From the NCBI RefSeq assembly GCF_000217715.1, contig NC_015666.1, forward strand, positions 2,678,270-2,742,269: a DNA stretch of 64,000 nucleotides, given 5' to 3'. Shown in pieces: positions 1-64,000 of the stretch. Source of the stretch: Halopiger xanaduensis SH-6. Its GTDB lineage: Archaea > Halobacteriota > Halobacteria > Halobacteriales > Natrialbaceae. The first letter of the stretch is position 1. Each line of letters starts with the position of its first letter. Position numbers and translations under genes: made by a program. The notes beneath the pieces were generated by a model. The model was not told the DNA's origin and ran no database searches. It saw nothing but the letters and a program-made list of their open reading frames with translations.

Positions 1-1
1 C

Positions 2-1204
2 ACCCTCGCGGACATGCGCTCGCTGAACCTCCTGCGGGCGGAGGTCTACCCCCGCGTCTCCGAGCACGTCCCCGAGATCATCGACCTCGTCGAGACCCTA
101 GTCGAGAAGGGCTACGCCTACGAGTCCAACGGCTCGGTCTACTTCGACGTCACCGCGTTCGACGACTACGGCAAGCTCTCGAACCAGGAACTCGAGGAGA
201 TCGAGTCCCAGGGCGACCCCGACGAGCGCTCGGAGAAGCGCCACCCCGCGGACTTCGCGCTCTGGAAGGCCGGCGGCGTCGACGCCGACGCGGTCGCGGA
301 GCACCGCCATGAGGGCGCCGCACCGGCCGAGGAGGCCTGCGAAACGTCTCAGACCTGGGAGTCGCCGTGGGGCGAGGGCCGCCCCGGCTGGCACATCGAG
401 TGCTCAGTCATGAGCATGACCCACTTGGACGAGACGCTGGACCTCCACGTCGGCGGCCGCGATCTGGTCTTCCCGCACCACGAAAACGAGATCGCCCAGT
501 CGGAGGCCGCGACCGACCGGCAGTTCGCCAAGTACTGGCTCCACTGCGAACTGTTCCAGATGGACGACGAGAAGATGTCCTCGAGCCTCGGCAACTTCGT
601 CACCGTCGAAGACGCCGTCGACCAGTGGGGGACGAACGTCCTCCGGACCTTCCTGACGGCGGGATCGTACAACAGCAAGCAGCTGTACTCCGACGAGACG
701 ATCGCCGAGGCCGAGGAGCGCTGGGAACGGCTCGAGCGCGCCTACGAGACGGCCGTCGACGCCCTCGATTCGCCCGACGCGCGGACGAAAGTCGAGGACG
801 AGGCGTTCCGCGCAGCCGTCGACGACGCCCGCGAGGCGTTCGTCGAGGCCATGAACGACGACTTCAACACGCGCGAGGCCCAGTCCGCGCTGCTGGAAAT
901 CGCGAGCGAGATCAACGCCCACGTCGACGACACCGACGAGTACGACTACCGCGGCCTCCGCGAAGCCGTCGACGCCCTCGAGGAGCTTGGCGACGTCCTC
1001 GGACTCTCCTTTACCGACGAGACGACCGGGTCGGCCGAACTCGCCGGCGACGTCGTCGACCTCGTGCTCGAGGTCCGCGAGCAGGAACGCGACGCGGGCA
1101 ACTACGAGCGTGCGGACGAACTGCGCGACGAACTCGAGGCACTCGGCATCGAGGTGCAGGATACGGACGAGGGGCCGACGTACCGGCTGCCATCGGGCGA
1201 GTAA
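2..1204 (+). CDS. cysS: Cysteinyl-tRNA synthetase, 5' end outside window
   Basis: Class I aminoacyl-tRNA synthetase that charges tRNA-Cys in the cytoplasm. The reading frame is open to the left edge, and the first ATG (14) lies inside the catalytic domain, so the start is outside the window. Visible marks are the WHIECSVM segment (a zinc-site region in CysS), HHENEIAQSEA, and the KMSSS loop encoded at 572-586, followed by the helical anticodon-binding part and the C-terminal region with GNYERADELRDEL. Stop is TAA at 1204. Certain as a family assignment. Confidence 0.97.
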   Translation, partial: TLADMRSLNLLRAEVYPRVSEHVPEIIDLVETLVEKGYAYESNGSVYFDVTAFDDYGKLSNQELEEIESQGDPDERSEKRHPADFALWKAGGVDADAVAEHRHEGAAPAEEACETSQTWESPWGEGRPGWHIECSVMSMTHLDETLDLHVGGRDLVFPHHENEIAQSEAATDRQFAKYWLHCELFQMDDEKMSSSLGNFVTVEDAVDQWGTNVLRTFLTAGSYNSKQLYSDETIAEAEERWERLERAYETAVDALDSPDARTKVEDEAFRAAVDDAREAFVEAMNDDFNTREAQSALLEIASEINAHVDDTDEYDYRGLREAVDALEELGDVLGLSFTDETTGSAELAGDVVDLVLEVREQERDAGNYERADELRDELEALGIEVQDTDEGPTYRLPSGE

Positions 1205-1325
1205 GTCGCACCTCGAGCGCGAGGTTCGACGTCACGCTGCTTTTCGACCGCGGCATCGCGCGACGGCGTTCGCGAAACGCGAGACCGACGGCAGAACGAG
1301 AACCGGACGAGGATCGAGCGGCGCG

Positions 1326-2297
1326 TTACAGCCCGAGCGCAGTCGCAATCGACAGGCCGCTCGCGAGCGCCCCGATCAGGTAGCCGCCGATCGCGCCGCC
1401 GTTGAGCAGCGGCAGGCCCGCGTGCGCACGCCCCTTGAGCACCATGTACATCAGCACGAGCAGCCCGGCGAGCGTCCCGACGAGCGCGCCCAGCGCCGCC
1501 CAGTTCAGTGCGATGAACGGCACCGAGATCGTTCCGGCCTCGAGGAAGAAGGCCGCGCTGGCGACGAGAATCGTGGGGATGACGGCGTCGCCGAGGCCGA
1601 TGAACAGGGCGTCGCGGTCGATGTTTCGTTCGTCGTCGGCGTCGTTGGCTTCGCTCCCGCCGTCCTCGAGCGTCTCGGGGTTGCTATCGGGTTCGAGGTA
1701 GGAGTACGAGAGCGTCGTCGGCACGACGAGGACGACGGGGATCTTGAGGTCCATCACGCCCTCGGCCAGATCGAGCATGTGTTCGGTGCCGTAGACGCTG
1801 ATGGCGTCGTAGACCGCCAGCACGGTCAGCAACAGCAGCGCCGGGAGGAGCCCGAAACTGATGCCGAACAGGGCGGCGGCGCCGGCCCCGATCAACACGC
1901 CGGCGCCGTCGATGACGTACCACTCCGGGTGGAGGTATAGCGCCGCGCCGACGCCGACGGCGGCCGCCGCGGCGAGGGCGTTCGTCGACCCGACCGTGAC
2001 GACGGGCGGCACGAACTCGCTTAAGACGTACCACGCGAGCATGACGCTGACGGCGACGATCATCGCGCGGATGAGTCCTTGCAGGTCGTACTTGAACGCG
2101 GCCAGCATGAACCCGGTCGCGACGAGGATGATGCCGAAGTAGACGATACTGTTGGTCGGGTTCGCGGGGTCGTCGACGGCCTGCCGTTCGGACTCGTAGA
2201 ACGGCTCGAGCAGCGCCAGCGCGCCGAGTTGGATGCCGAGAAAGAGCAGCACCGTCACGCCGACGGCCACGAGAACCCGTTTCCGGTCGTCGTTCAT
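1326..2297 (-). CDS. Presenilin-like intramembrane aspartyl protease (PSH)
   Basis: A 323-aa membrane protein with about nine hydrophobic segments. It carries the two catalytic aspartates of the presenilin/signal-peptide-peptidase family: a YD motif (D164, in AVYDAISVYG) and a GxGD motif (GLGD, D237), plus a PAL-like GLPLL at about 294-298. An acidic cytoplasmic loop (about 201-230) separates the two catalytic helices, as in archaeal PSH proteins. Known role of the family: cleavage of single-pass membrane peptides within the bilayer; the substrate here is unknown. It lies 96 bp downstream of gar1 on the same strand. An A/T-rich stretch at about 2325-2335 could give it its own promoter. Confidence 0.9.
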   Translation of the reverse strand: MNDDRKRVLVAVGVTVLLFLGIQLGALALLEPFYESERQAVDDPANPTNSIVYFGIILVATGFMLAAFKYDLQGLIRAMIVAVSVMLAWYVLSEFVPPVVTVGSTNALAAAAAVGVGAALYLHPEWYVIDGAGVLIGAGAAALFGISFGLLPALLLLTVLAVYDAISVYGTEHMLDLAEGVMDLKIPVVLVVPTTLSYSYLEPDSNPETLEDGGSEANDADDERNIDRDALFIGLGDAVIPTILVASAAFFLEAGTISVPFIALNWAALGALVGTLAGLLVLMYMVLKGRAHAGLPLLNGGAIGGYLIGALASGLSIATALGL

Positions 2298-2393
2298 AGC
2301 GCGGCGTTTGGCCCCGGGTCCTATGGTGTTTTTGTTACACGGGCACGTGTCGAGGAACGACCGCGAACGCGTGCCACCGGCTGCTCCGGCCGA

Positions 2394-2648
2394 CTACCGG
2401 GCGTAGAGCGTCGACCCGACCAGCGACGGCAGGTGGACGTCGTCGTCCGGCGTCACCGCCAAGTAGGGGCGACCGACCGGCCCGAAGACGTCGACGACCC
2501 GGCCGACCTCCTCGAGGTTGTCGTCGAGAACGGCGGTGCCGATCTCGTCGCGGTGGGCATCAGAGTCGGCGTCGTCGCCGCCAGCGTCGTCCGCCCGCAG
2601 CACGGCCAACCCCTGTGCGGTGCGGACGACCGATCCGATCCGGCGCAT
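2394..2648 (-). CDS. gar1: H/ACA RNP component Gar1
   Basis: An 84-aa protein with the Gar1/Naf1 beta-barrel pattern (MRRIGSVVRTAQGLAVL, then VGRVVDVFGPVGRPYLAV). Gar1 is part of the archaeal H/ACA guide-RNP that makes pseudouridine in rRNA, together with Cbf5, Nop10 and L7Ae. It has a short acidic insertion (GGDDADSDAHRDE) in the first loop. Its start follows the srp19 stop after one base, so the two genes are cotranscribed; srp19-gar1 is a common archaeal pairing. Confidence 0.92.
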   Translation of the reverse strand: MRRIGSVVRTAQGLAVLRADDAGGDDADSDAHRDEIGTAVLDDNLEEVGRVVDVFGPVGRPYLAVTPDDDVHLPSLVGSTLYAR

Positions 2649-2649
2649 C

Positions 2650-2931
2650 TCACTCGCGCATCGCGACGACGTACGCCGCGACGGCCTGGATGAGGTCGTT
2701 CTTCGTCGAGTCGTCGGCGCCGCGGACGACGACTCGGCCGCGCTGGGCCCACGGCTCTCGAGAGTAGGCTTTGTCCCGCTCGATCGTCGCGTCGTACCCG
2801 ATCTGCTGGACCGCTTTGGCGATCTCGTCGACCGTCGGCTCCTCGACTGCCAGGTCCTGCGAGACGCGCCGCCCTTCGGATCGCGACAGCGTCGCGTCGA
2901 GGTAGGCGGGCCAGATGACGTTCTCGACCAT
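2650..2931 (-). CDS. srp19: Signal recognition particle protein SRP19
   Basis: Binds 7S RNA and prepares it for SRP54 during co-translational membrane targeting. The start [13 protein letters not shown] is the usual haloarchaeal SRP19 N-terminus, followed by the [11 protein letters not shown]-binding segment and a basic-poor C-terminus. The frame is open to a TTG at 2970, but that codon sits inside the A/T-rich promoter element (about 2955-2968), so the ATG at 2931, about 30 bp downstream of it, is chosen as a leaderless start. 93 aa, normal for the family. First gene of the srp19-gar1 unit. Confidence 0.93.
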
Positions 2932-3020
2932 ACGTTCGTCTGCGTAGGCCGTGGTGTAAACCCTTTTCAAAAGACTCGGCTGTAGCGACTCGATCGAAAC
3001 GGGGATCTGAGCCGTATGCG

Positions 3021-4241
3021 TTACTGTCGACGGGCCAGCAGCACCGCGACGGCGAGCGCGCCGACGATCGCGACGGGCGCGCCGAAGCCGGGGATCGAGT
3101 CGCCGCTCGAGCCCTCGTCTTCCGCGTCGTCAGCGGACCCGTCGCCCGATTCTTCGTTGGAAGCGTCGTCCGACTCGTCGGCGGAACCGTCGTTCGATCC
3201 GTTATCGGCCGTCTCGTTGTCGTCGGTGGAGACGTCGGTATCGATCTCGAGGTCGGATTCGGCTTCCTCGTAGGCGTCGGGGTGGACCTCGCTGGCGATC
3301 TCCTCGATCGCGAGGACGACGCGCGGGCCGGGCTGGCTCATGTAGTTGTCGTTGACCGCAACGAACTGCTCGTTCTCGTAGGCGGTCGTCGACGTCGCGG
3401 CCTCACGAACCGGCGGTTCCTCGGCGGAATCGCCGTACACGATCCACTCGGGGTCTTCCTCGACGACAACCTCCTCGCTGATGGTCGCCCAGCCCTCGAT
3501 GCCGGCGTCCGCGCCGAGGTTGTCGACGCCGGCGGTCGTCAGGATCTCGTCTTGGAAAGTGCCGTTACCGGCGGTGTAGCCGTCGCCCATCGCGTAGTAG
3601 GCGAGCGGTCGATCCTCGTCCGGAACCGCCTCGTCGACGACCGAGAGCCGCTCGTCCATCCACTCGAGGGTATCCGCGGCGCCCTCACACTCGCCGACGA
3701 GCTCGCCGGTGAGCCGGACGTTCTCGGCGACGCCGTCAAGCGATTCGCTGGTCGGGAAGACGTAGACCGTCAGCCCGGCCTCGCGGAGCGTGTCGATCAC
3801 GTCGTCGCCCTCGAGGGCGTTGGCCGCGAGGACGACGTCGGGCTCGCGGTCGATAACCTCCTCCGCGACGGGGGTGACGCCGTCGTCTTCGGTGATGTCG
3901 AGGTCGGCGCTCGCATTGAGGTAGTCGGTGTACGGACTGACCGGCATGCCGACGACCTTGTCCTCGGCGCCGATCTCGTACAGCGTCTGCGCGTCGCTGG
4001 GCTGGAGCGCCACGACCGACTCGGGCTCCTCCTCGATCGTGATCTCCTCGCCCGTCGCGTCCTCGAGTGTCAGCGGATACTCACAGGTCGGGTCCGCCTG
4101 CGTTTGTGCTAGCTGTGCTGCCTGTGCCGTCTCCGCCGTCGACTCGCCGGCGGTCGCCGACGGGCTCCCGACGACGCCGGCGGGAACCGCGCCGGCGAGA
4201 AGAACGGTCGCGGTAATCAGCAGGATCAGTAGTCGTCGCAT
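3021..4241 (-). CDS. btuF: Cobalamin-type ABC transporter binding protein, PGF-CTERM anchored
   Basis: 406-aa periplasmic-binding protein of the BtuF/FhuD class: [19 protein letters not shown] opens the first lobe and [18 protein letters not shown] follows. It has an N-terminal Sec-type signal ([19 protein letters not shown], no lipobox) and, after an acidic Ser/Asp/Glu-rich stalk, the tripartite end PGFG...hydrophobic...RRQ. That is a PGF-CTERM signal, which archaeosortase ArtA processes for lipid attachment. Start ATG 4241 is preferred over an upstream GTG at 4256. It is divergent from the btuCD permease and ATPase, so the three form one importer. Cobalamin is the likely substrate; heme or another metal chelate is possible. 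Confidence 0.85.
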
Positions 4242-4300
4242 CGTCGGTACTTCCACTCGAGCCCAACAAATACTTGACTACTGCAAGCGAGGTTGCGATC
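4242..4300. promoter_or_regulatory. Shared divergent promoter region btuF / btuCD
   Basis: Only about 60 bp separate the btuF ATG from the likely btuC start. The single A/T-rich core, caaatacttg at 4267-4276, is almost self-complementary and reads as a TATA-like element in both directions, at about -27 to -35 from either start. A shared core would force mutual exclusion or co-regulation of the binding protein and the permease. No cobalamin riboswitch is visible, which is expected in archaea. Confidence 0.45.
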
Positions 4301-5314
4301 GTGCCGCAGCCGGGCCGAATTATCTCGTGGACGGTCGCGCTCGCAGCGCTGCTCGTCGTCGTCGTCGTCGGCAGCGCCATGTTCGGTCCGGTCCGGATCG
4401 ACGCGCCGACGGTCGCTCGAGCGATTTTGAATCGGGCCGGCGCCGGCCCGTACGAGGTCTCCGCGGCCCACCAGGCGATCGTCGTCGACGTGCGACTCCC
4501 GCGGATCGCGCTGGCCGCCGTCGTCGGCTTCGCGCTCGCGGCCGCGGGGACGGTCATGCAGGGCTTCTTTCGAAATCCGCTCGCCGATCCGTCGATCATC
4601 GGCGTCTCCTCTGGCGCGGCGGCCGGCGCGGTCGCCGCGATCGCGTTTCCGGCGCTCGTGCCGTTCGGCAGCCTCCACCTCGCGGCGTTCGTCGGCGCGC
4701 TGGCGACGGCGTTTCTCGTCTACGCGATCGCGACCGACGGCGGGCGGACGCCGGTCGCAACCTTGCTGCTCGCGGGCGTCGCCGTGCAGGCCTTTCTCGG
4801 CGCGGTGATCTCCTACATGCTCGTCCACAGCGGCGACAGCCTCCGCGAGGCCGTCGTCTGGCTGATGGGCCACCTCCACAACAGCACCTGGGGCGACGTT
4901 CGCTTCGCCCTCCCGTTCGCGGTCGTCGGCGTGCTCGCGCTCTGTGCGTTCGCCCGCGACCTGAACGTCCTCCTGCTCGGCGAGGAGGACGCCCACCACC
5001 TCGGGGTCGACGTCGAGCGGACCAAACTGCTCCTGCTCGCGTTGGCCAGCGTCGTCACCGCCGCCGGCGTCGCCGTCGCGGGCGTCATCGGCTTCGTCGG
5101 CCTCGTCGTCCCCCACATCATGCGGCTGCTCGTCGGCCCCGACCACCGCATCCTGCTGCCGACCAGCGCGCTCGCCGGCGCCTCCTTCCTCGTCGCGACC
5201 GACACGCTCGCTCGAGCGGGGCCGGCCGAAGTGCCGGTCGGGATCGTGACGGCCGCGCTGGGGGCGCCCTTCTTCCTCTTCCTGCTCGTTCGACGGGAGG
5301 TGCACTCGGTATGA
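4301..5314 (+). CDS. btuC: FecCD/BtuC-family ABC transporter permease
   Basis: Membrane-spanning subunit of the btuFCD importer, about 337 aa with ten hydrophobic segments. Typical family signatures are [20 protein letters not shown] and [11 protein letters not shown] near the N-terminus and [19 protein letters not shown] near the C-terminus. GTG at 4301 is chosen because it lies about 30 bp from the A/T core and gives a leaderless start; a TTG at 4274 would add nine residues. The stop overlaps the ATPase start by 4 bp (ATGA), which indicates translational coupling. Confidence 0.88.
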
Positions 5315-6633
5315 ACAGAACTGATCCGGACGCCGAGCGAGAACTGTCCCCGCTCAAACCGGCAACCGTTGTCGTCGAGAACGTCAGCCACGCGTTCGGC
5401 GACCTCCAGGTCCTCGAGGACGTCTCGCTGACCGTCGATCCCGGCGAGTTCGTCGGTCTCGTCGGCCCGAACGGGGCCGGGAAAACGACCCTCCTGCGGA
5501 CCATCAGCGGCGCGCTCGAGCCCGATTCGGGGACCGTCGAAATCGACGGTACGGACGTTCACGACGTTTCCTCGCGGGCCTCGAGCCGCCTCGTCGCGGT
5601 CGTCCCGCAGGACACGACGCTGTCGTTTTCCTTCGACGTGCGCGACGTCGTCGAGATGGGCCGGCACCCCCACCGCTCGCGGTTTGTGCCGCCGCGGCCC
5701 GAGGATCAAGCGGTCGTCGAGCGAGCCCTCGAACGCACCCGGACGAGCGAGTTCGCGGACCGGCCGATCGACGAGGTCAGCGGCGGCCAGCGCCAGCGGG
5801 TGGTCCTCGCCCGCGCGATCGCGCAGGCGACGCCGGCGCTGTTGCTCGACGAGCCGACGGCGAGCCTCGACGTCAACCACCAGGTCGAGACGCTCGAGTT
5901 GGTCCGCGAACTGGTCTCGGAGGGTCGGACGGCGGTGGCGGCGATCCACGACCTTGATCTCGCCGCGCGGTACTGCGATCGGCTCGTTCTGCTGTCAGAG
6001 GGCACGATAGCCCGCGAGGGGGCGCCGTCGGAGGTGCTGACGAGCGACGCGCTCGCGGACGCGTTCGACGCGACCGCGGTGGTAACGGAGAATCCGATCA
6101 CCGCGACGCCGACCGTCACGACGGTCGCCGACCGCGACGGCGGTCACCGATCGCTCCCGGAACGCGTGCACGTTCTGGGTACCGGCACGGCGGCGACGGG
6201 CGTTCTGGCCCGTCTCGAGGCCGCGGGAATCGACGCCAGCGTCGGCCCCATTCCGAGCGGCGGCGCGGTCGCCGAAACCGCGCGTCGTCTCGGCGCCGAC
6301 CCGCTCGTCACCGAACCGTTCTCGGCGCTGTCGGCGGACGACCGGGACGACCTCGAGCGCGCCGTCGACGCGAGCGAGGTGACGGTACTTGCGGATCTGT
6401 CGATCGGAACCGGAAATCGAGCCGTTCTCGAAGTACTCGAGGGCTGCGAGCGGCTCGTCGCCGTCGAGACGACGCCCGTTTCAGAGCGCCATTTCGTCGA
6501 TCCGGCGGCCCTTGAGCGGTACGAATCGTGCCGCGAGCGCGCGGCGGCGGCGACGGTTCGGAGGGTGATCGACGCCGTCGAATCGGTTACCGATCGGGAC
6601 GCCGAAGCGCCGCCATCGTCCGAAATCAGGTGA
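5311..6633 (+). CDS. btuD: Cobalamin-type ABC transporter ATPase with C-terminal extension
   Basis: 440-aa ATP-binding subunit of the btuFCD importer. Residues 18-260 are the ABC domain: Walker [10 protein letters not shown] (52-60), signature SGGQR (157-161), Walker B ALLLDEP (176-182), H-loop His213. Residues about 284-425 form an extra domain that starts [13 protein letters not shown], a glycine-rich beta-alpha-beta-like motif, and includes [18 protein letters not shown]. Such extensions occur in halobacterial BtuD homologues, but their function is not known to me. Starts by an ATGA overlap with btuC. Confidence 0.87.
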
Positions 6634-6682
6634 GAATCGGCGGACAGCGTCGGCGGTCGGTACGCCGGCTCGAGCCGATTTG

Positions 6683-6696
6683 TTAGGGTCGCTTAA
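6683..6696. promoter_or_regulatory. Second, imperfect DtxR-like box
   Basis: TTAGGGTCGCTTAA has the same 14-bp layout as the perfect box at 6718-6731 (outer TTA/TAA and 4 of 6 arm positions complementary). The centres are 35 bp apart, about three helical turns, with the A/T-rich promoter between them. Confidence 0.4.
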
Positions 6697-6717
6697 AATC
6701 AGTAAACTTTTACAATT

Positions 6718-6731
6718 TTAGGCCAGCCTAA
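6718..6731. promoter_or_regulatory. DtxR/SirR-type iron operator
   Basis: TTAGGCCAGCCTAA is a perfect inverted repeat (TTAGGC-CA-GCCTAA). It closely matches the central part of the DtxR-family operator (TTAGGnnnnCCTAA). It lies between a TATA-like ttttaca (6708-6714) and the first downstream ATG, a position suited to repression. Haloarchaea have DtxR-family iron regulators (Idr, SirR), so iron-dependent repression of the binding-protein gene downstream is the inference. Confidence 0.65.
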
Positions 6732-6736
6732 TCCGC

Positions 6737-6856
6737 ATGGCAGTTGACGCCACATGTAATCGGTTCGCGACACGAGGCTCGAGCAAGACGCGAGAGCAGC
6801 CGATCGGTCGACCGACGCGAGCGGTGGCGCGCATCGGCGGAGGGAACCGAAGATGA
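6737..6856 (+). CDS. Possible 39-aa leader peptide upstream of the binding protein
   Basis: A short ORF begins 5 bp after the iron box and about 26 bp after the TATA-like element, so it sits exactly where a leaderless start is expected. Its TGA overlaps the ATG of the binding-protein gene (ATGA at 6853-6856). The product starts MAVDATCNRF, is rich in Arg and Gly, and matches no family I recognise. The Arg-rich content could also be what chance reading of GC-rich DNA gives. If translated, it would couple translation of the lipoprotein to itself. Confidence 0.35.
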   Translation: MAVDATCNRFATRGSSKTREQPIGRPTRAVARIGGGNRR

Positions 6857-8076
6857 GCGATAACGAGCGGCTCCGAAACGGCGCACCGACGCGGCGGGAC
6901 TACGTCAAGTACGGCGGAGTGATCGTCGGCGGCGGGCTGCTCGCCGGGTGTACGGACGACGAGTCGGGCGCACCGTCTGCGGCCGACGATGCGGCGGACT
7001 CTGAAATGAACTCGACGACGGATACGTCGTCCGAATCGGCCGAAGAGAGCGGGTACTCGGTGAGCATGGAACCCGCCGGGAAGGTCCGCTTCGACTCCGT
7101 GCCCGAGACGTGGATGGGCTACTTCAGCACCTACGGAGACATGGGGATCGCGCTCGGACAGCTCGACGGACTCCGAGCGCTGGTGTATCGAGACAGTTGG
7201 CCGACGGCGCTGTACGACACGATCCCCGGCGTCGACGTGTCGTTCGACGAGGTGGAACAACTCCATGGCGGGGGCAGCTTCGATCAGGAGGTGTTCTACG
7301 AACTCGACTGCGACGTCCACCTCCTCGATCCGAACTTCGTCAGCCTGAAACACGACTCGGTTTCCGAGGAAGATTTCGAGGAAATCGCGGACGACGTTGG
7401 TCCGGTCGTCGGAAACTACATTCGCCGCCACGGCGAGGAGTGGCACGACTATCCGTACTACTCGCTGTACGACGCGTTCGAGAAGATCGCCAAACTGTTC
7501 CAGGAACGGGACCGCTACGAGATCATCAAGTCGGTTCACGACGAGTTCATCGCCGAACTGCAATCGCAACTTCCGCCGCGCGAAGAACGACCGGAGATCG
7601 GACTCCTCTCGACGTTTTCCGATTTCGAGGAAGGATCGTTCCACGCCTACCCGATCGGCGACGGCAACGGGAAGAAACAGTACCGGGACCTCGGAATCGT
7701 CGACGCGTTCGAACCGCACATTGACGGAAGCTACGCAAACTGGGATTACGAGCAACTGCTGGAAGCGGATCCGGACGTCCTGGTGTTCGCCTACGGACTC
7801 TCGGACGTCACGGCCGAGGAGTTCGAAGAACGGATGGAGAAACTCCGCTCCCATTCGGTCGGTCGGCGGCTCGCCGCCGTGAAAAACGACCGGCTGTACC
7901 GGGGCGGGACGTCCTATCAGGGGCCGGTGATCAACCTGCTACAGACGGAGGCCGCGGCGAAGCAGTTCTACCCCGACCGGTTCGGGCCGTGGAACGGCAT
8001 CGAGACGCTGCTGGACGAGGACGCGCAGTTGTTCGACCACCAACGGATCGCGGACGTCATCAACGGCACGTTCTAG
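6853..8076 (+). CDS. Iron/siderophore-type ABC solute-binding lipoprotein (Tat)
   Basis: 407-aa binding protein of the FepB/FhuD class. The N-terminus has a twin-arginine motif (R14 R15 DYVKYGG) and a lipobox LAGC (C33), so it is exported folded and lipid-anchored. An acidic Ser/Thr linker then leads to the two-lobed domain, with VRFDSVPETWMGYFSTYGDM in lobe 1 and LEADPDVLVFAYG in lobe 2. No permease or ATPase follows, so it must use components encoded elsewhere, possibly btuCD 220 bp upstream on the same strand. The iron boxes ahead of it argue for iron-chelate or heme rather than cobalamin. Confidence 0.82.
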   Translation: MSDNERLRNGAPTRRDYVKYGGVIVGGGLLAGCTDDESGAPSAADDAADSEMNSTTDTSSESAEESGYSVSMEPAGKVRFDSVPETWMGYFSTYGDMGIALGQLDGLRALVYRDSWPTALYDTIPGVDVSFDEVEQLHGGGSFDQEVFYELDCDVHLLDPNFVSLKHDSVSEEDFEEIADDVGPVVGNYIRRHGEEWHDYPYYSLYDAFEKIAKLFQERDRYEIIKSVHDEFIAELQSQLPPREERPEIGLLSTFSDFEEGSFHAYPIGDGNGKKQYRDLGIVDAFEPHIDGSYANWDYEQLLEADPDVLVFAYGLSDVTAEEFEERMEKLRSHSVGRRLAAVKNDRLYRGGTSYQGPVINLLQTEAAAKQFYPDRFGPWNGIETLLDEDAQLFDHQRIADVINGTF

Positions 8077-8141
8077 CGGCGAGACGAACGACGGCCTGCA
8101 ACTGAACGGTTTTTTACCCTTCCGTCTCCCAGTCACGGACA

Positions 8142-10016
8142 ATGACCGAGACCGAGTACGACTACGACGAGCTCGGACTCGTCGCCGGGCTGGAAATCCA
8201 CCAGCAACTCGACACGGCGACGAAGCTGTTCTGCCAGTGTCCGACCGAGCTTCGCGAACCCGAGGAAGCCGAGCGCACGTTCACGCGCTACCTCCACCCC
8301 ACCCGCAGCGAACTCGGCGAGATCGACGAGGCTGCCTTAGAGGAGAGCAAGGTCGAGCGCGAGTTCGAGTACCTCGCGTACGACACGACCTGCCTCGTCG
8401 AGGAGGACGACGAGCCGCCCCACGAACTCGACGACGAGGCCCTCGACACCGTCCTCGAGATCGCCCAGCTGATGGACATGAGCCCAGTCGACCAGGCCCA
8501 CGTCATGCGCAAGATCGTCGTCGACGGCTCGAACACGACCGGGTTCCAGCGCTCGACGCTGATGGCGACGGACGGCGAGATCGAAACCAGCGACGGCGCG
8601 GTCGGCATCGAGGACCTCATGCTCGAGGAGGAGAGCGCCCAGCGCGTCGCGGAGACCGACGCGGGCGTGCGCTACAGCCTCGACCGGCTCGGCATCCCGC
8701 TGGTCGAGATCGGCACCAGTCCGGACATCTCGACGCCCGAGCAGGCGCTGGAGGCGGCCGAGCGGATCGGCATGCTGCTGCGCTCGACGGGCAAAGTCAA
8801 GCGCGGCCTGGGGACGATCCGCCAGGACGTCAACGTCTCGATCGCGGAGGGCGCCCGCGTCGAGATCAAGGGCGTCCAGAGCCTCGACGACATCGACGAC
8901 ATCGTCCGCAACGAGGTCGGCCGGCAGGTTGCGCTCGTCGAGATCGCGAATGAACTGATCGATCGCGACGCGGAGGTCGGCGAACCCGAGGACGTAACCG
9001 ACGTGTTCGAGGACACCGACAGCGGCGTCATCCGGGGCGCGCTGAACGCCGGCGGCTCCGTGATGGGCGTCCCGCTGTACGGCTTCGACGGGCTCGTCGG
9101 CCGCGAGATCGCACCCGACCGCCGCCTCGGCACCGAGTTCTCCGACCACGCCAAGCGCCACGGCGCGGGCGGCATCTTCCACACCGACGAACTGCCCGCC
9201 TACGGCGTCACCGAGGAGGAAGTCGAGGCGCTGCGAGAGGCGGTCGGCGCCGGCCCCGAGGACGCCGTCGCCATCGTCGCCGACGAAACCGACGTCGCCG
9301 AGAGCGCCATCGAGGCCGTCGTCGAGCGCGCCGAAACCGCCCTCGAGGGCGTCCCCGAGGAGACCCGCGGCGCGAACGACGACGGGACGACCCGCTACCT
9401 GCGCCCGCTCCCCGGCGCGGCGCGGATGTACCCCGAGACGGACGTGCCGCCGGTCGAGCCGGACCCGAGCGAGGTGCCCGAGCCCGAACTGCTGACCGAG
9501 AAGGTCGAGCGCTACCAAGAGGAATACGATCTGGACGCCGGCCTCGCAGAGCAGGTCGCCTACGGCGAGTACATGCCGCTGTTCGAGGACGTCGTCAGCG
9601 ACGGCGTCGATCCGACGCTGGCCGCGACCACCCTCGAGTCAACGCTGACCGAACTGCGCCGCGACGACGTGCCTGTTGAGAACCTCACCGACGAGCACCT
9701 GACGGGCGTTCTCGAGATGGTCGAGGACGGCGACCTGCCCAACGAGGGCGTGGGCGACCTCCTGACGGCGCTGGCCGAGGAGCCGGATCGGACCCCTGAG
9801 GAGGCCGCCGAAGAAGAAGGACTCGGCGGCGCCGACGAGGAGGAGGTTCGCGAGGCAATCGTCGAGGTCGTCGAGCGCAACGAAGCCCAGGTCGAGGAGG
9901 AGGGTATGCAGGCCTTCTCCGGGCTCATGGGCGAGTGCATGGGCGCGCTCCGCGGGAAGGCCGACGGCGACCTCGTGAGCCAACTGCTGCGCGAGGAGAT
10001 TCAGAAGCGGGCCTGA
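8142..10016 (+). CDS. gatE: Glu-tRNA(Gln) amidotransferase subunit E
   Basis: 624-aa archaeal GatE, which with GatD converts Glu-tRNA(Gln) to Gln-tRNA(Gln), the only archaeal route to charged tRNA-Gln. GLVAGLEIHQQLDTATKLFCQC is the GatB/E start; YLHPTRSELGEID and the PLVEIGTSPDISTPEQALE region follow. A GatE-specific insert (about 285-420) and a helical tail/YqeY-like end close the protein (MQAFSGLMGECMGALRGKAD). A TATA-like ttttttac at 8110-8117 lies about 28 bp before ATG, consistent with a leaderless transcript. gatD is not in the window. Confidence 0.96.
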   Translation: MTETEYDYDELGLVAGLEIHQQLDTATKLFCQCPTELREPEEAERTFTRYLHPTRSELGEIDEAALEESKVEREFEYLAYDTTCLVEEDDEPPHELDDEALDTVLEIAQLMDMSPVDQAHVMRKIVVDGSNTTGFQRSTLMATDGEIETSDGAVGIEDLMLEEESAQRVAETDAGVRYSLDRLGIPLVEIGTSPDISTPEQALEAAERIGMLLRSTGKVKRGLGTIRQDVNVSIAEGARVEIKGVQSLDDIDDIVRNEVGRQVALVEIANELIDRDAEVGEPEDVTDVFEDTDSGVIRGALNAGGSVMGVPLYGFDGLVGREIAPDRRLGTEFSDHAKRHGAGGIFHTDELPAYGVTEEEVEALREAVGAGPEDAVAIVADETDVAESAIEAVVERAETALEGVPEETRGANDDGTTRYLRPLPGAARMYPETDVPPVEPDPSEVPEPELLTEKVERYQEEYDLDAGLAEQVAYGEYMPLFEDVVSDGVDPTLAATTLESTLTELRRDDVPVENLTDEHLTGVLEMVEDGDLPNEGVGDLLTALAEEPDRTPEEAAEEEGLGGADEEEVREAIVEVVERNEAQVEEEGMQAFSGLMGECMGALRGKADGDLVSQLLREEIQKRA

Positions 10017-10087
10017 TTCCGGATCGGCGATTCGGTAGCGGGATACGCGGTCCTGTACTCGGAAGACGCGTGTCGTTCGGGTTCGCG

Positions 10088-10462
10088 CTATTCAATGACC
10101 GGTGAGAACGTAATCGAGTCCGCCTCGATGTCGACGAACAGTCCGCTCGCATCGCTCTCGCCGTCGGACCACTCGTACGTCTCCGGTGGGCCGTCGTCGA
10201 CGCTGATCTGAACCTCGACTCGAGCACCGCTCACGACCTCGTCGTACGCCTCGGACTCGTCTTCGTCGAGCGACAGCGTGTCCTCGAGCAGTCGCGCGCC
10301 GTCGGACAGTCGCGTCACGCGAAGGGTCGCAGTCGCCGTCTGCGACCGTTCGTTCGAGACGGTGATGTCCGTCGCCCCGTCGGAGTTCACGCTCAGACAA
10401 CCGGCCGTCCCGACCACCGCGACCGAAAGGCCGCCGAGGAACGTCCGTCGATCGATTGTCAC
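10088..10462 (-). CDS. Small Tat lipoprotein, unknown function
   Basis: 124 aa. MTIDRRTFLGG is a Tat motif, followed by a short hydrophobic stretch and lipobox TAGC (C18). The mature part is all predicted beta: an ITVSNERSQTATATLRVTRL strand-turn-strand pattern of the kind seen in small immunoglobulin-like folds, very acidic, without recognisable catalytic residues. It lies between gatE (convergent) and the Lrp gene (same strand). No function can be given. Confidence 0.75.
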   Translation of the reverse strand: MTIDRRTFLGGLSVAVVGTAGCLSVNSDGATDITVSNERSQTATATLRVTRLSDGARLLEDTLSLDEDESEAYDEVVSGARVEVQISVDDGPPETYEWSDGESDASGLFVDIEADSITFSPVIE

Positions 10463-10518
10463 TATCGAAGCGGTTTGTATTTGCAGTGAAGTGTCTTCTG
10501 GAACTCTCAGCCGGACCG

Positions 10519-11001
10519 TCAGTCGTCGACCAACTCCTCGAGCAGCGTCTCCAACTCGTAGCTCTGGAGCGCGTCCCGCTCCTCGATCGCCGAGATAACG
10601 AACGTCGAATCGGTGCGCTCGACGCCCTCGATCTGCTCGAACTCCGCGATCAGGCGCTCGACCATCTCGCTGCCGCTCAGCCGGGCGACGACGATGAAGT
10701 CCGTCTCGCCCATCGTGAAGTAGACGTTCGTGACCCCCTCGACGGTCAGCAAGCGGTCCGCGAACTCCTCGTAGGAACCCTGGTAGTCGGCGTGGACCTG
10801 GACCAAGACGGTGACGCCGAGGCCCAACTCCTCGAGGTCGATGTCGTACCGGTCGTTCTCGATGACGCCCTCCTCGCGGAGGTTGTTGAGCCGGTAGTGG
10901 ATCGTCGAGACCGGAATGCCGGTCTCCTCGTGGAGTTGCTCTGGACTGCCGGTCTCGAGTTCGGAGATCGCCTTCAGCAGCCGGATGTCGCGCTCGTCCA
11001 T
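10519..11001 (-). CDS. Lrp/AsnC-family transcriptional regulator
   Basis: 160 aa. N-terminal winged helix-turn-helix (DERDIRLLKAISELETGSPEQLHEETGIPVSTIHYRLNNL, about 2-60) followed by the Lrp/RAM alpha-beta ligand domain (VTVLVQVHADYQGSYEEFADRLL ... VEGVTNVYFTMGETDFIVVARL). It is divergent from the EamA exporter, a usual layout for an Lrp regulator that controls an amino-acid exporter and itself. The A/T-rich palindromes at 11092-11117 between them are candidate sites. Confidence 0.9.
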   Translation of the reverse strand: MDERDIRLLKAISELETGSPEQLHEETGIPVSTIHYRLNNLREEGVIENDRYDIDLEELGLGVTVLVQVHADYQGSYEEFADRLLTVEGVTNVYFTMGETDFIVVARLSGSEMVERLIAEFEQIEGVERTDSTFVISAIEERDALQSYELETLLEELVDD

Positions 11002-11091
11002 AGCGGACGTTTTGCGGCCGCGAACGTGTGTCTTTCGCTCGATATGATTGGAGTTATCTCTAACTAGTTGCCCGTAATCCAGCAGCTGTTC

Positions 11092-11117
11092 GGATTATAT
11101 CCATATGTATGATTCAT
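11092..11117. promoter_or_regulatory. Cluster of A/T-rich palindromes between lrp and eamA
   Basis: Three short dyads lie side by side: ggattatatcc (11092-11102), catatg (11102-11107) and atgattcat (11109-11117). They are about 65-90 bp before the EamA start and about 90-115 bp before the lrp start. This suits Lrp-family binding sites, but short A/T palindromes are weak evidence alone. Confidence 0.3.
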
Positions 11118-11180
11118 AATTCGAGAAATGTCGAACTTTGGCAGAAGCTTCTAAATAGGGGAAGGCTTTTCGAATGGAGT

Positions 11181-12212
11181 ATGACTCTACTCGGATCAGT
11201 GCCAGACGGGTACCGCGAAGCGGTGCTCTTTTCGATACTGGCGCTCTGTTGGGGAAGTTCGTTCGTGGCGATCGAAATCGGCCTCGAGTACGTGCCGCCG
11301 CTGCTGTTCGCGGGCTTTCGGTACGCGATCGCCGGCGCGATCGTGCTCGGCTACGCGGCGGTCGCGACCGACCAGGTTCGGCCGGAGACGCACACGGAGT
11401 GGCTCGCGGCCGGCGTCGCGGGCGTCTTCGTTATCGCGCTCTACCACGGTCTGCTGTACCTCGGGGAGCTGTACGTCCCCGGCGCGGTCGCGGCGACCGT
11501 CGTCAGCACGGCGCCGATTCTCACCGCGGCGTTCGCCGGCGTCATCCTGCCGGAGGAGCGACTCGCGCCCGCCGGCGTCGTCGGCTTCGTGCTCGGCCTG
11601 GTCGGCGTGATCGCGGTCGTCCAGCCCACGTCGGCGGCCTTTACCAGCGAAGTGACCCTCGGCGTCGCGCTCGTGTTCGGCTCGGCGATCGCCTTCGCCC
11701 TCGGGAGCGTCCTCACGCGGCCGTTCAAGTCGGACCTGCCGATCGAGACGCTCCAGGCGTGGGCGATGCTGATCGGGGCCGGCGTCCTGCTCGCGTGGGC
11801 GGCCGTCCGCGGGGAGTCGGTGTCGTCGATCGCGTACACGACGGAGACGTTCCTCTCCTTCGGCTACCTGACGCTCGTCTCCGGCGTGTTCGCTTTCTTC
11901 CTCTACTTCGAGCTGCTCGAGCGCAGCGGCGCCACGCAGGTCATCCTCGTCAGCTACGCCGAGCCGGTGGTCGCGATGGGGGCGAGCTGGGTCGTCGTGG
12001 GCTACGTCGTCGACTCGCTGACGATCGTCGGCCTGCTGACGATCCTCGCCGGCTTCGTCATCATCAAGCGTCGGGCGCTGTACGAGCTCGTACGATCGAC
12101 CGGAATCGGCCGGCCGACGCCGTTCGCGACCGACTCGCGGGCTGCGGACGGCTGCTCGAGCGCGCGCACGCGCACCGACGGCGGCGTGGAGTTCGACTCG
12201 AGCGACGACTAG
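11181..12212 (+). CDS. EamA/DMT-family transporter
   Basis: About 343 aa with ten transmembrane helices arranged as two EamA repeats. The first opens ALCWGSSFVAIEIGLEYVPP LLFAGFRY and the second follows LGVALVFGSAIAFALGSVL. DMT carriers of this type export amino acids or other small metabolites. ATG 11181 is preferred over 11109 because taaataggg at about 11152-11160 gives a TATA element about 25 bp upstream. The C-terminal tail (about 310-343) is hydrophilic. Divergent from an Lrp regulator, which supports a link to amino acids. Confidence 0.85.
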   Translation: MTLLGSVPDGYREAVLFSILALCWGSSFVAIEIGLEYVPPLLFAGFRYAIAGAIVLGYAAVATDQVRPETHTEWLAAGVAGVFVIALYHGLLYLGELYVPGAVAATVVSTAPILTAAFAGVILPEERLAPAGVVGFVLGLVGVIAVVQPTSAAFTSEVTLGVALVFGSAIAFALGSVLTRPFKSDLPIETLQAWAMLIGAGVLLAWAAVRGESVSSIAYTTETFLSFGYLTLVSGVFAFFLYFELLERSGATQVILVSYAEPVVAMGASWVVVGYVVDSLTIVGLLTILAGFVIIKRRALYELVRSTGIGRPTPFATDSRAADGCSSARTRTDGGVEFDSSDD

Positions 12213-12261
12213 AGCAAAACGGAGACGGACCGTTTTTCACCTGCACGCGAACAGCAACGGT

Positions 12262-13437
12262 ATGAATCGCGTTCGGATCTGGACGCTCGGCATCTTCCTG
12301 TTCGTCTTCGGCGACGCGGTCGCCATGCAGGCGCGCGGCCCGATCCTCGCGGAACTCGGCGGCGAATTCGGCGTCACGGAGGCCGCGCTGGGGCTGGTCG
12401 CGCCGGCGGGGACCGCGGGGTTCGTCCTCGCGGTCGTCGCGACGGGGCTGCTCGCCGGTCGGCTCCCGATCCGCCGGACGGTGGCGATCGGTGCGGTCGG
12501 CGTCGTCGTCGCGCTCGCGGCGATGGCGGCGGCGCCGATCTACCTCGTCTTCCTCGGCGCCCTCCTGGTTCAGGGCGGCGCCGCCGGGGTCTTCCGCGGC
12601 CTCGACCGGGCGGTTCTGAGCCACCTCCACGCGGCGCGTCGCGGTCGCGTCTACGCGGCCTACGCGTTCGTCTGGGCCGTCGGCGCGGTGCTGGGCCCGC
12701 AACTCGTCAGCGCCGTGTTGACCGTCGCCGACTGGCGGGCCGTGTTCGTCGTCATCGCCTGCTTCTTCGTGCCGACCATCCTCGTCGCGGGCCGAACCGA
12801 ACTCCCCGCGGTCGACGCCGAGCGATCGCTCTCTCGAGCCGCGCTCGGCGAACTGCTCCGACGGCGGTCGGTCGTCGCCGCCTGCCTCGGGATGCTGCTC
12901 GTCGGCGCCGTCGAGGGGATTCTCTTCACGTGGCTCGCCTACTACGCCGGCACGTTCTACCCGACGGCGACGGCGAACCTGCTGCTGTCGGCGTACCTGC
13001 TCGCGTACATTCCCGCGCGGCTCGGGTACACGTTCGTGATCGATCGCGTCCCCGCGCTCGCGCTGTTGCTCGTTGCGACGCTGCCGACGATTCCGGCGCT
13101 CGCCGTCGCGTTTTCGGGGACGACCGGTCCCGTCCTCTTTCTCGCCGTCTTCGTCGCCGGCGCGGGACTCTCGAGCGTGTTTCCGACGCTGTCGGCCTAC
13201 GCCGTCGAAGCGGCGCCCGAGTACAGCGGCCCGCTGACCGCGCTGACGACCGGCGCGACGTACGCCGGCATCGCGATCGCCCCGGCGATCGTCGGCGTGC
13301 TCGCCGAGTTCGCGGGGATCGGCCGCGCGCTCTGGCTAACCGTCGCGCTGGCGGTCGCCCTCTTCGCGACCATCGCGGGGACGTGGCTCTGGACGGGTAC
13401 GCCGAGCGCGCCGTCGTCCGACACGGCCTCGAGTTGA
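12262..13437 (+). CDS. MFS transporter
   Basis: 391-aa major facilitator with about twelve hydrophobic segments. The loop 2-3 signature appears in the TGLLAGRLPIRRT region, and the second half restarts at RRRSVVAACLGMLLVGAVEG. The substrate cannot be told; predicted drug or metabolite carriers look like this. It begins 49 bp after the EamA gene on the same strand, with its own TATA-like gtttttcac at about 12231-12239. Confidence 0.82.
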   Translation: MNRVRIWTLGIFLFVFGDAVAMQARGPILAELGGEFGVTEAALGLVAPAGTAGFVLAVVATGLLAGRLPIRRTVAIGAVGVVVALAAMAAAPIYLVFLGALLVQGGAAGVFRGLDRAVLSHLHAARRGRVYAAYAFVWAVGAVLGPQLVSAVLTVADWRAVFVVIACFFVPTILVAGRTELPAVDAERSLSRAALGELLRRRSVVAACLGMLLVGAVEGILFTWLAYYAGTFYPTATANLLLSAYLLAYIPARLGYTFVIDRVPALALLLVATLPTIPALAVAFSGTTGPVLFLAVFVAGAGLSSVFPTLSAYAVEAAPEYSGPLTALTTGATYAGIAIAPAIVGVLAEFAGIGRALWLTVALAVALFATIAGTWLWTGTPSAPSSDTASS

Positions 13438-13471
13438 AGCGAAAGAAACCGAGAAGAACTGAACGGCTCAG

Positions 13472-14569
13472 TTATTCGCTGTCGACCAGATCGCCCGCGT
13501 ACTCGGCGTCGACCACGGCGGTCGTCCCGTCCTGCACCACCGCAACGGCGACCGAATCGGCGTCCGTTCCAAGCGACGACGACTCGAGGCGCTCGCGGTC
13601 GAGCCGCTCGGCGTCTGCGTAGGTCGCGACGGCGCGTGCGCTGGCGTCGTTGCCCTCGCCGTTGCCGACCGAGAGGTGCTGGTGGAGGCCGTTCGCGCCC
13701 GCGAACGCGTCGAAGGCGAACGTGAGCTGGTCGGCGTCGTCGGCCGCGCTCTCGAGCGTTTCGGCCGCGAACTCATCGTCCGCGGTGGAGAGGCCGAGCG
13801 CGATCCCGTCGTTCTCGCCGGCGCGGAGGAGGGCATCGAATCCGTCGTCGACCGCGTGTTTCGGCTCGCGCTCGCCGGCGGCCGTCGCGACGGTTCGCTT
13901 GACTGCGGTGACCGGATCGAAATCCGAGTCGCTCCCGCTAGGCGCGGAGAAGGCGAAGACCTCGTCCGTGACGCCGACGACCTCGCCGGTTTCGGGGTCC
14001 GCGTAGGTCGCGTACTCGCTCGCGACGGTTTCGGGTTCGTAGGCATCTACACTCTCGAGGTCTGCGGTGAGACCGTCGAAGTCGTACGCGCCGACGAACG
14101 CGTAGACGCCGTCGGCGAAGACGAACGTTTCCTGCGTGCCGTCCGCTTGCTCGGTTTCGCTGTTCGCCCGATACGCCTCGAGGCTGGGCGAGTTCCCGAG
14201 CAGTCCGATGGCGTGCGAGCAGTACAGCGCGACGAGGATCGGATTGCCGAGCAGCGGATCGCTCGGCTCGTCGCCGGCCTCGGCGTCGGACCCCTCGAGC
14301 AGCGACGCCATCGTCTCGACGTCGATCGCGCCGTAGAAGTAGCCGGTGCCGTCCGTCTCGGGGAGGACGGTGGCGTACGACGGGAGTTCCGTCCCGAGCG
14401 AGACGTCGGCGTCGTCGGTCGATTGGTCGTCTTCGGTTCCGTCGTCGGGTCCGTCCGTGCCGTCGCCGTTTCCGGAATCGGCGTCGTCGGTAGTTTCCGA
14501 ACAGCCGGCGAGGGCGAGCATTCCGGAGCCGACGAGCGACAGCGCGGTTCGCCGATCGAACGTAGTCAT
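13472..14569 (-). CDS. Tat lipoprotein, unknown function
   Basis: 365 aa. FDRRTALSLVGSGMLALAGC is a Tat motif plus lipobox (C23). An acidic Asp/Ser/Gly spacer (about 24-60) precedes a domain that seems to hold two related halves (LPSYATVLPETDGTGYFYGAID, and later a second alpha-beta segment around FAFDAFAGANGL). It resembles haloarchaeal secreted proteins of unknown role; no enzyme motif was seen. Convergent with the MFS gene. Confidence 0.75.
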   Translation of the reverse strand: MTTFDRRTALSLVGSGMLALAGCSETTDDADSGNGDGTDGPDDGTEDDQSTDDADVSLGTELPSYATVLPETDGTGYFYGAIDVETMASLLEGSDAEAGDEPSDPLLGNPILVALYCSHAIGLLGNSPSLEAYRANSETEQADGTQETFVFADGVYAFVGAYDFDGLTADLESVDAYEPETVASEYATYADPETGEVVGVTDEVFAFSAPSGSDSDFDPVTAVKRTVATAAGEREPKHAVDDGFDALLRAGENDGIALGLSTADDEFAAETLESAADDADQLTFAFDAFAGANGLHQHLSVGNGEGNDASARAVATYADAERLDRERLESSSLGTDADSVAVAVVQDGTTAVVDAEYAGDLVDSE

Positions 14570-14665
14570 GCGGTAGGAGTCGCCGCTAGACCCACATTAT
14601 TGTACTGGCCTTTCGGACGAAAATATGTCAACGCGGTCACAGGCGGTCGGAAATCCGTCGACGGG

Positions 14666-15475
14666 CTACGGATCCGACTCTGACTCCGACTGCTCTGCCG
14701 GCCGTTCCGTCGCGCGCCTGAGCAAGCCGAGCAGCGTGTTGGCCTCGCGCTTCGTGAGATCGGCGCGGCCGTGCACGCGGCGGAGCATCCGCATCGTCTT
14801 CTCCCGTTTCTCGTCGGGGTGGTTAATCTCCTCGAGGAGGTCCGCCCACTGGTCGTAGAGCCGATCGTACATCGGTTCGGGCGCGCGGACGCGCTCGAGG
14901 TCCGGCAGCTGGGTGTCGTCGTCGGACAGCGTCAGCGTCCGGAGTTCGTAGAGCGTGACCGTCGCCGCCTGGCCGAGATTGAGCACCGGATACTCCTCGT
15001 TGCCCGGAATCGAGCAGATCTCGTCGATCCGCGCGAGTTCCTCGTTGGTCAGGCCGACGCGCTCGCGGCCGAATACCAGCGCCGTCGGCGCCTCGACGGT
15101 CGGCAGCCGTTCGGCGAGGTCCGCCGGCGTCGAGAACGGGAACCGGATGTGGCTGCGGTCGTCCTCGTTGGTGACGGCCGTACAGCCGATCGTGTGGTAG
15201 TTCTCGACGAGTTCGTCGAACGTGATCTCGGTCGCGTTCGGGAGAATATCCTCTCGAGCGTGGCCCGCGAAGCCGTAGGCCTCGCCGTCGGGGTCGAGCT
15301 CGGGGGGATCGATCAGCAGGAGGTCCTCGAACCCGAAGTTCTTCATCGCCCGGGCGATCGTGCCGACGTTACCCGGCGACTGGGCGTCGACGACGGCGAC
15401 GGCGGGCGGCGTTCGGTCGTCCGGGAGCGTTGCGTCCGAGTCGTCCGGCCGGTTGGGTGCAGTGTCGTCCGACAT
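14666..15475 (-). CDS. trmJ: tRNA 2'-O-methyltransferase TrmJ (SPOUT)
   Basis: 269-aa SpoU-family enzyme. AVAVVDAQSPGNVGTIARAM (motif 1, conserved N and R), TALVFGRERVGLTNEEL (motif 2) and IPGNEEYPVLNLGQAATVTLYE (motif 3, the SAM-binding knot) are all present. TrmJ methylates the ribose at position 32 of tRNA. An acidic N-terminal tail of about 24 residues and an alpha-helical C-terminal extension (MYDRLYDQWADLLEEINHP) are standard for the archaeal type. It borders the putative origin on the left. Confidence 0.9.
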   Translation of the reverse strand: MSDDTAPNRPDDSDATLPDDRTPPAVAVVDAQSPGNVGTIARAMKNFGFEDLLLIDPPELDPDGEAYGFAGHAREDILPNATEITFDELVENYHTIGCTAVTNEDDRSHIRFPFSTPADLAERLPTVEAPTALVFGRERVGLTNEELARIDEICSIPGNEEYPVLNLGQAATVTLYELRTLTLSDDDTQLPDLERVRAPEPMYDRLYDQWADLLEEINHPDEKREKTMRMLRRVHGRADLTKREANTLLGLLRRATERPAEQSESESDP

Positions 15476-15685
15476 GATTAGCTCTCGTCGTCCGATTTGG
15501 TGGGCGATTGCTCGAGCAACTGTCTGCGAGAGGGCGGCCCGTGAAGCCGAGCAGATGAACCGATCATACGGGAGGTATCGAGCGGGTGTGGAAAAGTGAT
15601 GCGTTCGTGACGGCGGACGGAGTTAGGGTTATGGGACCTCGAGGCAGTTGTGATGTTTGTCGGGTTTACGGATCGGACCGATTTG

Positions 15686-15750
15686 TTCTTCCTTTCTCTT
15701 TCCTTCTCTGTCTCGTTGGACTAGTCTAGTATCTAGTTCTCTAGTACAGT
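15686..15750. other. Candidate duplex-unwinding element: pyrimidine tract plus CTAG cluster
   Basis: A 24-nt run of only C and T (15686-15709) is followed by four CTAG tetranucleotides at 15721, 15726, 15733 and 15741. GC content is far below the surroundings, which fits a melting region left of the ORB-like repeats. Confidence 0.45.
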
Positions 15751-15866
15751 TATTCACCTGCACCGAAGTCTATTACACAAATCGGAGTTGGGATCGCATA
15801 GAATACTCGATCTGTCCTCATTCTCTGGCAGAAATCTCGAGGATTGCAATCTGATAGGGTGGGGAG

Positions 15867-15892
15867 GGACACACCCCCCTCGCGTTTGTAAG
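15867..15892 (-). repeat. ORB-like repeat 1 (degenerate)
   Basis: On the minus strand it reads TTACAAACGCGAGGGGGGTG followed by TGTCCC. It has two mismatches in the TTACATCCGCGA core and the strongest G-string of the five copies. Confidence 0.6.
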
Positions 15893-15921
15893 CCCTTGTC
15901 GGTGGGTGAGGGTTCTGTACG

Positions 15922-15950
15922 GGAACACACCTTATTCGCGGATGTAAAAT
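15922..15950 (-). repeat. ORB-like repeat 2
   Basis: On the minus strand it reads TTTTACATCCGCGA, then AATAA, then GGTGTGTTCCC. The 12-bp core is perfect; the spacer before GGTGTGT is A/T. Confidence 0.7.
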
Positions 15951-15964
15951 ATCGCGTTAGACGG

Positions 15965-15986
15965 GCCGATTCGTGAGAAAATCGGC
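15965..15986. repeat. Inverted repeat at the centre of the ORB array
   Basis: GCCGATT (15965-15971) and AATCGGC (15980-15986) are perfect 7-bp arms around an 8-nt loop. It lies midway between the divergent repeats 2 and 3. Confidence 0.6.
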
Positions 15987-16018
15987 GATTATCTCACTCC
16001 CTACCCACCTATTTCCCG

Positions 16019-16046
16019 TTACATCCGCGACGATGGTGTGTGTGCC
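16019..16046 (+). repeat. ORB-like repeat 3
   Basis: TTACATCCGCGACGATGGTG followed by TGTGTGCC: perfect core, then GGTGTGTG. It forms a divergent pair with repeat 2. Confidence 0.7.
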
Positions 16047-16194
16047 GAACCCGGAATGTGGGTGCCGATCCGAAAATCGCGTTTCCGTAGTTTTTGACTC
16101 GAGTCGATTCGGATTCTTCCTCGCAGTTCAGTTGCTCGCCGAACCTCGAACTCGAATTCCGATCGCAATCCGGCGGAGAGGCGACGTTCGGCAG

Positions 16195-16217
16195 TTACAT
16201 CCGCGACGGGGGTGTCC
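16195..16217 (+). repeat. ORB-like repeat 4
   Basis: TTACATCCGCGACGGGGGTG followed by TCC: perfect core with a five-G string, the copy closest in form to classical ORB elements. Confidence 0.7.
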
Positions 16218-16326
16218 GTCCGTGAACGGCGGGACAGCCGCCCGATTAGACGCGCGATGGCGGCGATTCGTATCGATACCGTCGTTCGTCGGGTATTGTC
16301 GCCACCTAGATGCTAACACAGGCGAT

Positions 16327-16347
16327 TTACATCCGCGATCGATCTCC
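16327..16347 (+). repeat. ORB-like repeat 5, half element at the orc1 promoter
   Basis: TTACATCCGCGA is intact but the G-string half is replaced by TCGATCTCC. It ends about three bases before the TATA-like gctttatttc (about 16351-16360) of orc1, so bound Orc1 could repress its own gene. Confidence 0.6.
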
Positions 16348-16389
16348 ATAGCTTTATTTCAATCCAGCCGGTAGTCGCCCGACACTGCA

Positions 16390-17661
16390 ATGTCCGCGAA
16401 CGACGATCGTGATCCACTCTTTCGGTACGACGATCCGGTCTTCGCCGACGAGCGGCTGCTCGAGATCACGCACCTTCCGGGGCCGGACCGGATCGTCGGG
16501 CGTGACGAGCAGATGCAACGGGTCGCGGACGCTCTCAACCCGGCTATCTTCGGGAGCGAACCCAATCACCTGTTCATCTTCGGCAAGACCGGAACCGGCA
16601 AATCGCTCATCTCGCGGTCGGTCACCAAGCGCGTGATCTCGGAGGCCCGCCGCGACGACGTCACGGTGAAGTACGCCTTCATCGACTGCGGCGAACAGAA
16701 CACGGAAGCGTCGGTCATCAAGACGATCGCCCAGATCGTTAACGAACCCGATCGGAGCGGTATCTCCGTCCCCGACCGCGGGTTGGGGACCGGCGACTAC
16801 TACAAGCGCCTCTGGCAGGCCGTCGACCACTGCACCGACGTCACCATCGTGATCTTGGACGAGATCGACATGCTCGAGGACGACGAGGTCCTCCGGAAGC
16901 TCTCCCGCGCAGGGGAAAATCGGCGCATCTCGGACTCGAGCATCGGCATCATCGGCATCTCGAACAAGATCGACTTCCCCGATCACCTCTCCGAGCGCGT
17001 CAAGTCCAGCCTCTCTCGGGACGAACTCGTCTTCTCGCCGTACGACGCGAACCAGCTCGTCGAGATCTTAGAGAAGCGCCGCGACGCGTTCCACGACGGC
17101 GTGCTCTCCGACGACGTGATCCCGCTGACCGCCGCGCTGGCCGCGCAGGAACACGGGGACGCGCGCAAGGCGATCGACATCCTCCGCAACGCGGGGCGGA
17201 TCGCGAAGAAGCAAAACGATACTCGGGTCACCGCCGAACACGTCCGAGACGCCAAGGAGAAGACCGAGGCCGACCGCTTCAACGAGCTGATCGAGGGCTC
17301 GCCCCAGCAGGCCAAGGCCATCCTCTACGCGCTGACGCTGCTGACCGAGAACAGCTCCGAGAAGGAGTTCCCGACCAAGATCATCTACAACCAGTACAAG
17401 GAGATCGCCCGCCAGCTCGACTTCGACGTCCTCTCCGAGCGCCGCGTGCAGGAGATCCTCCAGGAGCAGAACTTCCTCAACGTGATCCAGTCCGAGCGCG
17501 AGGGTCGCGGACGCGGCCGCGGCGCCCACGCCAAACACCGCCTGCTCGAGAACCCTTCGATCGTCAAGAAGGTGCTGCTGCGCGACGCGCGGCTCGCGCC
17601 GCTCGAGGACGCGGACGCCGCGGATCGCGAGGACAGCGCGGGTACCGGACCGCAGCCGTAA
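16390..17661 (+). CDS. orc1: Orc1/Cdc6-family replication initiator
   Basis: 423-aa AAA+ ATPase that binds origin repeats and loads the MCM helicase. Walker A FGKTGTGKS (residues 64-72), Walker B VILDEID (154-160), sensor 1 around IGIIGISNKIDF, sensor 2/arginine region GDARKAIDILRNAG, and a C-terminal winged helix (about 305-400) are visible. A basic GRGRGRGAHAKH stretch lies near the wing. The ATG at 16390 sits about 30-40 bp after the TATA-like gctttatttc. The adjacent repeats make this the likely cognate initiator of the origin to its left. Which of the several haloarchaeal orc1 paralogues it is cannot be told. Confidence 0.95.
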   Translation: MSANDDRDPLFRYDDPVFADERLLEITHLPGPDRIVGRDEQMQRVADALNPAIFGSEPNHLFIFGKTGTGKSLISRSVTKRVISEARRDDVTVKYAFIDCGEQNTEASVIKTIAQIVNEPDRSGISVPDRGLGTGDYYKRLWQAVDHCTDVTIVILDEIDMLEDDEVLRKLSRAGENRRISDSSIGIIGISNKIDFPDHLSERVKSSLSRDELVFSPYDANQLVEILEKRRDAFHDGVLSDDVIPLTAALAAQEHGDARKAIDILRNAGRIAKKQNDTRVTAEHVRDAKEKTEADRFNELIEGSPQQAKAILYALTLLTENSSEKEFPTKIIYNQYKEIARQLDFDVLSERRVQEILQEQNFLNVIQSEREGRGRGRGAHAKHRLLENPSIVKKVLLRDARLAPLEDADAADREDSAGTGPQP

Positions 17662-17763
17662 CGATCGCACCGATACCGGATCGGATCGTTCATCGCGCTT
17701 TGCTCGTCACGTTGCGTTCACCGCAACCGCGGCGCCTTTGAGGCTCCCCTTCTCAGTCGAGGT

Positions 17764-18954
17764 ATGCACACGGTCGACGCAGCGGGACTGAAGATCGGCG
17801 ACGACCACCCGCCCCGGATCATGGGCGTCCTGAACGTCAGCGAGGAATCCCCCTACGATCCGAGCGTCTACGACGACCCCGGCGAGGCCGCCGCGTACGT
17901 CGACGAGGACCTGATCGGCGAGGGGGCCGACATCGTCGATATCGGCCTCGAGTCCGCGAACAAGCGCTTCGAAGTGCTCTCGGCCGAGGAGGAACTCGAC
18001 CGACTTCACATCGCGCTCGAGACCATCGAGAGCGTCTCCGGCGACGCCGTCTTCTCGATCGAAACTCGCTACGCCGAGGTGGCCGACGAGGCCCTCTCGC
18101 GGGGGTTCGACATGGTCAACGACATCTGCGGCTTCGCGGACCCGGCGATGCCGACCGTCTGCGAGGACCGCGACGCCGCCGTCGCGAAAATGGCGAGCCC
18201 GCCGAACCTCGAGCGGCCGGGCGCGGTCGAGGAGACCGACTGGGCCGCTCGGAAATCCGCGGAGTGGGCCGCCGAGGCCGACTACGTCGAAAAGGTCTAC
18301 GAGGCGCTCAAGCAAAACGGGCTCACGGACAAGACGATCGTCGACCCAGCGTTCGGCGGCTGGAGCGAGGCTCAAACGCTCGAGGACGACCGCGAGACGT
18401 TCCGCCGACTGCGGGAGTTCCGGGCGCTCGGCCAACCGATGCTGGTGTCGATCAACCGGAAGAACTTCCTCGGCGAGATCGCGGACCGGGAGACCGAGGA
18501 GCGACTGCCGGTCAGCCTCGCGGCCACGTCGATGGCCGTCGAACGCGGCGCCCACGTGATCCGCACGCACGACGTCGCCGAGACGCGCGACGCCGCCCTG
18601 ATCGGCGACGCCTTCACCGAACGCGCGAACGTCGCGACCGAGGACTTCTCGCTGTCCCGACTCGACGTCCGATCGACGCGCCAGTTCCGCCGACACCTCG
18701 CCGAGCGCGGCGTCGATCCCGAGGTCGTAGACGAGTGGCCAACATATCTCCTCGAAATTGAGGGATTAACCGCGGACCGGCGGGAGCGTCTGACGGCGGC
18801 GACGGCGGACGCGGCCGCTTCCGTGCACCTTGGTAACAGTAATACCGTATTACTGTCGGGAGACGCGGGCTCGATTTCGGACATCTCAACGCGTCTTCGC
18901 GGAGATGATGCCGTTATGGATCGATTAGCAACGGAACTCGACAACGTACTATAG
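17764..18954 (+). CDS. folP: Dihydropteroate synthase
   Basis: 396 aa. PRIMGVLNVSEESPYDPSVY is the DHPS start (usual form MGVLNVTPDSF), GADIVDIGLESANKRF is the strand-2 motif, and MVNDICGFADP and the SINRKNFLG/HVIRTHDVAETRDA motifs close the TIM barrel (about 1-275). The DHPS loop 'SxRPG' is changed here to SANKRF, and a C-terminal extension of about 120 residues is present. DHPS joins 6-hydroxymethyl-dihydropterin diphosphate to p-aminobenzoate. The neighbour mptE makes that diphosphate, so two consecutive folate-pathway steps are side by side. Confidence 0.85.
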   Translation: MHTVDAAGLKIGDDHPPRIMGVLNVSEESPYDPSVYDDPGEAAAYVDEDLIGEGADIVDIGLESANKRFEVLSAEEELDRLHIALETIESVSGDAVFSIETRYAEVADEALSRGFDMVNDICGFADPAMPTVCEDRDAAVAKMASPPNLERPGAVEETDWAARKSAEWAAEADYVEKVYEALKQNGLTDKTIVDPAFGGWSEAQTLEDDRETFRRLREFRALGQPMLVSINRKNFLGEIADRETEERLPVSLAATSMAVERGAHVIRTHDVAETRDAALIGDAFTERANVATEDFSLSRLDVRSTRQFRRHLAERGVDPEVVDEWPTYLLEIEGLTADRRERLTAATADAAASVHLGNSNTVLLSGDAGSISDISTRLRGDDAVMDRLATELDNVL

Positions 18955-18960
18955 TAAGAG

Positions 18961-19206
18961 AAAGCTTATGCCGGAGGCTTCGAAATGAGGGAGTGGACGC
19001 CGGGCGGCCTCCCGGGTAGGGGTACTTTGGAGGCGACCCCCGGCCCACAACACGGAATTATTGTGGCATTACGTCGACCAGTGCCGACGCTGTCCTGACA
19101 CACCGACGCGAGTCCTCGAGTAGGCGATCCGACTCGCCGCAGGAAGCGACGCGAGACGAACAGTTACGTCGCCACAGCGCCGACACGACGGCGAGGAGCA
19201 ACACAC
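18961..19206. other. folP-mptE spacer with nested short ORFs and hairpins
   Basis: No gene is recognised in these 250 bp. aaagcttatg (18961-18970) could be a TATA element. A six-codon ORF (ATG 18968) ends by an ATGA overlap with a 37-codon ORF (18985-19098, MREWTPGGLPGRG...). The segment also holds a G/C hairpin built from GCCGGG, GGGGT and the later ACCCCCGGC (about 18999-19044). A second hairpin has arms CCACAA and TTGTGG (19045-19066). It may be a leader or ncRNA for mptE. Confidence 0.35.
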
Positions 19207-19905
19207 ATGGAGTTCGACGATTGGGAGCCGGTCTACGACGCGATCCTTCGGGACTTCGGCTACGACCGTACCGGCGACGAACGAGCACGCGACGTTCTGG
19301 CGTCCCTGACCGACCCGTTCGATCTCGCACTGCTGGGGTCCGTTCGGGACGCCACCGTCGCGATCGCCGGCGCCGGACCGTCGCTCGAGGACGAAGGAGA
19401 ACTCGAGCGGGCCCGCGAGGCCGACGTCGTGTTCGCGGCGTCGACGGCGGCGGACGTCCTCCGATCGCACGATATCGCCGTCGACTGCATGGTCACGGAT
19501 CTGGACAAGAACCCCGACACCGTGCGGCGGTTGACCGACCGCGGCGTGCCGGTCGCGGTGCACGCCCACGGCGACAACGTCCCGGCCGTTCGGGAGGTCG
19601 TCCCCGACTGCGCCGACGCGTTCGTCCTGCCGACGACCCAGGCCGCGCCGCGGGATCACGTCCGAAACTTCGGCGGGTTCACCGACGGCGACCGCGCCGC
19701 GTTCCTCGCGGATTACCTCGGCGCTCGAGAGCTCGTCTTCGTCGGCTGGAACTTCGACGACTCTACTGTCGACGCCGCGAAAGCGCGGAAACTCGAGTGG
19801 GCCGAGCGGCTCCTGTACTGGCTCGAGTCCCGCCGCGACGAGCGCTTCGCGGTGCTGGACGGCCGACGGGACGCGATCGTGACGGGGCCGCTGCCGATCG
19901 ACTGA
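19207..19905 (+). CDS. mptE: 6-hydroxymethyl-7,8-dihydropterin diphosphokinase MptE
   Basis: 232-aa DUF115/COG1634 protein. MEFDDWEPVYDAILRDFGYD is the usual haloarchaeal start, and VAIAGAGPSLEDE is the glycine-rich nucleotide-binding loop. DCMVTDLDKNPD, VHAHGDNV and the FVGWNFDD segment give the conserved acidic and histidine residues of the family. Archaeal MptE replaces FolK and makes the diphosphate used by dihydropteroate synthase, whose gene is directly upstream. Confidence 0.92.
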   Translation: MEFDDWEPVYDAILRDFGYDRTGDERARDVLASLTDPFDLALLGSVRDATVAIAGAGPSLEDEGELERAREADVVFAASTAADVLRSHDIAVDCMVTDLDKNPDTVRRLTDRGVPVAVHAHGDNVPAVREVVPDCADAFVLPTTQAAPRDHVRNFGGFTDGDRAAFLADYLGARELVFVGWNFDDSTVDAAKARKLEWAERLLYWLESRRDERFAVLDGRRDAIVTGPLPID

Positions 19906-19947
19906 TCGACTGGGCGTGAGCTACAGGCGCGCCGATTCGGTGTCGCC

Positions 19948-20148
19948 CTACTGGATGCGATACTCGACGATGTCGTCGCAGCCGCAGACGGGACAGTCCG
20001 CCTCCCGCGATTCGATCGTCTTGCCGCAGCGTCGACACTCCTCGATGGTCGTCGCGTCCGCGCTCGAGCGCGAGAACAGGACCGATTTGACGGCGTTACG
20101 CATCGTCGATCGAGTCGTCGTCCGCTTCGTCTGCTTCTGTCCGCTCAT
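19948..20148 (-). CDS. Small zinc-ribbon protein
   Basis: 66 aa. A basic N-terminus (SGQKQTKRTTTRSTMRNAVK) is followed by one zinc ribbon, C-x2-C (ECRRCGK) and C-x2-C (DCPVCGC), and a hydrophobic end. ATG 20148 is chosen because acaataac at about 20178-20186 places a TATA element about 30 bp upstream; ATG 20160 is the alternative. It is convergent with mptE. Probably nucleic-acid binding; no function known. Confidence 0.75.
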   Translation of the reverse strand: MSGQKQTKRTTTRSTMRNAVKSVLFSRSSADATTIEECRRCGKTIESREADCPVCGCDDIVEYRIQ

Positions 20149-20285
20149 ACCCAACTCCATCCCGATATCATAGTTCGTTATTGTCTTTCTACTGTGACTA
20201 TCACGTAGTAGGACACGTTTAACGCCGGTACGACGGTCACAGCGGCGGTACTCGCTGCTCTCGACAACTCGCCGCTTTCGTCGAC

Positions 20286-21296
20286 TCACTCAATTTCGTC
20301 CGGTGCGAGCGCCGCGATCGTCGCCTCGAGCTCGTCCCTCGAGGCGCCCCGCGGGAATCCGATTCCGATCTCGTCGACGCCCTCGAGTTGTTCGAACTTG
20401 CGGAGTTCCTCGCGGGCGCGCTCGGGCGTCCCGACGGCCGCGAGGTCGGAAAGGAGCGCGTCCGGAATCGCCTCGAGCGCCGCCTCCTGATTGCCGTTCG
20501 CCCAGGCCGCGGCGATCGCCTCGGCTTCGTCCGCGTAGCCCTGCCGGGCCAGCGACTCTCGATAGTAGGTCCCCATCGCGCCGACGTAGAACGCGAGGTG
20601 CTGGCGAGCCAGCTCCCGGGCGCGGTCGCCGTCCTCGAGGGCGCAGGCGGTAACGGAGAGCGTCACGCGGACGTCGTCCGGATCTCGGTCGCCGAGGTCG
20701 GCGCCGCGACGGAGGTCCTCGAGGCGCTCCTCGAGTCCGTCGGGGGTGAAGAGGATCGCGTGCCAGCCGTCGGCGAAGCGGCCGGCGAGTTCGACGGCCT
20801 TCGGCCCCATTCCGGCGGCGTCGATCGGGACCGGTTCCGCGGGCGGGTCGCAGCGCAGCCGAAAGCCCGACAGCGAGAATATATCGCCGTCGTACTCGAC
20901 GCGCTCGCCGGAGAGGACCGCCCGCATAACGTCGATGTACTCGCGGGTGCGCCGAAGCGGCCGGTCGAACTCGAGGCCGTGCCAGCCCTCGATGACGGCG
21001 GGGCCGCTGGGCGCGATCCCCATCCGAAGGCGGCCGTCGGACGCCTCCTGCAAGGTTGCGGCGGTCTGGCCGAGCAGCGCGGGCGACCGCGAGTAGACGT
21101 TGACGACGCTCGGGCCGAGGCCGATGTCGTCGGTCTCGCGGGCGATCGTCGCGAGAATGGTGACGGCGTCGCGGCCCCACGTCTCGGGGAGCCAGGCGAA
21201 CTCGTAGCCGCGGCGCTCGCCGAGTCGGGCGAGATCGACGAGCGCCTCGAGGCTGGGCTGTGCGGCGACCGGGAGGTGGAGACTTCGATCCGTCAT
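20286..21296 (-). CDS. Luciferase-like F420-dependent oxidoreductase
   Basis: 336-aa TIM-barrel protein of the bacterial-luciferase/LLM class: YEFAWLPETWGRDAVTILATIARET, IGLGPSVVNVYSRSPALLGQTAATLQEAS, RLRMGIAPSGP, and the C-terminal AVGTPERAREELRKFEQLEGVDEI. Archaeal members use coenzyme F420 (mer-like enzymes, F420-dependent dehydrogenases). It resembles a haloarchaeal subfamily that I recall as TIGR04024, substrate unknown. Its upstream region contains the G-quadruplex tract. Confidence 0.85.
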   Translation of the reverse strand: MTDRSLHLPVAAQPSLEALVDLARLGERRGYEFAWLPETWGRDAVTILATIARETDDIGLGPSVVNVYSRSPALLGQTAATLQEASDGRLRMGIAPSGPAVIEGWHGLEFDRPLRRTREYIDVMRAVLSGERVEYDGDIFSLSGFRLRCDPPAEPVPIDAAGMGPKAVELAGRFADGWHAILFTPDGLEERLEDLRRGADLGDRDPDDVRVTLSVTACALEDGDRARELARQHLAFYVGAMGTYYRESLARQGYADEAEAIAAAWANGNQEAALEAIPDALLSDLAAVGTPERAREELRKFEQLEGVDEIGIGFPRGASRDELEATIAALAPDEIE

Positions 21297-21599
21297 GGTA
21301 GGCTGGAGTTGGGAGCGACGCGGGCGAACGCGACCGGCGTGCGAACCGTTCCCGGTCCGATAGATGGCGTCAGTTCACTTAACTGTCGGCGCGAAAACGA
21401 GCGGGGATGGGGTGGGAGGGAGGGTGGGTGGGTGGGTGGGTGGGTGTCGAACAGCAACAGCGGCAGCGGCAGCGAGTGCTGATCTGCGTCGGTGCGAGCC
21501 GAATAGCGTCAGCGGGGGTCGCAGGCGTCTGCGTGGAGGGGAGCGAACGGATGGAAGTCGCGGAGGCTGTCGAACGCGAGCGCGTCGACGGTTGACGCG
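21297..21599. other. Gap between cetZ1 and the F420 oxidoreductase gene
   Basis: This 303-bp gap holds the G-tract repeat (21403-21446) and, on the minus strand, a TATA-like agttaag at about 21373-21383 roughly 80 bp before the oxidoreductase ATG. No credible small gene was seen in the rest. Confidence 0.5.
21403..21446 (+). repeat. G-quadruplex-forming tract, (GGGT)n
   Basis: Ten runs of three or four G occur in 44 bp, separated by one or two bases; the last six are consecutive GGGT units. This far exceeds the four-run minimum for an intramolecular G-quadruplex. It lies on the strand opposite to the flanking genes, 20-70 bp upstream of the probable promoter of the F420 oxidoreductase. Confidence 0.9.
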
Positions 21600-22757
21600 T
21601 CAGAACAGCGCGTCGAGTTCGCCGCCGGTGTCGACCAGCGACGAGAACTCCTCTTGGGCGTTCGCGCGAACCGTCTCGGTCGTCTCCTGGGCCTCGATGG
21701 CGACCTGCTGAAGCTGGTCGACGCGGGGGACGTCGGTCACGCCCGACAGGAGGACGATCGCGCCGACCTCGTCCTTGTCCGTCCGCGGGTAGTCACCGCC
21801 GCGGATCTCCATGCTGCCCGTCTCGTCCTCGAGCCACTGGCGGCCGCGCTCGACGCCCTTGCGGTTCAAGTGCTCCGGCGGGCCGGTCGCGACGACCAGG
21901 CCGCGGTCGGCGCTCGAGACGTCACAGGGGAGCGTCAGCCGGCCGAGCGTCGCCTTGCGAACGAGGCTGGTGAGTCGGTTGACTTCGGCGCCCTCGTCGA
22001 ACTCCTCCTCGCCGCGGAACGACGAGAGGAGGCCGCCGGAGGTGTCGACCGTTTCGCGCGCGTAGCCGATCGTCGAGATGCCGTCCTCGAGGGTGTTGAT
22101 GATCTCGGAGGAGTCGACGACGCTCTCGGCGACGTGGTCGCCGTGGCCGACCTCGCCGGCGGCGAACAGGAGGCCGAACCGCTCGACGATCTCCTTGTTG
22201 ATCCGGTCGTAGCCGCCTTCGACGGACTCGCCGGCGCTGCGCCAGACGTCGTTGTCGAAGACCAGCAGGTTGTCGACCTCGCGGACGAACGTCTGGAACG
22301 AGCGGGCCGCGTTCAGCGTGTAGATGCCGCCCTCGTCCGTACCTGGGAGGATGCCGAGCCCGTAGACGGGTTCGGTGTAGATCCGCTGGAGGTGTTTCGC
22401 GAGGACGGGCGCGCCGCCCGAGCCGGTACCGCCGCCCATCCCGGCGACGATGAGGAAGGCGTCGATCTCGTGGACCTGAATCCGATCGATCGCGCCCTGG
22501 ATCTCGTCGATGTCCTCCTCGGTGACCTCGGCGCCGAGCTCGTTGTCGGCGCCGACGCCGTGTCCTTTAACGCGCGCCTGTCCGATGAGAACGCGATTCT
22601 CCTGGGGAACGTGCTCGAGTCCCTTGAGGTCCGTCGTCGCGGAGTTGACGGCGATCGCCGCTTCGACGAAGCCGCCGTCGACCGCGTCGTCGTACGCCAG
22701 GAACTCGTCGACGATCTTCCCGCCTGCCTGACCGAAGCCGATGAGTGCGAGTTTCAT
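21600..22757 (-). CDS. cetZ1: Tubulin-like protein CetZ1
   Basis: 385 aa. MKLALIGFGQAGGKIVDEFL is the CetZ start, MGGGTGSG (107-114) is the GTP-binding tubulin signature, and VYGLGILPGTDEGGIYTLNA follows. The EVNRLTSLVRKATLGRLTLPCDV region is the CetZ T7/C-terminal part. CetZ proteins are FtsZ/tubulin relatives of haloarchaea; CetZ1 controls the switch to rods and motility. FtsZ-type cytokinesis is a separate function. The upstream gap is about 380 bp with several dyads. Confidence 0.93.
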   Translation of the reverse strand: MKLALIGFGQAGGKIVDEFLAYDDAVDGGFVEAAIAVNSATTDLKGLEHVPQENRVLIGQARVKGHGVGADNELGAEVTEEDIDEIQGAIDRIQVHEIDAFLIVAGMGGGTGSGGAPVLAKHLQRIYTEPVYGLGILPGTDEGGIYTLNAARSFQTFVREVDNLLVFDNDVWRSAGESVEGGYDRINKEIVERFGLLFAAGEVGHGDHVAESVVDSSEIINTLEDGISTIGYARETVDTSGGLLSSFRGEEEFDEGAEVNRLTSLVRKATLGRLTLPCDVSSADRGLVVATGPPEHLNRKGVERGRQWLEDETGSMEIRGGDYPRTDKDEVGAIVLLSGVTDVPRVDQLQQVAIEAQETTETVRANAQEEFSSLVDTGGELDALF

Positions 22758-23137
22758 GGTTGTCTCTCGTGGCCGTTCTGCGGGCGATCGCGGCTGCGAC
22801 CGCGATCGAGGGGTGCGGATACGGTGCCGGATCGCCCGGCGTTGGGAACGGGTGCCACGTCTCCACGAACCCTACTGATAGCCATTGTTATGGCCATCAT
22901 ACGAACGCAGAAAAGAGATTCATCGATTCACTACTCTCAGATTTCTCGAATAGTCATCGATTAATGACCTACACTAATTCATGACTATCATCGCCCGATA
23001 CTGCTCTCGTCCGTCAACACCTAATTCTACCCGTTCAATAACCGTGTAAAATTGCGTAACAGCCCCTATGCAGCTTCATTTCGGGGATAGTCTTCGAAAG
23101 TAACTCCTATACGCCCTGACGGCATATCCGTGACAAT
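22758..23137. promoter_or_regulatory. Divergent control region of cetZ1 and an oligopeptide-binding protein gene
   Basis: The right two thirds are A/T-rich. Dyads present are TGATAGCCAT / ATGGCCATCA (22876-22885 and 22890-22899, 9 of 10 matched) and GTCAT / ATGAC (22953-22957 and 22964-22968). TAGTCAT at 22951 is also matched by ATGACTA at 22981. A TATA-like element for the plus-strand gene (about 23105-23113) lies close to its ATG. The distance to cetZ1 suggests a leader of about 100 nt. Confidence 0.4.
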
Positions 23138-24901
23138 ATGAACGACGCTCCGTCGATCACCCGGCGAGGAGTGCTCGCCGGCGCCGCCGGGATAGCGACC
23201 GGTTCCCTCGCCGGCTGCTCGGAGCGTCTCTGGTCGCGAGCGGAGAACTCCGGCCCCGAGCAGGTCGAACTCACGATCAAGACGCTGCCGACGGAGGACG
23301 ACGAAATCGCCGCGATGATCATGAGTCAGTTCCGGGAGAACCTCCGTCGGGCCGGCATCGCCGTCAGTCACGAACCGGTCAACGAGGCCGACCTCTACCG
23401 GAGCGTCCTGCTCGAGGGGAATTACGACGTCTTCATCGCCCGCCACCCCGGCCTCGACGAGTACGACGCCCTCCGCGGGCTGCTCCACTCCCAGTTCGCC
23501 AACGAACGAGGCTGGCAGAACCCCTTTCACTTCACCGACGTGACCGTCGACGACCACCTCGAGCGACAGCGGACGACCCGCGGGACCGAACGGCGCGAGG
23601 TGCTCGGCGACCTCTTCGAGTACCTGGGCGAGACGCCGCCCTACACGACGGTCGGGTTCCCGAACCGGATCGGTGGCGTTCACGACGCTATCGATGCGAG
23701 CGTGCCGCCGCGTCGCCCCCTCGACTACGTCGACCTTCTCAGTCGGGAACCGGACGACGACTCCCGCGAGGGCCCGCTGACGGTCGGGATCTACGGCAGC
23801 GGACTCGGCGAGCGACTGAACCCGATCGTCGTCGATCGGAACCGAGTCCCCGGTCTGCTGGGACTGCTGTACGATCCACTGGCGCGACGCCGCGAGACCC
23901 GCCTCACGAACGCCGCCGACGGGTACGTTCCCTGGGTAGCGGACGCGATCACCTGGACGGAGTCCGATTCGCTCGAGGCGACCGTCACGCTTCGAGACGG
24001 GCTGACCTGGCACGACGAGACGGCATTCGACGCGGACGACGTCGCCTTCACCTATCGGTTCCTGCAGGATACCTCGATGGGCGAGGTAGAGGGCGGCGTC
24101 CCGGCGCCGCGGTACCGCGACCGACAGACCCTCGTCGAGACGGTTGAGGCGGTCGACGACGGGACCGTTCGCTTCGCCTTCAGCGACACCACCCGGTCGG
24201 CTGCGGCCCGCGTGTTCGCCGTGCCGATCCTGCCCCAGCACGTCTGGGAGCCGCGGTCGGCGATCGTCGCCGAGCACCAGCCCGAAGCCCTCGTCACCGA
24301 CAACGTGGAGGCGATGGGCTCCGGGCTGTTCCAGTTGCACGCCGTGACGGACGAGGGGATCGAACTCGAGCCGTTCGCCGACCACGTCCTCCGCGACGAA
24401 ACGACCGACCGTCCGGACGTCCTCGAGGGATTCTCGCAGTTCGACGGGCTCACGTATCAGATCGAGCCCAACCCCGGGTCGATGATCGAATCGCTCCGGA
24501 ACGGCGATATCGACATCACCGGGTCCCCGGTTCCGCCGTCGGAACTCGAGGGAATCCGCAGCGGGGAGGAGACGTCGGTTCTCACGGGCCGGACGAACGC
24601 GTTCTACATGATCGGCTTCAACAGCAGTCAGCACCCCGACCTCGGGAATCCGAACTTCCGACGGATCCTCGCGCGGCTGATCGATCGGGAACACGCCGTC
24701 AGGGAGTTTTTCGGCGGCCACGGCGAGCCCGCAACGGAGTTCAGTTCGCTGCTGGGCGTTCGCAACGAGGAGTGGACGTTCGACGACCGCGCGGCCGCTT
24801 CGATCTTCCCCGGGTCCGACGGGAAGATCGACGCCGACCGTGTTCACGCCCTCTTCGAAGACGTCGGCTATCGATACGAGGATGGCTCCCTGCTCGGCTG
24901 A
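23138..24901 (+). CDS. Extracellular solute-binding protein, family 5 (oligopeptide type)
   Basis: 587-aa Tat lipoprotein: TRRGVLAGAAGIATGS and lipobox LAGC (C27). The body is a SBP_bac_5 protein: TVGIYGSGLGERLNPIVVD, then the typical ATVTLRDGLTWHDETAFDADDVAFTYRFL segment and a C-terminal NFRRILARLIDRE. An extra N-terminal part (about 40-190) resembles the start of a second binding fold. These proteins deliver peptides or other solutes to Dpp/Opp permeases. No permease genes are adjacent, so it is an orphan. Confidence 0.88.
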   Translation: MNDAPSITRRGVLAGAAGIATGSLAGCSERLWSRAENSGPEQVELTIKTLPTEDDEIAAMIMSQFRENLRRAGIAVSHEPVNEADLYRSVLLEGNYDVFIARHPGLDEYDALRGLLHSQFANERGWQNPFHFTDVTVDDHLERQRTTRGTERREVLGDLFEYLGETPPYTTVGFPNRIGGVHDAIDASVPPRRPLDYVDLLSREPDDDSREGPLTVGIYGSGLGERLNPIVVDRNRVPGLLGLLYDPLARRRETRLTNAADGYVPWVADAITWTESDSLEATVTLRDGLTWHDETAFDADDVAFTYRFLQDTSMGEVEGGVPAPRYRDRQTLVETVEAVDDGTVRFAFSDTTRSAAARVFAVPILPQHVWEPRSAIVAEHQPEALVTDNVEAMGSGLFQLHAVTDEGIELEPFADHVLRDETTDRPDVLEGFSQFDGLTYQIEPNPGSMIESLRNGDIDITGSPVPPSELEGIRSGEETSVLTGRTNAFYMIGFNSSQHPDLGNPNFRRILARLIDREHAVREFFGGHGEPATEFSSLLGVRNEEWTFDDRAAASIFPGSDGKIDADRVHALFEDVGYRYEDGSLLG

Positions 24902-24985
24902 GCCGTCGGGCTACCGGCCGTTTCTCCGTCGGCGGATAACCGGTCGCTATTAATGCCGTCGCAATCGTAGTACCGCGAGACCCGC

Positions 24986-25861
24986 ATGTCGTTCCTCGTC
25001 GTCCTCCTCGAGCTCGCCCTCGTCGTCGTCACGATGCTCGTGACTGCGTCCCTGGCGATCGTCGGCCCGCGGCGGATCGTCTCGTCGCTGGGCGACTTCC
25101 GCTGGCGGCTCGAGATCTGTTTCATCCCGCTGCTCGCGCTCGCGAGCGTGTTGATCCTCCGCTGGTCGACGGCCGACGCCGTCGTGCGGCTCGAGCGCCG
25201 CGTCTTCGGAAACAACATCACGCAGTGGCTGTTCGACTTCGACCGGCTGTTCGGTCCCGGGGGACCGGTCGCCCTGCTCCAGTCGCTCCAGTCGCCGGCG
25301 CTGACGTCGTACTTCGTCTTCGCGTACGTCTACGGCTACGCGTTTCTGCTCCTCTTCCCCTTTATCGCGTACTTCGCGCTCGAGGAGACGGACGACCTGG
25401 CGGATCTGATTCTGGCGTTTACGGCGAACTACGCCATCGGTCTGTGTTGCTACGTTCTCTTTATGGCCTACGGGCCGCGCAACTTCGATCCGCTGCTGTT
25501 CGACGGGCTGCTGTACGACGCGTTCCCCCGCATCCGGGATCTGACGGGTAACGTGAACCGGCCGACGAACGTCTTCCCGTCGCTGCACACGTCGCTGTCG
25601 ATGACCGTGTTCTTCTTCGCGTGGCAGACCCGCGAGAAGTATCCGACGTGGGTTCCGGTCGCCGGCGTCCTCGCGATCAGCATCGTCTTCGCGACGATGT
25701 ACCTCGGCATCCACTGGTTCTCCGACGTCGTCGCCGGCACGCTGCTGGCCGCGGTGAGCGTCTATATCGGCCGCAGCTACACCGTTCGCGAGGCGACCGA
25801 GTCCGGACGCCGGTACCTCAGCGACCGGCTCGGTTCCGGCGGGCGGACGGACGGCGACTGA
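24986..25861 (+). CDS. PAP2-family membrane phosphatase
   Basis: 291 aa, about six transmembrane helices. It has the phosphatase motifs of the PAP2/inositolphosphotransferase group: a NVNRPTNVFPSLHTSLS segment (PSLH near 197-200) and GIHWFSDVVAG (His and Asp near 240). The family acts on lipid or polyprenyl phosphates, or transfers phospho-inositol groups. It is 84 bp downstream of the binding-protein gene and probably independent. Confidence 0.85.
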   Translation: MSFLVVLLELALVVVTMLVTASLAIVGPRRIVSSLGDFRWRLEICFIPLLALASVLILRWSTADAVVRLERRVFGNNITQWLFDFDRLFGPGGPVALLQSLQSPALTSYFVFAYVYGYAFLLLFPFIAYFALEETDDLADLILAFTANYAIGLCCYVLFMAYGPRNFDPLLFDGLLYDAFPRIRDLTGNVNRPTNVFPSLHTSLSMTVFFFAWQTREKYPTWVPVAGVLAISIVFATMYLGIHWFSDVVAGTLLAAVSVYIGRSYTVREATESGRRYLSDRLGSGGRTDGD

Positions 25862-25985
25862 CCCGGATCGCCATCGCGACCGCTCCGGTGCTGATCGGCA
25901 CCGGCGCCGTCCCTCGGACCGACCCTCTCCGGTCAGTACTGTGTTAGGTCCGACCGTTTTCAACCCCCGACTCCTCGTCCCGACT

Positions 25986-27416
25986 ATGAACCTACACTGG
26001 CACCGGCGCGACCTTCGCGGCCCCGACAACCGCGCGCTCGCTCGCGCGGCGACCGACGCGGTCGTTCCGGTCTTCGTTCTCGATCCGACCGTCCTCGAGT
26101 ACGCCTCGCCGATCCGGGTGGCGTGCATGCTCGAGGCGCTCGAGTCGCTGCGCGCGTGGTACCGCGAGCGCGGCGGCGATCTAGTGATCGCCCGCGGGGA
26201 GGCGAGCGCGGTGATCCCGCGTCTCGCCGACGAGTACGGCGCCGACGCGGTCTCCTGGGCCGAAGACTACAGCGGCCTCGCCGCCGAGCGCGACCGGGCC
26301 GTCACCGCGGCCCTCGAGGACCGCGGGCTCGAACCGCGGCCGGTTCGCGACGCGCTCCACCACGAGCCGGGATCGATTACGCCGAACAAGGGGGATCACT
26401 ACTCGGTCTTCTCGTACTTTTGGAAGAAGTGGCGCGACCGGGAAAAGCTGGATCCGGTCGACGCGCCGGACGCCGCTGCCCTCGCGGATCCGAGCGGCGG
26501 GACAGGAGCGAGCACGGACGCAACGACGGATTCGATTCCGTCGCTCGCCGACCTCGGCTTCGCGGACCCCGAGGCGACGCCGCCGACGGTGACTCGCGCG
26601 GCCGCCCGCGAGCGCCTCGAGTCGTTCTGTTCGGGACCGATCTACCGGTACGACGAGACGCGCGACGTCCCGGCCGCCGACGCGACCTCCCGGCTCTCAG
26701 TCCACCACAAGTGGGGGACGATCGGACCGCGGGAGGTGTACGCCGCGACCGAGCGGGCGCTCGAGCGCGCCGAGACCGAGGCCCAGCGGGAGGACGTCAC
26801 GGCGTTTCGCCGGCAGCTCGCCTTCCACGAGTTTTACACCCACGTTCTCGCGTTCAATCCCGACCTCGTCGTCGCGGACTTCACTGCGTATGAGAACGGA
26901 ATCGACTGGCGGAACGACCCCGACGAGCTCGCGGCCTGGAAAGCGGGGCGAACGGGATATCCGATCGTCGACGCCGGAATGCGCCAGCTACGGACCGAGG
27001 GGTGGGTCCACAACCGCGTGCGGATGATCGTCGCCTCGTTCCTGACCGCGGACCTGCTCGTCGACTGGCGGGAGGGGTACGACTGGTACCGGCAGCACCT
27101 GGCGGACCACGAGTCGGCGAACGACGCCGCCGGCTGGCAGTGGGCGGCCTCAACCGGCCCCGACGCCCAGCCGTACTTCCGCGTCTTCAACCCGATGAAA
27201 CAGGGTCGAGAGTACGATCCGGACGCCGAGTACGTCCGCGAGTACGTGCCCGAACTCGCCGACGCCGACCCGGACGAGATCCACGACTGGCACGACCTGT
27301 CCGCGGACCGGCGCGCGGCGGTCGCGCCCGACTATCCGGCTCCGATCGTCGACCACGCCGAGCGGCGGGAGCGAGCCATCGCGGCGTTCGAGCGAGCGCG
27401 CGGCTCGGACTCGTAA
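25986..27416 (+). CDS. phr: Cryptochrome/photolyase-family DNA photolyase
   Basis: 476-aa class I photolyase. NLHWHRRDLRGPDNRAL is the antenna-domain start. The FAD domain includes FRRQLAFHEFYTHVL, WKAGRTGYPIVDAGMRQL, GWVHNRVRMIVASFLTADLL and DAAGWQWAASTGPDAQPYFR. Trp and Arg/Asn residues of the flavin and lesion pocket are present, so light-driven CPD repair is likely. An insertion with Ser/Thr/Asp repeats (about 165-185) lies between the domains. ATG 25986 fits a leaderless start; an in-frame codon at 25941 would add 15 residues of no likeness to the family. Confidence 0.93.
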   Translation: MNLHWHRRDLRGPDNRALARAATDAVVPVFVLDPTVLEYASPIRVACMLEALESLRAWYRERGGDLVIARGEASAVIPRLADEYGADAVSWAEDYSGLAAERDRAVTAALEDRGLEPRPVRDALHHEPGSITPNKGDHYSVFSYFWKKWRDREKLDPVDAPDAAALADPSGGTGASTDATTDSIPSLADLGFADPEATPPTVTRAAARERLESFCSGPIYRYDETRDVPAADATSRLSVHHKWGTIGPREVYAATERALERAETEAQREDVTAFRRQLAFHEFYTHVLAFNPDLVVADFTAYENGIDWRNDPDELAAWKAGRTGYPIVDAGMRQLRTEGWVHNRVRMIVASFLTADLLVDWREGYDWYRQHLADHESANDAAGWQWAASTGPDAQPYFRVFNPMKQGREYDPDAEYVREYVPELADADPDEIHDWHDLSADRRAAVAPDYPAPIVDHAERRERAIAAFERARGSDS

Positions 27417-27493
27417 ACCGCTGCCGTAGACCGCCGATACGAGATGCATCGATTGGCGCTACCCTTATCCGGCGGAATCCGCTAGCTAAGCGT

Positions 27494-27799
27494 ATGTCCT
27501 CGCCAGAGGATGCGTCGACGTCCAGCAACGCGGTTCCGCCGAGCCAGGCGATCGTCGCCGCCGTCGCCGACCGCGAGGGCGTCGACGTCACCGAGATCGA
27601 GCCCCCGGAGTACGAGCCGCTGTTTACGGTCGTCAACCCGGAGGCGCTCGACGAACTGTTCGATCGGCCGTCCGCCGGCCCCGCTCGCGTCCACCTCGAG
27701 TACGCGGGCTACGCGATCACCGTCCACGGCGACGGCCGCGTCGATGTCGACGATCCCCCGTCGTCGAACGAATCCGTCGGCCGCCGAACGGAGGAGTAA
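27494..27799 (+). CDS. HalOD1 output-domain protein
   Basis: 101 aa, almost entirely one HalOD1 domain: QAIVAAVADREGVDVTEIEPPEYEPLFTVVNPEALDELF, then VHLEYAGYAITVHGDGRVDVDD. HalOD1 is a haloarchaeal domain found alone or as output module of response regulators; its partner is unknown. The short gap after the photolyase (77 bp) has its own A/T element (ttatcc, about 27464). Confidence 0.85.
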   Translation: MSSPEDASTSSNAVPPSQAIVAAVADREGVDVTEIEPPEYEPLFTVVNPEALDELFDRPSAGPARVHLEYAGYAITVHGDGRVDVDDPPSSNESVGRRTEE

Positions 27800-27808
27800 C
27801 GCCGTCGC

Positions 27809-28123
27809 TTATCGCGATGCGATTCGGGGGCCGCGCGTGACCGTTGACGTGGGAACGGCCCGAACGAGAGCGGTCGCCGGATCGTACGCGACGCGGTCGG
27901 TGCCGGCTTTGCGCGCGATGAGTTTCCAGTACCCCGGTGCGTGGAACGTAAACTCGCACCGGCCGTGCGCGTCGGTTCGCTTCCGTTTCGCTCCCGACCC
28001 GGCTTCGACGACCGCCCCCTCGATCGGCCGCCCGCCGACGTCGCGGACCCGGACCGCGAGCGGCGTCCCGACGGCGACCTCGCGGCGCTCGAGCTCGAGC
28101 GCGAGTGATCGTTCGACTTGCAT
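27809..28123 (-). CDS. Small beta-sandwich protein, carboxypeptidase-regulatory-like
   Basis: 104 aa. AVRVRDVGGRPIEGAVVEAGSGAKRKRTDAHGRCEFTFHAPGYWKL has the pattern of a carboxypeptidase-regulatory/transthyretin-like beta fold (repeated 'G-x-P-I-x-G-A-V-V ... T-D-x-x-G-x-x-x-F'). No signal peptide, so it is cytoplasmic. It is convergent with the HalOD1 gene, 9 bp apart. Function unknown. Confidence 0.7.
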   Translation of the reverse strand: MQVERSLALELERREVAVGTPLAVRVRDVGGRPIEGAVVEAGSGAKRKRTDAHGRCEFTFHAPGYWKLIARKAGTDRVAYDPATALVRAVPTSTVTRGPRIASR

Positions 28124-28276
28124 GTGACAATGTACCGCGCGCGTACGGAAAGCGGGTTCCCTGCAGCAGCACGCGCGTTGAAGACAGTACGAACGGACAG
28201 ACGGAGAATCGACAGGCCCAGATGGACGGACTTCGTCGGCAGTCGACCACCCGGCGATCGTGCGTCGCTGTCCCTG

Positions 28277-29365
28277 CTATCGTTCCCGTTCTCGTTCCCG
28301 TTCCCCGACAGTAATCGTCTGGCCCTCCTCGCTCGAGCGGTAGATCGAATCGATGATTCGCTGGACCGACAGCGCCTGCTCGACGCTGTCGTCGCAGTCT
28401 TCGCCGGCCACGATCGCGTCGAAGAACGTTTTCTGTTCTTCCGTGTGGGTATCGTTTTGCCGCGTCTCGACCGACGTGTCCTCGAGGTGGTCGGGGCCGG
28501 CCGTGCTCGCCGAGTGAAAGCTCAGATCGCCCTCGAGCAGGTCGAATCGGGCGGCGGACTCGGTGCCCCGGATGACGAACTCGTGGTCGGCCGGCCGGTT
28601 GGTCGCCCACGCCACCTCGAGGCTGATCGTCCGGTCGTCCGCACAGCGAACGAACGCGCTGGCGGAGTCGTCGACGTCGAACTCGCTCGGGCCGGCGTCG
28701 TCGCCCCACATCTCGAGGTAGGCGTACTCCTCCCGCGACCCGAAATCGCCGCGCGTGACGCCGTTTACCTCCTTGACCTCGGGGTAGCCGAGCAGGTAGA
28801 GCGCGAGGTCGATCGCGTGGACGCCCAGATCGATGAGCGCCCCGCCGCCGGCGATCTGTCTGCGGGTGAACCACGAGCCCCGTCCCGGGATGCCCCGCCG
28901 CCGGACGTAATTGGCCTCGACGTGGATTACGTCGCCGAGGTCGCCGCGTTCGATCCGGTTTTTCACGATGCGGACGGTGTTCGCGAACCGGTTGTTAAAG
29001 CCGATCATGCAGACGCCCTCGGAGTCGTCCGCCGCGTCGGCGATCCGCCGGGCGCTCTCTAACGAGTGCGCGAGGGGTTTCTCGAGGAGGACGTGTAAGT
29101 CCCGTTCGAAGGCGTCGATGGCGTACTCCTCGTGGTACTTGTTCGGGGTCGTGATGATGACGGCGTCGACGGTATCGTACAGTTCCTGATGATCCTCGTA
29201 GACGTCGACGTCGTACCGGCGGCCGAATCGCGTTCGCGCCTCCTCGGCGATATCCATGCCGCCGACGATGGGGACGCTGAGGTCGACGAGCCGCTCCGCG
29301 TGGTACTGTCCGATGTTTCCGAGGCCGATAATTCCTGTTCTAATGTCGCTTCGATTCATTGTCAT
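28277..29365 (-). CDS. Gfo/Idh/MocA-family NAD(P)-dependent oxidoreductase
   Basis: 362 aa. Rossmann domain with GIIGLGNIGQYHAERL, the conserved EKPLAHS (catalytic Lys region), and the C-terminal alpha/beta domain with GALIDLGVHAIDLALYLLG. The family oxidises sugars and inositols. It lies 198 bp downstream of the sugar ABC operon on the same strand, so it probably acts on the imported sugar. It has its own A/T-rich upstream element (about 29400-29430). The last residues are GERERERER, coded by a CGTTCC/CTCGTT repeat. Confidence 0.88.
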   Translation of the reverse strand: MTMNRSDIRTGIIGLGNIGQYHAERLVDLSVPIVGGMDIAEEARTRFGRRYDVDVYEDHQELYDTVDAVIITTPNKYHEEYAIDAFERDLHVLLEKPLAHSLESARRIADAADDSEGVCMIGFNNRFANTVRIVKNRIERGDLGDVIHVEANYVRRRGIPGRGSWFTRRQIAGGGALIDLGVHAIDLALYLLGYPEVKEVNGVTRGDFGSREEYAYLEMWGDDAGPSEFDVDDSASAFVRCADDRTISLEVAWATNRPADHEFVIRGTESAARFDLLEGDLSFHSASTAGPDHLEDTSVETRQNDTHTEEQKTFFDAIVAGEDCDDSVEQALSVQRIIDSIYRSSEEGQTITVGERERERER

Positions 29366-29562
29366 CGCTCGTGTTGGGTCACTCGTTCGGTTCCGGAACT
29401 ATACACTCGATATTGCTATACCGAATTTACGTGCTGCACGTCCTTTGATGCACTGCCAAACAGCAGGGTGTGAGGCCGAGTCAGTCGGCCGCCGACGCGT
29501 CGGATCGAGTCGGCCGGCAGTGCCGGCACCGTCCCGGCGTCGCTCGGTTCCGTGCGCGGGTT

Positions 29563-30750
29563 TCAACTGTCCGCTTCCGTGGGGGTCGTCCCGGGTTCTC
29601 GCTCCGAGCGGTCGGACACGCCGTGAAGGAGCGCGTCGCCGGTCGCCGTATCGAAGAGGTGGATCTTCGATCGATCGAGGACGACGTCGACCGCCTGATC
29701 CGCCTCGATCTCCGTGTCCGGCGTGACGCTCATCAACAGCTGGTTCGGCGACGTCGCGGGATCTTGCTCCATCGAGCCCGCCGCCGCCTCGGATAGCAAC
29801 AGATAGACGAACACTTCGTCGCCCATCGGCTCGAGCACGTCGGTTCGGGCGTCGATCGGATCCGTCGGATCGGCCAGCGAGTCGGCGTACTGGGACAGGT
29901 GGACGTCCTCCGGCCTGATACCGAGCGTGACGTCGTCGCCCACGGTCACGTCGGGAATCCGGGACGGATCCAAGTCGACGGTGAAGTTGTTCGTCTCGAG
30001 GCCGTCCTCGACGAGCGTGCCCTCGACGAAGTTCATCGAGGGCGAGCCGATGAAGCCGGCGACGAACAGGTTCGTCGGCTCGTTGTAACAGACCAGCGGC
30101 GGCGCGATCTGCTGGAGTTTCCCCTTGTTCAGGACGGCGATCCGGTTCGACATCGTCATCGCCTCGGCCTGGTCGTGGGTGACGTAGATGACCGTCGCGT
30201 CGAGCTCCCGGTGGAGCCGCTGGAGCTCCGTACGCATGTGCACCCGGAGCTTCGCGTCCAAGTTCGCCAACGGCTCGTCCATCAGGAACACGTCGGGGTT
30301 GCGAACGATCGCGCGGGCGATGCCGACCCGCTGTTGCTGGCCGCCGGACATCTCTTTGGGCATCCGGTCTAACATCCCGTCGAGTTGGACGATATCGGCG
30401 GCCTGCTCGACGCGCCGCCGGATCTCCTCGTCGTCGTACTTCCGGAGCCGCAGCCCGAACGAGATGTTCTCGAAGACGTCCATGTGGGGGAACAGGGCGA
30501 TGTTCTGGAAGACCATCGCGACGCCTCGATCCTTGGGTGCGAGGTTCGTGACCTCGTCGTCGCCGATGTACACCTTGCCCTCCGTGGGCTGGGTGAGGCC
30601 GGCGACCGTCTCCATCGTCGTCGACTTGCCACAGCCCGAGGGGCCGACGAGCGTGACGAACTCGCCGTCCTCGACCTCGAGGCTGATATCGTCGACTGCC
30701 GTTTCCTCTCCGTACCGCTTCGTGATGTTCTCGAGTCGTACTCGTGACAT
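29563..30750 (-). CDS. Sugar ABC transporter ATPase (MalK/UgpC type)
   Basis: 395 aa. Walker A GPSGCGKST, Q-loop, signature MSGGQQQRV and Walker B VFLMDEPLANLD, followed by an H-loop (YVTHDQAEAM) and a MalK-type C-terminal TOBE domain (about 240-390) with VTLGIRPEDVHL. Drives the two permeases encoded just upstream. ATG follows the permease stop after 6 bp. MalK-type TOBE domains can bind regulators in bacteria. Confidence 0.92.
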   Translation of the reverse strand: MSRVRLENITKRYGEETAVDDISLEVEDGEFVTLVGPSGCGKSTTMETVAGLTQPTEGKVYIGDDEVTNLAPKDRGVAMVFQNIALFPHMDVFENISFGLRLRKYDDEEIRRRVEQAADIVQLDGMLDRMPKEMSGGQQQRVGIARAIVRNPDVFLMDEPLANLDAKLRVHMRTELQRLHRELDATVIYVTHDQAEAMTMSNRIAVLNKGKLQQIAPPLVCYNEPTNLFVAGFIGSPSMNFVEGTLVEDGLETNNFTVDLDPSRIPDVTVGDDVTLGIRPEDVHLSQYADSLADPTDPIDARTDVLEPMGDEVFVYLLLSEAAAGSMEQDPATSPNQLLMSVTPDTEIEADQAVDVVLDRSKIHLFDTATGDALLHGVSDRSEREPGTTPTEADS

Positions 30751-30756
30751 TGTATC

Positions 30757-31839
30757 TTACTCCTTGAGTGCGCCTGCGGTCAGTCCGCTGACGATCTTTT
30801 CCTGCGCGATCACCACGAGAATCGCGACGGGGATGACCCCGAGGATGCTCGCGGCGGCCATGAGGTGGTACATCACCTGGTACTGGCCCTGGTAGGCGAG
30901 GATCCCCTCGAGGATCGGCGCCCAGTTCTGCGGTTGGCCGTCGGTCATCAGGAACGAGAAGAAGAACTCGTTGTAGACGGCGATGAACGTCAACACGCCG
31001 GCGGTCGCGACGCCGGGCGCCGACAGCGGGATGATGACCCGGAACAGCGCGCCGAGTCGGGTCGTCCCCTCCACCCTCGCGGCGTCCTCGAGGCCGTCCG
31101 GAATCTGCGCGTAGAAGGTCGTGAGGATGAAGATCGCCAGCGGCATGAAGATCGCCGACAGCGGCGTCACGAGGGCGAACGGCGTGTTGTAGAGGGTGCC
31201 GTCGCCGGTGATCGGCTCGAGGAAGAAGAACGACGTGTTAAAGAGGTCGTTCAGCGGGATGAAGAAGGCCGCCGGCGGGAAGAAGGAGATGATCAACACG
31301 AGCAGCATGAGCGGCGTCCGGCCGGGGAACTCGAGGCGGCCGAACGCGTAGCCCGCGAGGCTCCCGACGACGAGGACGACGATTGTCGACCCCAGCGCGA
31401 TCACGAAGCTGTTGAACATGTACCAGTGGAACGGGATGACCTGGAACACCTCGACGAACGCGCCGGGATTGAACCCGTTCGGCGTGAAGATGATGTTCTC
31501 CAGCTGTCCCTCCGGCGTCAGCGCGACCATCAGCAGCCAGTAGAACGGGAACAGCGTCGTAAACAGGAAGAAAATCGCCGCGACGTAGAACATGGCGCGG
31601 TAGACCCGTCCCGGATCGGAGATGGAGTCGGCCACCCACTGCTGGAACGGGCCGCGGTCGAGCTCCGCGTCGCGGCCTTCCTCGAGGACGTTCCCCCCGC
31701 CGTCCGGGCGGAGCGTCGGAGCGCGGCGCGTGTCGCTGCCGATGTCGGTATCCCTGTCGGTGTCGGTTCCGGTACCGGTACCGTCGTGGATCGGATCGGT
31801 GGAATCGGTGTCGGTGTGGGTGTCGTGTGCGTCGGTCAT
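30757..31839 (-). CDS. Sugar ABC transporter permease (MalG type)
   Basis: About 360 aa, six transmembrane helices in the region 80-355. The cytoplasmic EAA loop reads LEDAARVEGTTRLGALFRVIIPLSAPG. The first about 65 residues are hydrophilic and repetitive (DTHTDTDSTD..., GTGTDTDRDTDIGSDT), coded by a GGTGTC/GGTACC-type microsatellite at about 31741-31830. Start ATG 31839 overlaps the stop of the upstream permease by one base (TGATG). Confidence 0.9.
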   Translation of the reverse strand: MTDAHDTHTDTDSTDPIHDGTGTGTDTDRDTDIGSDTRRAPTLRPDGGGNVLEEGRDAELDRGPFQQWVADSISDPGRVYRAMFYVAAIFFLFTTLFPFYWLLMVALTPEGQLENIIFTPNGFNPGAFVEVFQVIPFHWYMFNSFVIALGSTIVVLVVGSLAGYAFGRLEFPGRTPLMLLVLIISFFPPAAFFIPLNDLFNTSFFFLEPITGDGTLYNTPFALVTPLSAIFMPLAIFILTTFYAQIPDGLEDAARVEGTTRLGALFRVIIPLSAPGVATAGVLTFIAVYNEFFFSFLMTDGQPQNWAPILEGILAYQGQYQVMYHLMAAASILGVIPVAILVVIAQEKIVSGLTAGALKE

Positions 31840-32876
31840 CAGTACAGCCCTCCTTCGGTGTCGCGGAACAGGAGCACGTAGCCGCCGATGATGATGCCGA
31901 TCACGAGCGCCGTCGAGAACGCGACCGCGGCGGCCGTCGCGTAGATGCGGGTGCCGCCGAACATCGCTTCGACGACGAGGCAGGTCAGCGACGGGACGGT
32001 CGTACAGCCCGCCGTCGCCTCGATCAGTCCGAAGACCCGCATCGCGTCCATCGTGCGGAACAGCATGGCGACCAAAAGCGCCGGCATCACGAGCGGCAGA
32101 GTGATCAGCTTGAACCGCTGCCAGGGCGACGCGCCGGCGACGCGGGCGACGTCGTAGAGGCTTCGGTCGACGCTCTGGAGCCCCGCGAGGATCAGCAGGG
32201 CCATGAACGCCGACGACTTCCAGATGTCGGCCACGAGGATGATGATGAAGGCGTCCCGGCTGTTGGCCAGCGGGCTCGCGCCGAAGATTCCGAGCCACTG
32301 CATCACGTCGGTGCCGAAGCCGACCGTCGGCTGGAACAGCAGGAAGAAGATCATCCCCTGGATGACGATCGGCACCGCCCACGGAAGGATGATCGCCACG
32401 CGGACCCAGCGCCGGCCGCGGAAGTCCTGATCGAGCACGTACGCCTGGCCGAAGCCGATCAGCGTCTCGAAGACGACGCTAATGATGGCGAAGGCGAGCG
32501 TGACGAACAGCGCCTGCTGGAAGAACGGCGTGCCGAATTCGACGAACGGGAACGACGAGGCCAGCGAGACGTCGAGGAACTGCCGCGCCAGGCGCGCGTT
32601 CCCGGTCAAGATGTCGACGTAGTTCTCCGGACCGACGAACCCGCCGAGCGGATCCATGCCCCGCGTCTGATCGGCCCGCAGCGACATGACGAACGTTCGT
32701 ATCATCGGGTAGAACGCGATCAACGTCAGCAGCGCGAACGCCGGGAGCAACAGCAGGTACGCGTAGGCCCCCTCGCTCAGCCCTTCCATCCAGTTGACGA
32801 GGGCGTTGCCGGTCCGCTCCCGGTCGGCGTCGGACTCGCTGCCGATCGCTCCCTCCGTGTCGGTATCAGTCGCCAT
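31839..32876 (-). CDS. Sugar ABC transporter permease (MalF/UgpA type)
   Basis: 345 aa with six or seven transmembrane helices; an acidic N-terminal tail (ATDTDTEGAIGSESDADRER) precedes the first. EAA loop YDVARVAGASPWQRFKLITLPLVMP near the C-terminus contacts the ATPase. It overlaps the binding-protein gene by 11 bp, and its stop overlaps the next permease start, so the unit is a tightly packed operon. Confidence 0.9.
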   Translation of the reverse strand: MATDTDTEGAIGSESDADRERTGNALVNWMEGLSEGAYAYLLLLPAFALLTLIAFYPMIRTFVMSLRADQTRGMDPLGGFVGPENYVDILTGNARLARQFLDVSLASSFPFVEFGTPFFQQALFVTLAFAIISVVFETLIGFGQAYVLDQDFRGRRWVRVAIILPWAVPIVIQGMIFFLLFQPTVGFGTDVMQWLGIFGASPLANSRDAFIIILVADIWKSSAFMALLILAGLQSVDRSLYDVARVAGASPWQRFKLITLPLVMPALLVAMLFRTMDAMRVFGLIEATAGCTTVPSLTCLVVEAMFGGTRIYATAAAVAFSTALVIGIIIGGYVLLFRDTEGGLY

Positions 32877-34341
32877 TCGATCCCACCTCCGCTTCGCTCT
32901 GTTCGAGTTCTTGGGCGAGATCGTTCATCGCGGATTCCGGCGATTGGGCCCCGCGGTACGCCGCGTTGACGGACTGGTAGATCAGCGCCGACTGCTCGGG
33001 CCAGAGGTCCGTCGCCGGCCGCGGGACCGCGTTCTCGCTGGCCGACTGGACCACGTCGGCGTAGCGGACGACCGGTCCGACCTCCTCCGCGTCGGCCTCC
33101 GCGACCAGATCGAGGTTCGGCGGCAGGAAGCCGCCGAGTTGGAAGATCGTCAGCATGACCTCCTCGTTGGCGAAGGCCTCGAGGACCTGCAGCGCCTCCT
33201 CCTGCCGTTCGGAGAACGGGCTCACGGCGAGGTTCCACCCGCCCAGCGCCGCGGTGGTACCGCCCGTCCCTTCGTACTCGGCCTCCTCCTGCGAGACCGC
33301 GTACGGCCGCGTCATGACGCCGAGGTTCTCGCCGAAGGCCTCCTCGGTACCGGTCTGGGCGATCGCGTACGACCAGTTTCGGTTCGCGACGGCGCTCCCG
33401 TCCGCGAACGGGCTGAGCGACTGCTGTTCGGTCCACTGGACGACCGCCGACGGACAGATCTGGGCGTAGCCGTCGAGGGTGTTCGCCTCCTCTCCCTCGA
33501 TGAACGAGCGCATCATTCGAATCGCGTCGATGACGCGCTCCCCGTCGACCGTGATCGGCCGGTCGCCGGCGGTGAACAGGTTGTCGACGCCGCCGAAGTA
33601 CGCCCCGCCCCAGGAGGTCATCACCTCGTTGAACGTACAACAGGCCAGCCCTTCGTAGGCGGCCGCCTGCGTCGTAAAACCGTAATCGATCCCCGCCTGG
33701 TCGCGCGCGTCGGCGACCGCGTTCGAGAACTCCTCCCACGACGGCGGATCGGTTCCCCAGCCGCCGGTGTCGTACCCCGCGTCCTCGATCATGTCCTCTC
33801 GGTACAGCGTAAATCCCAGGTCGGGGAACAGCGGTAAGGCGTGGAGGTCGCCGGTTTCGGGATGACGAGCCGTCTCGAGAATCGCCTCGAGGTAGTTGTC
33901 GTTGACGTACCCGAGTACGTCCTCCGGCAGGTTTTCGGTCAGATTGACCGTTTGATTTCGAAGGACGAACGGAACCGTCCACCCGCTGTCCATCATGTGA
34001 ATGTCTGGGGGCGCGCGGCCCGCCTCGAGGGCCGACTGGGTCGTCTGCATCCGCTGAGCGGAGTTGCTGACGACGGTCTGGACCTCGACGCGGATATCCT
34101 CGTCGAGGCCGGCGTCCCAGAGGGCCTGCTGGATCGACGGCTCGTCGCCGTCGCTGTGCATGATGCCCGCGACGTCCGAGGCGGCGGTCATCACCACGGC
34201 CCCGGATTCCCGACCCTGTCCGACACAGCCGGCGACGGCGGCCGTTCCGGTAGCGGTTGTCACCGACGCGGCTTTCAGGAACGACCGACGTCCCAGACGC
34301 CCTGGTGGACGGTCGCGCCTCCCGCCGGTATCACGTCCCAT
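32866..34341 (-). CDS. Sugar ABC transporter binding lipoprotein (Tat)
   Basis: 491-aa family 1 extracellular solute-binding protein. GRRSFLKAASVTTATG is the Tat motif (18-33) and VAGC (C39) the lipobox. The mature part has the two lobes of MalE-type proteins (QTVVSNSAQRMQTTQSALEAGRAPPDIHMMDSGW, LHALPLFPDLGFTLYREDMIEDAGYD, GGWNLAVSPFSERQEEALQVLEAF). ATG 34341 is preferred to a TTG at 34383. First gene of the transport operon; the sugar is not identified, and a hexose or polyol fits the neighbours. Confidence 0.9.
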   Translation of the reverse strand: MGRDTGGRRDRPPGRLGRRSFLKAASVTTATGTAAVAGCVGQGRESGAVVMTAASDVAGIMHSDGDEPSIQQALWDAGLDEDIRVEVQTVVSNSAQRMQTTQSALEAGRAPPDIHMMDSGWTVPFVLRNQTVNLTENLPEDVLGYVNDNYLEAILETARHPETGDLHALPLFPDLGFTLYREDMIEDAGYDTGGWGTDPPSWEEFSNAVADARDQAGIDYGFTTQAAAYEGLACCTFNEVMTSWGGAYFGGVDNLFTAGDRPITVDGERVIDAIRMMRSFIEGEEANTLDGYAQICPSAVVQWTEQQSLSPFADGSAVANRNWSYAIAQTGTEEAFGENLGVMTRPYAVSQEEAEYEGTGGTTAALGGWNLAVSPFSERQEEALQVLEAFANEEVMLTIFQLGGFLPPNLDLVAEADAEEVGPVVRYADVVQSASENAVPRPATDLWPEQSALIYQSVNAAYRGAQSPESAMNDLAQELEQSEAEVGSNGD

Positions 34342-34858
34342 GACCAGTGATCGGTCCACGTTCGGCGACTTAGTTGTTAGCAATAAATGGTGTAATAAAT
34401 TGTAACACTCACGATTCCGTGGCGGTTACGAGCGTACTGCCGATCGAAACCTGCGCGATACCGTTTCGGTACCAGCCTCGGGGCCGCCGCCTCAAATTCC
34501 CAATCGGCTATTGCCGATCGCCGGTCGGCACCTGCCGGCAGATAATCGATATCCCGACGGGTCGTACCCGACGAAACGACAGTCCGGCGGACTCGAGTGG
34601 CGGGAGTACGACCGAGAGCGATGCGACTGACGGTGTCGACAGCGACCGATGCTGTGGTTGGGTTCTGAATCGGCGACTCGACGGTCCGGGAGACGCAATG
34701 GGTTACTGATGGCCGAGTCCGGAGTCACCGCTGGCGGTCGGCGGACAGAACCAACGGCCGTTGCTGCGCCGACGTCGCGTCGCTCGAACGGCAGCGACAA
34801 GATGAGGTATTCGTACTCGCGTTCGAGCGGTCAGTTGGTAGTCGTCGGTCGTCGGTCG
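34342..34858. promoter_or_regulatory. Upstream region of the sugar transport operon
   Basis: No gene is supported in these 517 bp. Near the operon, GTTAGCAATAAAT (34376-34388) and ATAAATTGTAAC (34395-34406) form an imperfect dyad around a minus-strand TATA-like caatttatt (34394-34402). This is a likely site for TrmB or another regulator. The left part before trmB has a short run of GTCGTCG units (about 34838-34866) and otherwise nothing I recognise. Confidence 0.45.
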
Positions 34859-35923
34859 TCAGTCGTCGATCACCGGCGGTTCGTGACGACCGATGTGGAT
34901 CTCGTGGGCTTCGACGTCCTCGAGCGCCGCGACGCGGCCGCCGACGGTGACGCGGTCGCCGTCCGCGGTCTCGAGCGTCAGCGCCGCGACCTCCTCGCTC
35001 ACCTCGAAGGAGATGTCGAGGATGCGCCCCCGCACGACCCGGGAGCCGCCGACTTCGACGTCGCGGCCCTCGATCGTCGCGTAGAAGTCGCCGCCCTCGT
35101 CGATGAGGTCCTTCACGCACCGGCGGATCGAGGCGTACTTGCGCGGGAATCCGCGGACCGAACCGTCTTCGCCGAGCGTGCGCTCGGCGGTCGTCCAGAG
35201 AACGGTCCCGAAGAAGCCCGAGACCAGAAAGCCGAGCGCCGACCGGTTGAAGATCACGCCGTACCGGTCCTGGTCGTCCCGCAGCGCGTCCTGGGTCGCG
35301 TACACCGAGTAGTTACCGTCGGCGACGGCGACGACCGGCGTCGTGATTCCCCGGCGCGCTCGAGCCGACGTCGCGACCGACTCGTAATCGAACTCCGCCG
35401 GATCGGGCGCTTCCGCGGCCGGCGTGACGATCAGGTCGACGCTGACGCCGGCCTGGACCGCCGCCTCGAGTTCCGCGCGGAACCGGGTCAACAGGTCCGG
35501 CGTCAGCGACAGCGAGAGTTCGTAGTCGGCTTCGGTGATGACCTCCTCGAGGTATCGCAGGATCGTCGAGCGCGATTTGACCAGCGACACCGCCTCCGTG
35601 TCGCGGGCGGGGGCGGTGTAGCGAGCCTCGAGCTCGTCGATCATCTGTTCCAAGGAGTTCTGGACGTCGTCGAACGCCTCCGCGGGATCGAGCGCGACGA
35701 CCTTCATCGGGCGCGATTCGCGGAGTTCGACCAGCCCGCGGTCGCTGAGACTGCGGACGGTGTCGTAGACGCGCGGCTGGGGTATTTCCGTTCGATCGGC
35801 GATCTCGCTGGCCGTGAGCTGGCCCTGCTCCAAGACCGTGAGATAGGCGTCGATTTCGTACTCGCCGAGGTTGAAGCGGTCCCCGACTCGCTCGACGGTC
35901 GAGCGTAACTCGTCTGGTGCCAT
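34859..35923 (-). CDS. trmB: TrmB-family sugar-sensing transcriptional regulator
   Basis: 354 aa. N-terminal winged HTH ([48 protein letters not shown], about 20-70), a linker helix, a middle sensor domain with [32 protein letters not shown], and the C-terminal beta domain typical of TrmB. These proteins bind sugars and control sugar transport and gluconeogenic genes. Located upstream of the sugar ABC operon on the same strand, so control of that operon is the inference. The frame stays open far upstream, but [20 protein letters not shown] is the normal start. Confidence 0.88.
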
Positions 35924-35947
35924 ATCACTCGCAACGAATCCTACGAA

Positions 35948-35958
35948 TAAATTATTTA
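35948..35958. promoter_or_regulatory. trmB promoter palindrome
   Basis: TAAATTATTTA is a perfect 5-1-5 palindrome, 25-35 bp before the trmB ATG. It doubles as the TATA element and could be where a regulator blocks transcription of trmB. Confidence 0.35.
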
Positions 35959-36139
35959 TTATTGCTCGAGTAGCACCTATTTTCGAAATCGGGTAGTTCC
36001 GTGCGGACTGCCGTATCGAGTCGTCCGGGTGTGACCGACTCGGTTCGGCCGAATGCGCGGGTTGTGACGGCCGAACTGTCGGGGACGGAAATCGTGACCG
36101 TTCAGAACCCTTAACCAGCGCGGGCCTGAGTGTGTTGCC

Positions 36140-37309
36140 ATGCGCACGGTCGGCCAGTCCGACGGAAGCGATCCCCCCTCGAGTGACGGGAACGCCGCCG
36201 ACGAAACCGACCAGGCAAACGAGAGTATTACGGACGGAGCCGGACGGATGAACGAGAGCGAACCGGTCGAGGGCCTTCAAGAGTTCCTGCCGACGTGGGC
36301 CCCGGAACACACCGCACAGCTCATCCTCGCGCTCGTCGTGATCGTCATCGGGTGGTACCTCTCGAAGGTCGTCGTCCGACTCGCCGGCCGAACCGTTGCC
36401 CGTCGGATCCAGCGCCCCAGCGTCACGCGAACGGTCCTCCGCGGCGTGCGGGTGTCCGTGTTGCTCATCACGCTGGGGATCGCCGCCAGCATCCTCGGCG
36501 TCGGCAACACGCAGATCCTCCTCTCGGTGACCGTCGTCTCGGCCGTCATCGCCGTCGTCCTCGCGCCGCTGGTCGGGAGCCTGATCAACGGCTTCTTCGT
36601 CCTCGCCGACCGGCCCTACGAGATCGGCGACATGATCGAGGTCGCCGACGCGGAACACCGCGGATTCGTCGAGGACATCACGATCCGCTACACCAAGATC
36701 TTCACCCTTCAGAACACCTTTATCGTCATTCCGAACTCCGAAATCCAGCAGCGCGACGTCGTCAACTTCTCCGCGGAGGACGAGCGCACGCGCATCTCCC
36801 TGCAGTTCGAGATCACCTACGGGAGCGACCTCGAGGCGGCCCGACGGGGGGCCGAGCGGGCGGCACGGAGCGTCGACACCGTCATCTCGGGCGGACCCGA
36901 CATCCGGATCGGGAGCGCGCGGTACACCGCCGCGCCGATGTGCGCCATCAACGAGTACGGCGACAACGGGGTCCTCCTCGAACTGTTCTTCTGGATGAAA
37001 CACCCCTACAAGCAGATGGTCGTTCGGTCGGCCGTTCAGCAGGCGATCCGCGAGCGGTTCGCCGACCTCGACGTGGAGTTCGCCTACCCGCGGCGTCACC
37101 ACGTGTTCGACGAAACCAGCGGCGTCGCACGGATGTCAGTCGATGGGCGGCGGCCCGAACGGCGACCGACGGACGGCGACCGGGCGTCCGCCGCCGAGTC
37201 GGCCCCCGACACCGAACCGACCACCGACGCCGAGTCGGACCGCGATCGAACGGATGCTCGCGACGCATCGGAACCGCGACGGGACGAACCGGCTGATCGA
37301 AGCGAGTAG
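36140..37309 (+). CDS. MscS-family mechanosensitive channel
   Basis: 389 aa. Hydrophilic acidic N-terminus (about 1-50), three transmembrane helices ([54 protein letters not shown], the last as the pore helix TM3), then the MscS beta domain ([40 protein letters not shown]) and a C-terminal cage. The tail after about 330 is a long acidic/Arg linker. Opens under membrane tension in osmotic downshock. Start ATG fits a TATA-like ccttaacc at about 36107. Confidence 0.9.
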
Positions 37310-37393
37310 GTGGCGCCGTTCACCGCGTTGGCGGCCTCAATACCCTGAAACTCGCGGGTGGCTTTATCCGATCGCTGCTCGAACGTCCGCTCG

Positions 37394-37831
37394 ATGTACG
37401 ACGACATTCTCATCCCGACGGACGGCAGCGAGACCGTCGACGAGACGCTAGCCCACGGACTGCCGATCGCGACCGACAACGACGCGACGGTCCACGCGCT
37501 GTACGTCGTCGACAGCCGCATCACCGCCGCAGCCGGCGAGAGCGACGCGGACCTCGAGCCCTCGCTCGAGGCCGAAGGTGAGGAGGCCGTCGCCGAGGTC
37601 CAGGAGCGCGCAGCGGACGCGGGGCTCGAGACCGCCGGCGAGGTCGCGCAGGGCACGCCGGCGAAGACGATCCTCGAGTACGCCGACGAGCGCGGGATCG
37701 ATCTCATCGTCATCGGGACGCGAGGCATGAGTCCGCGGGAGAAGGTCACGTCGCTGGGGAGCGTCTCGGAGCGCGTCGTCGACAACGCCTCGATTCCGGT
37801 CTTCGTCGTGCGGAACGCGGGCGACGACTAA
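37394..37831 (+). CDS. Universal stress protein (UspA family)
   Basis: 145 aa. YDDILIPTDGSETVDETL starts the first strand, and LIVIGTRGMSPREKVTSLGSVSERVVDNASIPVFVVR is the ATP-binding end with the G-x2-G-x9-G-S/T motif. It binds ATP in many archaea. The upstream in-frame stretch adds non-conserved residues, so ATG 37394 is used. Tail-to-tail with the second Usp gene, 21 bp apart. Confidence 0.92.
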   Translation: MYDDILIPTDGSETVDETLAHGLPIATDNDATVHALYVVDSRITAAAGESDADLEPSLEAEGEEAVAEVQERAADAGLETAGEVAQGTPAKTILEYADERGIDLIVIGTRGMSPREKVTSLGSVSERVVDNASIPVFVVRNAGDD

Positions 37832-37852
37832 CTGCGCGACAGTGTAAGAGAC

Positions 37853-38263
37853 TCAGGCGCGCGCGCTTTCGACCGTAATCACTTCGCAGTCGAGGTGGTT
37901 TCGCAGGTAGCGGTCGATGTCGGGATTGTCGGTAAACCGGCGGAAGATCCGCCGCAGCCGGCTCGCCTGCTGGCTGCCGATGACGACGACGTCCGCCTCC
38001 TCGGCAGCCACCTCGTCGAGAATGCTCTCCTCGACCAGAAAGCCCGTCCGGACGACGTACCGCGCGTTCTCGAGCGGGCCGAACGCCCGCTCGACGGCCT
38101 CTTTCAGGTCGATTCGCGTCACTTTCTTCCCGTTCTGGTAGAGATCGACGTGCAGGACGGTCAACGCCGCGTCCCGCTCGCGAGCGACCTCGACGGCCCG
38201 CTCGAGCGTTCGTCGCGAGTGCTTTGTCAACGGGTAGCGAACGGGAACAACGACCAGCGCCAT
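37853..38263 (-). CDS. Universal stress protein-like, divergent type
   Basis: 136 aa. LVVVPVRYPLTKHSRRTLERAVEVARERDAALTVLHVD is a UspA strand-helix-strand start. The C-terminal end VVVIGSQQASRLRRIFRRFTDNPDIDRYLRNHLDCEVITVE lacks the glycine-rich ATP loop of the neighbour, so it belongs to the non-ATP-binding group. Convergent with the other Usp gene. Confidence 0.85.
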   Translation of the reverse strand: MALVVVPVRYPLTKHSRRTLERAVEVARERDAALTVLHVDLYQNGKKVTRIDLKEAVERAFGPLENARYVVRTGFLVEESILDEVAAEEADVVVIGSQQASRLRRIFRRFTDNPDIDRYLRNHLDCEVITVESARA

Positions 38264-38432
38264 TATCGGATCGACGATTCCCGTGCGGGTAAAGGTTTCA
38301 GTTAGCGATGCCGGGCGTGAGTAACGGACTCATACCGCATCGTTCGATCCGCGTTCTGCGGATCTGACCGTCCGACGGACTCCGCGAGGACGGACGGACA
38401 GTCATTTATCCAGTGCGCGAGAAGGTGTCAGT

Positions 38433-38672
38433 ATGCAACGGACCGCAACGGACGACGGAGAGACCGTCTACGTGTCCGAAACCGACGGCGACAGGGGATC
38501 GAAGGGACCGTTCCTCGTCGCCTACGAGACCCGGGACGCGGACCGCCGGTACGGCTGGTTCTGTGCGAACTGCGAGAGTTTCGACAACGCCATGGACTCC
38601 ATGGGCCGCATCAAGTGCAACCGGTGTGGCAACTTCCGCAAACCGACCGAGTGGGACGCCGCCCACGAGTAA
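38433..38672 (+). CDS. Small zinc-binding protein (DUF5816-like)
   Basis: 79 aa. Two CxxC pairs: FCANCESFDNAMDSMGRIKCNRCGN. A haloarchaea-wide family that I recall as DUF5816; conserved sequence FDNAMDSMGRI lies between the two pairs. catttatcc at about 38403 gives a TATA element about 28 bp before the start. Function unknown, possibly a nucleic-acid or metal sensor. Confidence 0.82.
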   Translation: MQRTATDDGETVYVSETDGDRGSKGPFLVAYETRDADRRYGWFCANCESFDNAMDSMGRIKCNRCGNFRKPTEWDAAHE

Positions 38673-38870
38673 CCCGATCGCTCGTCCTCGGCCGCTATCG
38701 TCGTCTGCCGACGCTCGTTTCGAGGTAATTCGCAATTATCGAACGACGTTCGACTTTTCTCGCCGATCGTACGTCCTTCGCGGCTGAACGGTCGGGAACG
38801 CCGAACCGGTCTCGCGAAACTGCACCCAATACCAACGTTTATAGTGGAGGCCCGCATATCAACGTAGTGA

Positions 38871-39194
38871 ATGGGACCTGTTAACATGCAACTCGTCGAG
38901 CAGGCCAGGTCGATCTTCGCCGACCTCGGCTACACCGTCGAGGGCAACGGCCCCGAGTTCCGCGCCGAACGAGCATGGAAAGTCGTCCACGTCAACACCG
39001 TCCTCGAGACCGACGAGCTGCCGTCGTCGGCATCCGGACAGTTCCACTGTTTCGTCGCCGAACCCGACGACGCAGACGATCTCGAGGAGCGGCTCACGAG
39101 CGCCGAGCCGAACTACGAGTGGGCGATTATCGTCGTCGACGGGGAGGACTATCAGGTCGAACGCGCACCGCCGGGCCCGCGGGTCTCGGCGTAA
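38871..39194 (+). CDS. Conserved small haloarchaeal protein (DUF7116-like)
   Basis: 107 aa: NMQLVEQARSIFADLGYTVEGNGPEFRAERAWKVVHVNTV and a C-terminal WAIIVVDGEDYQVERAPP. The fold appears alpha/beta without cysteine pairs or membrane segments. Found widely in haloarchaea with no known role. TATA tttata at 38838-38843 fits the ATG at 38871; a second ATG at 38886 is possible. Convergent with the aminotransferase gene. Confidence 0.75.
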   Translation: MGPVNMQLVEQARSIFADLGYTVEGNGPEFRAERAWKVVHVNTVLETDELPSSASGQFHCFVAEPDDADDLEERLTSAEPNYEWAIIVVDGEDYQVERAPPGPRVSA

Positions 39195-39242
39195 AATAGC
39201 GCTCGGTCGCAGTCGAAACTTCGACTTTCAGTTTTCGGGTCG

Positions 39243-40454
39243 CTACTCGCCCAGCGCCCGCCGCGTCGCCGTCACGCCGGCGCCCGGATCGACGTCCGCG
39301 CCCATCGACTCGAGCACGTCGCCCAGCGCCGTCACGACGTAGATCACGTTTGCCGGCCGCGCGGAGTGACCCATGCAGCCGATGCGGAAGATCTCGCCCT
39401 CCAGATCGCCCAGGCCGCTGGCGATCTCGAGGTCGTACTCCTCGATGAGCCGGTCGCAAACCGCGCCGTCGTCGACGCCGTCGGGAACGCGGACGGCGTT
39501 TAAGCTCGGCAGCCAGTACTCGTCGGGCGCGTTCATCTCGAGGCCCATCGCCTCGACGCCGGCCTTCAGCGCGCCGGCCATTCGCTCGTGGCGGTCCCAC
39601 CGCTGTTCGATTCCCTCTTCGGCCACGAGACGGAGGGCTTCGCGGATGGCGTAGACGTTCGTGATCGGCGCGGTGTGGTGGTAGGATCGCTCGTCGCCCC
39701 AGTACCCCTCGAGCAGGGAGAGATCGAGGTACCACGACCGGGGATCCTCCTCGCGCGAGAGGACCTTGTCCATGGCCTCGTCGGAGAGCGTGAGAGGGCT
39801 CGCGCCCGGCGGACAGGAGAGACACTTCTGCGGGCCCGAGTAAGCGACGTCGATATCCCACTCGTCGACGCGCAGCTCGACGCCGCCCAGCGAGGTGACG
39901 GTGTCGGCGATCACCAGCGCGTCGTGGTCGTGGGCCGCGGCGGTCAGTTCGGACACGTCGGGCTGGAGCACGCCGGTGCTCGTCTCCGCGTGGACGAACC
40001 CGAAGACGTCGGGGTCGTGCTCCGCCAGCGCGTCGGAGACCGCAGCGGGCTCGAGCGGTTCGCCCCACGGCGCGTCGACCTCGACGACCTCGCCGCCGGC
40101 GCGGCGGGCCATCGAGGCCATTCGGCCGCCGAAGTAGCCGTTCGTCGGGACCAGCATCGTGTCGCCGGGTTCGACGACGTTGCCGATCGCGGCCTCCATC
40201 GCCGCGGAGCCGGTCCCAGAGACCGGGATGGTCCACCGGTTGTCGGTCCGGAAGGTGTAGCGCAGCAGCTCCTGGACCTCGTCCATGATCTCGATGAACG
40301 ACGGATCGAGGTGGCCCACGAGCGGCGTGCTCATCGCCCGCAGCACGCGCGGGTTCACGTCGCTCGGACCGGGCCCCATCAGGGTTCGGTCCGGCGGTGT
40401 GAGTTCGTCGACGGATGGCGCACGAGCCGTTTCGTTCGACGCGTCTTGAGCCAT
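39243..40454 (-). CDS. Class V aminotransferase, alanine-glyoxylate type
   Basis: 403 aa. [19 protein letters not shown] is the usual AGXT/SPT start, [16 protein letters not shown] the PLP-phosphate loop, [12 protein letters not shown] gives the PLP Asp, and SGPQKCL (K210) gives the Schiff-base lysine. C-terminal [16 protein letters not shown] carries the conserved Arg for the substrate carboxylate. Enzymes of this subfamily are alanine-glyoxylate or serine-glyoxylate/pyruvate transaminases. ATG 40454 is used; frames further upstream are not family-like. Confidence 0.9.
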
Positions 40455-40618
40455 GGGCGTGTGATCGATAGCCACTCGCAAAGATGTACCGACAACGGCG
40501 AACGAGCGGGGCCGCCTCGGAGCGCCGCTGCGTCGCCGTCGGACGCCGCCGGAGACCGAGAGCGGGCGCGGCCCCCGGGCGAGTCGCTTAAGCCGACCCA
40601 TCACGTACACGATACGTC

Positions 40619-41617
40619 GTGTTCCTCGGTCACGCCCTATTCGCGTTCGCCGTCGCGGCGCTCGTCGCCGAGCGGCGGGGCTGGGACGGACGCCGAGCCC
40701 TACTCGTCGGCGCCGTCGCCGGCGCGTTCGCCGCGATTCCGGACATCGACGTCGCGTACGCGCTCGTCGGCCTCGCGGACTGGCGCCTCGTCGGCGGCTC
40801 GCTCGGCGCGCCGGCGGCCTTCTGGGATGCCAGTCGGGCCGTCCATCGGTCGGCCACCCACTCGCTTCTCGTCGGCGCCGTCGCGGCACCGGCGTTCGCC
40901 CTATTCGTCGTCCGCGACTCGAGTCGCGCTCGGCTCGTCCGCCTCGCTGGGAGCGCCATCCTCGTCGGTCTCGTCGCGCTCGCACTCGTCGTCGACGGCT
41001 CGGTATCCGCGTTCGTCATGGCGCTGTTCGCCGCGAGCGGCGTCTTCGTCGCTGCGGTCGCCGCTCGAGGGACGTCGCTCTCGCCGTCTGCGGTCGCGCT
41101 GGCCGCGCTCTGGGGACTCTGGTCCCACCCCTGGGGCGACCTCGTGACCGGCTCACCCCCCGAGTGGCTCTACCCGCTCGAGTCGCCGGTCCTCGCGACT
41201 CGAGTCGTGTTGCACCCGGATCCGACGCTGCACCTGCTCTGTGCGTTCGCCATCGAACTCGCCGCCGTCTGGCTCGCGCTCGTGACGGTCTGTCGACTCA
41301 CCGATCGCTCCCTGCTCGCGCTCGTCGATCGTCGAGCGGGCGCCGGCGTCGCGTACGGCCTCGTCGCGCTCGCGGCGACCCCGCCGACGCTCGCCGTCTC
41401 GTACCACTTCGTCTTCTCCATCCTGGTTGTCGGTGCCCTCTGTGGAGCCAGTTGCGGCGTCCCGTCGGCGACGACCCTGCGAGCCGATGGCGGCCGCTCC
41501 GTGCCGGTTCCCGGAGCCGTCCCGCTGCTCGAGCGTGCACTGACGGCCGTCGGGGCCGTCACGGTCGCGCTCCTCGCATACGCGACAGTTTACGTCGCGT
41601 TCGTCGCGCCGTTTTGA
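40619..41617 (+). CDS. YdjM/DUF457-type membrane metal-dependent hydrolase
   Basis: 332 aa with about seven to nine transmembrane segments. Conserved metal-ligand positions of the family are visible: LGHALFAFAVA, AAIPDIDVAY (Asp), HRSATHSLLVGA (His), and WSHPWGDLVTGSPPEWLYPL. Start is a GTG. The bacterial relative YdjM is linked to the SOS response; the archaeal role is unknown. First of three membrane proteins on the plus strand, though the gap to the next is 78 bp. Confidence 0.82.
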   Translation: MFLGHALFAFAVAALVAERRGWDGRRALLVGAVAGAFAAIPDIDVAYALVGLADWRLVGGSLGAPAAFWDASRAVHRSATHSLLVGAVAAPAFALFVVRDSSRARLVRLAGSAILVGLVALALVVDGSVSAFVMALFAASGVFVAAVAARGTSLSPSAVALAALWGLWSHPWGDLVTGSPPEWLYPLESPVLATRVVLHPDPTLHLLCAFAIELAAVWLALVTVCRLTDRSLLALVDRRAGAGVAYGLVALAATPPTLAVSYHFVFSILVVGALCGASCGVPSATTLRADGGRSVPVPGAVPLLERALTAVGAVTVALLAYATVYVAFVAPF

Positions 41618-41695
41618 AACGCCGGCGACACGAATGCGCCGATTCCTCGTCCGTCGGGGACATTCCTTTTGTACGATCACTCGTATCGACTGAAC

Positions 41696-42367
41696 GTGAC
41701 CGAATCTACGCTCGAGGGACTGATCGCTGACGGCCGGACGAACGCGGCGCTGGCCTGGGTGCTCGTCGCCGCGATCGCGGCCGTCGGCGTCGGTGAACTG
41801 CTAACTGGCGGGCTGCTCTGGGCGACGTTCGCGGCGGTGCTCGTGGCCCTGGCGCTGCTCCCGCCGATCGCCTTTCGATCGACGACGGCCATGCTCCCCT
41901 GGGAGGTGCTGCTGTTGGCTGCGCTTCCCGTGCTCGGGATGGCCCTCGGCGCCGATCGCTTGACGGGTCACTTCGCGGCGTACCTCTCGGTCGCCGCGGT
42001 CGCGCTCGTCCTCGCGGTCGAACTGCAGTCGTTTACGTCGGTGCAGATGACGCCCAGTTTCGCGGTCATCTTCGTCGTCGTCGCGACGATGGCCGCAGCC
42101 GGGCTGTGGGCGCTGCTCCGCTGGAGCGCCGCGCAGACGCTCGGTATCCCCTTTACCGAGGATCACGACGCGGTGATGTGGGAGTTCGTCTACTCCGCGA
42201 TCGCCGGGCTCGGTGCGGGTGTCGTCTTCGAACTGTACTTCCGGCGCCTCGCGGATCCGGAGGTTCGGCTTCCGGCCGACGTCGCGCCGGCGGCGATAGA
42301 CGGGCCAACCGCGCTCGACCACGATCCCGAACCCGATCGAACGTCATCCGAGGTGGACGATGCGTAA
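41696..42367 (+). CDS. Conserved membrane protein, unknown function
   Basis: About 223 aa with five or six transmembrane helices and a cytoplasmic acidic tail ([22 protein letters not shown]). No catalytic motif. The GTG at 41696 sits about 30 bp after ttttgtac (41667-41674) and so fits leaderless expression; a TTG at 41669 is the other possibility. It overlaps the next gene by 8 bp. Confidence 0.75.
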   Translation: MTESTLEGLIADGRTNAALAWVLVAAIAAVGVGELLTGGLLWATFAAVLVALALLPPIAFRSTTAMLPWEVLLLAALPVLGMALGADRLTGHFAAYLSVAAVALVLAVELQSFTSVQMTPSFAVIFVVVATMAAAGLWALLRWSAAQTLGIPFTEDHDAVMWEFVYSAIAGLGAGVVFELYFRRLADPEVRLPADVAPAAIDGPTALDHDPEPDRTSSEVDDA

Positions 42368-43019
42368 CGGGACCGCCTGGCTGCGCTCCCCGGAGCGGCA
42401 GCGCCGGCTCACCTACCTCCTCGAGATCGGCCTGATCGGCATGCTGTTCGTCGGGGTCGAGCGCGGCAACGTCGGCATCCTCGTCAACACCGGCGTCGCG
42501 CTGGCGGTCACCCAGCTCCCGCCGCTGCTCGAGCGCGACTACGAGATCCCGATGGACCCGCGGCTCACGCTGTGGATCACGACCGCCGTCTTCCTCCACG
42601 CATTCGGCACCGTCGGCCTGCCCGGCGCGACCGCCACGCTGTACAGCCAGGTCTGGTGGTGGGACCACATGACCCACGCGCTGTCGGCGTCGGTGGTCGC
42701 CGGCGCGGGGTACGCGACCGTCCGCGCGCTCGACGAACACGCCGACGGCATTCACTTCCCCCGAAAATTCGTGGCGGTGTTCATCCTCCTGTTCGTTCTC
42801 GCCTTCGGCGTCCTCTGGGAAATCCTCGAGTTCGCCATCGCGCTGTCGGCCGACGCGTTCGGGGTCAAGGCCGTACTCACCCAGTACGGCCTCGGCGACA
42901 CGATGCTCGATTTCGTCTTCAACTCGATCGGCGCGCTCGTCGTCGCTACGTGGGGCGGAGCCTACCTCGGGGACGTCTCCGGCGCGATCGGCGAGCGACT
43001 CGAGTCCCGCGGCGAGTGA
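42360..43019 (+). CDS. DUF2238-type membrane protein
   Basis: 219 aa with six transmembrane helices. [37 protein letters not shown] and [20 protein letters not shown] give conserved W/D/H and E residues in membrane segments, as in the DUF2238 family. No function known. Overlaps the upstream membrane protein, so the two are coupled and may work together. Confidence 0.78.
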
Positions 43020-43080
43020 GGTTCACCCCGCGAAATCGACGCCCAGTTTTACGTCGCCGCACGGTGTAGAACGGCGAGCC

Positions 43081-43281
43081 ATGGTCTTCAAGAAGATCAC
43101 GCTCATCGGCACCAGCCCCGAGAGCTTCGACGCAGCGGCCGACGACGCCATCGACAGGGCGGAAGATACCCTCCAGAACATCCAGTGGGTCGAGGTCGAC
43201 GAACTCGGCGTCGAACTCGCGACCGCCGAGGACCGCGAGTACCAGGCCGAAGTCACTGTCGCCTTCGAACTCGAGGAGTAA
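43081..43281 (+). CDS. Dodecin
   Basis: 66-aa flavin-storage protein that assembles into a hollow dodecamer. [27 protein letters not shown] is the standard start. Trp36 and Gln55, which stack and hold two flavins in the halobacterial dodecin, are both present at the same positions. Expression from acgtcgcc-rich leaderless DNA; TATA-like ttttacg at about 43047. Confidence 0.96.
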
Positions 43282-43544
43282 GTCGGGACTCGCCGCGGCG
43301 CGCAGTCCGTTTACCGTGCGCGTTCGCGTTTTCACCCGTTTCGCACGGTTTGGTTCAACTGACCAGCTCTCGACACCGGCGCCTTCGGACCGCTCGAGGC
43401 GGATCGACGACTCGACGGACCTCAACGACTCGACGATACAAACGCGACACGGGTGCTGCTTGACAGCTGAATTCCTCTCCGAATCAAACCGCGACGAGAA
43501 AAGCCCGATTCCCGGCCGACTGACGGATCGACTGCTGTCGTCCG

Positions 43545-43925
43545 TTACGTCCGGAACGATTCGCCGCACCCGCACTCGCTGACGACGTTCGGGTTCTCGA
43601 CGTGGAACCCTTCGGCCTGCAGGCCGCTCTCGTAATCGAGGACGCTGCCCTCGATGTACTTCAGGCTCGCCGGATCGACGAAGACGCGCAGATCGTGGTG
43701 CTCGTAGATGGTGTCGTCCTCGTCGGGCGAGTCGTCGAACCGCATCCCGTAGGAGAGGCCGGCGCAGCCCCCCTGCTGGACGAAAAGCCGGAGTCCCGCC
43801 TCGTCCGCGTCGAGCCCCTCACCGTCGAGCAGCGAGAGGGCCTGCTCGGCCGCGTCCTCGGTGACCTCGATCTCGGGCTGGGTCTCCGCATCCGGCTGCC
43901 CGCCTTCCGCGCTGTCCGTGCTCAT
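43545..43925 (-). CDS. HesB/IscA-family iron-sulfur assembly protein
   Basis: 126 aa. The three conserved cysteines of A-type carriers are C54 (QQGGCAGLSY) and the C118-G-C120 pair (ECGCGESF). A-type carriers pass Fe-S clusters to client proteins. A hydrophilic acidic N-terminal extension of about 20 residues is added. GC-rich, no partners nearby. Confidence 0.92.
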   Translation of the reverse strand: MSTDSAEGGQPDAETQPEIEVTEDAAEQALSLLDGEGLDADEAGLRLFVQQGGCAGLSYGMRFDDSPDEDDTIYEHHDLRVFVDPASLKYIEGSVLDYESGLQAEGFHVENPNVVSECGCGESFRT

Positions 43926-44062
43926 ACTCCACCCTTTCGTCGCGACGATGTTAACAGTGACGCCACACGAGCGACGAGACGTAACGATCGGTGGCTAGCG
44001 CCGCCGGTTACCAGTCGCTCACCGTTCGACGTTCGGTTTCCAGTACCGCCGCATCGAGATCA

Positions 44063-44284
44063 TTACGCGCTCGACCCGGACCGCCGTTTGACCGACCGGT
44101 AGTACGACCCGAACAACCGCTCGTCGTTCGCCGACAGCGAAATGTCGTTCTCCGCGAGCAGTTCGACCATCCGCTCTAAGTCGCACTCGTACCACATCGA
44201 AAGCAGACGGACGTTCCGCTGGGCGTAATCGTAGTTTCGCTCGAGGACCCGCGCATCGGTCGGGTCGACGGTACGCGGTTGCAT
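44063..44284 (-). CDS. Small conserved protein, unknown function
   Basis: 73 aa: VDPTDARVLERNYDYAQRNVRLLSMWYECDLERMVELLAENDISLSAND. Predicted all-helical with a DERMVELLAENDI helix. No cysteine pairs. Haloarchaeal proteins of this kind exist without assigned role. It lies between the IscA gene and the transducer on the same strand. Confidence 0.6.
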   Translation of the reverse strand: MQPRTVDPTDARVLERNYDYAQRNVRLLSMWYECDLERMVELLAENDISLSANDERLFGSYYRSVKRRSGSSA

Positions 44285-44396
44285 CTCGGTTAGAGTTTCG
44301 GCTCTACCGCCGTAAAACCAGTTCGTCCCTTCCGAGAATTATCCGTTTGCTAACCGTTCCATTTCCGACTGTTCGACCGGTTTCGGTACGCTTGCG

Positions 44397-46262
44397 CTAC
44401 GTTTCGCGGGCGGCCGTCCGATCGACGGTCTCCTCGTCGGCCACCCGCTCGAGATAGTCGACCATTTCGTCGATCGCGTCGCGCTGGGCGGTCGTTCGCT
44501 CGGTTACGTCCCCGATCAGTTCCTCGATCCGGTCGGCGTCGTCCGCCACGCCGTCGGCCTGCGAGGCGACCTCCTCGACCGATGCAGCCTGATCGTCGTT
44601 CGTCTCGGCGATCTCGGTGATCCCGTGGGCGGCCTCGTCGACTGCCTCCGCGATCTCCTCTAAGTTCGCGATCGCGGCGTCGATCCGCTCGCTCGCACCT
44701 TCGACCCGCTCGTTCGTCTGTTCGGTCACCTCGGCGGTCTCCTCGGTCCGGGTCTGGAGATCCTCGACCCGGTCGGAGATCTGATTCGTGTGTTCTTTCG
44801 TCTCGCTAGCCAGCGACTGCACTTCGTTCGCGACGACGGCGAACCCGTCCCCGTCCTCGCCGGCCTGGGCGGCCTCGATGTTCGCGTTCAGCGCCAGCAG
44901 GTTCGTCTGATCCGCGATATCGTTGATGACCTCGATGACCTCGTCGATCTCGTCCATTCGATCCTCGAGTTGACTGACCGTTTCGACGAGCTCGTCGGCC
45001 GCCTCGAGCACTTCGTCCATCTCCTCGCGGGCTTCTTGGCTGGCTTCGACGCCGTCGTCGGCCGCAGCTTGGGCCTGCTTGGCGGCGGCCGAGACCTGAT
45101 CGGAGCTAGCGGCGACCTCCTCCATCGTCGCGCTGAGGTCGCTGATCTCCTCGACGATGGCCCGGATCGCCTCGTTCTGCTCACCGACCTGCGAATCGGC
45201 TTCGCTCGCGGAGTCGGCGATCTCGGCGGCGTCGGCCGAGAGGTCTTCGACCTCCTCGCTGAGCCCGTAGATCACGTCTTCCACGTGGGCCGCGATCTCG
45301 TTGATCGTCTCGGCGATCTGCGTGACGTCCTCGTCGAGCACGTCGTGATCGTCGGTGTACTCGACCCGTGCCGCCAGCGAGCCGTCGTTGATCGCCTCGC
45401 CGGTTTCGGTGACCTCGCCCACGAGGTCGGCCATCGCCTCACGCCGACGGATGACCTCGGTGTTGTCCTGAACGAGCTGGATGACTCCCTGCAGCGACTC
45501 CTGTTGGTAGATCGGCGTCGCCACCGAGTGGACGTGCAGCGTCTCGCCGCGGGCGTTCTCGAGTTCGCGCTCGAGTTCGTAGGCGCGCTGGTCGCGGCCC
45601 GACCGCTCCGCGTCTGTTTCGCGGTGGGCATCCCGGGGGTGGTCGACGACCTCGTCGGCCAGCGTCGTCGTGCGTCCGTCACGGAAGAACGATCCCGCCG
45701 CGTCCTCCCCGAGGACGTCCTCGCGGTCGACGCCGGTGAGTTCCTCGGCCTCGCGGTTCCAGCCGATGACCCGGTGTTCGGTGTCGACGATGAACGCCGG
45801 CTGCGGGAGCGTGTTCAGCAGGGCATCCGTGCCGATATCGATGTCCTCGTCGGCGGAATCGCGCCCGCCCAGCGTGTCGTCCGATTCGGTCTCTCCTGTC
45901 GAATCGGCCCCCTCGAGATCGGATCCGCCAGCTTCGGTCACGTCGCCCGTCGGTTCCGCTACTGTCTGTCCGCCGTCGCTGACGGCTTCGCTACTGGTCG
46001 GCGACTCCCCGGCGGATAGACCGCTGCTCGAGTCGTCGCCACTTGCGTCCGATACCGACTCGTCGTTAGTTTCGTTCCCCGGCTCCGCAGTCGCCGTCGA
46101 CTCGTCGCCCGTCGGTTCGCCTTCGTCGCCCGCTCCACCGTCGGCGCTCGAGGCCGCTGCTTCCTCCGTCCCCTCGGTAGCCGACGCAGTTCGTTCGTCG
46201 GACTTCCCGGAGCTCCCCGCTCGAGAGATCCGCGAGAGAATGTCAGTAACCGAATTTCCCAT
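44397..46262 (-). CDS. Soluble PAS-containing methyl-accepting transducer (Htr)
   Basis: 621 aa with no transmembrane helix. Low-complexity Ser/Thr/Glu/Asp-rich region (about 15-150), a PAS domain (about 150-270: LNTLPQPAFIVDTEHRVIGWNREAEELTGVDREDVLGEDAAG), then a HAMP-like linker and the MCP signalling coil. The signalling hairpin reads DIADQTNLLALNANIEAAQAGEDGDGFAVVANEVQSLA. Cytosolic Htr proteins sense metabolic or redox state and signal to CheA/CheW. ATG 46262 (MGNSVTDILS) is preferred over 46283. CheA/W are not nearby. Confidence 0.9.
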   Translation of the reverse strand: MGNSVTDILSRISRAGSSGKSDERTASATEGTEEAAASSADGGAGDEGEPTGDESTATAEPGNETNDESVSDASGDDSSSGLSAGESPTSSEAVSDGGQTVAEPTGDVTEAGGSDLEGADSTGETESDDTLGGRDSADEDIDIGTDALLNTLPQPAFIVDTEHRVIGWNREAEELTGVDREDVLGEDAAGSFFRDGRTTTLADEVVDHPRDAHRETDAERSGRDQRAYELERELENARGETLHVHSVATPIYQQESLQGVIQLVQDNTEVIRRREAMADLVGEVTETGEAINDGSLAARVEYTDDHDVLDEDVTQIAETINEIAAHVEDVIYGLSEEVEDLSADAAEIADSASEADSQVGEQNEAIRAIVEEISDLSATMEEVAASSDQVSAAAKQAQAAADDGVEASQEAREEMDEVLEAADELVETVSQLEDRMDEIDEVIEVINDIADQTNLLALNANIEAAQAGEDGDGFAVVANEVQSLASETKEHTNQISDRVEDLQTRTEETAEVTEQTNERVEGASERIDAAIANLEEIAEAVDEAAHGITEIAETNDDQAASVEEVASQADGVADDADRIEELIGDVTERTTAQRDAIDEMVDYLERVADEETVDRTAARET

Positions 46263-46380
46263 AGATAATCTGTCGAGTAACAATACCTATTCTTTGGGGC
46301 CGACCGCCCGGATAGGCGGCTGACACAGTACAACTCGGTTACCGACGACTCGAGAACAGGCGCGAGAAATAACCGACTCG

Positions 46381-47667
46381 CTACTCGTCGTCGGTCAGTC
46401 GCTTCCGAACGCTCTCGGCGTGGGCCTCGAGCCCTTCCGCCTCGGCCAGCGTCGTGATCGTGTCGCCGAGGGCGGCCAATCCGTCGCTCGAGAGCCGCTG
46501 GACCGTCGTCGAGCGGACGAAGGTCTCGACGGAGAGGCCGCCGGTCACGCGGGCGCCGCCGTTCGTGGGGAGGACGTGGTTCGTCCCGCTGGCGTAGTCG
46601 CCCGCCGCGACGGGCGTGTTCGGCCCGAGGAAGACGCTGCCCGCGCTGTCGATGCGCTCGAGGATCGACTCGTCGTCGTCCGCGATGATCGAGAGGTGCT
46701 CGGGGGCGTACTCCTCGGCGAAGAGGATGACCTCGCTCATCGAGCGGGCGACCAGAACGCCGCTGGCGTCGTTGGCGAGCGCCTCCCGAATTGTATCTTC
46801 GCGCTCGCGCGCGTTGGCTTGCTCGTCGACGGCCGCGGCGACGGCGTCGGCGGTCGCCTCGTCGTCGGTCACCGCGACGACCGACGCGTTCGGATCGTGC
46901 TCGGCCTGCGCGACCAGCTCCGCCGCGACGAGTTCGGGATCGGCCGTCTCGTCGGCGACGACGAGCACCTCGCTCGGCCCCGCCAGGAAGTCGATCTCGA
47001 CGTCGCCCCGCACCTCGGCCTTGGCCGCGGTGACCCACTTGTTTCCGGGGCCGACGATCTTCTGGACGCACGTGATCGTCTCGGTGCCGTACGCGAGGCC
47101 GGCGATCGCCTGCGCGCCGCCGACGCTGTAGACCGCGTCCGCGCCCGCCGCGTGGATCGCCGCCAGCGTCGCCGGGTTCAACTCGTCCGCGGGCGGGGTG
47201 ACGACCGCCACGTGATCGACACCGGCCACGACCGCCGGCACCACGCCCATGATCGCGCTCGAGGGGTAGGCCGCCGCACCGCCGGGCACGTAGACGCCGA
47301 CGCGCTCGAGCGGTCTGAAGCGCCGACCCAGTTCCCGTCCGTCGTCGAACGCCTCGCGCCAATCTTCCGGTACTTGCGCCTCGTGGAACTCCCGGACGTT
47401 GGCCGCGGCCGTCTCGATCGCTTCGCGGAGGTCCTCATCGAGGTCCTCGTAGGCCCGCTCGCACTCGTCGGTGATCTCGAGGTTGCCGACCGAGACGTCG
47501 TCGAACTCCTCGGTGAACTCGCGGACGGCGACGTCGCCCTCTTCTCGGACCCGTTCGACGATCTCCCGCACGTCGCTTCTGACCGCTTCGATCCCGGCGT
47601 CGCGCTCGAAGAACGCGGTCCGATCGTCCGGCCCGAGATCGGCGATCGGCTGTACGTCGATTGTCAT
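46381..47667 (-). CDS. hisD: Histidinol dehydrogenase
   Basis: 428 aa. The two oxidations at the end of histidine synthesis (histidinol to histidine). VGVYVPGGAAAYPSSAIMGVVPA, AGLAYGTETITCVQKIVGPGNKWV, PSEVLVVADETADP and GSVFLGPNTPVAAGDYASGTNHVLPT carry the zinc and substrate motifs. MTIDVQPIADL at 47667 is a typical start; more upstream in-frame codons are Arg/Ser-rich and unlike the family. No other his genes in the window. Confidence 0.95.
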   Translation of the reverse strand: MTIDVQPIADLGPDDRTAFFERDAGIEAVRSDVREIVERVREEGDVAVREFTEEFDDVSVGNLEITDECERAYEDLDEDLREAIETAAANVREFHEAQVPEDWREAFDDGRELGRRFRPLERVGVYVPGGAAAYPSSAIMGVVPAVVAGVDHVAVVTPPADELNPATLAAIHAAGADAVYSVGGAQAIAGLAYGTETITCVQKIVGPGNKWVTAAKAEVRGDVEIDFLAGPSEVLVVADETADPELVAAELVAQAEHDPNASVVAVTDDEATADAVAAAVDEQANAREREDTIREALANDASGVLVARSMSEVILFAEEYAPEHLSIIADDDESILERIDSAGSVFLGPNTPVAAGDYASGTNHVLPTNGGARVTGGLSVETFVRSTTVQRLSSDGLAALGDTITTLAEAEGLEAHAESVRKRLTDDE

Positions 47668-47716
47668 GCTCTCGAATTCGGCCGGCGCGCGAAAAACGGT
47701 TTCCTTATGCACACGG

Positions 47717-47938
47717 TCACGCGTCGGGATCCTCGACCGGCCAGATCCCGACGGCGTCCAGCGTCGCCCTGACGAACAGGTAGACGAGCAAGGCAAAGCC
47801 CGCAAAGATCAGCGGCGCCTGCAGCAACTCCGCGAGTTCGCGGCCGACGACGAGTCGAGCCACGCCGCGGACGACGAAACTCGCAACGACGAGTGCGAAC
47901 CCGATCGCAGCGAGTTTGACGAACCCGGCTCGATCCAT
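47717..47938 (-). CDS. Small two-helix membrane protein
   Basis: 73 aa. MDRAGFVKLAAIGFALVVASFVVRGVARLVVG and LLQAPLIFAGFALLVYLFVRATLDAVGI form two transmembrane helices. No motif otherwise. gggtactaaat on the reverse strand at about 47957-47967 gives a TATA element about 25 bp before ATG 47938, which supports this start. 50 bp upstream of hisD on the same strand. Confidence 0.7.
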   Translation of the reverse strand: MDRAGFVKLAAIGFALVVASFVVRGVARLVVGRELAELLQAPLIFAGFALLVYLFVRATLDAVGIWPVEDPDA

Positions 47939-48088
47939 ACCTCGTCCTACGGCGCCGGGTACTAAATCGACGGCGGTCGGACTCGACTTTAACCATACCT
48001 CGAGACTGTCGTCCGCTCGCTCTACCCGACGTGCCGTAACCGACACCGACCGTTTTCACGCCGGTTTTCCAGTTACAACGCGGTGGAC

Positions 48089-48242
48089 ATGGACGAGGAC
48101 CGCAATCGGACCGACGCGCCATCAGACGAGGCCGACAGCGAGGAAGCTCGAATCCAATCCGTCCCGCGAAGAACTCGCGCTCTCCGAACGCCTGCTCACT
48201 CGTTCGCCGACGCTCGAGTACAAGCGTCGCTTCCGGCCCTGA
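48089..48242 (+). pseudogene. Possible frameshifted small gene
   Basis: From ATG 48089 the frame reads MDEDRNRTDAPSDEADSEEAR, an acidic haloarchaeal-looking start, then turns Arg-rich and unlikely near 48150. In the neighbouring frame the DNA goes on as SNPSREELALSERLLTRSPT with strongly haloarchaeal codons, to a TGA at 48242. One frame shift joins both into a 50-aa product. It may be decay or chance. This is the only coding hint in the 1.2 kb before 16S rRNA. Confidence 0.3.
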
Positions 48243-48556
48243 CGATCGTTCGAGACGGTCCGGTGTCGAGACCGAATCCGACCCCCAACCCGAACTCGGT
48301 TCCTCCCTCCGTCCTGATCCGACACCGACAGAGGACTGCGCAGCGTCTTCGCCCTCGTCTCCGCCAACCGGTGTTGCATCACTTTTTCGTCTCGCACGAG
48401 TCATCGAGACGCCAACTCCGACCGAGCAACGCCCTCTCGAGGCAAATCAGTACGGCGCAGTAGCTGCTCGGTTACCGCTCAAGCCACTTCGTTCCCCCGC
48501 CGAGATAGTCTTCCCCGCGTGACTGAACAACGTAGGACAGACTGCCCTCGAGACGA

Positions 48557-48571
48557 CGCCCTTATGTATCA
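48557..48571 (+). promoter_or_regulatory. rRNA operon promoter 1 (TATA-like)
   Basis: cccttatgtatc (48559-48570), preceded by ctcgagacgacg, matches the form of haloarchaeal rrn promoters (TTATGTA-like core). Confidence 0.5.
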
Positions 48572-48725
48572 ACCCGGCCTTCGACACTAATGCAAACGAC
48601 GTGGCGCACCGCGCCGCGTTCCCTCCGGCCGAGATCCGGCACGGAGGCAGGCGTTCCATCCACACCTCGAACAGCGGCCATCCGCCGCTGCTCTCGAGGG
48701 TAATCGGATCGATTCGATGCGCGTT

Positions 48726-48760
48726 CCTTATATACTCAGGACGCGTATCGAATGATACGC
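48726..48760 (+). promoter_or_regulatory. rRNA operon promoter 2 with start-site dyad
   Basis: ccttatatac (48726-48735) is a strong TATA box, preceded by ttcgatgcgcg. Downstream, GCGTATC (48743-48749) and GATACGC (48754-48760) form a perfect 7-bp dyad with a 4-nt loop, at the expected start site. Confidence 0.55.
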
Positions 48761-48806
48761 AATCGGTCCGCCGGCTGCGATTTCCGGCGTGACTGCGATC
48801 CGTTGC

Positions 48807-48822
48807 CCTTTAGTGTATACGG
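48807..48822 (+). promoter_or_regulatory. rRNA operon promoter 3 (TATA-like)
   Basis: cctttagtgtatacgg with ttagtgtata as the core; slightly weaker than the others. Confidence 0.4.
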
Positions 48823-48899
48823 GGATTCGGATGGATTGCAAAGCAGAAGTGATCGGCGACCCGTTCAACTCGGGTCGTCATCTCGGACGGTTCGGTCCG

Positions 48900-48915
48900 A
48901 AGGGGTTATGTACCC
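48900..48915 (+). promoter_or_regulatory. rRNA operon promoter 4 (TATA-like)
   Basis: aaggggttatgtaccc, preceded by ttcggtccg, again the TTATGTA form and nearest to 16S rRNA. Confidence 0.5.
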
Positions 48916-48989
48916 TTGGCGGATTACGAATACGTCCGAAGGAGATGAGGATTCCACCCCTGCGGTCTTCCGTACAGATGGGATCTGAT

Positions 48990-49006
48990 GTGAGCCTTGG
49001 TAGTTC
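48990..49006 (+). other. 16S processing stem, 5' strand
   Basis: GTGAGCCTTGGTAGTTC is perfectly complementary to 50681-50697. It forms the long stem that encloses pre-16S rRNA and is cut by the archaeal splicing endonuclease at a bulge-helix-bulge. Confidence 0.85.
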
Positions 49007-49116
49007 GGTGACGCTCGACCGGTCCACGCCGTGGGTCGACGTGCGCGCCGAACTGGACCCATAGTGTGAGTGTGTATCAACATTCACCGCCAACCCTCCC
49101 CCTTGAGGGGAGAGAC

Positions 49117-50586
<1,470 letters not shown>

Positions 50587-50680
50587 ACAGACCGAGACTG
50601 GGGCGCTGCCCCAGCTCAACTTCAGCGGTCCATTTCGCCGCGCTCGTCGTCCCACTCGTTCGGGCCGATCGGGCACCTTT

Positions 50681-50697
50681 GAACTACCAAGGCTCAC
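50681..50697 (+). other. 16S processing stem, 3' strand
   Basis: GAACTACCAAGGCTCAC, perfect complement of 48990-49006. Confidence 0.85.
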
Positions 50698-50724
50698 ACC
50701 TCGTTCCCCTCGTTTCGAGGGGGT

Positions 50725-50796
50725 GGGCCCATAGCTCAGTGGGAGAGTGCCTCCTTTGCAAGGAGGATGCCCTGGGTTCGAATCCCAGTGGGTCCA
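50725..50796 (+). tRNA. tRNA-Ala (TGC anticodon)
   Basis: In the 16S-23S spacer as usual in haloarchaea. Acceptor GGGCCCA pairs with TGGGTCC, D arm TAGCTCAGTGGGAGAGT, anticodon loop TTTGCAA (anticodon TGC), and T loop GGTTCGAATCC. 72 nt, no intron; the 3' CCA is not coded. Confidence 0.97.
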
Positions 50797-50948
50797 TGTC
50801 TCGGAGCGGATTGACGAATCGTTCCCCTTAAGTGGGAACGACTCGTTCGATCTAATCCGAACGCAAACCGATGCACCACCCCGTGCAAACGTGGGTGGGA
50901 AGGGTCAATGCAGCCAGCCGTCTACTGGCCTGCAGATGCGACCGTGTG

Positions 50949-50980
50949 TACGTGTAGTCCAGGCGTCCACTGGACCCGTT
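50949..50980 (+). other. 23S processing stem, 5' strand with internal loop
   Basis: TACGTGTAGTCCA (50949-50961) pairs with 53994-54006 and TGGACCCGTT (50971-50980) with 53975-53984. The 9-nt interruptions on both sides give a bulge-helix-bulge-like site. Confidence 0.75.
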
Positions 50981-51025
50981 CCCGGGTCACTACAAGGTTG
51001 CTTTCGCAACCCAGATCCGATGAAC

Positions 51026-53940
<2,915 letters not shown>

Positions 53941-53974
53941 AACTGAGACACGCATTTGGATCTGTGACCCATCG

Positions 53975-54006
53975 AACGGGTCCAGGCGCGAACTGGACTA
54001 CACGTA
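53975..54006 (+). other. 23S processing stem, 3' strand
   Basis: AACGGGTCCA (53975-53984) and TGGACTACACGTA (53994-54006) complement the two 5' segments. Confidence 0.75.
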
Positions 54007-54063
54007 CATGACGGTCATTCCACCGATATTGGCATGATCACGGTTCGATTCCGTGAATCGGCG

Positions 54064-54184
54064 TTAGGCGGCCACAGCGGCGAGGTTCCTCCCGTACCCA
54101 TCCCGAACACGGAAGATAAGCTCGCCTGCGTATCGGCAATTACTGGAGTGGGCGACCCTCTGGGAACGTCGATTCGCCGCCCCC
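54064..54184 (+). rRNA. rrf: 5S ribosomal RNA
   Basis: TTAGGCGGCCACAGCGGCGA ... CCCATCCCGAACACGGAAGA ... CTGGAGTGGGCGACCCTCTG ... CGCCGCC: all conserved loops of a haloarchaeal 5S rRNA, about 121 nt. The ends pair (GGCGGC with GCCGCC). Confidence 0.95.
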
Positions 54185-54208
54185 ACTCATACTCTCATAC
54201 GCATCAAC

Positions 54209-54250
54209 AAGCCTCGTCGAGCAACAGCGTTGTTGCTCGGCGGGGCTTTT
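54209..54250 (+). terminator. rRNA operon terminator-like hairpin
   Basis: AAGCCTCGTCGAGCAACA and TGTTGCTCGGCGGGGCTT form an 18-bp stem with two G-U pairs and a 3-nt loop, followed by TTTTCGTATTTAT. It lies 25 bp after 5S. Such strong hairpins are not usual archaeal terminators, which rely on U-runs. Confidence 0.6.
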
Positions 54251-54325
54251 CGTATTTATAGAAGCGACAGTCGCTGTTCCGGACCGCTACGCTTAAACAA
54301 TCGCAGTTGCTATGCTACGATGCGC

Positions 54326-54401
54326 GCCAAGGTGGCAGAGTCCGGCCGAACGCAGCGGCCTGCAGAGCCGCCTACCGCCGGTTCAAATCCGGCCCTTGGC
54401 T
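54326..54401 (+). tRNA. tRNA-Cys (GCA anticodon)
   Basis: Acceptor GCCAAGG pairs with CCTTGGC plus discriminator T; anticodon loop CTGCAGA with anticodon GCA; T arm GCCGGTTCAAATCCGGC. About 76 nt, 75 bp after the rrn hairpin, with its own promoter-like ctatgctacg about 15 nt upstream. Confidence 0.94.
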
Positions 54402-54630
54402 TACTTCATCACTCCCTTTTAGGGCACTATCCAAACAGTCACATCTCTCATCGAATTCGAGATCGGATACCGACGGCCAGTGTTTCGTGAATCAATGACT
54501 GCTCGTTCGAACTACTGAACTCCAATATCGTTTCGAGAATCGTTGTGGTCCGTTAGGACTGGTACTGTCGGGTTTGGATGGGTGAACGGTTCCGAGACGC
54601 ACCGCTCGAGAATTTGTTCGCAGTGAGAAG

Positions 54631-54704
<74 letters not shown>

Positions 54705-54781
54705 TCTGGATTCCACTTTCGGTGAGTAGCGGTTAAACGTTTTCTTTCGTCTTCTGCAGTAAGCCGTCCACCCGGTATCGA

Positions 54782-55483
54782 TCACTCGTCGAAGTACTCC
54801 TCGAGCGCGCTGGTAACGATGTCGCCGGGAGAGACGTCGTCGATCGAGGCCCGACGGCGGAGATCGCGGTAGGTCGACGGTGAGAGTCCGATCTCGAGGC
54901 GGCCGAGCGTGACGTCGTGGTCGGCGAGGGCCTGGTCGATCGGGGTGCCGTCGTTGACTGCGCTGGCGACGCTGCGGACGTCACGGACTGTCAGCTCGCC
55001 GTCGATCGTCGCCCAGGCCAGGAGGAGGCGGGCTTCGCCGGCGACTCGAGCGATGTGTTTGGCCGCAGTCGGGGCGATCGCGCCGAGTGCGACCTGTTTG
55101 CGAACCGACCGTGGAAGGTCGTGGACGCGGGCCCACTTGCGGATGAACGAGACCGTCGCGTCGTCCCCGGCTCGTTCGGCGGCCGCCTTGTAGGACCCTT
55201 CGCCGCGGACGAGGGCGGCACAGGCAGCGGCGCCCCGCAACATGAACAGGTGATCGTCGTCAGTGGCACCGCTCGCGAACTGGCGGACGGTTTCGGCCGC
55301 CTCCTCGAGACTGTCGGGGTCGTCCGGATCGAACTGAACGGCCTCCCGCGCTCGGCTGCCGGTAACCGACTCGTCGCCCCGAATAACCGGTGCCCCGACG
55401 GGCGATTCCCGGTCGGTCGGGATCGATCGCTGATCCGCGTGGTCACGCCCGTTTGAACGATTACCGGGCCGATTGTCCGTCAT
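54782..55483 (-). CDS. DUF7119-type protein with ParB-like helical and RHH-like segments
   Basis: 233 aa. Acidic, disordered N-terminus (about 1-60). The middle (about 65-190) is helical and includes AERAGDDATVSFIRKWARVHDLPRSVRKQVALGAIAPTAAKHIARV, reminiscent of the HTH/spacer domain of ParB/KorB proteins. The end (LEIGLSPSTYRDLRRRASIDDVSPGDIVTSALEEYF) has the spacing of a ribbon-helix-helix DNA-binding fold. It is the haloarchaeal family I recall as DUF7119. Start ATG 55483; the alternative at 55510 is not leaderless. DNA binding is inference. Confidence 0.75.
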   Translation of the reverse strand: MTDNRPGNRSNGRDHADQRSIPTDRESPVGAPVIRGDESVTGSRAREAVQFDPDDPDSLEEAAETVRQFASGATDDDHLFMLRGAAACAALVRGEGSYKAAAERAGDDATVSFIRKWARVHDLPRSVRKQVALGAIAPTAAKHIARVAGEARLLLAWATIDGELTVRDVRSVASAVNDGTPIDQALADHDVTLGRLEIGLSPSTYRDLRRRASIDDVSPGDIVTSALEEYFDE

Positions 55484-55597
55484 GAATCTCGATAAGGGAC
55501 GTGGTAGCAAAAAAGGCGCCGCCTCCGCCGCGGAGGGAATGTATACGAGAACTGACTGGGCGGGGGATCCGAGACGAAGCGACGAGCGAGACGGAGA

Positions 55598-55756
55598 TCA
55601 GTTCTGGGCGCCGTCTTCGTCGCGCTTTTCGGCGAGGTGCTCCCAGATTTCCGTACAGCCGGCCCCTTCCTCGATATCGTCGAGATGTGAGTCGTCGCGG
55701 TCCGGCTCGGTTTCCTGCGGTCCCGTCTCTGGCTTCCGTTCAGCCGCGTCTGTCAT
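55598..55756 (-). CDS. Small haloarchaeal protein with a single Cys motif
   Basis: 52 aa: DDIEEGAGCTEIWEHLAEKRDED. GCTEIWEHL is conserved in haloarchaeal relatives; the rest is acidic. tgtttatgg on the reverse strand (about 55780-55788) gives a TATA element about 27 bp before ATG 55756, hence this start rather than 55789. Function unknown. Confidence 0.65.
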   Translation of the reverse strand: MTDAAERKPETGPQETEPDRDDSHLDDIEEGAGCTEIWEHLAEKRDEDGAQN

Positions 55757-56414
55757 GGGTCTTCGTATGGCCTCTGACCCCATAAACATCGTCTCAACCG
55801 CAAGCGATACCCGTGCTCTGCCGTACAGGGTATATTTTCCGCTATCTCGGACGCCACTGCGTTGCGGTAGAGTGGTCGTCTACCCGAGAGTTCGCTACCA
55901 CAATGCTGAATTGCTCCTTTTCGGATCGATTAGCGATGTATTTCGTGGTGGGCGAGTAATATATCGACGTATGTGCACAACGTGTCGGTTGCGTCCTGTC
56001 ATCACCGTTCGATCATAACCGGGATTCGACGAGTTGTGCCGATGCGATTCTGTCGGCCAATGTGGCGGCTGTTCCGGTGTGGAACGGGTCGCGTCTCAGG
56101 GTTGGCCCAATGACGCGCCGGTGATCGCAGTTGCAGGCAGCAGTTCTCGGTTCTACCGGCTTATCTCGAGGCTGCAAAAACGGCCGGTAAGTGAGGCAAG
56201 GACTGATGGGAAATAATCACGATCGATGAAGGTAGTTCGATCCGAGAACCGGTACCGTCGGTCATTCAGTCGGCTCGCGGTCTGTCTCAATGTCACAAGT
56301 CGGCGACAGTGTGCTACTCGCCGCTCGAGTCCGTCAAGCGCGGCCGTTTCGTGGGCTGCGTTCAGCAGTGTTTCGTCGCGAGTTTCTAAGTACCTCGCGG
56401 ACGACTGCTGACGC
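55757..56414. other. Gap without a supported gene
   Basis: 658 bp with somewhat lower GC content than the neighbours. Only weak open frames, whose amino acid makeup looks random. It contains the promoters of the two flanking genes (tgtttatgg toward 55756 and tttctaagtac at about 56381-56391 toward 56415). It may be degenerate former coding DNA; nothing identifiable. Confidence 0.5.
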
Positions 56415-56726
56415 ATGTCCAACCGACTGATCTCGGTGACCGGATACACGACGCTGGATTACGTCGACGCGGTCGCCGAAGGGGAAACGTTCGAGTGGGA
56501 GTCGATCGCCGTCGTGAACGCGACGACCGACCGCGAAGCGCCCGATCGCGTCCGGCTGCAAGTCGAACTCGATAACGCGACGGAGGAGCACCTACCCAAA
56601 CACATGACGGAACTCGAGTTGACTCCCGATCAGGCCCGGACGCTGGCGGCGGACCTCGAGACGTATGCAGAGCAGGTCGAGGATGGGTCCGCCGATGGCG
56701 AAGCGAAGGGTGAAGAGCGGTCGTAG
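56415..56726 (+). CDS. DUF6360-type conserved protein
   Basis: 103 aa: SNRLISVTGYTTLDYVDAVAEGETFEWESIAVVNATTDREAPDRVRLQVELDN. The family is haloarchaeal, beta-rich, with a C-terminal acidic helix. The start is 25-30 bp after a TATA-like tttctaagta. No known role. Confidence 0.8.
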   Translation: MSNRLISVTGYTTLDYVDAVAEGETFEWESIAVVNATTDREAPDRVRLQVELDNATEEHLPKHMTELELTPDQARTLAADLETYAEQVEDGSADGEAKGEERS

Positions 56727-56861
56727 CTCGGGATCGGTAATCAGTCGACTCGAGTAGAGCCACCGAAAACAGCGGTACTCGCTGCGAGCCGCCGTCTGCC
56801 GCCTGCCGTCGCAGGGACCCGATTTTTTCGCTCGCTCGGTGAACGAACGGCTGGAGACACT

Positions 56862-57356
56862 ATGAGTATGGATACGATTCAGGATCTGTTCGAGCACGGC
56901 CTCGAGGACATCTATCACGCCGAGCACCAGCTACTCGACGCCCTCGAAGACCTCGAGGAGAACACCGAGCGCGACGAGATCGCGAGCGCGTTCTCGGAGC
57001 ACCGCGAGGAGACGCAGGGCCAGATCGACCGCCTCGAGGAGGTCTTCGAGATGTTCGGCGAACCGCCCGAGAAAGAAGAGTGTGAGGGGATCGAGGGGCT
57101 GCTCGAGGAGTACGAGGAGTTCGAATCGATGGATCCCTCGCAGGAGGTGATGGACTACCACAACATGGCGGCCGCCGAGAAGACCGAGCACTACGAGATC
57201 GCCGCCTACGGGAACCTGATCCCGCTGGCGGACCAGCTCGGAATGGACGAGGCCGCCGACCTGCTCGAGGAGAACCTCCGCGAGGAGCAGGACGCCCTCG
57301 AGGAATTGAAGGAACTGACCGAGCAGTACGAGATGGATGCGATTCCGGCGGAGTGA
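56862..57356 (+). CDS. DUF892/YciE-type ferritin-like protein
   Basis: 164-aa four-helix protein: TIQDLFEHGLEDIYHAEHQLLDALEDLEENTERDEIASAF. Glu/His residues in EDIYHAEH, YHNMAAAEKTEHYEIAAYGNL and NLREEQDALEEL correspond to the di-metal site of the YciE/YciF group. The family is linked to stress and protein partners encoded nearby. It ends 10 bp before an acidic micro-ORF on the same strand. Confidence 0.88.
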   Translation: MSMDTIQDLFEHGLEDIYHAEHQLLDALEDLEENTERDEIASAFSEHREETQGQIDRLEEVFEMFGEPPEKEECEGIEGLLEEYEEFESMDPSQEVMDYHNMAAAEKTEHYEIAAYGNLIPLADQLGMDEAADLLEENLREEQDALEELKELTEQYEMDAIPAE

Positions 57357-57366
57357 GCGTGCGTCT

Positions 57367-57498
57367 ATGACTGCCGACTCCACCGGCGACGAAGCCGAGG
57401 ACGAGGATGAGGACGAGCAAACGCAGTACGGCGGTACCGAGGACGAAGAACCGACGACGACGATCGACGAGGACGACGAAGACGAAGACGAAGAGTAG
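57367..57498 (+). CDS. 43-aa highly acidic micro-protein
   Basis: ATG 57367, 10 bp after the DUF892 stop, reads MTADSTGDEAEDEDEDEQTQ and ends DEDDEDEDEE-TAG. More than half of the residues are Asp or Glu, with a central QYGGT. Position and codon use (GAG/GAC/GAA) suit a translated haloarchaeal gene and not chance GC-rich sequence. It could be disordered charge padding or a partner of the ferritin-like protein. Confidence 0.55.
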   Translation: MTADSTGDEAEDEDEDEQTQYGGTEDEEPTTTIDEDDEDEDEE

Positions 57499-57604
57499 CT
57501 CTTCGCGATGACAGTTCGACGCTGGGAAGCCCGCCTCGAGCGGCGCTGATCGTCGGACTGCTGCATTGCAACCGCTTTTACTGTTCCGGTGCCTATCCGG
57601 TCGT

Positions 57605-58084
57605 GTGACAACCTCGATTCCGGACCGCGGCGACGACGCGTTTGCGATCCGCCCGGCGGAACGCGCGGACCTGCTCGCGGTCGTCCGCATCGAGAACGCG
57701 TCGTTTGCCCAGCCCTGGCCCTACGACGCCTTCGAGCGCTTCCTCGGCGAGCCCGGATTTCTCGTAGCCACCAAGGGGGACACTGAGGTCGTGGGCTACG
57801 TCATCTCGGACGTGTCCTCGACCTACGGACGGGAACTCGGCCACATCAAGGACGTCGCCGTCCACCCGGAGCACCGCGGCGACGGAGTCGGTTCCGCACT
57901 CCTCTCGCGATCGATCGCCGTCCTCGCATCCCGGGGAGCCGACTCGATCAAACTCGAGGTTCGCCGGACCAACGACGGTGCGAAGCGGCTCTACCGGGAG
58001 TTCGGCTTCGAGCCGCTGCGGCGCGTCCCCGACTATTACGAGGACGACGAGGACGCGATCATCATGATTCGGAAACTCGAGTGA
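57605..58084 (+). CDS. rimI: N-terminal acetyltransferase RimI
   Basis: 159-aa GNAT enzyme: FAIRPAERADLLAVVRIENASFAQPWPYDAFERFL, then the acetyl-CoA loop DVAVHPEHRGDGVGSALLSR and LEVRRTNDGAKRLYREFGFEPL. Archaeal RimI/Ard1 types acetylate protein N-termini. GTG 57605 is taken because cttttac (57576-57582) lies about 25 bp before it; an ATG at 57566 would lie before the TATA element. Confidence 0.88.
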   Translation: MTTSIPDRGDDAFAIRPAERADLLAVVRIENASFAQPWPYDAFERFLGEPGFLVATKGDTEVVGYVISDVSSTYGRELGHIKDVAVHPEHRGDGVGSALLSRSIAVLASRGADSIKLEVRRTNDGAKRLYREFGFEPLRRVPDYYEDDEDAIIMIRKLE

Positions 58085-58144
58085 CGAGCGCTGCTCGACG
58101 TCGCGAGTGACGTGCTTTTACTGTCGCCGGCCGTAGTCGCGGGT

Positions 58145-58639
58145 ATGGGATACGCCTGTCCGGTCTGCGACGCCGAGGAAGCCGACGCGAAACACCTCGC
58201 GAACCACCTCGCCATCACGGCCTCGCTCGGCCGCCAGGAGCACGAGGACTGGCTCGAGGAGCACGCGCCCGACTGGCCCGAGCGGAGCCCCGAGGAGTTA
58301 GGTGAAATCGTCAGCCGGCACGCCCCCGAGATCGAGACGCCGGAGTTCGAGGGCGGACCGCAGGGTCACGATCACGACCACGGGCACGGCCACGGCCAGC
58401 AGCCCGGCCGCCCCGCCCTCGAGAACGAACTCGCACGGCAGAGTCGCCAGCCCGGTCGCGGATCGCTGACCGCGGAAGCCGAGGGCGTCCTCGAGGAGGC
58501 GCGAGAGTTGACGCGGCAGATGCGCGAGTCCGACGGCGGGGCCGGCGAGTCCGCGTCCGAGGCCGCGGACGCTGACGGCGAGGGCGGTGACAGTGCGGCC
58601 GAGGACGCCGCGGACGAGACCGGAAACGAAAACGCGTAA
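58145..58639 (+). CDS. DUF5810-type zinc-finger protein
   Basis: 164 aa. MGYACPVCDAEEADAKHLANHLAIT is a C-x2-C ... H-x3-H zinc-finger. EHEDWLEEHAPDWPERSPEELGEIVSRHA follows, then a His-rich GHDHDHGHGHG segment (metal-binding-like) and a long acidic tail. I recall the family as DUF5810, always near DUF5809, which follows 25 bp later. Function unknown. Confidence 0.82.
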   Translation: MGYACPVCDAEEADAKHLANHLAITASLGRQEHEDWLEEHAPDWPERSPEELGEIVSRHAPEIETPEFEGGPQGHDHDHGHGHGQQPGRPALENELARQSRQPGRGSLTAEAEGVLEEARELTRQMRESDGGAGESASEAADADGEGGDSAAEDAADETGNENA

Positions 58640-58664
58640 CTGTTCGTCGGCCGATCGTTCGGGC

Positions 58665-59141
58665 ATGCACACTGTAGGGACGGTTGCGCCGACCTCGGCC
58701 GACGACGCGCGGCGACACTACGAGGACGTCGGTCCGGCGGCCCAGACGGTCGTCCGCGAAGTCGCCAAGGCGATGTCCTTCGACCGGGAGGAGTACGACG
58801 AGCGCGTCACGAGCGAGGTCGTCGAGACGGCCCACGACGCCCTGTTCGCGAGCCTGCTCGAGGTGCGGGTCGGCAGCCGCGAGGAGTTCGACGACTGGCG
58901 CGATTCCTACGCCGGCGACGTGACGACGGTCGGCCACGAGAACGCCGCTCGCGTCGTTTGGCACGCCGGACCGGAAGACGAGGCCGTCGCCGCTACCTTT
59001 CAGGAAAAGGAAGATGCGGCGATCGCGACGCTTCGTCGACAAGCGTTCGGACGGCTGTACCGAGAAATTGTGACGCCTGACGCCGCCACAGACGCGGACG
59101 TCGACGCTGACGCCGAGGGCGAGGGCGAGTCCGACGCCTAA
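58665..59141 (+). CDS. DUF5809-type protein
   Basis: 158 aa: HTVGTVAPTSADDARRHYEDVGPAAQTVVREVAKAMSFDREEYDERVTSEVVETAHDALF, an all-helical protein, with an acidic tail (DAATDADVDADAEGEGESDA). Directly downstream of the DUF5810 gene, 25 bp apart, as in other haloarchaea, so they are a probable functional pair. Confidence 0.8.
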   Translation: MHTVGTVAPTSADDARRHYEDVGPAAQTVVREVAKAMSFDREEYDERVTSEVVETAHDALFASLLEVRVGSREEFDDWRDSYAGDVTTVGHENAARVVWHAGPEDEAVAATFQEKEDAAIATLRRQAFGRLYREIVTPDAATDADVDADAEGEGESDA

Positions 59142-59199
59142 GGACTCGGCGAGTCGCGGAAGCAGCACCTATTCACCGCTCGAGACCGCACGGTCGACC

Positions 59200-59811
59200 A
59201 TGCCCGTACCCGACGACTGGACGCTGCGCGAGGAAACCACCGAGTACGAGACGCCCTGGTACGAGGGTGGCTACGACCGCTACGAGCAGCCGGACGACTC
59301 CGAAAAGCGCTACTACTGGGCCGATCTCCCGGACTCGGTCGTCATCGTGGCCCGCATCGACGGTACAGTTGCGGCGACCGTCGACGGACTCGACGACGAG
59401 TCGGACGGCGGAGCCAGCGCCGATAACGACCCCGAGGACCGGCTCCTCTTCGTCGAGCAGTTCCGGCCGACGATCCGCGAAACCCACCTCGAGCTCCCCG
59501 CCGGCATCGTCGAGGACGGCGAGTCGTTCACGGCGGCCGCCGAGCGCGAACTCGAGGAGGAGACCGGCTTCCGGCCGACGAGTACGGCGCTCTTACAGGA
59601 GTACGCCGTCGCGACCGGCGTGCTCCGGCACACCCGCGGGGTCGTCTACGCCGAGGGTCTCGAGCCCGGCGAGCGGGAACTCGACAGCAACGAGTTCCTC
59701 GAGGTGACGACCGTCCCGGTCGACGAGGCGCTCGAGCGCGCTCGCGAGCCGCCGGCCAACGACGCGACGATCGCGGCGCTGTTGCTCGCGGCCGAGGACG
59801 GGCTGCTATAG
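59200..59811 (+). CDS. NUDIX hydrolase
   Basis: 203 aa. The Nudix box spans residues 102-124: G-x5-E-x7-R-E-L-x-E-E-x-G-F (GIVEDGES...AERELEEETGF), complete. The surroundings FVEQFRPTIRETHLELPAG fit the ADP-ribose diphosphatase group. An unusual N-terminal extension (about 1-45, many Tyr/Glu) and an acidic insert DDESDGGASADNDPED precede the fold. ATP or NAD-type substrates are possible. Confidence 0.88.
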   Translation: MPVPDDWTLREETTEYETPWYEGGYDRYEQPDDSEKRYYWADLPDSVVIVARIDGTVAATVDGLDDESDGGASADNDPEDRLLFVEQFRPTIRETHLELPAGIVEDGESFTAAAERELEEETGFRPTSTALLQEYAVATGVLRHTRGVVYAEGLEPGERELDSNEFLEVTTVPVDEALERAREPPANDATIAALLLAAEDGLL

Positions 59812-60173
59812 CGGTCGGCTTTCCATCCGATCGATCGACCGTCGTTTTCCACGAAGCGCGTTTCGTCCCGGTACTCACCAGCCGATATTATTCAGTCGGC
59901 CGACAGTTTTAATCCGGCACGGGGGAAAGTATCGATGGCGAGGGATGGGGGTCCGCTGTCGTTGCCTGAATCCCATTCGACGCGAGACCGTTTCCTCGCC
60001 ACCGCCGACGGTTGCGTGTACCGTCGGACGATCGACGCACCACCGATTTCCCGATCACCGCGGGGCTCTCGCCGGCCTTCGGCCGGCACCGTCTGTATTC
60101 TATCGTTCGGTGAGGCGTCCGACATCGATCGCGACCCGTGGGCTTATTCGCGCTGCGTACAAAGACGCCGACG
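59812..60173 (+). other. Gap before rhodanese gene: TATA-like element and hairpin
   Basis: gttttaat (59906-59913) looks like a TATA box, about 25 bp before an ATG at 59935. The ORF from there overlaps the next gene and is not family-like. GCCGGCC (60071-60077) and GGCCGGC (60081-60087) form a perfect 7-bp hairpin with TTC loop. A small RNA from about 59935 to 60090 is possible. Confidence 0.3.
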
Positions 60174-60551
60174 ATGGACGGCGAAATCTCTCCCGACGAC
60201 GTCAAGGACCTCCTCGAGGCGGACGCCGACGTTCGGATCGTCGATATCCGCGACGAGAACAGCTTCGAGCACAGCCACATTCCGGGCAGCGAGAACGTCC
60301 CGTTCCACGAACTCACCAGCCGTATCGACGAGTTCGAGGATGCGGACCGCATCGTTACGGTCTGTCCTCACGGGAAGGCCAGCGTCCAGGCGGCGCAGTT
60401 GATCGGCTCCTACGAGGGGACCGCCGACGCCACCGTCGAGAGCATGGCGGGCGGCCTCGAGAAGTACGGAATGAAGTTCGGACTCGTCCGTGAAGATGGG
60501 GACGGGGACGGAGACGATGAGGAATCTGAGCCCGCCGAATCTCCCTTCTAA
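60174..60551 (+). CDS. Single-domain rhodanese-like protein
   Basis: 125 aa. MDGEISPDDVKDLLEADADVRIVDIRDENSFEHSHIPGSENVPFHEL is the domain start. The active-site loop is VCPHGKAS with Cys64, so it can carry sulfur or transfer it. Acidic tail (EDGDGDGDDEESEPAESPF). A TATA-like gcttatt lies at 60142-60148, about 26 bp upstream of the ATG. Confidence 0.9.
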   Translation: MDGEISPDDVKDLLEADADVRIVDIRDENSFEHSHIPGSENVPFHELTSRIDEFEDADRIVTVCPHGKASVQAAQLIGSYEGTADATVESMAGGLEKYGMKFGLVREDGDGDGDDEESEPAESPF

Positions 60552-60742
60552 CGTCGAGCGAGACGACGAAAACGGTATCCTCGGGGCATAACCCTCCGCT
60601 CGCGGTGCTCGGCTCGTTCGTCTCCAGTTCTCGCGACTCGAGCGGTCGACAGCCGCTCGGCTATCGGTGACGTCGAAACGGTGAAAAAGCCGATTCGGCC
60701 GGGCGGCCGTTCGTTCGGAAGTCGTCTCAGATCATCGCGGGC

Positions 60743-61036
60743 TCATGCGACGTTGAAGCCGCGGTCCCGAAGGAACTCTTCGATGCGGCCCGTGTGATTG
60801 CCCTGGAGTTCGATCTGGCCGTCTTCGACGGTGCCGCCGCAGGCGAATTTGGACTTGAGATCCGACGACAGACTGTCCAGATCGACGTCCTTCGGATCGA
60901 ATCCTTCGACGATCGTTACCTCTTTACCGTATCTGCGCTCGTCAATGCGGATGTTGAGTTGCTGTTGGCCCTTGGCTACGTCCTCGCAGACGCAGAGTTC
61001 CTCGGGCAGCCCGCACGTCGAGCAGACTTCCGACAT
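60743..61036 (-). CDS. Translation initiation factor aIF1 (SUI1 family)
   Basis: 97 aa. N-terminal zinc-finger-like C5-x2-C8 and C15-x-C17 ([15 protein letters not shown]), then the SUI1 fold ([20 protein letters not shown] ... [29 protein letters not shown]). SUI1 proteins check start-codon fidelity on the small subunit. The N-terminal zinc site is typical of archaeal members. Confidence 0.95.
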
Positions 61037-61134
61037 TACGTTCCTTGCTACGAAATGGCCATATTAAACACTATCGGGACCCGTATGCCCTCCAGCGATC
61101 TTTTTTGAACGACCGACTATCGAAAACGCGTTCG

Positions 61135-63528
61135 TCAGCGATCACGGCCGATCACCGGCAGGCGTTCGCGGGCCAGGTCGTCGACGATTTCGATCGCCTC
61201 GTCGGCTTCCGCTCGGTCGACGCCACCGCCGTAAATCGCCTGTTCGTGCCACTCGAGCACCCGTTCCGTTCGCTCGTTGAGCGGGAGCGGAACCGCAGCA
61301 CTCGAGCCGCCCGCCGCTTCCCCCTCAGCGGTCGCCGCCAGCGCCGTGAGGTACTGCCGAGGAGATTCGCCGCGCCGGCGCGGCCGGTACTCGCGCGCGA
61401 GCAGTCGCTCGAGCCGGCGGAAGGCGCGCTCGGCGTCGCGGTCCGGTTCGCCGCGGCGGCCGTGCCAGTAGAGGCCGAGAGTGCGGCGGGCGCGCGTCGT
61501 GGCGTCGGTCCGGTGGACGACCGCGACGACACCGACCAGAAGAACGGCTGCGAGAAGCGCCGTCTCGCGGGTGATCGTGACGAGATCGCGAACAGCGGCG
61601 CCGGGATCGAGATCGTTACCCGCCGCTTCACCCGTGTCGTTCGCCGCGGCGGTTCCGCCGTCCGACGTTGCTGTACTGTTGTCCGATCTCGTCTCGGTGC
61701 CGTTCTCGGACTGTGAGGTCGACTGCGATTCGGACTCGCTGTCGTTCGTCGGGTCCTCGGCGGGTCCGTCGTTCGGCTCGCTTTCGTCGGTCTGTTCCGG
61801 GTCGTCGGACTGCGCCGGCTCGTCGTCGGTCGACGAGCTTTCTTCGTCCGTCGACGCGTCCGTCCCGGGCGCGTCCGCGTCGTCCTCGAGTTGGGACTGG
61901 TGGACGGTTTCGCGCTCGCTCGGCGGCGTCGGGTCGAACGGTACCCAGCCCTGTCCCGGGAAGTAGACCTCGACCCACGCGTGGGCGTTGACGCCGCGGA
62001 CGAGGTACTCGTCCTCGCCGACCTGCTCGCCGGTCGTGTAGCCGGTGACGTACCGCGCCGGAATCCCCTCGGTCCGCAGCATCTGGGTCATCGCCGTCGC
62101 GAAGTAGACGCAGTAGCCCTCGTCCATCTCGAGCAGGAACGACTCGGCGACGTCGCCCTCGGGCCGTTCGATGTCGAGCGAGTAGGACTTGGACGACCGA
62201 AGGTGGTTCTCGACGATGCGGGCCGTCTCGTACGGAGTAGTGGCGGATGCCGTTATCTCGGCCGTCCGCTCCTCGAACGTCGGCGACAGACTCTCCGGCG
62301 TCTGTAGGTAGTACTCTTCGACGTCGTCGGGGTAGTCGGTCCCGGCATCGTTGAGTTCGCCCGGGATCGGATCGGGGACCGCGCTCTCGACGGTGTAGCT
62401 GTCCCCCTCGAGCAGCGTCGTCTGCGGTCGCAGTTGGCCGTGGATGGAAGCCGTCGCGTACTCGGCGGCGCCGCCGTCGACCCCCACCGGCTGTGCGGCG
62501 GCGGGCATCACGCCGAGTTCCGTCTCCGCCGTGACGGTCTGGGTCACGGAATCGTGCTGGCCCGGCGGCGGGTCGAGCGCGGCGCCGCCCTCGAGGGGTT
62601 GATTCTGCCCGGTTCTGATCCACTCGTCGCCGGTGTAGCGGTCGTAGACGCCCGTTCGCCAGTAGGACGGCTGCTCCGATTCGACCCGGAAGCGGGCGTC
62701 CGGCGAGAGTTCGACCGCGCCGCCGATCTGGGATCGTTCCGCGGCCGAGTCGATCGTCCCCTCGAGGGTTCCCGCATTGCTGGTCTCGAGGCCGGCCGTC
62801 GCCGGGCTGGCCGGCCCGCCGGGGACGAACGTCACCGACAGCGAGAGGACGACGATCGCGGCGACCGTGACCGCGAGCAAGTCGATCTGTGCGACCGCAC
62901 CCGCGCCGCCCCGGCGCTCGAGTTCGCCGAAGCCGACCGCCCCGAGCGCGGCGATCGTGCCCAGCAGCGTCACCAGCGTCTCGGCGTCGCCGGTCAGAAC
63001 CAGAAAGAGCAGCGCGAAGCCGCCGGGGAGGACGCTCAGCCCGTACCGGCCGCGGACGGCGAGGTACCACGACAGGAAGACCGGCCCGGGCGCGAACCCG
63101 AGCGTCCAGACGCCCGCCTCGACCATCTGGAGCAACTCGAGGCCGGTCGCGAGCGTCACCACGTCCGCGATGATCGCGTCGGTCGCCGTCGTCACGACGC
63201 CGACGCCGACGCCGCTGGTCTCGAGGTAGTAGGCGAATCCGAGGCCGGCTGCGAGGAGCGCCGTCGCCGTCGCGGTTCGGGGACGGATCGTCCGCGCGAG
63301 GACGGTCGCCGCGACCAGCATCGTCCCGACGAGCAGGAGTAGCGATCGGGTGCCGCCGACGATGCGGGTCACGTCGTAGAGGACGGACAGGTACGACGCG
63401 GTCAGCAGCAACACGCAGCCGAGCGCGAGCAGGCGGAAGAGGCCGCCATCGGTGAGGTTGTCGATTCCGAACGCCCCGGCCGGATCGGCGGCCCGCGACC
63501 GCGACTGCGTCCGCGAATCCGCGCTCAT
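61135..63528 (-). CDS. Membrane transglutaminase-like protein (TgpA type)
   Basis: 797 aa. N-terminal membrane region with seven or eight hydrophobic segments (about 30-230). An extracellular transglutaminase-like domain follows with a Cys-His-Asp triad at C473 (DEGYCVYFATAM), H516 (NAHAWVEVYF) and D532 (FDPTPP). Then come a Ser/Asp/Glu-rich disordered segment (about 540-625), one more membrane helix, and a DUF4129-type end. It starts by overlapping the DUF58 gene by 4 bp (ATGA), a very common pairing. Role of the family: cell-surface protein processing, details unknown. Confidence 0.88.
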   Translation of the reverse strand: MSADSRTQSRSRAADPAGAFGIDNLTDGGLFRLLALGCVLLLTASYLSVLYDVTRIVGGTRSLLLLVGTMLVAATVLARTIRPRTATATALLAAGLGFAYYLETSGVGVGVVTTATDAIIADVVTLATGLELLQMVEAGVWTLGFAPGPVFLSWYLAVRGRYGLSVLPGGFALLFLVLTGDAETLVTLLGTIAALGAVGFGELERRGGAGAVAQIDLLAVTVAAIVVLSLSVTFVPGGPASPATAGLETSNAGTLEGTIDSAAERSQIGGAVELSPDARFRVESEQPSYWRTGVYDRYTGDEWIRTGQNQPLEGGAALDPPPGQHDSVTQTVTAETELGVMPAAAQPVGVDGGAAEYATASIHGQLRPQTTLLEGDSYTVESAVPDPIPGELNDAGTDYPDDVEEYYLQTPESLSPTFEERTAEITASATTPYETARIVENHLRSSKSYSLDIERPEGDVAESFLLEMDEGYCVYFATAMTQMLRTEGIPARYVTGYTTGEQVGEDEYLVRGVNAHAWVEVYFPGQGWVPFDPTPPSERETVHQSQLEDDADAPGTDASTDEESSSTDDEPAQSDDPEQTDESEPNDGPAEDPTNDSESESQSTSQSENGTETRSDNSTATSDGGTAAANDTGEAAGNDLDPGAAVRDLVTITRETALLAAVLLVGVVAVVHRTDATTRARRTLGLYWHGRRGEPDRDAERAFRRLERLLAREYRPRRRGESPRQYLTALAATAEGEAAGGSSAAVPLPLNERTERVLEWHEQAIYGGGVDRAEADEAIEIVDDLARERLPVIGRDR

Positions 63529-64000
63529 GCCATCACCGTCCCGCCGGCCCGCTCGCCGGTCGCCCGTCTCGTCGCATCGACGGCCGCGACGAGTCGTTCG
63601 AACGGCACTGCGCGCTCGTCGACGACGACGCGTACCCCGTCGCGGTCCGCCCTGACGAGGACGTCCGCACCGTCTCGCGTCCGGTCCTCGAGTTCGCCGG
63701 GCTCGACCGCGGCGAGCAACTCCAGCAGATCGCGCCGGTGCTGGCGCCCGACCGCCGGCCCCACCGCTTCGGTACCGACGGTCACGCCGACCGGCCGGTC
63801 GCGCTCGAGGAAGTGGGTCGCGAGACTTGCGACGGCCGTCGCGAGCTCGTCGCTCCGGCTCGGGCCCGGACCCGGCTCGCACTCGGCGGCGATCGAGAGC
63901 GCGCGCGCCTCGTCGGCGGTGGCGTACTCCGCGACGACGAGGTCGTCGTCCGGGCGCTTGGCGGCGGCTTTCCAGTGGACGTTCCGCAGCGAATCGCCGC
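63525..64000 (-). CDS. DUF58-domain protein, 5' end outside window
   Basis: The C-terminal 158 residues are seen, beginning at the edge with GDSLRNVHWKAAAKRPDDDLVVAEYA, the DUF58 hallmark. The rest is a helical region with SDELATAVASLATHFLERDRPVGVTV. Its TGA overlaps the transglutaminase ATG. These proteins with a MoxR-type ATPase are commonly clustered with transglutaminases. Confidence 0.85.
   Translation of the reverse strand, partial: GDSLRNVHWKAAAKRPDDDLVVAEYATADEARALSIAAECEPGPGPSRSDELATAVASLATHFLERDRPVGVTVGTEAVGPAVGRQHRRDLLELLAAVEPGELEDRTRDGADVLVRADRDGVRVVVDERAVPFERLVAAVDATRRATGERAGGTVMA

Follow-up and report, generated by a model that had tools for sequence, protein, structure and literature searches.

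A candidate chromosomal replication origin beside an Orc1 initiator gene in Halopiger xanaduensis, with a tail-less box in the initiator's promoter

We analyzed a stretch of 64,000 nucleotides (the window) from the 3.67-Mb chromosome of Halopiger xanaduensis SH-6, whose genome comprises four contigs. The window encodes an Orc1/Cdc6 initiator protein (orc1; 16390-17661, plus strand) of 423 amino acids, made up of an AAA+ part, a lid and a winged helix (TIGR02928 above cut-off; Cdc6_lid and Cdc6_C). The left neighbor of orc1 is a gene for a TrmJ-type RNA methyltransferase (trmJ; 14666-15475, minus strand; TIGR00050 above cut-off), and a complete 16S-23S-5S rRNA operon detected with Rfam (49117-54185, plus strand) lies 33 kb downstream, its direction of transcription leading away from the putative origin described here. 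The closest solved relatives of the window Orc1 are chains 2v1u and 2qby, Cdc6 homologs from Aeropyrum and Sulfolobus.

The intergenic region between trmJ and orc1 contains five repeat boxes that span 15869-16338. A motif scan of the window found the exact core TTACATCCGCGA at 15936 (minus strand), 16019, 16195 and 16327 (all plus strand), and a degenerate copy, TTACAAACGCGA-GGGGGGTGTGT, at 15880 (minus strand). An earlier note on this DNA had described five copies at this place, two on the minus strand and three on the plus strand; the scan agrees on location and strands and finds four exact cores, but the core of box 1 has two mismatches (AA for TC), a variant kept in relatives. From left to right, the boxes are box 1 (15869-15891, minus strand), whose variant is shared by almost every relative and stands there 52-56 bp from box 2; box 2 (TTACATCCGCGAATAAGGTGTGT; 15925-15947, minus strand); box 3 (TTACATCCGCGACGATGGTGTGT; 16019-16041, plus strand); box 4 (TTACATCCGCGACGGGGGTGTCC; 16195-16217, plus strand); and box 5 (16327-16338, plus strand), at -63 of orc1. 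In boxes 1-4 the core is followed by a 4-nt spacer and a GGTGT-type tail, which in box 4 ends GGTGTCC; the single-nucleotide spacer originally proposed before GGTGTGT gives no match in the window even when three mismatches are allowed. Boxes 2 and 3 are convergent, with their T-side ends toward a center near 15983 and their G-tails pointing outward. This is the arrangement that had been described for all five copies, but box 5 departs from it in having no G-tail at all (TTACATCCGCGA-TCGATCTCCATAG).

Shuffled sequence gives 0.35 matches per window to the core with at most one mismatch. Genome-wide, the trmJ-orc1 region holds four of the six exact TTACATCCGCGA cores in 4.36 Mb, as well as four of the five sites that match core and tail perfectly (TTACANNCGCGANNNNGGTG), and the clustering of boxes between these two genes is not a product of chance. 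The fifth perfect tailed box stands isolated at G000:C3:2581187-2581206, 113 kb from the putative origin.

Two segments are candidates for DNA unwinding. The inner segment between the convergent boxes 2 and 3 (15948-16018) is conserved in length and moderately A/T-rich, with an A+T fraction of up to 0.55 against a background of 0.37. A longer A/T-rich stretch (15660-15860; A+T 0.52-0.60) lies outside box 1, and relatives reach about 0.5-0.55 at the equivalent place left of the boxes, compared with the same background. The earlier note had started the feature at 15655; the first box begins only near 15869, and 15655-15860 corresponds to this A/T-rich stretch. The A/T-rich signal is modest and does not fall exactly between the inner boxes. 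A C-rich tract adjoins box 3, here and in relatives, and was considered as a counterpart of the G-rich enhancer of oriC1.

The H. xanaduensis genome encodes about eleven orc1 paralogs. In a tree of Orc proteins, in which some branches are long and the branching order is unsure, the window Orc1 groups with paralogs L002, L003 and L004. Paralog L006 falls instead with Sulfolobus Cdc6-1 (the 2qby chain) and is the oriC1-type Orc1 of this genome. The tree rules out that the trmJ-orc1 locus is oriC1, and its core also differs: the locus lacks the combination of a Cdc6A/Cdc6-1-clade Orc1 and a classical ORB that marks the oriC1 family. The open frame of L006 itself (G000:C3:730.8-732.3 kb) is 572 aa long, and an acidic insertion separates its two matched parts. 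The plasmid-borne orc1 gene L002 is followed downstream by seven ORBs (positions 2718-3292 of its locus), an arrangement like the titration cluster oriC2D of Haloarcula hispanica.

Each H. xanaduensis orc1 gene with clear repeats has its own core, set in the same layout of about 23 nt with a G-rich tail. The window box aligns in register with the ORBs of six sibling orc1 genes, with 10-15 of 24 positions identical, and shares 15 of 24 positions with this genome's oriC1-type ORB; the likeness of its core to the sibling ORBs exceeds that of shuffled cores (P about 0.002). Because of this alignment in register, we regard the repeat as a diverged ORB rather than as an unrelated class. The classical ORB does occur in this genome, beside other orc1 genes. 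The principle that haloarchaeal Orc families are each paired with a particular ORB was described in 2012 by Wu et al. (PMC3528665), who included H. xanaduensis SH-6 among their 15 genomes. Of the earlier proposal of a distinct origin class, what stands is this published pairing of family and ORB; the class itself gives way to an in-register ORB variant. We did not find the core in the available text of PMC3528665, and a literature search on the repeat motif returned no paper describing it. Overall, the locus is best read as an ordinary haloarchaeal Orc/ORB pair, a linked origin-plus-initiator cassette.

Close relatives of the window Orc1 (E at most 1e-150) are found in 99 of 125 Natrialbaceae genomes, in one copy each and with 81-98% identity, and a class-wide sample searched with a looser limit gave an Orc1 match in 116 of 391 genomes. 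Some Natrialbaceae have no copy, so the window-type Orc1 is not indispensable. The search for the repeat beside Orc1 homologs in other haloarchaea, which the earlier note had proposed, bore fruit: the boxes adjoin orthologs in 52 Natrialbaceae-type loci, with order and polarity largely kept, and on plasmids. In 45 of 47 relatives, the starts of boxes 2 and 3 are separated by 80-84 bp. Relatives whose Orc1 is about 95% identical keep this geometry, and it is still recognizable in Halorussus and Halogranum. At the loci examined, Natrialbaceae orthologs, which at 81-98% identity exceed the 80% threshold for a shared Orc family, carry the same boxes. The trmJ gene adjoins the ortholog in 46 loci; since the boxes are kept at loci that lack trmJ (in Halorussus, Halovivax, Halogranum and most plasmid copies), they follow Orc1 and not trmJ. 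Several deposited chromosomes (G033, G045, G078, G079 contig 1) begin within about 2 kb of a window-type orc1 gene, and depositors may already treat this gene as the chromosome start point.

A co-directional rRNA operon lies 27.6-41.5 kb downstream in five of seven other genomes checked, and the remaining two have none within the 40-60 kb read; such a downstream, co-directional operon resembles the setting of Haloarcula and Haloferax origins (PMC4441112). Cumulative GC skew, a noisy measure in this genome, has a weak local maximum at the trmJ-orc1 locus and another at the oriC1-type locus.

The same Orc1/box pair is present on plasmids of Haloprofundus, Haloferax larsenii and Haladaptatus. On a 48-kb circular plasmid of Haloprofundus salinisoli, the window-type orc1 is the only annotated replication initiator. 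We consider this use by plasmids the best indirect evidence that the pair may be able to drive replication. Phage records contained no detectable relative of the window Orc1, and viral contigs no match to the tailed box pattern.

Box 5 differs from the other boxes in a way that recurs across relatives. Counted over related sequences rather than independent events, the core is present in the orc1 promoter at 52 of 52 Natrialbaceae-type loci, at -62 to -64 in 50 of them, and a G-tail follows none of these 52 promoter boxes compared with 204 of 210 distal boxes. In the window, a TATA-like box of orc1 (TTTATT; 16353-16358, plus strand), which falls in near-invariant alignment columns, lies 26 bp from the start of box 5. 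This distance is the same in 48 of 52 loci. In two sister families (loci L170-L194 and L200-L228), tail-less boxes likewise precede orc1, by about 53-62 bp. In L003-type genes (core TACAGCGG) the box lies at -60 to -62, with a tail on 0 of 25 promoter boxes against 184 of 236 distal ones; in L004-type genes, whose promoter core is TCAGTCTGAAC and origin core TCACTCTGAAC, it lies at -53 to -55, with a tail on 0 of 28 against 124 of 223. Measured from where the box register begins, the 26-bp distance to TATA holds in all 16 L003-type promoters with TTTA and in 27 of 28 L004-type promoters. Three Orc families with three different cores share one promoter geometry, in which an initiator-specific box occupies a fixed promoter place. 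The tail-less box is not a universal rule, as paralogs L002, L006 and L008 have tailed promoter-near boxes or another geometry. In loci L087, L088 and L073-L076, outside the core Natrialbaceae, a C-run follows the tail-less promoter box where origin boxes have their G-run.

These regularities suggest that the tail-less box in the promoter acts, apart from the origin boxes, as an operator through which the initiator regulates itself. They strengthen the proposal in the earlier note that the copy at the promoter regulates orc1, which can now draw on the missing tail, the spacing to TATA and the two sister families. At oriC1 of H. hispanica, G-strings are needed for origin function (PMC3936714). 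We lean, by a small measure, toward a two-state code in which tailed cores would serve as helicase-loading origin sites and a tail-less core 26 bp before TATA as an operator, with each Orc1 controlling only its own gene, a scheme that would hold in at least three Orc families. The titles, abstracts and passages searched did not mention a promoter ORB that lacks its tail. The tail-less box offers a concrete hypothesis for how archaeal cells with many parallel origins hold each initiator at its own level: Orc1 self-control may be split from origin firing by one sequence feature.

Taken together, the region very probably serves as one of several chromosomal replication origins of this genome, coupled to an initiator gene of its own, and box 5 would tune orc1. 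The inverted boxes, their conserved geometry, the pair on plasmids and an orthologous locus cloned as an autonomously replicating sequence in Natrinema argue well for the earlier proposal of an origin with a cognate Orc1. In this model, the Orc1 encoded at 16390-17661 would bind the four G-tailed boxes (15869-16217), and the convergent boxes 2 and 3 with adjacent A/T-rich DNA would form the site of strand opening and MCM loading. Box 5 would be bound by the same Orc1 without a role in the origin, and would tune orc1 transcription by repression or activation.

The Natrinema locus bears on the strongest alternative. ARS-5 of Natrinema sp. J7, the predicted oriC9 (PMC5350488), is orthologous to the trmJ-orc1 origin region: both ARS-5 primers find perfect matches in the N. 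gari ortholog (L042), and the pair gives a 2.3-kb product on that locus that spans the origin and orc1. In PMC5350488, ARS-5 was located by a general ORB motif with one ORB counted, and the available passages do not describe the five family-specific boxes. Per microgram, the ARS-5 plasmid pFJ5 yielded fewer than 10 colonies; pFJ1, pFJ4 and pFJ6 gave far more. The authors counted pFJ5 as transformed (PMC5350488). With so low a yield, the origin could be a weak or dormant one, or could be incompatible with its chromosomal copy. It is possible, if distinctly the lesser likelihood, that the window locus is a dormant or vestigial origin whose parts are complete and which fires only if others are lost, with replication normally starting from oriC1 and elsewhere. 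Besides the poor transformation by the J7 ortholog, such a reading could point to the several other orc1 genes with ORBs in the H. xanaduensis genome and to Haloferax mediterranei, in which dormant origins carry complete sets of ORBs (PMC4595724). Against it, the family conserves the arrangement of the five boxes and the sequence of Orc1 at about 95%, and the chromosomal place is conserved, with the rRNA operon downstream; moreover, the active origins in Haloferax are the conserved ones and the dormant one is recent (PMC4595724).

It is improbable that the boxes mainly regulate or titrate Orc1, as at oriC2D of H. hispanica, and that nothing initiates here. ORB-rich regions without origin activity do exist (PMC3936714) and box 5 has promoter geometry, but oriC2D lies downstream of its gene and beside a true upstream origin, the only other strong match to the boxes in the genome is the one isolated copy, and plasmid cassettes carrying the Orc1/box pair need an origin. 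Least credible by far is an unrelated regulator of trmJ and orc1 as the protein that recognizes the boxes: one box does sit at a promoter and Orc1 binding is putative, but the boxes travel with Orc1 and not with trmJ (Halorussus, Halovivax, plasmid copies), and their core shows similarity to the sibling ORBs.

As a chromosomal origin with its own initiator, the trmJ-orc1 locus would extend the known catalogue of haloarchaeal origins, and, with an rRNA operon downstream of it, would give most Natrialbaceae a conserved chromosomal origin in addition to oriC1. It shares with the orc/cdc6-associated origins of Wu et al. (PMC3528665) an Orc1 gene beside inverted G-string ORBs, here an orc1/cdc6 gene of more than 300 codons with at least two inverted ORB-like repeats in the adjoining intergenic region; in both cases the Orc/ORB pair also occurs on extrachromosomal elements. 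With the conserved archaeal origin oriC1-cdc6A it has in common outward G-strings, inverted boxes and a box of about 23 nt in the same register, whereas the Orc1 clade, the core and the neighboring genes differ. Finally, the putative Orc1 operator recalls the E. coli dnaA promoter with its DnaA boxes, which likewise places an initiator-binding box in the initiator's own promoter. DnaA is an unrelated protein, however, and the haloarchaeal promoter box differs in lacking the G-tail of the origin boxes and in its fixed distance of 26 bp to TATA.
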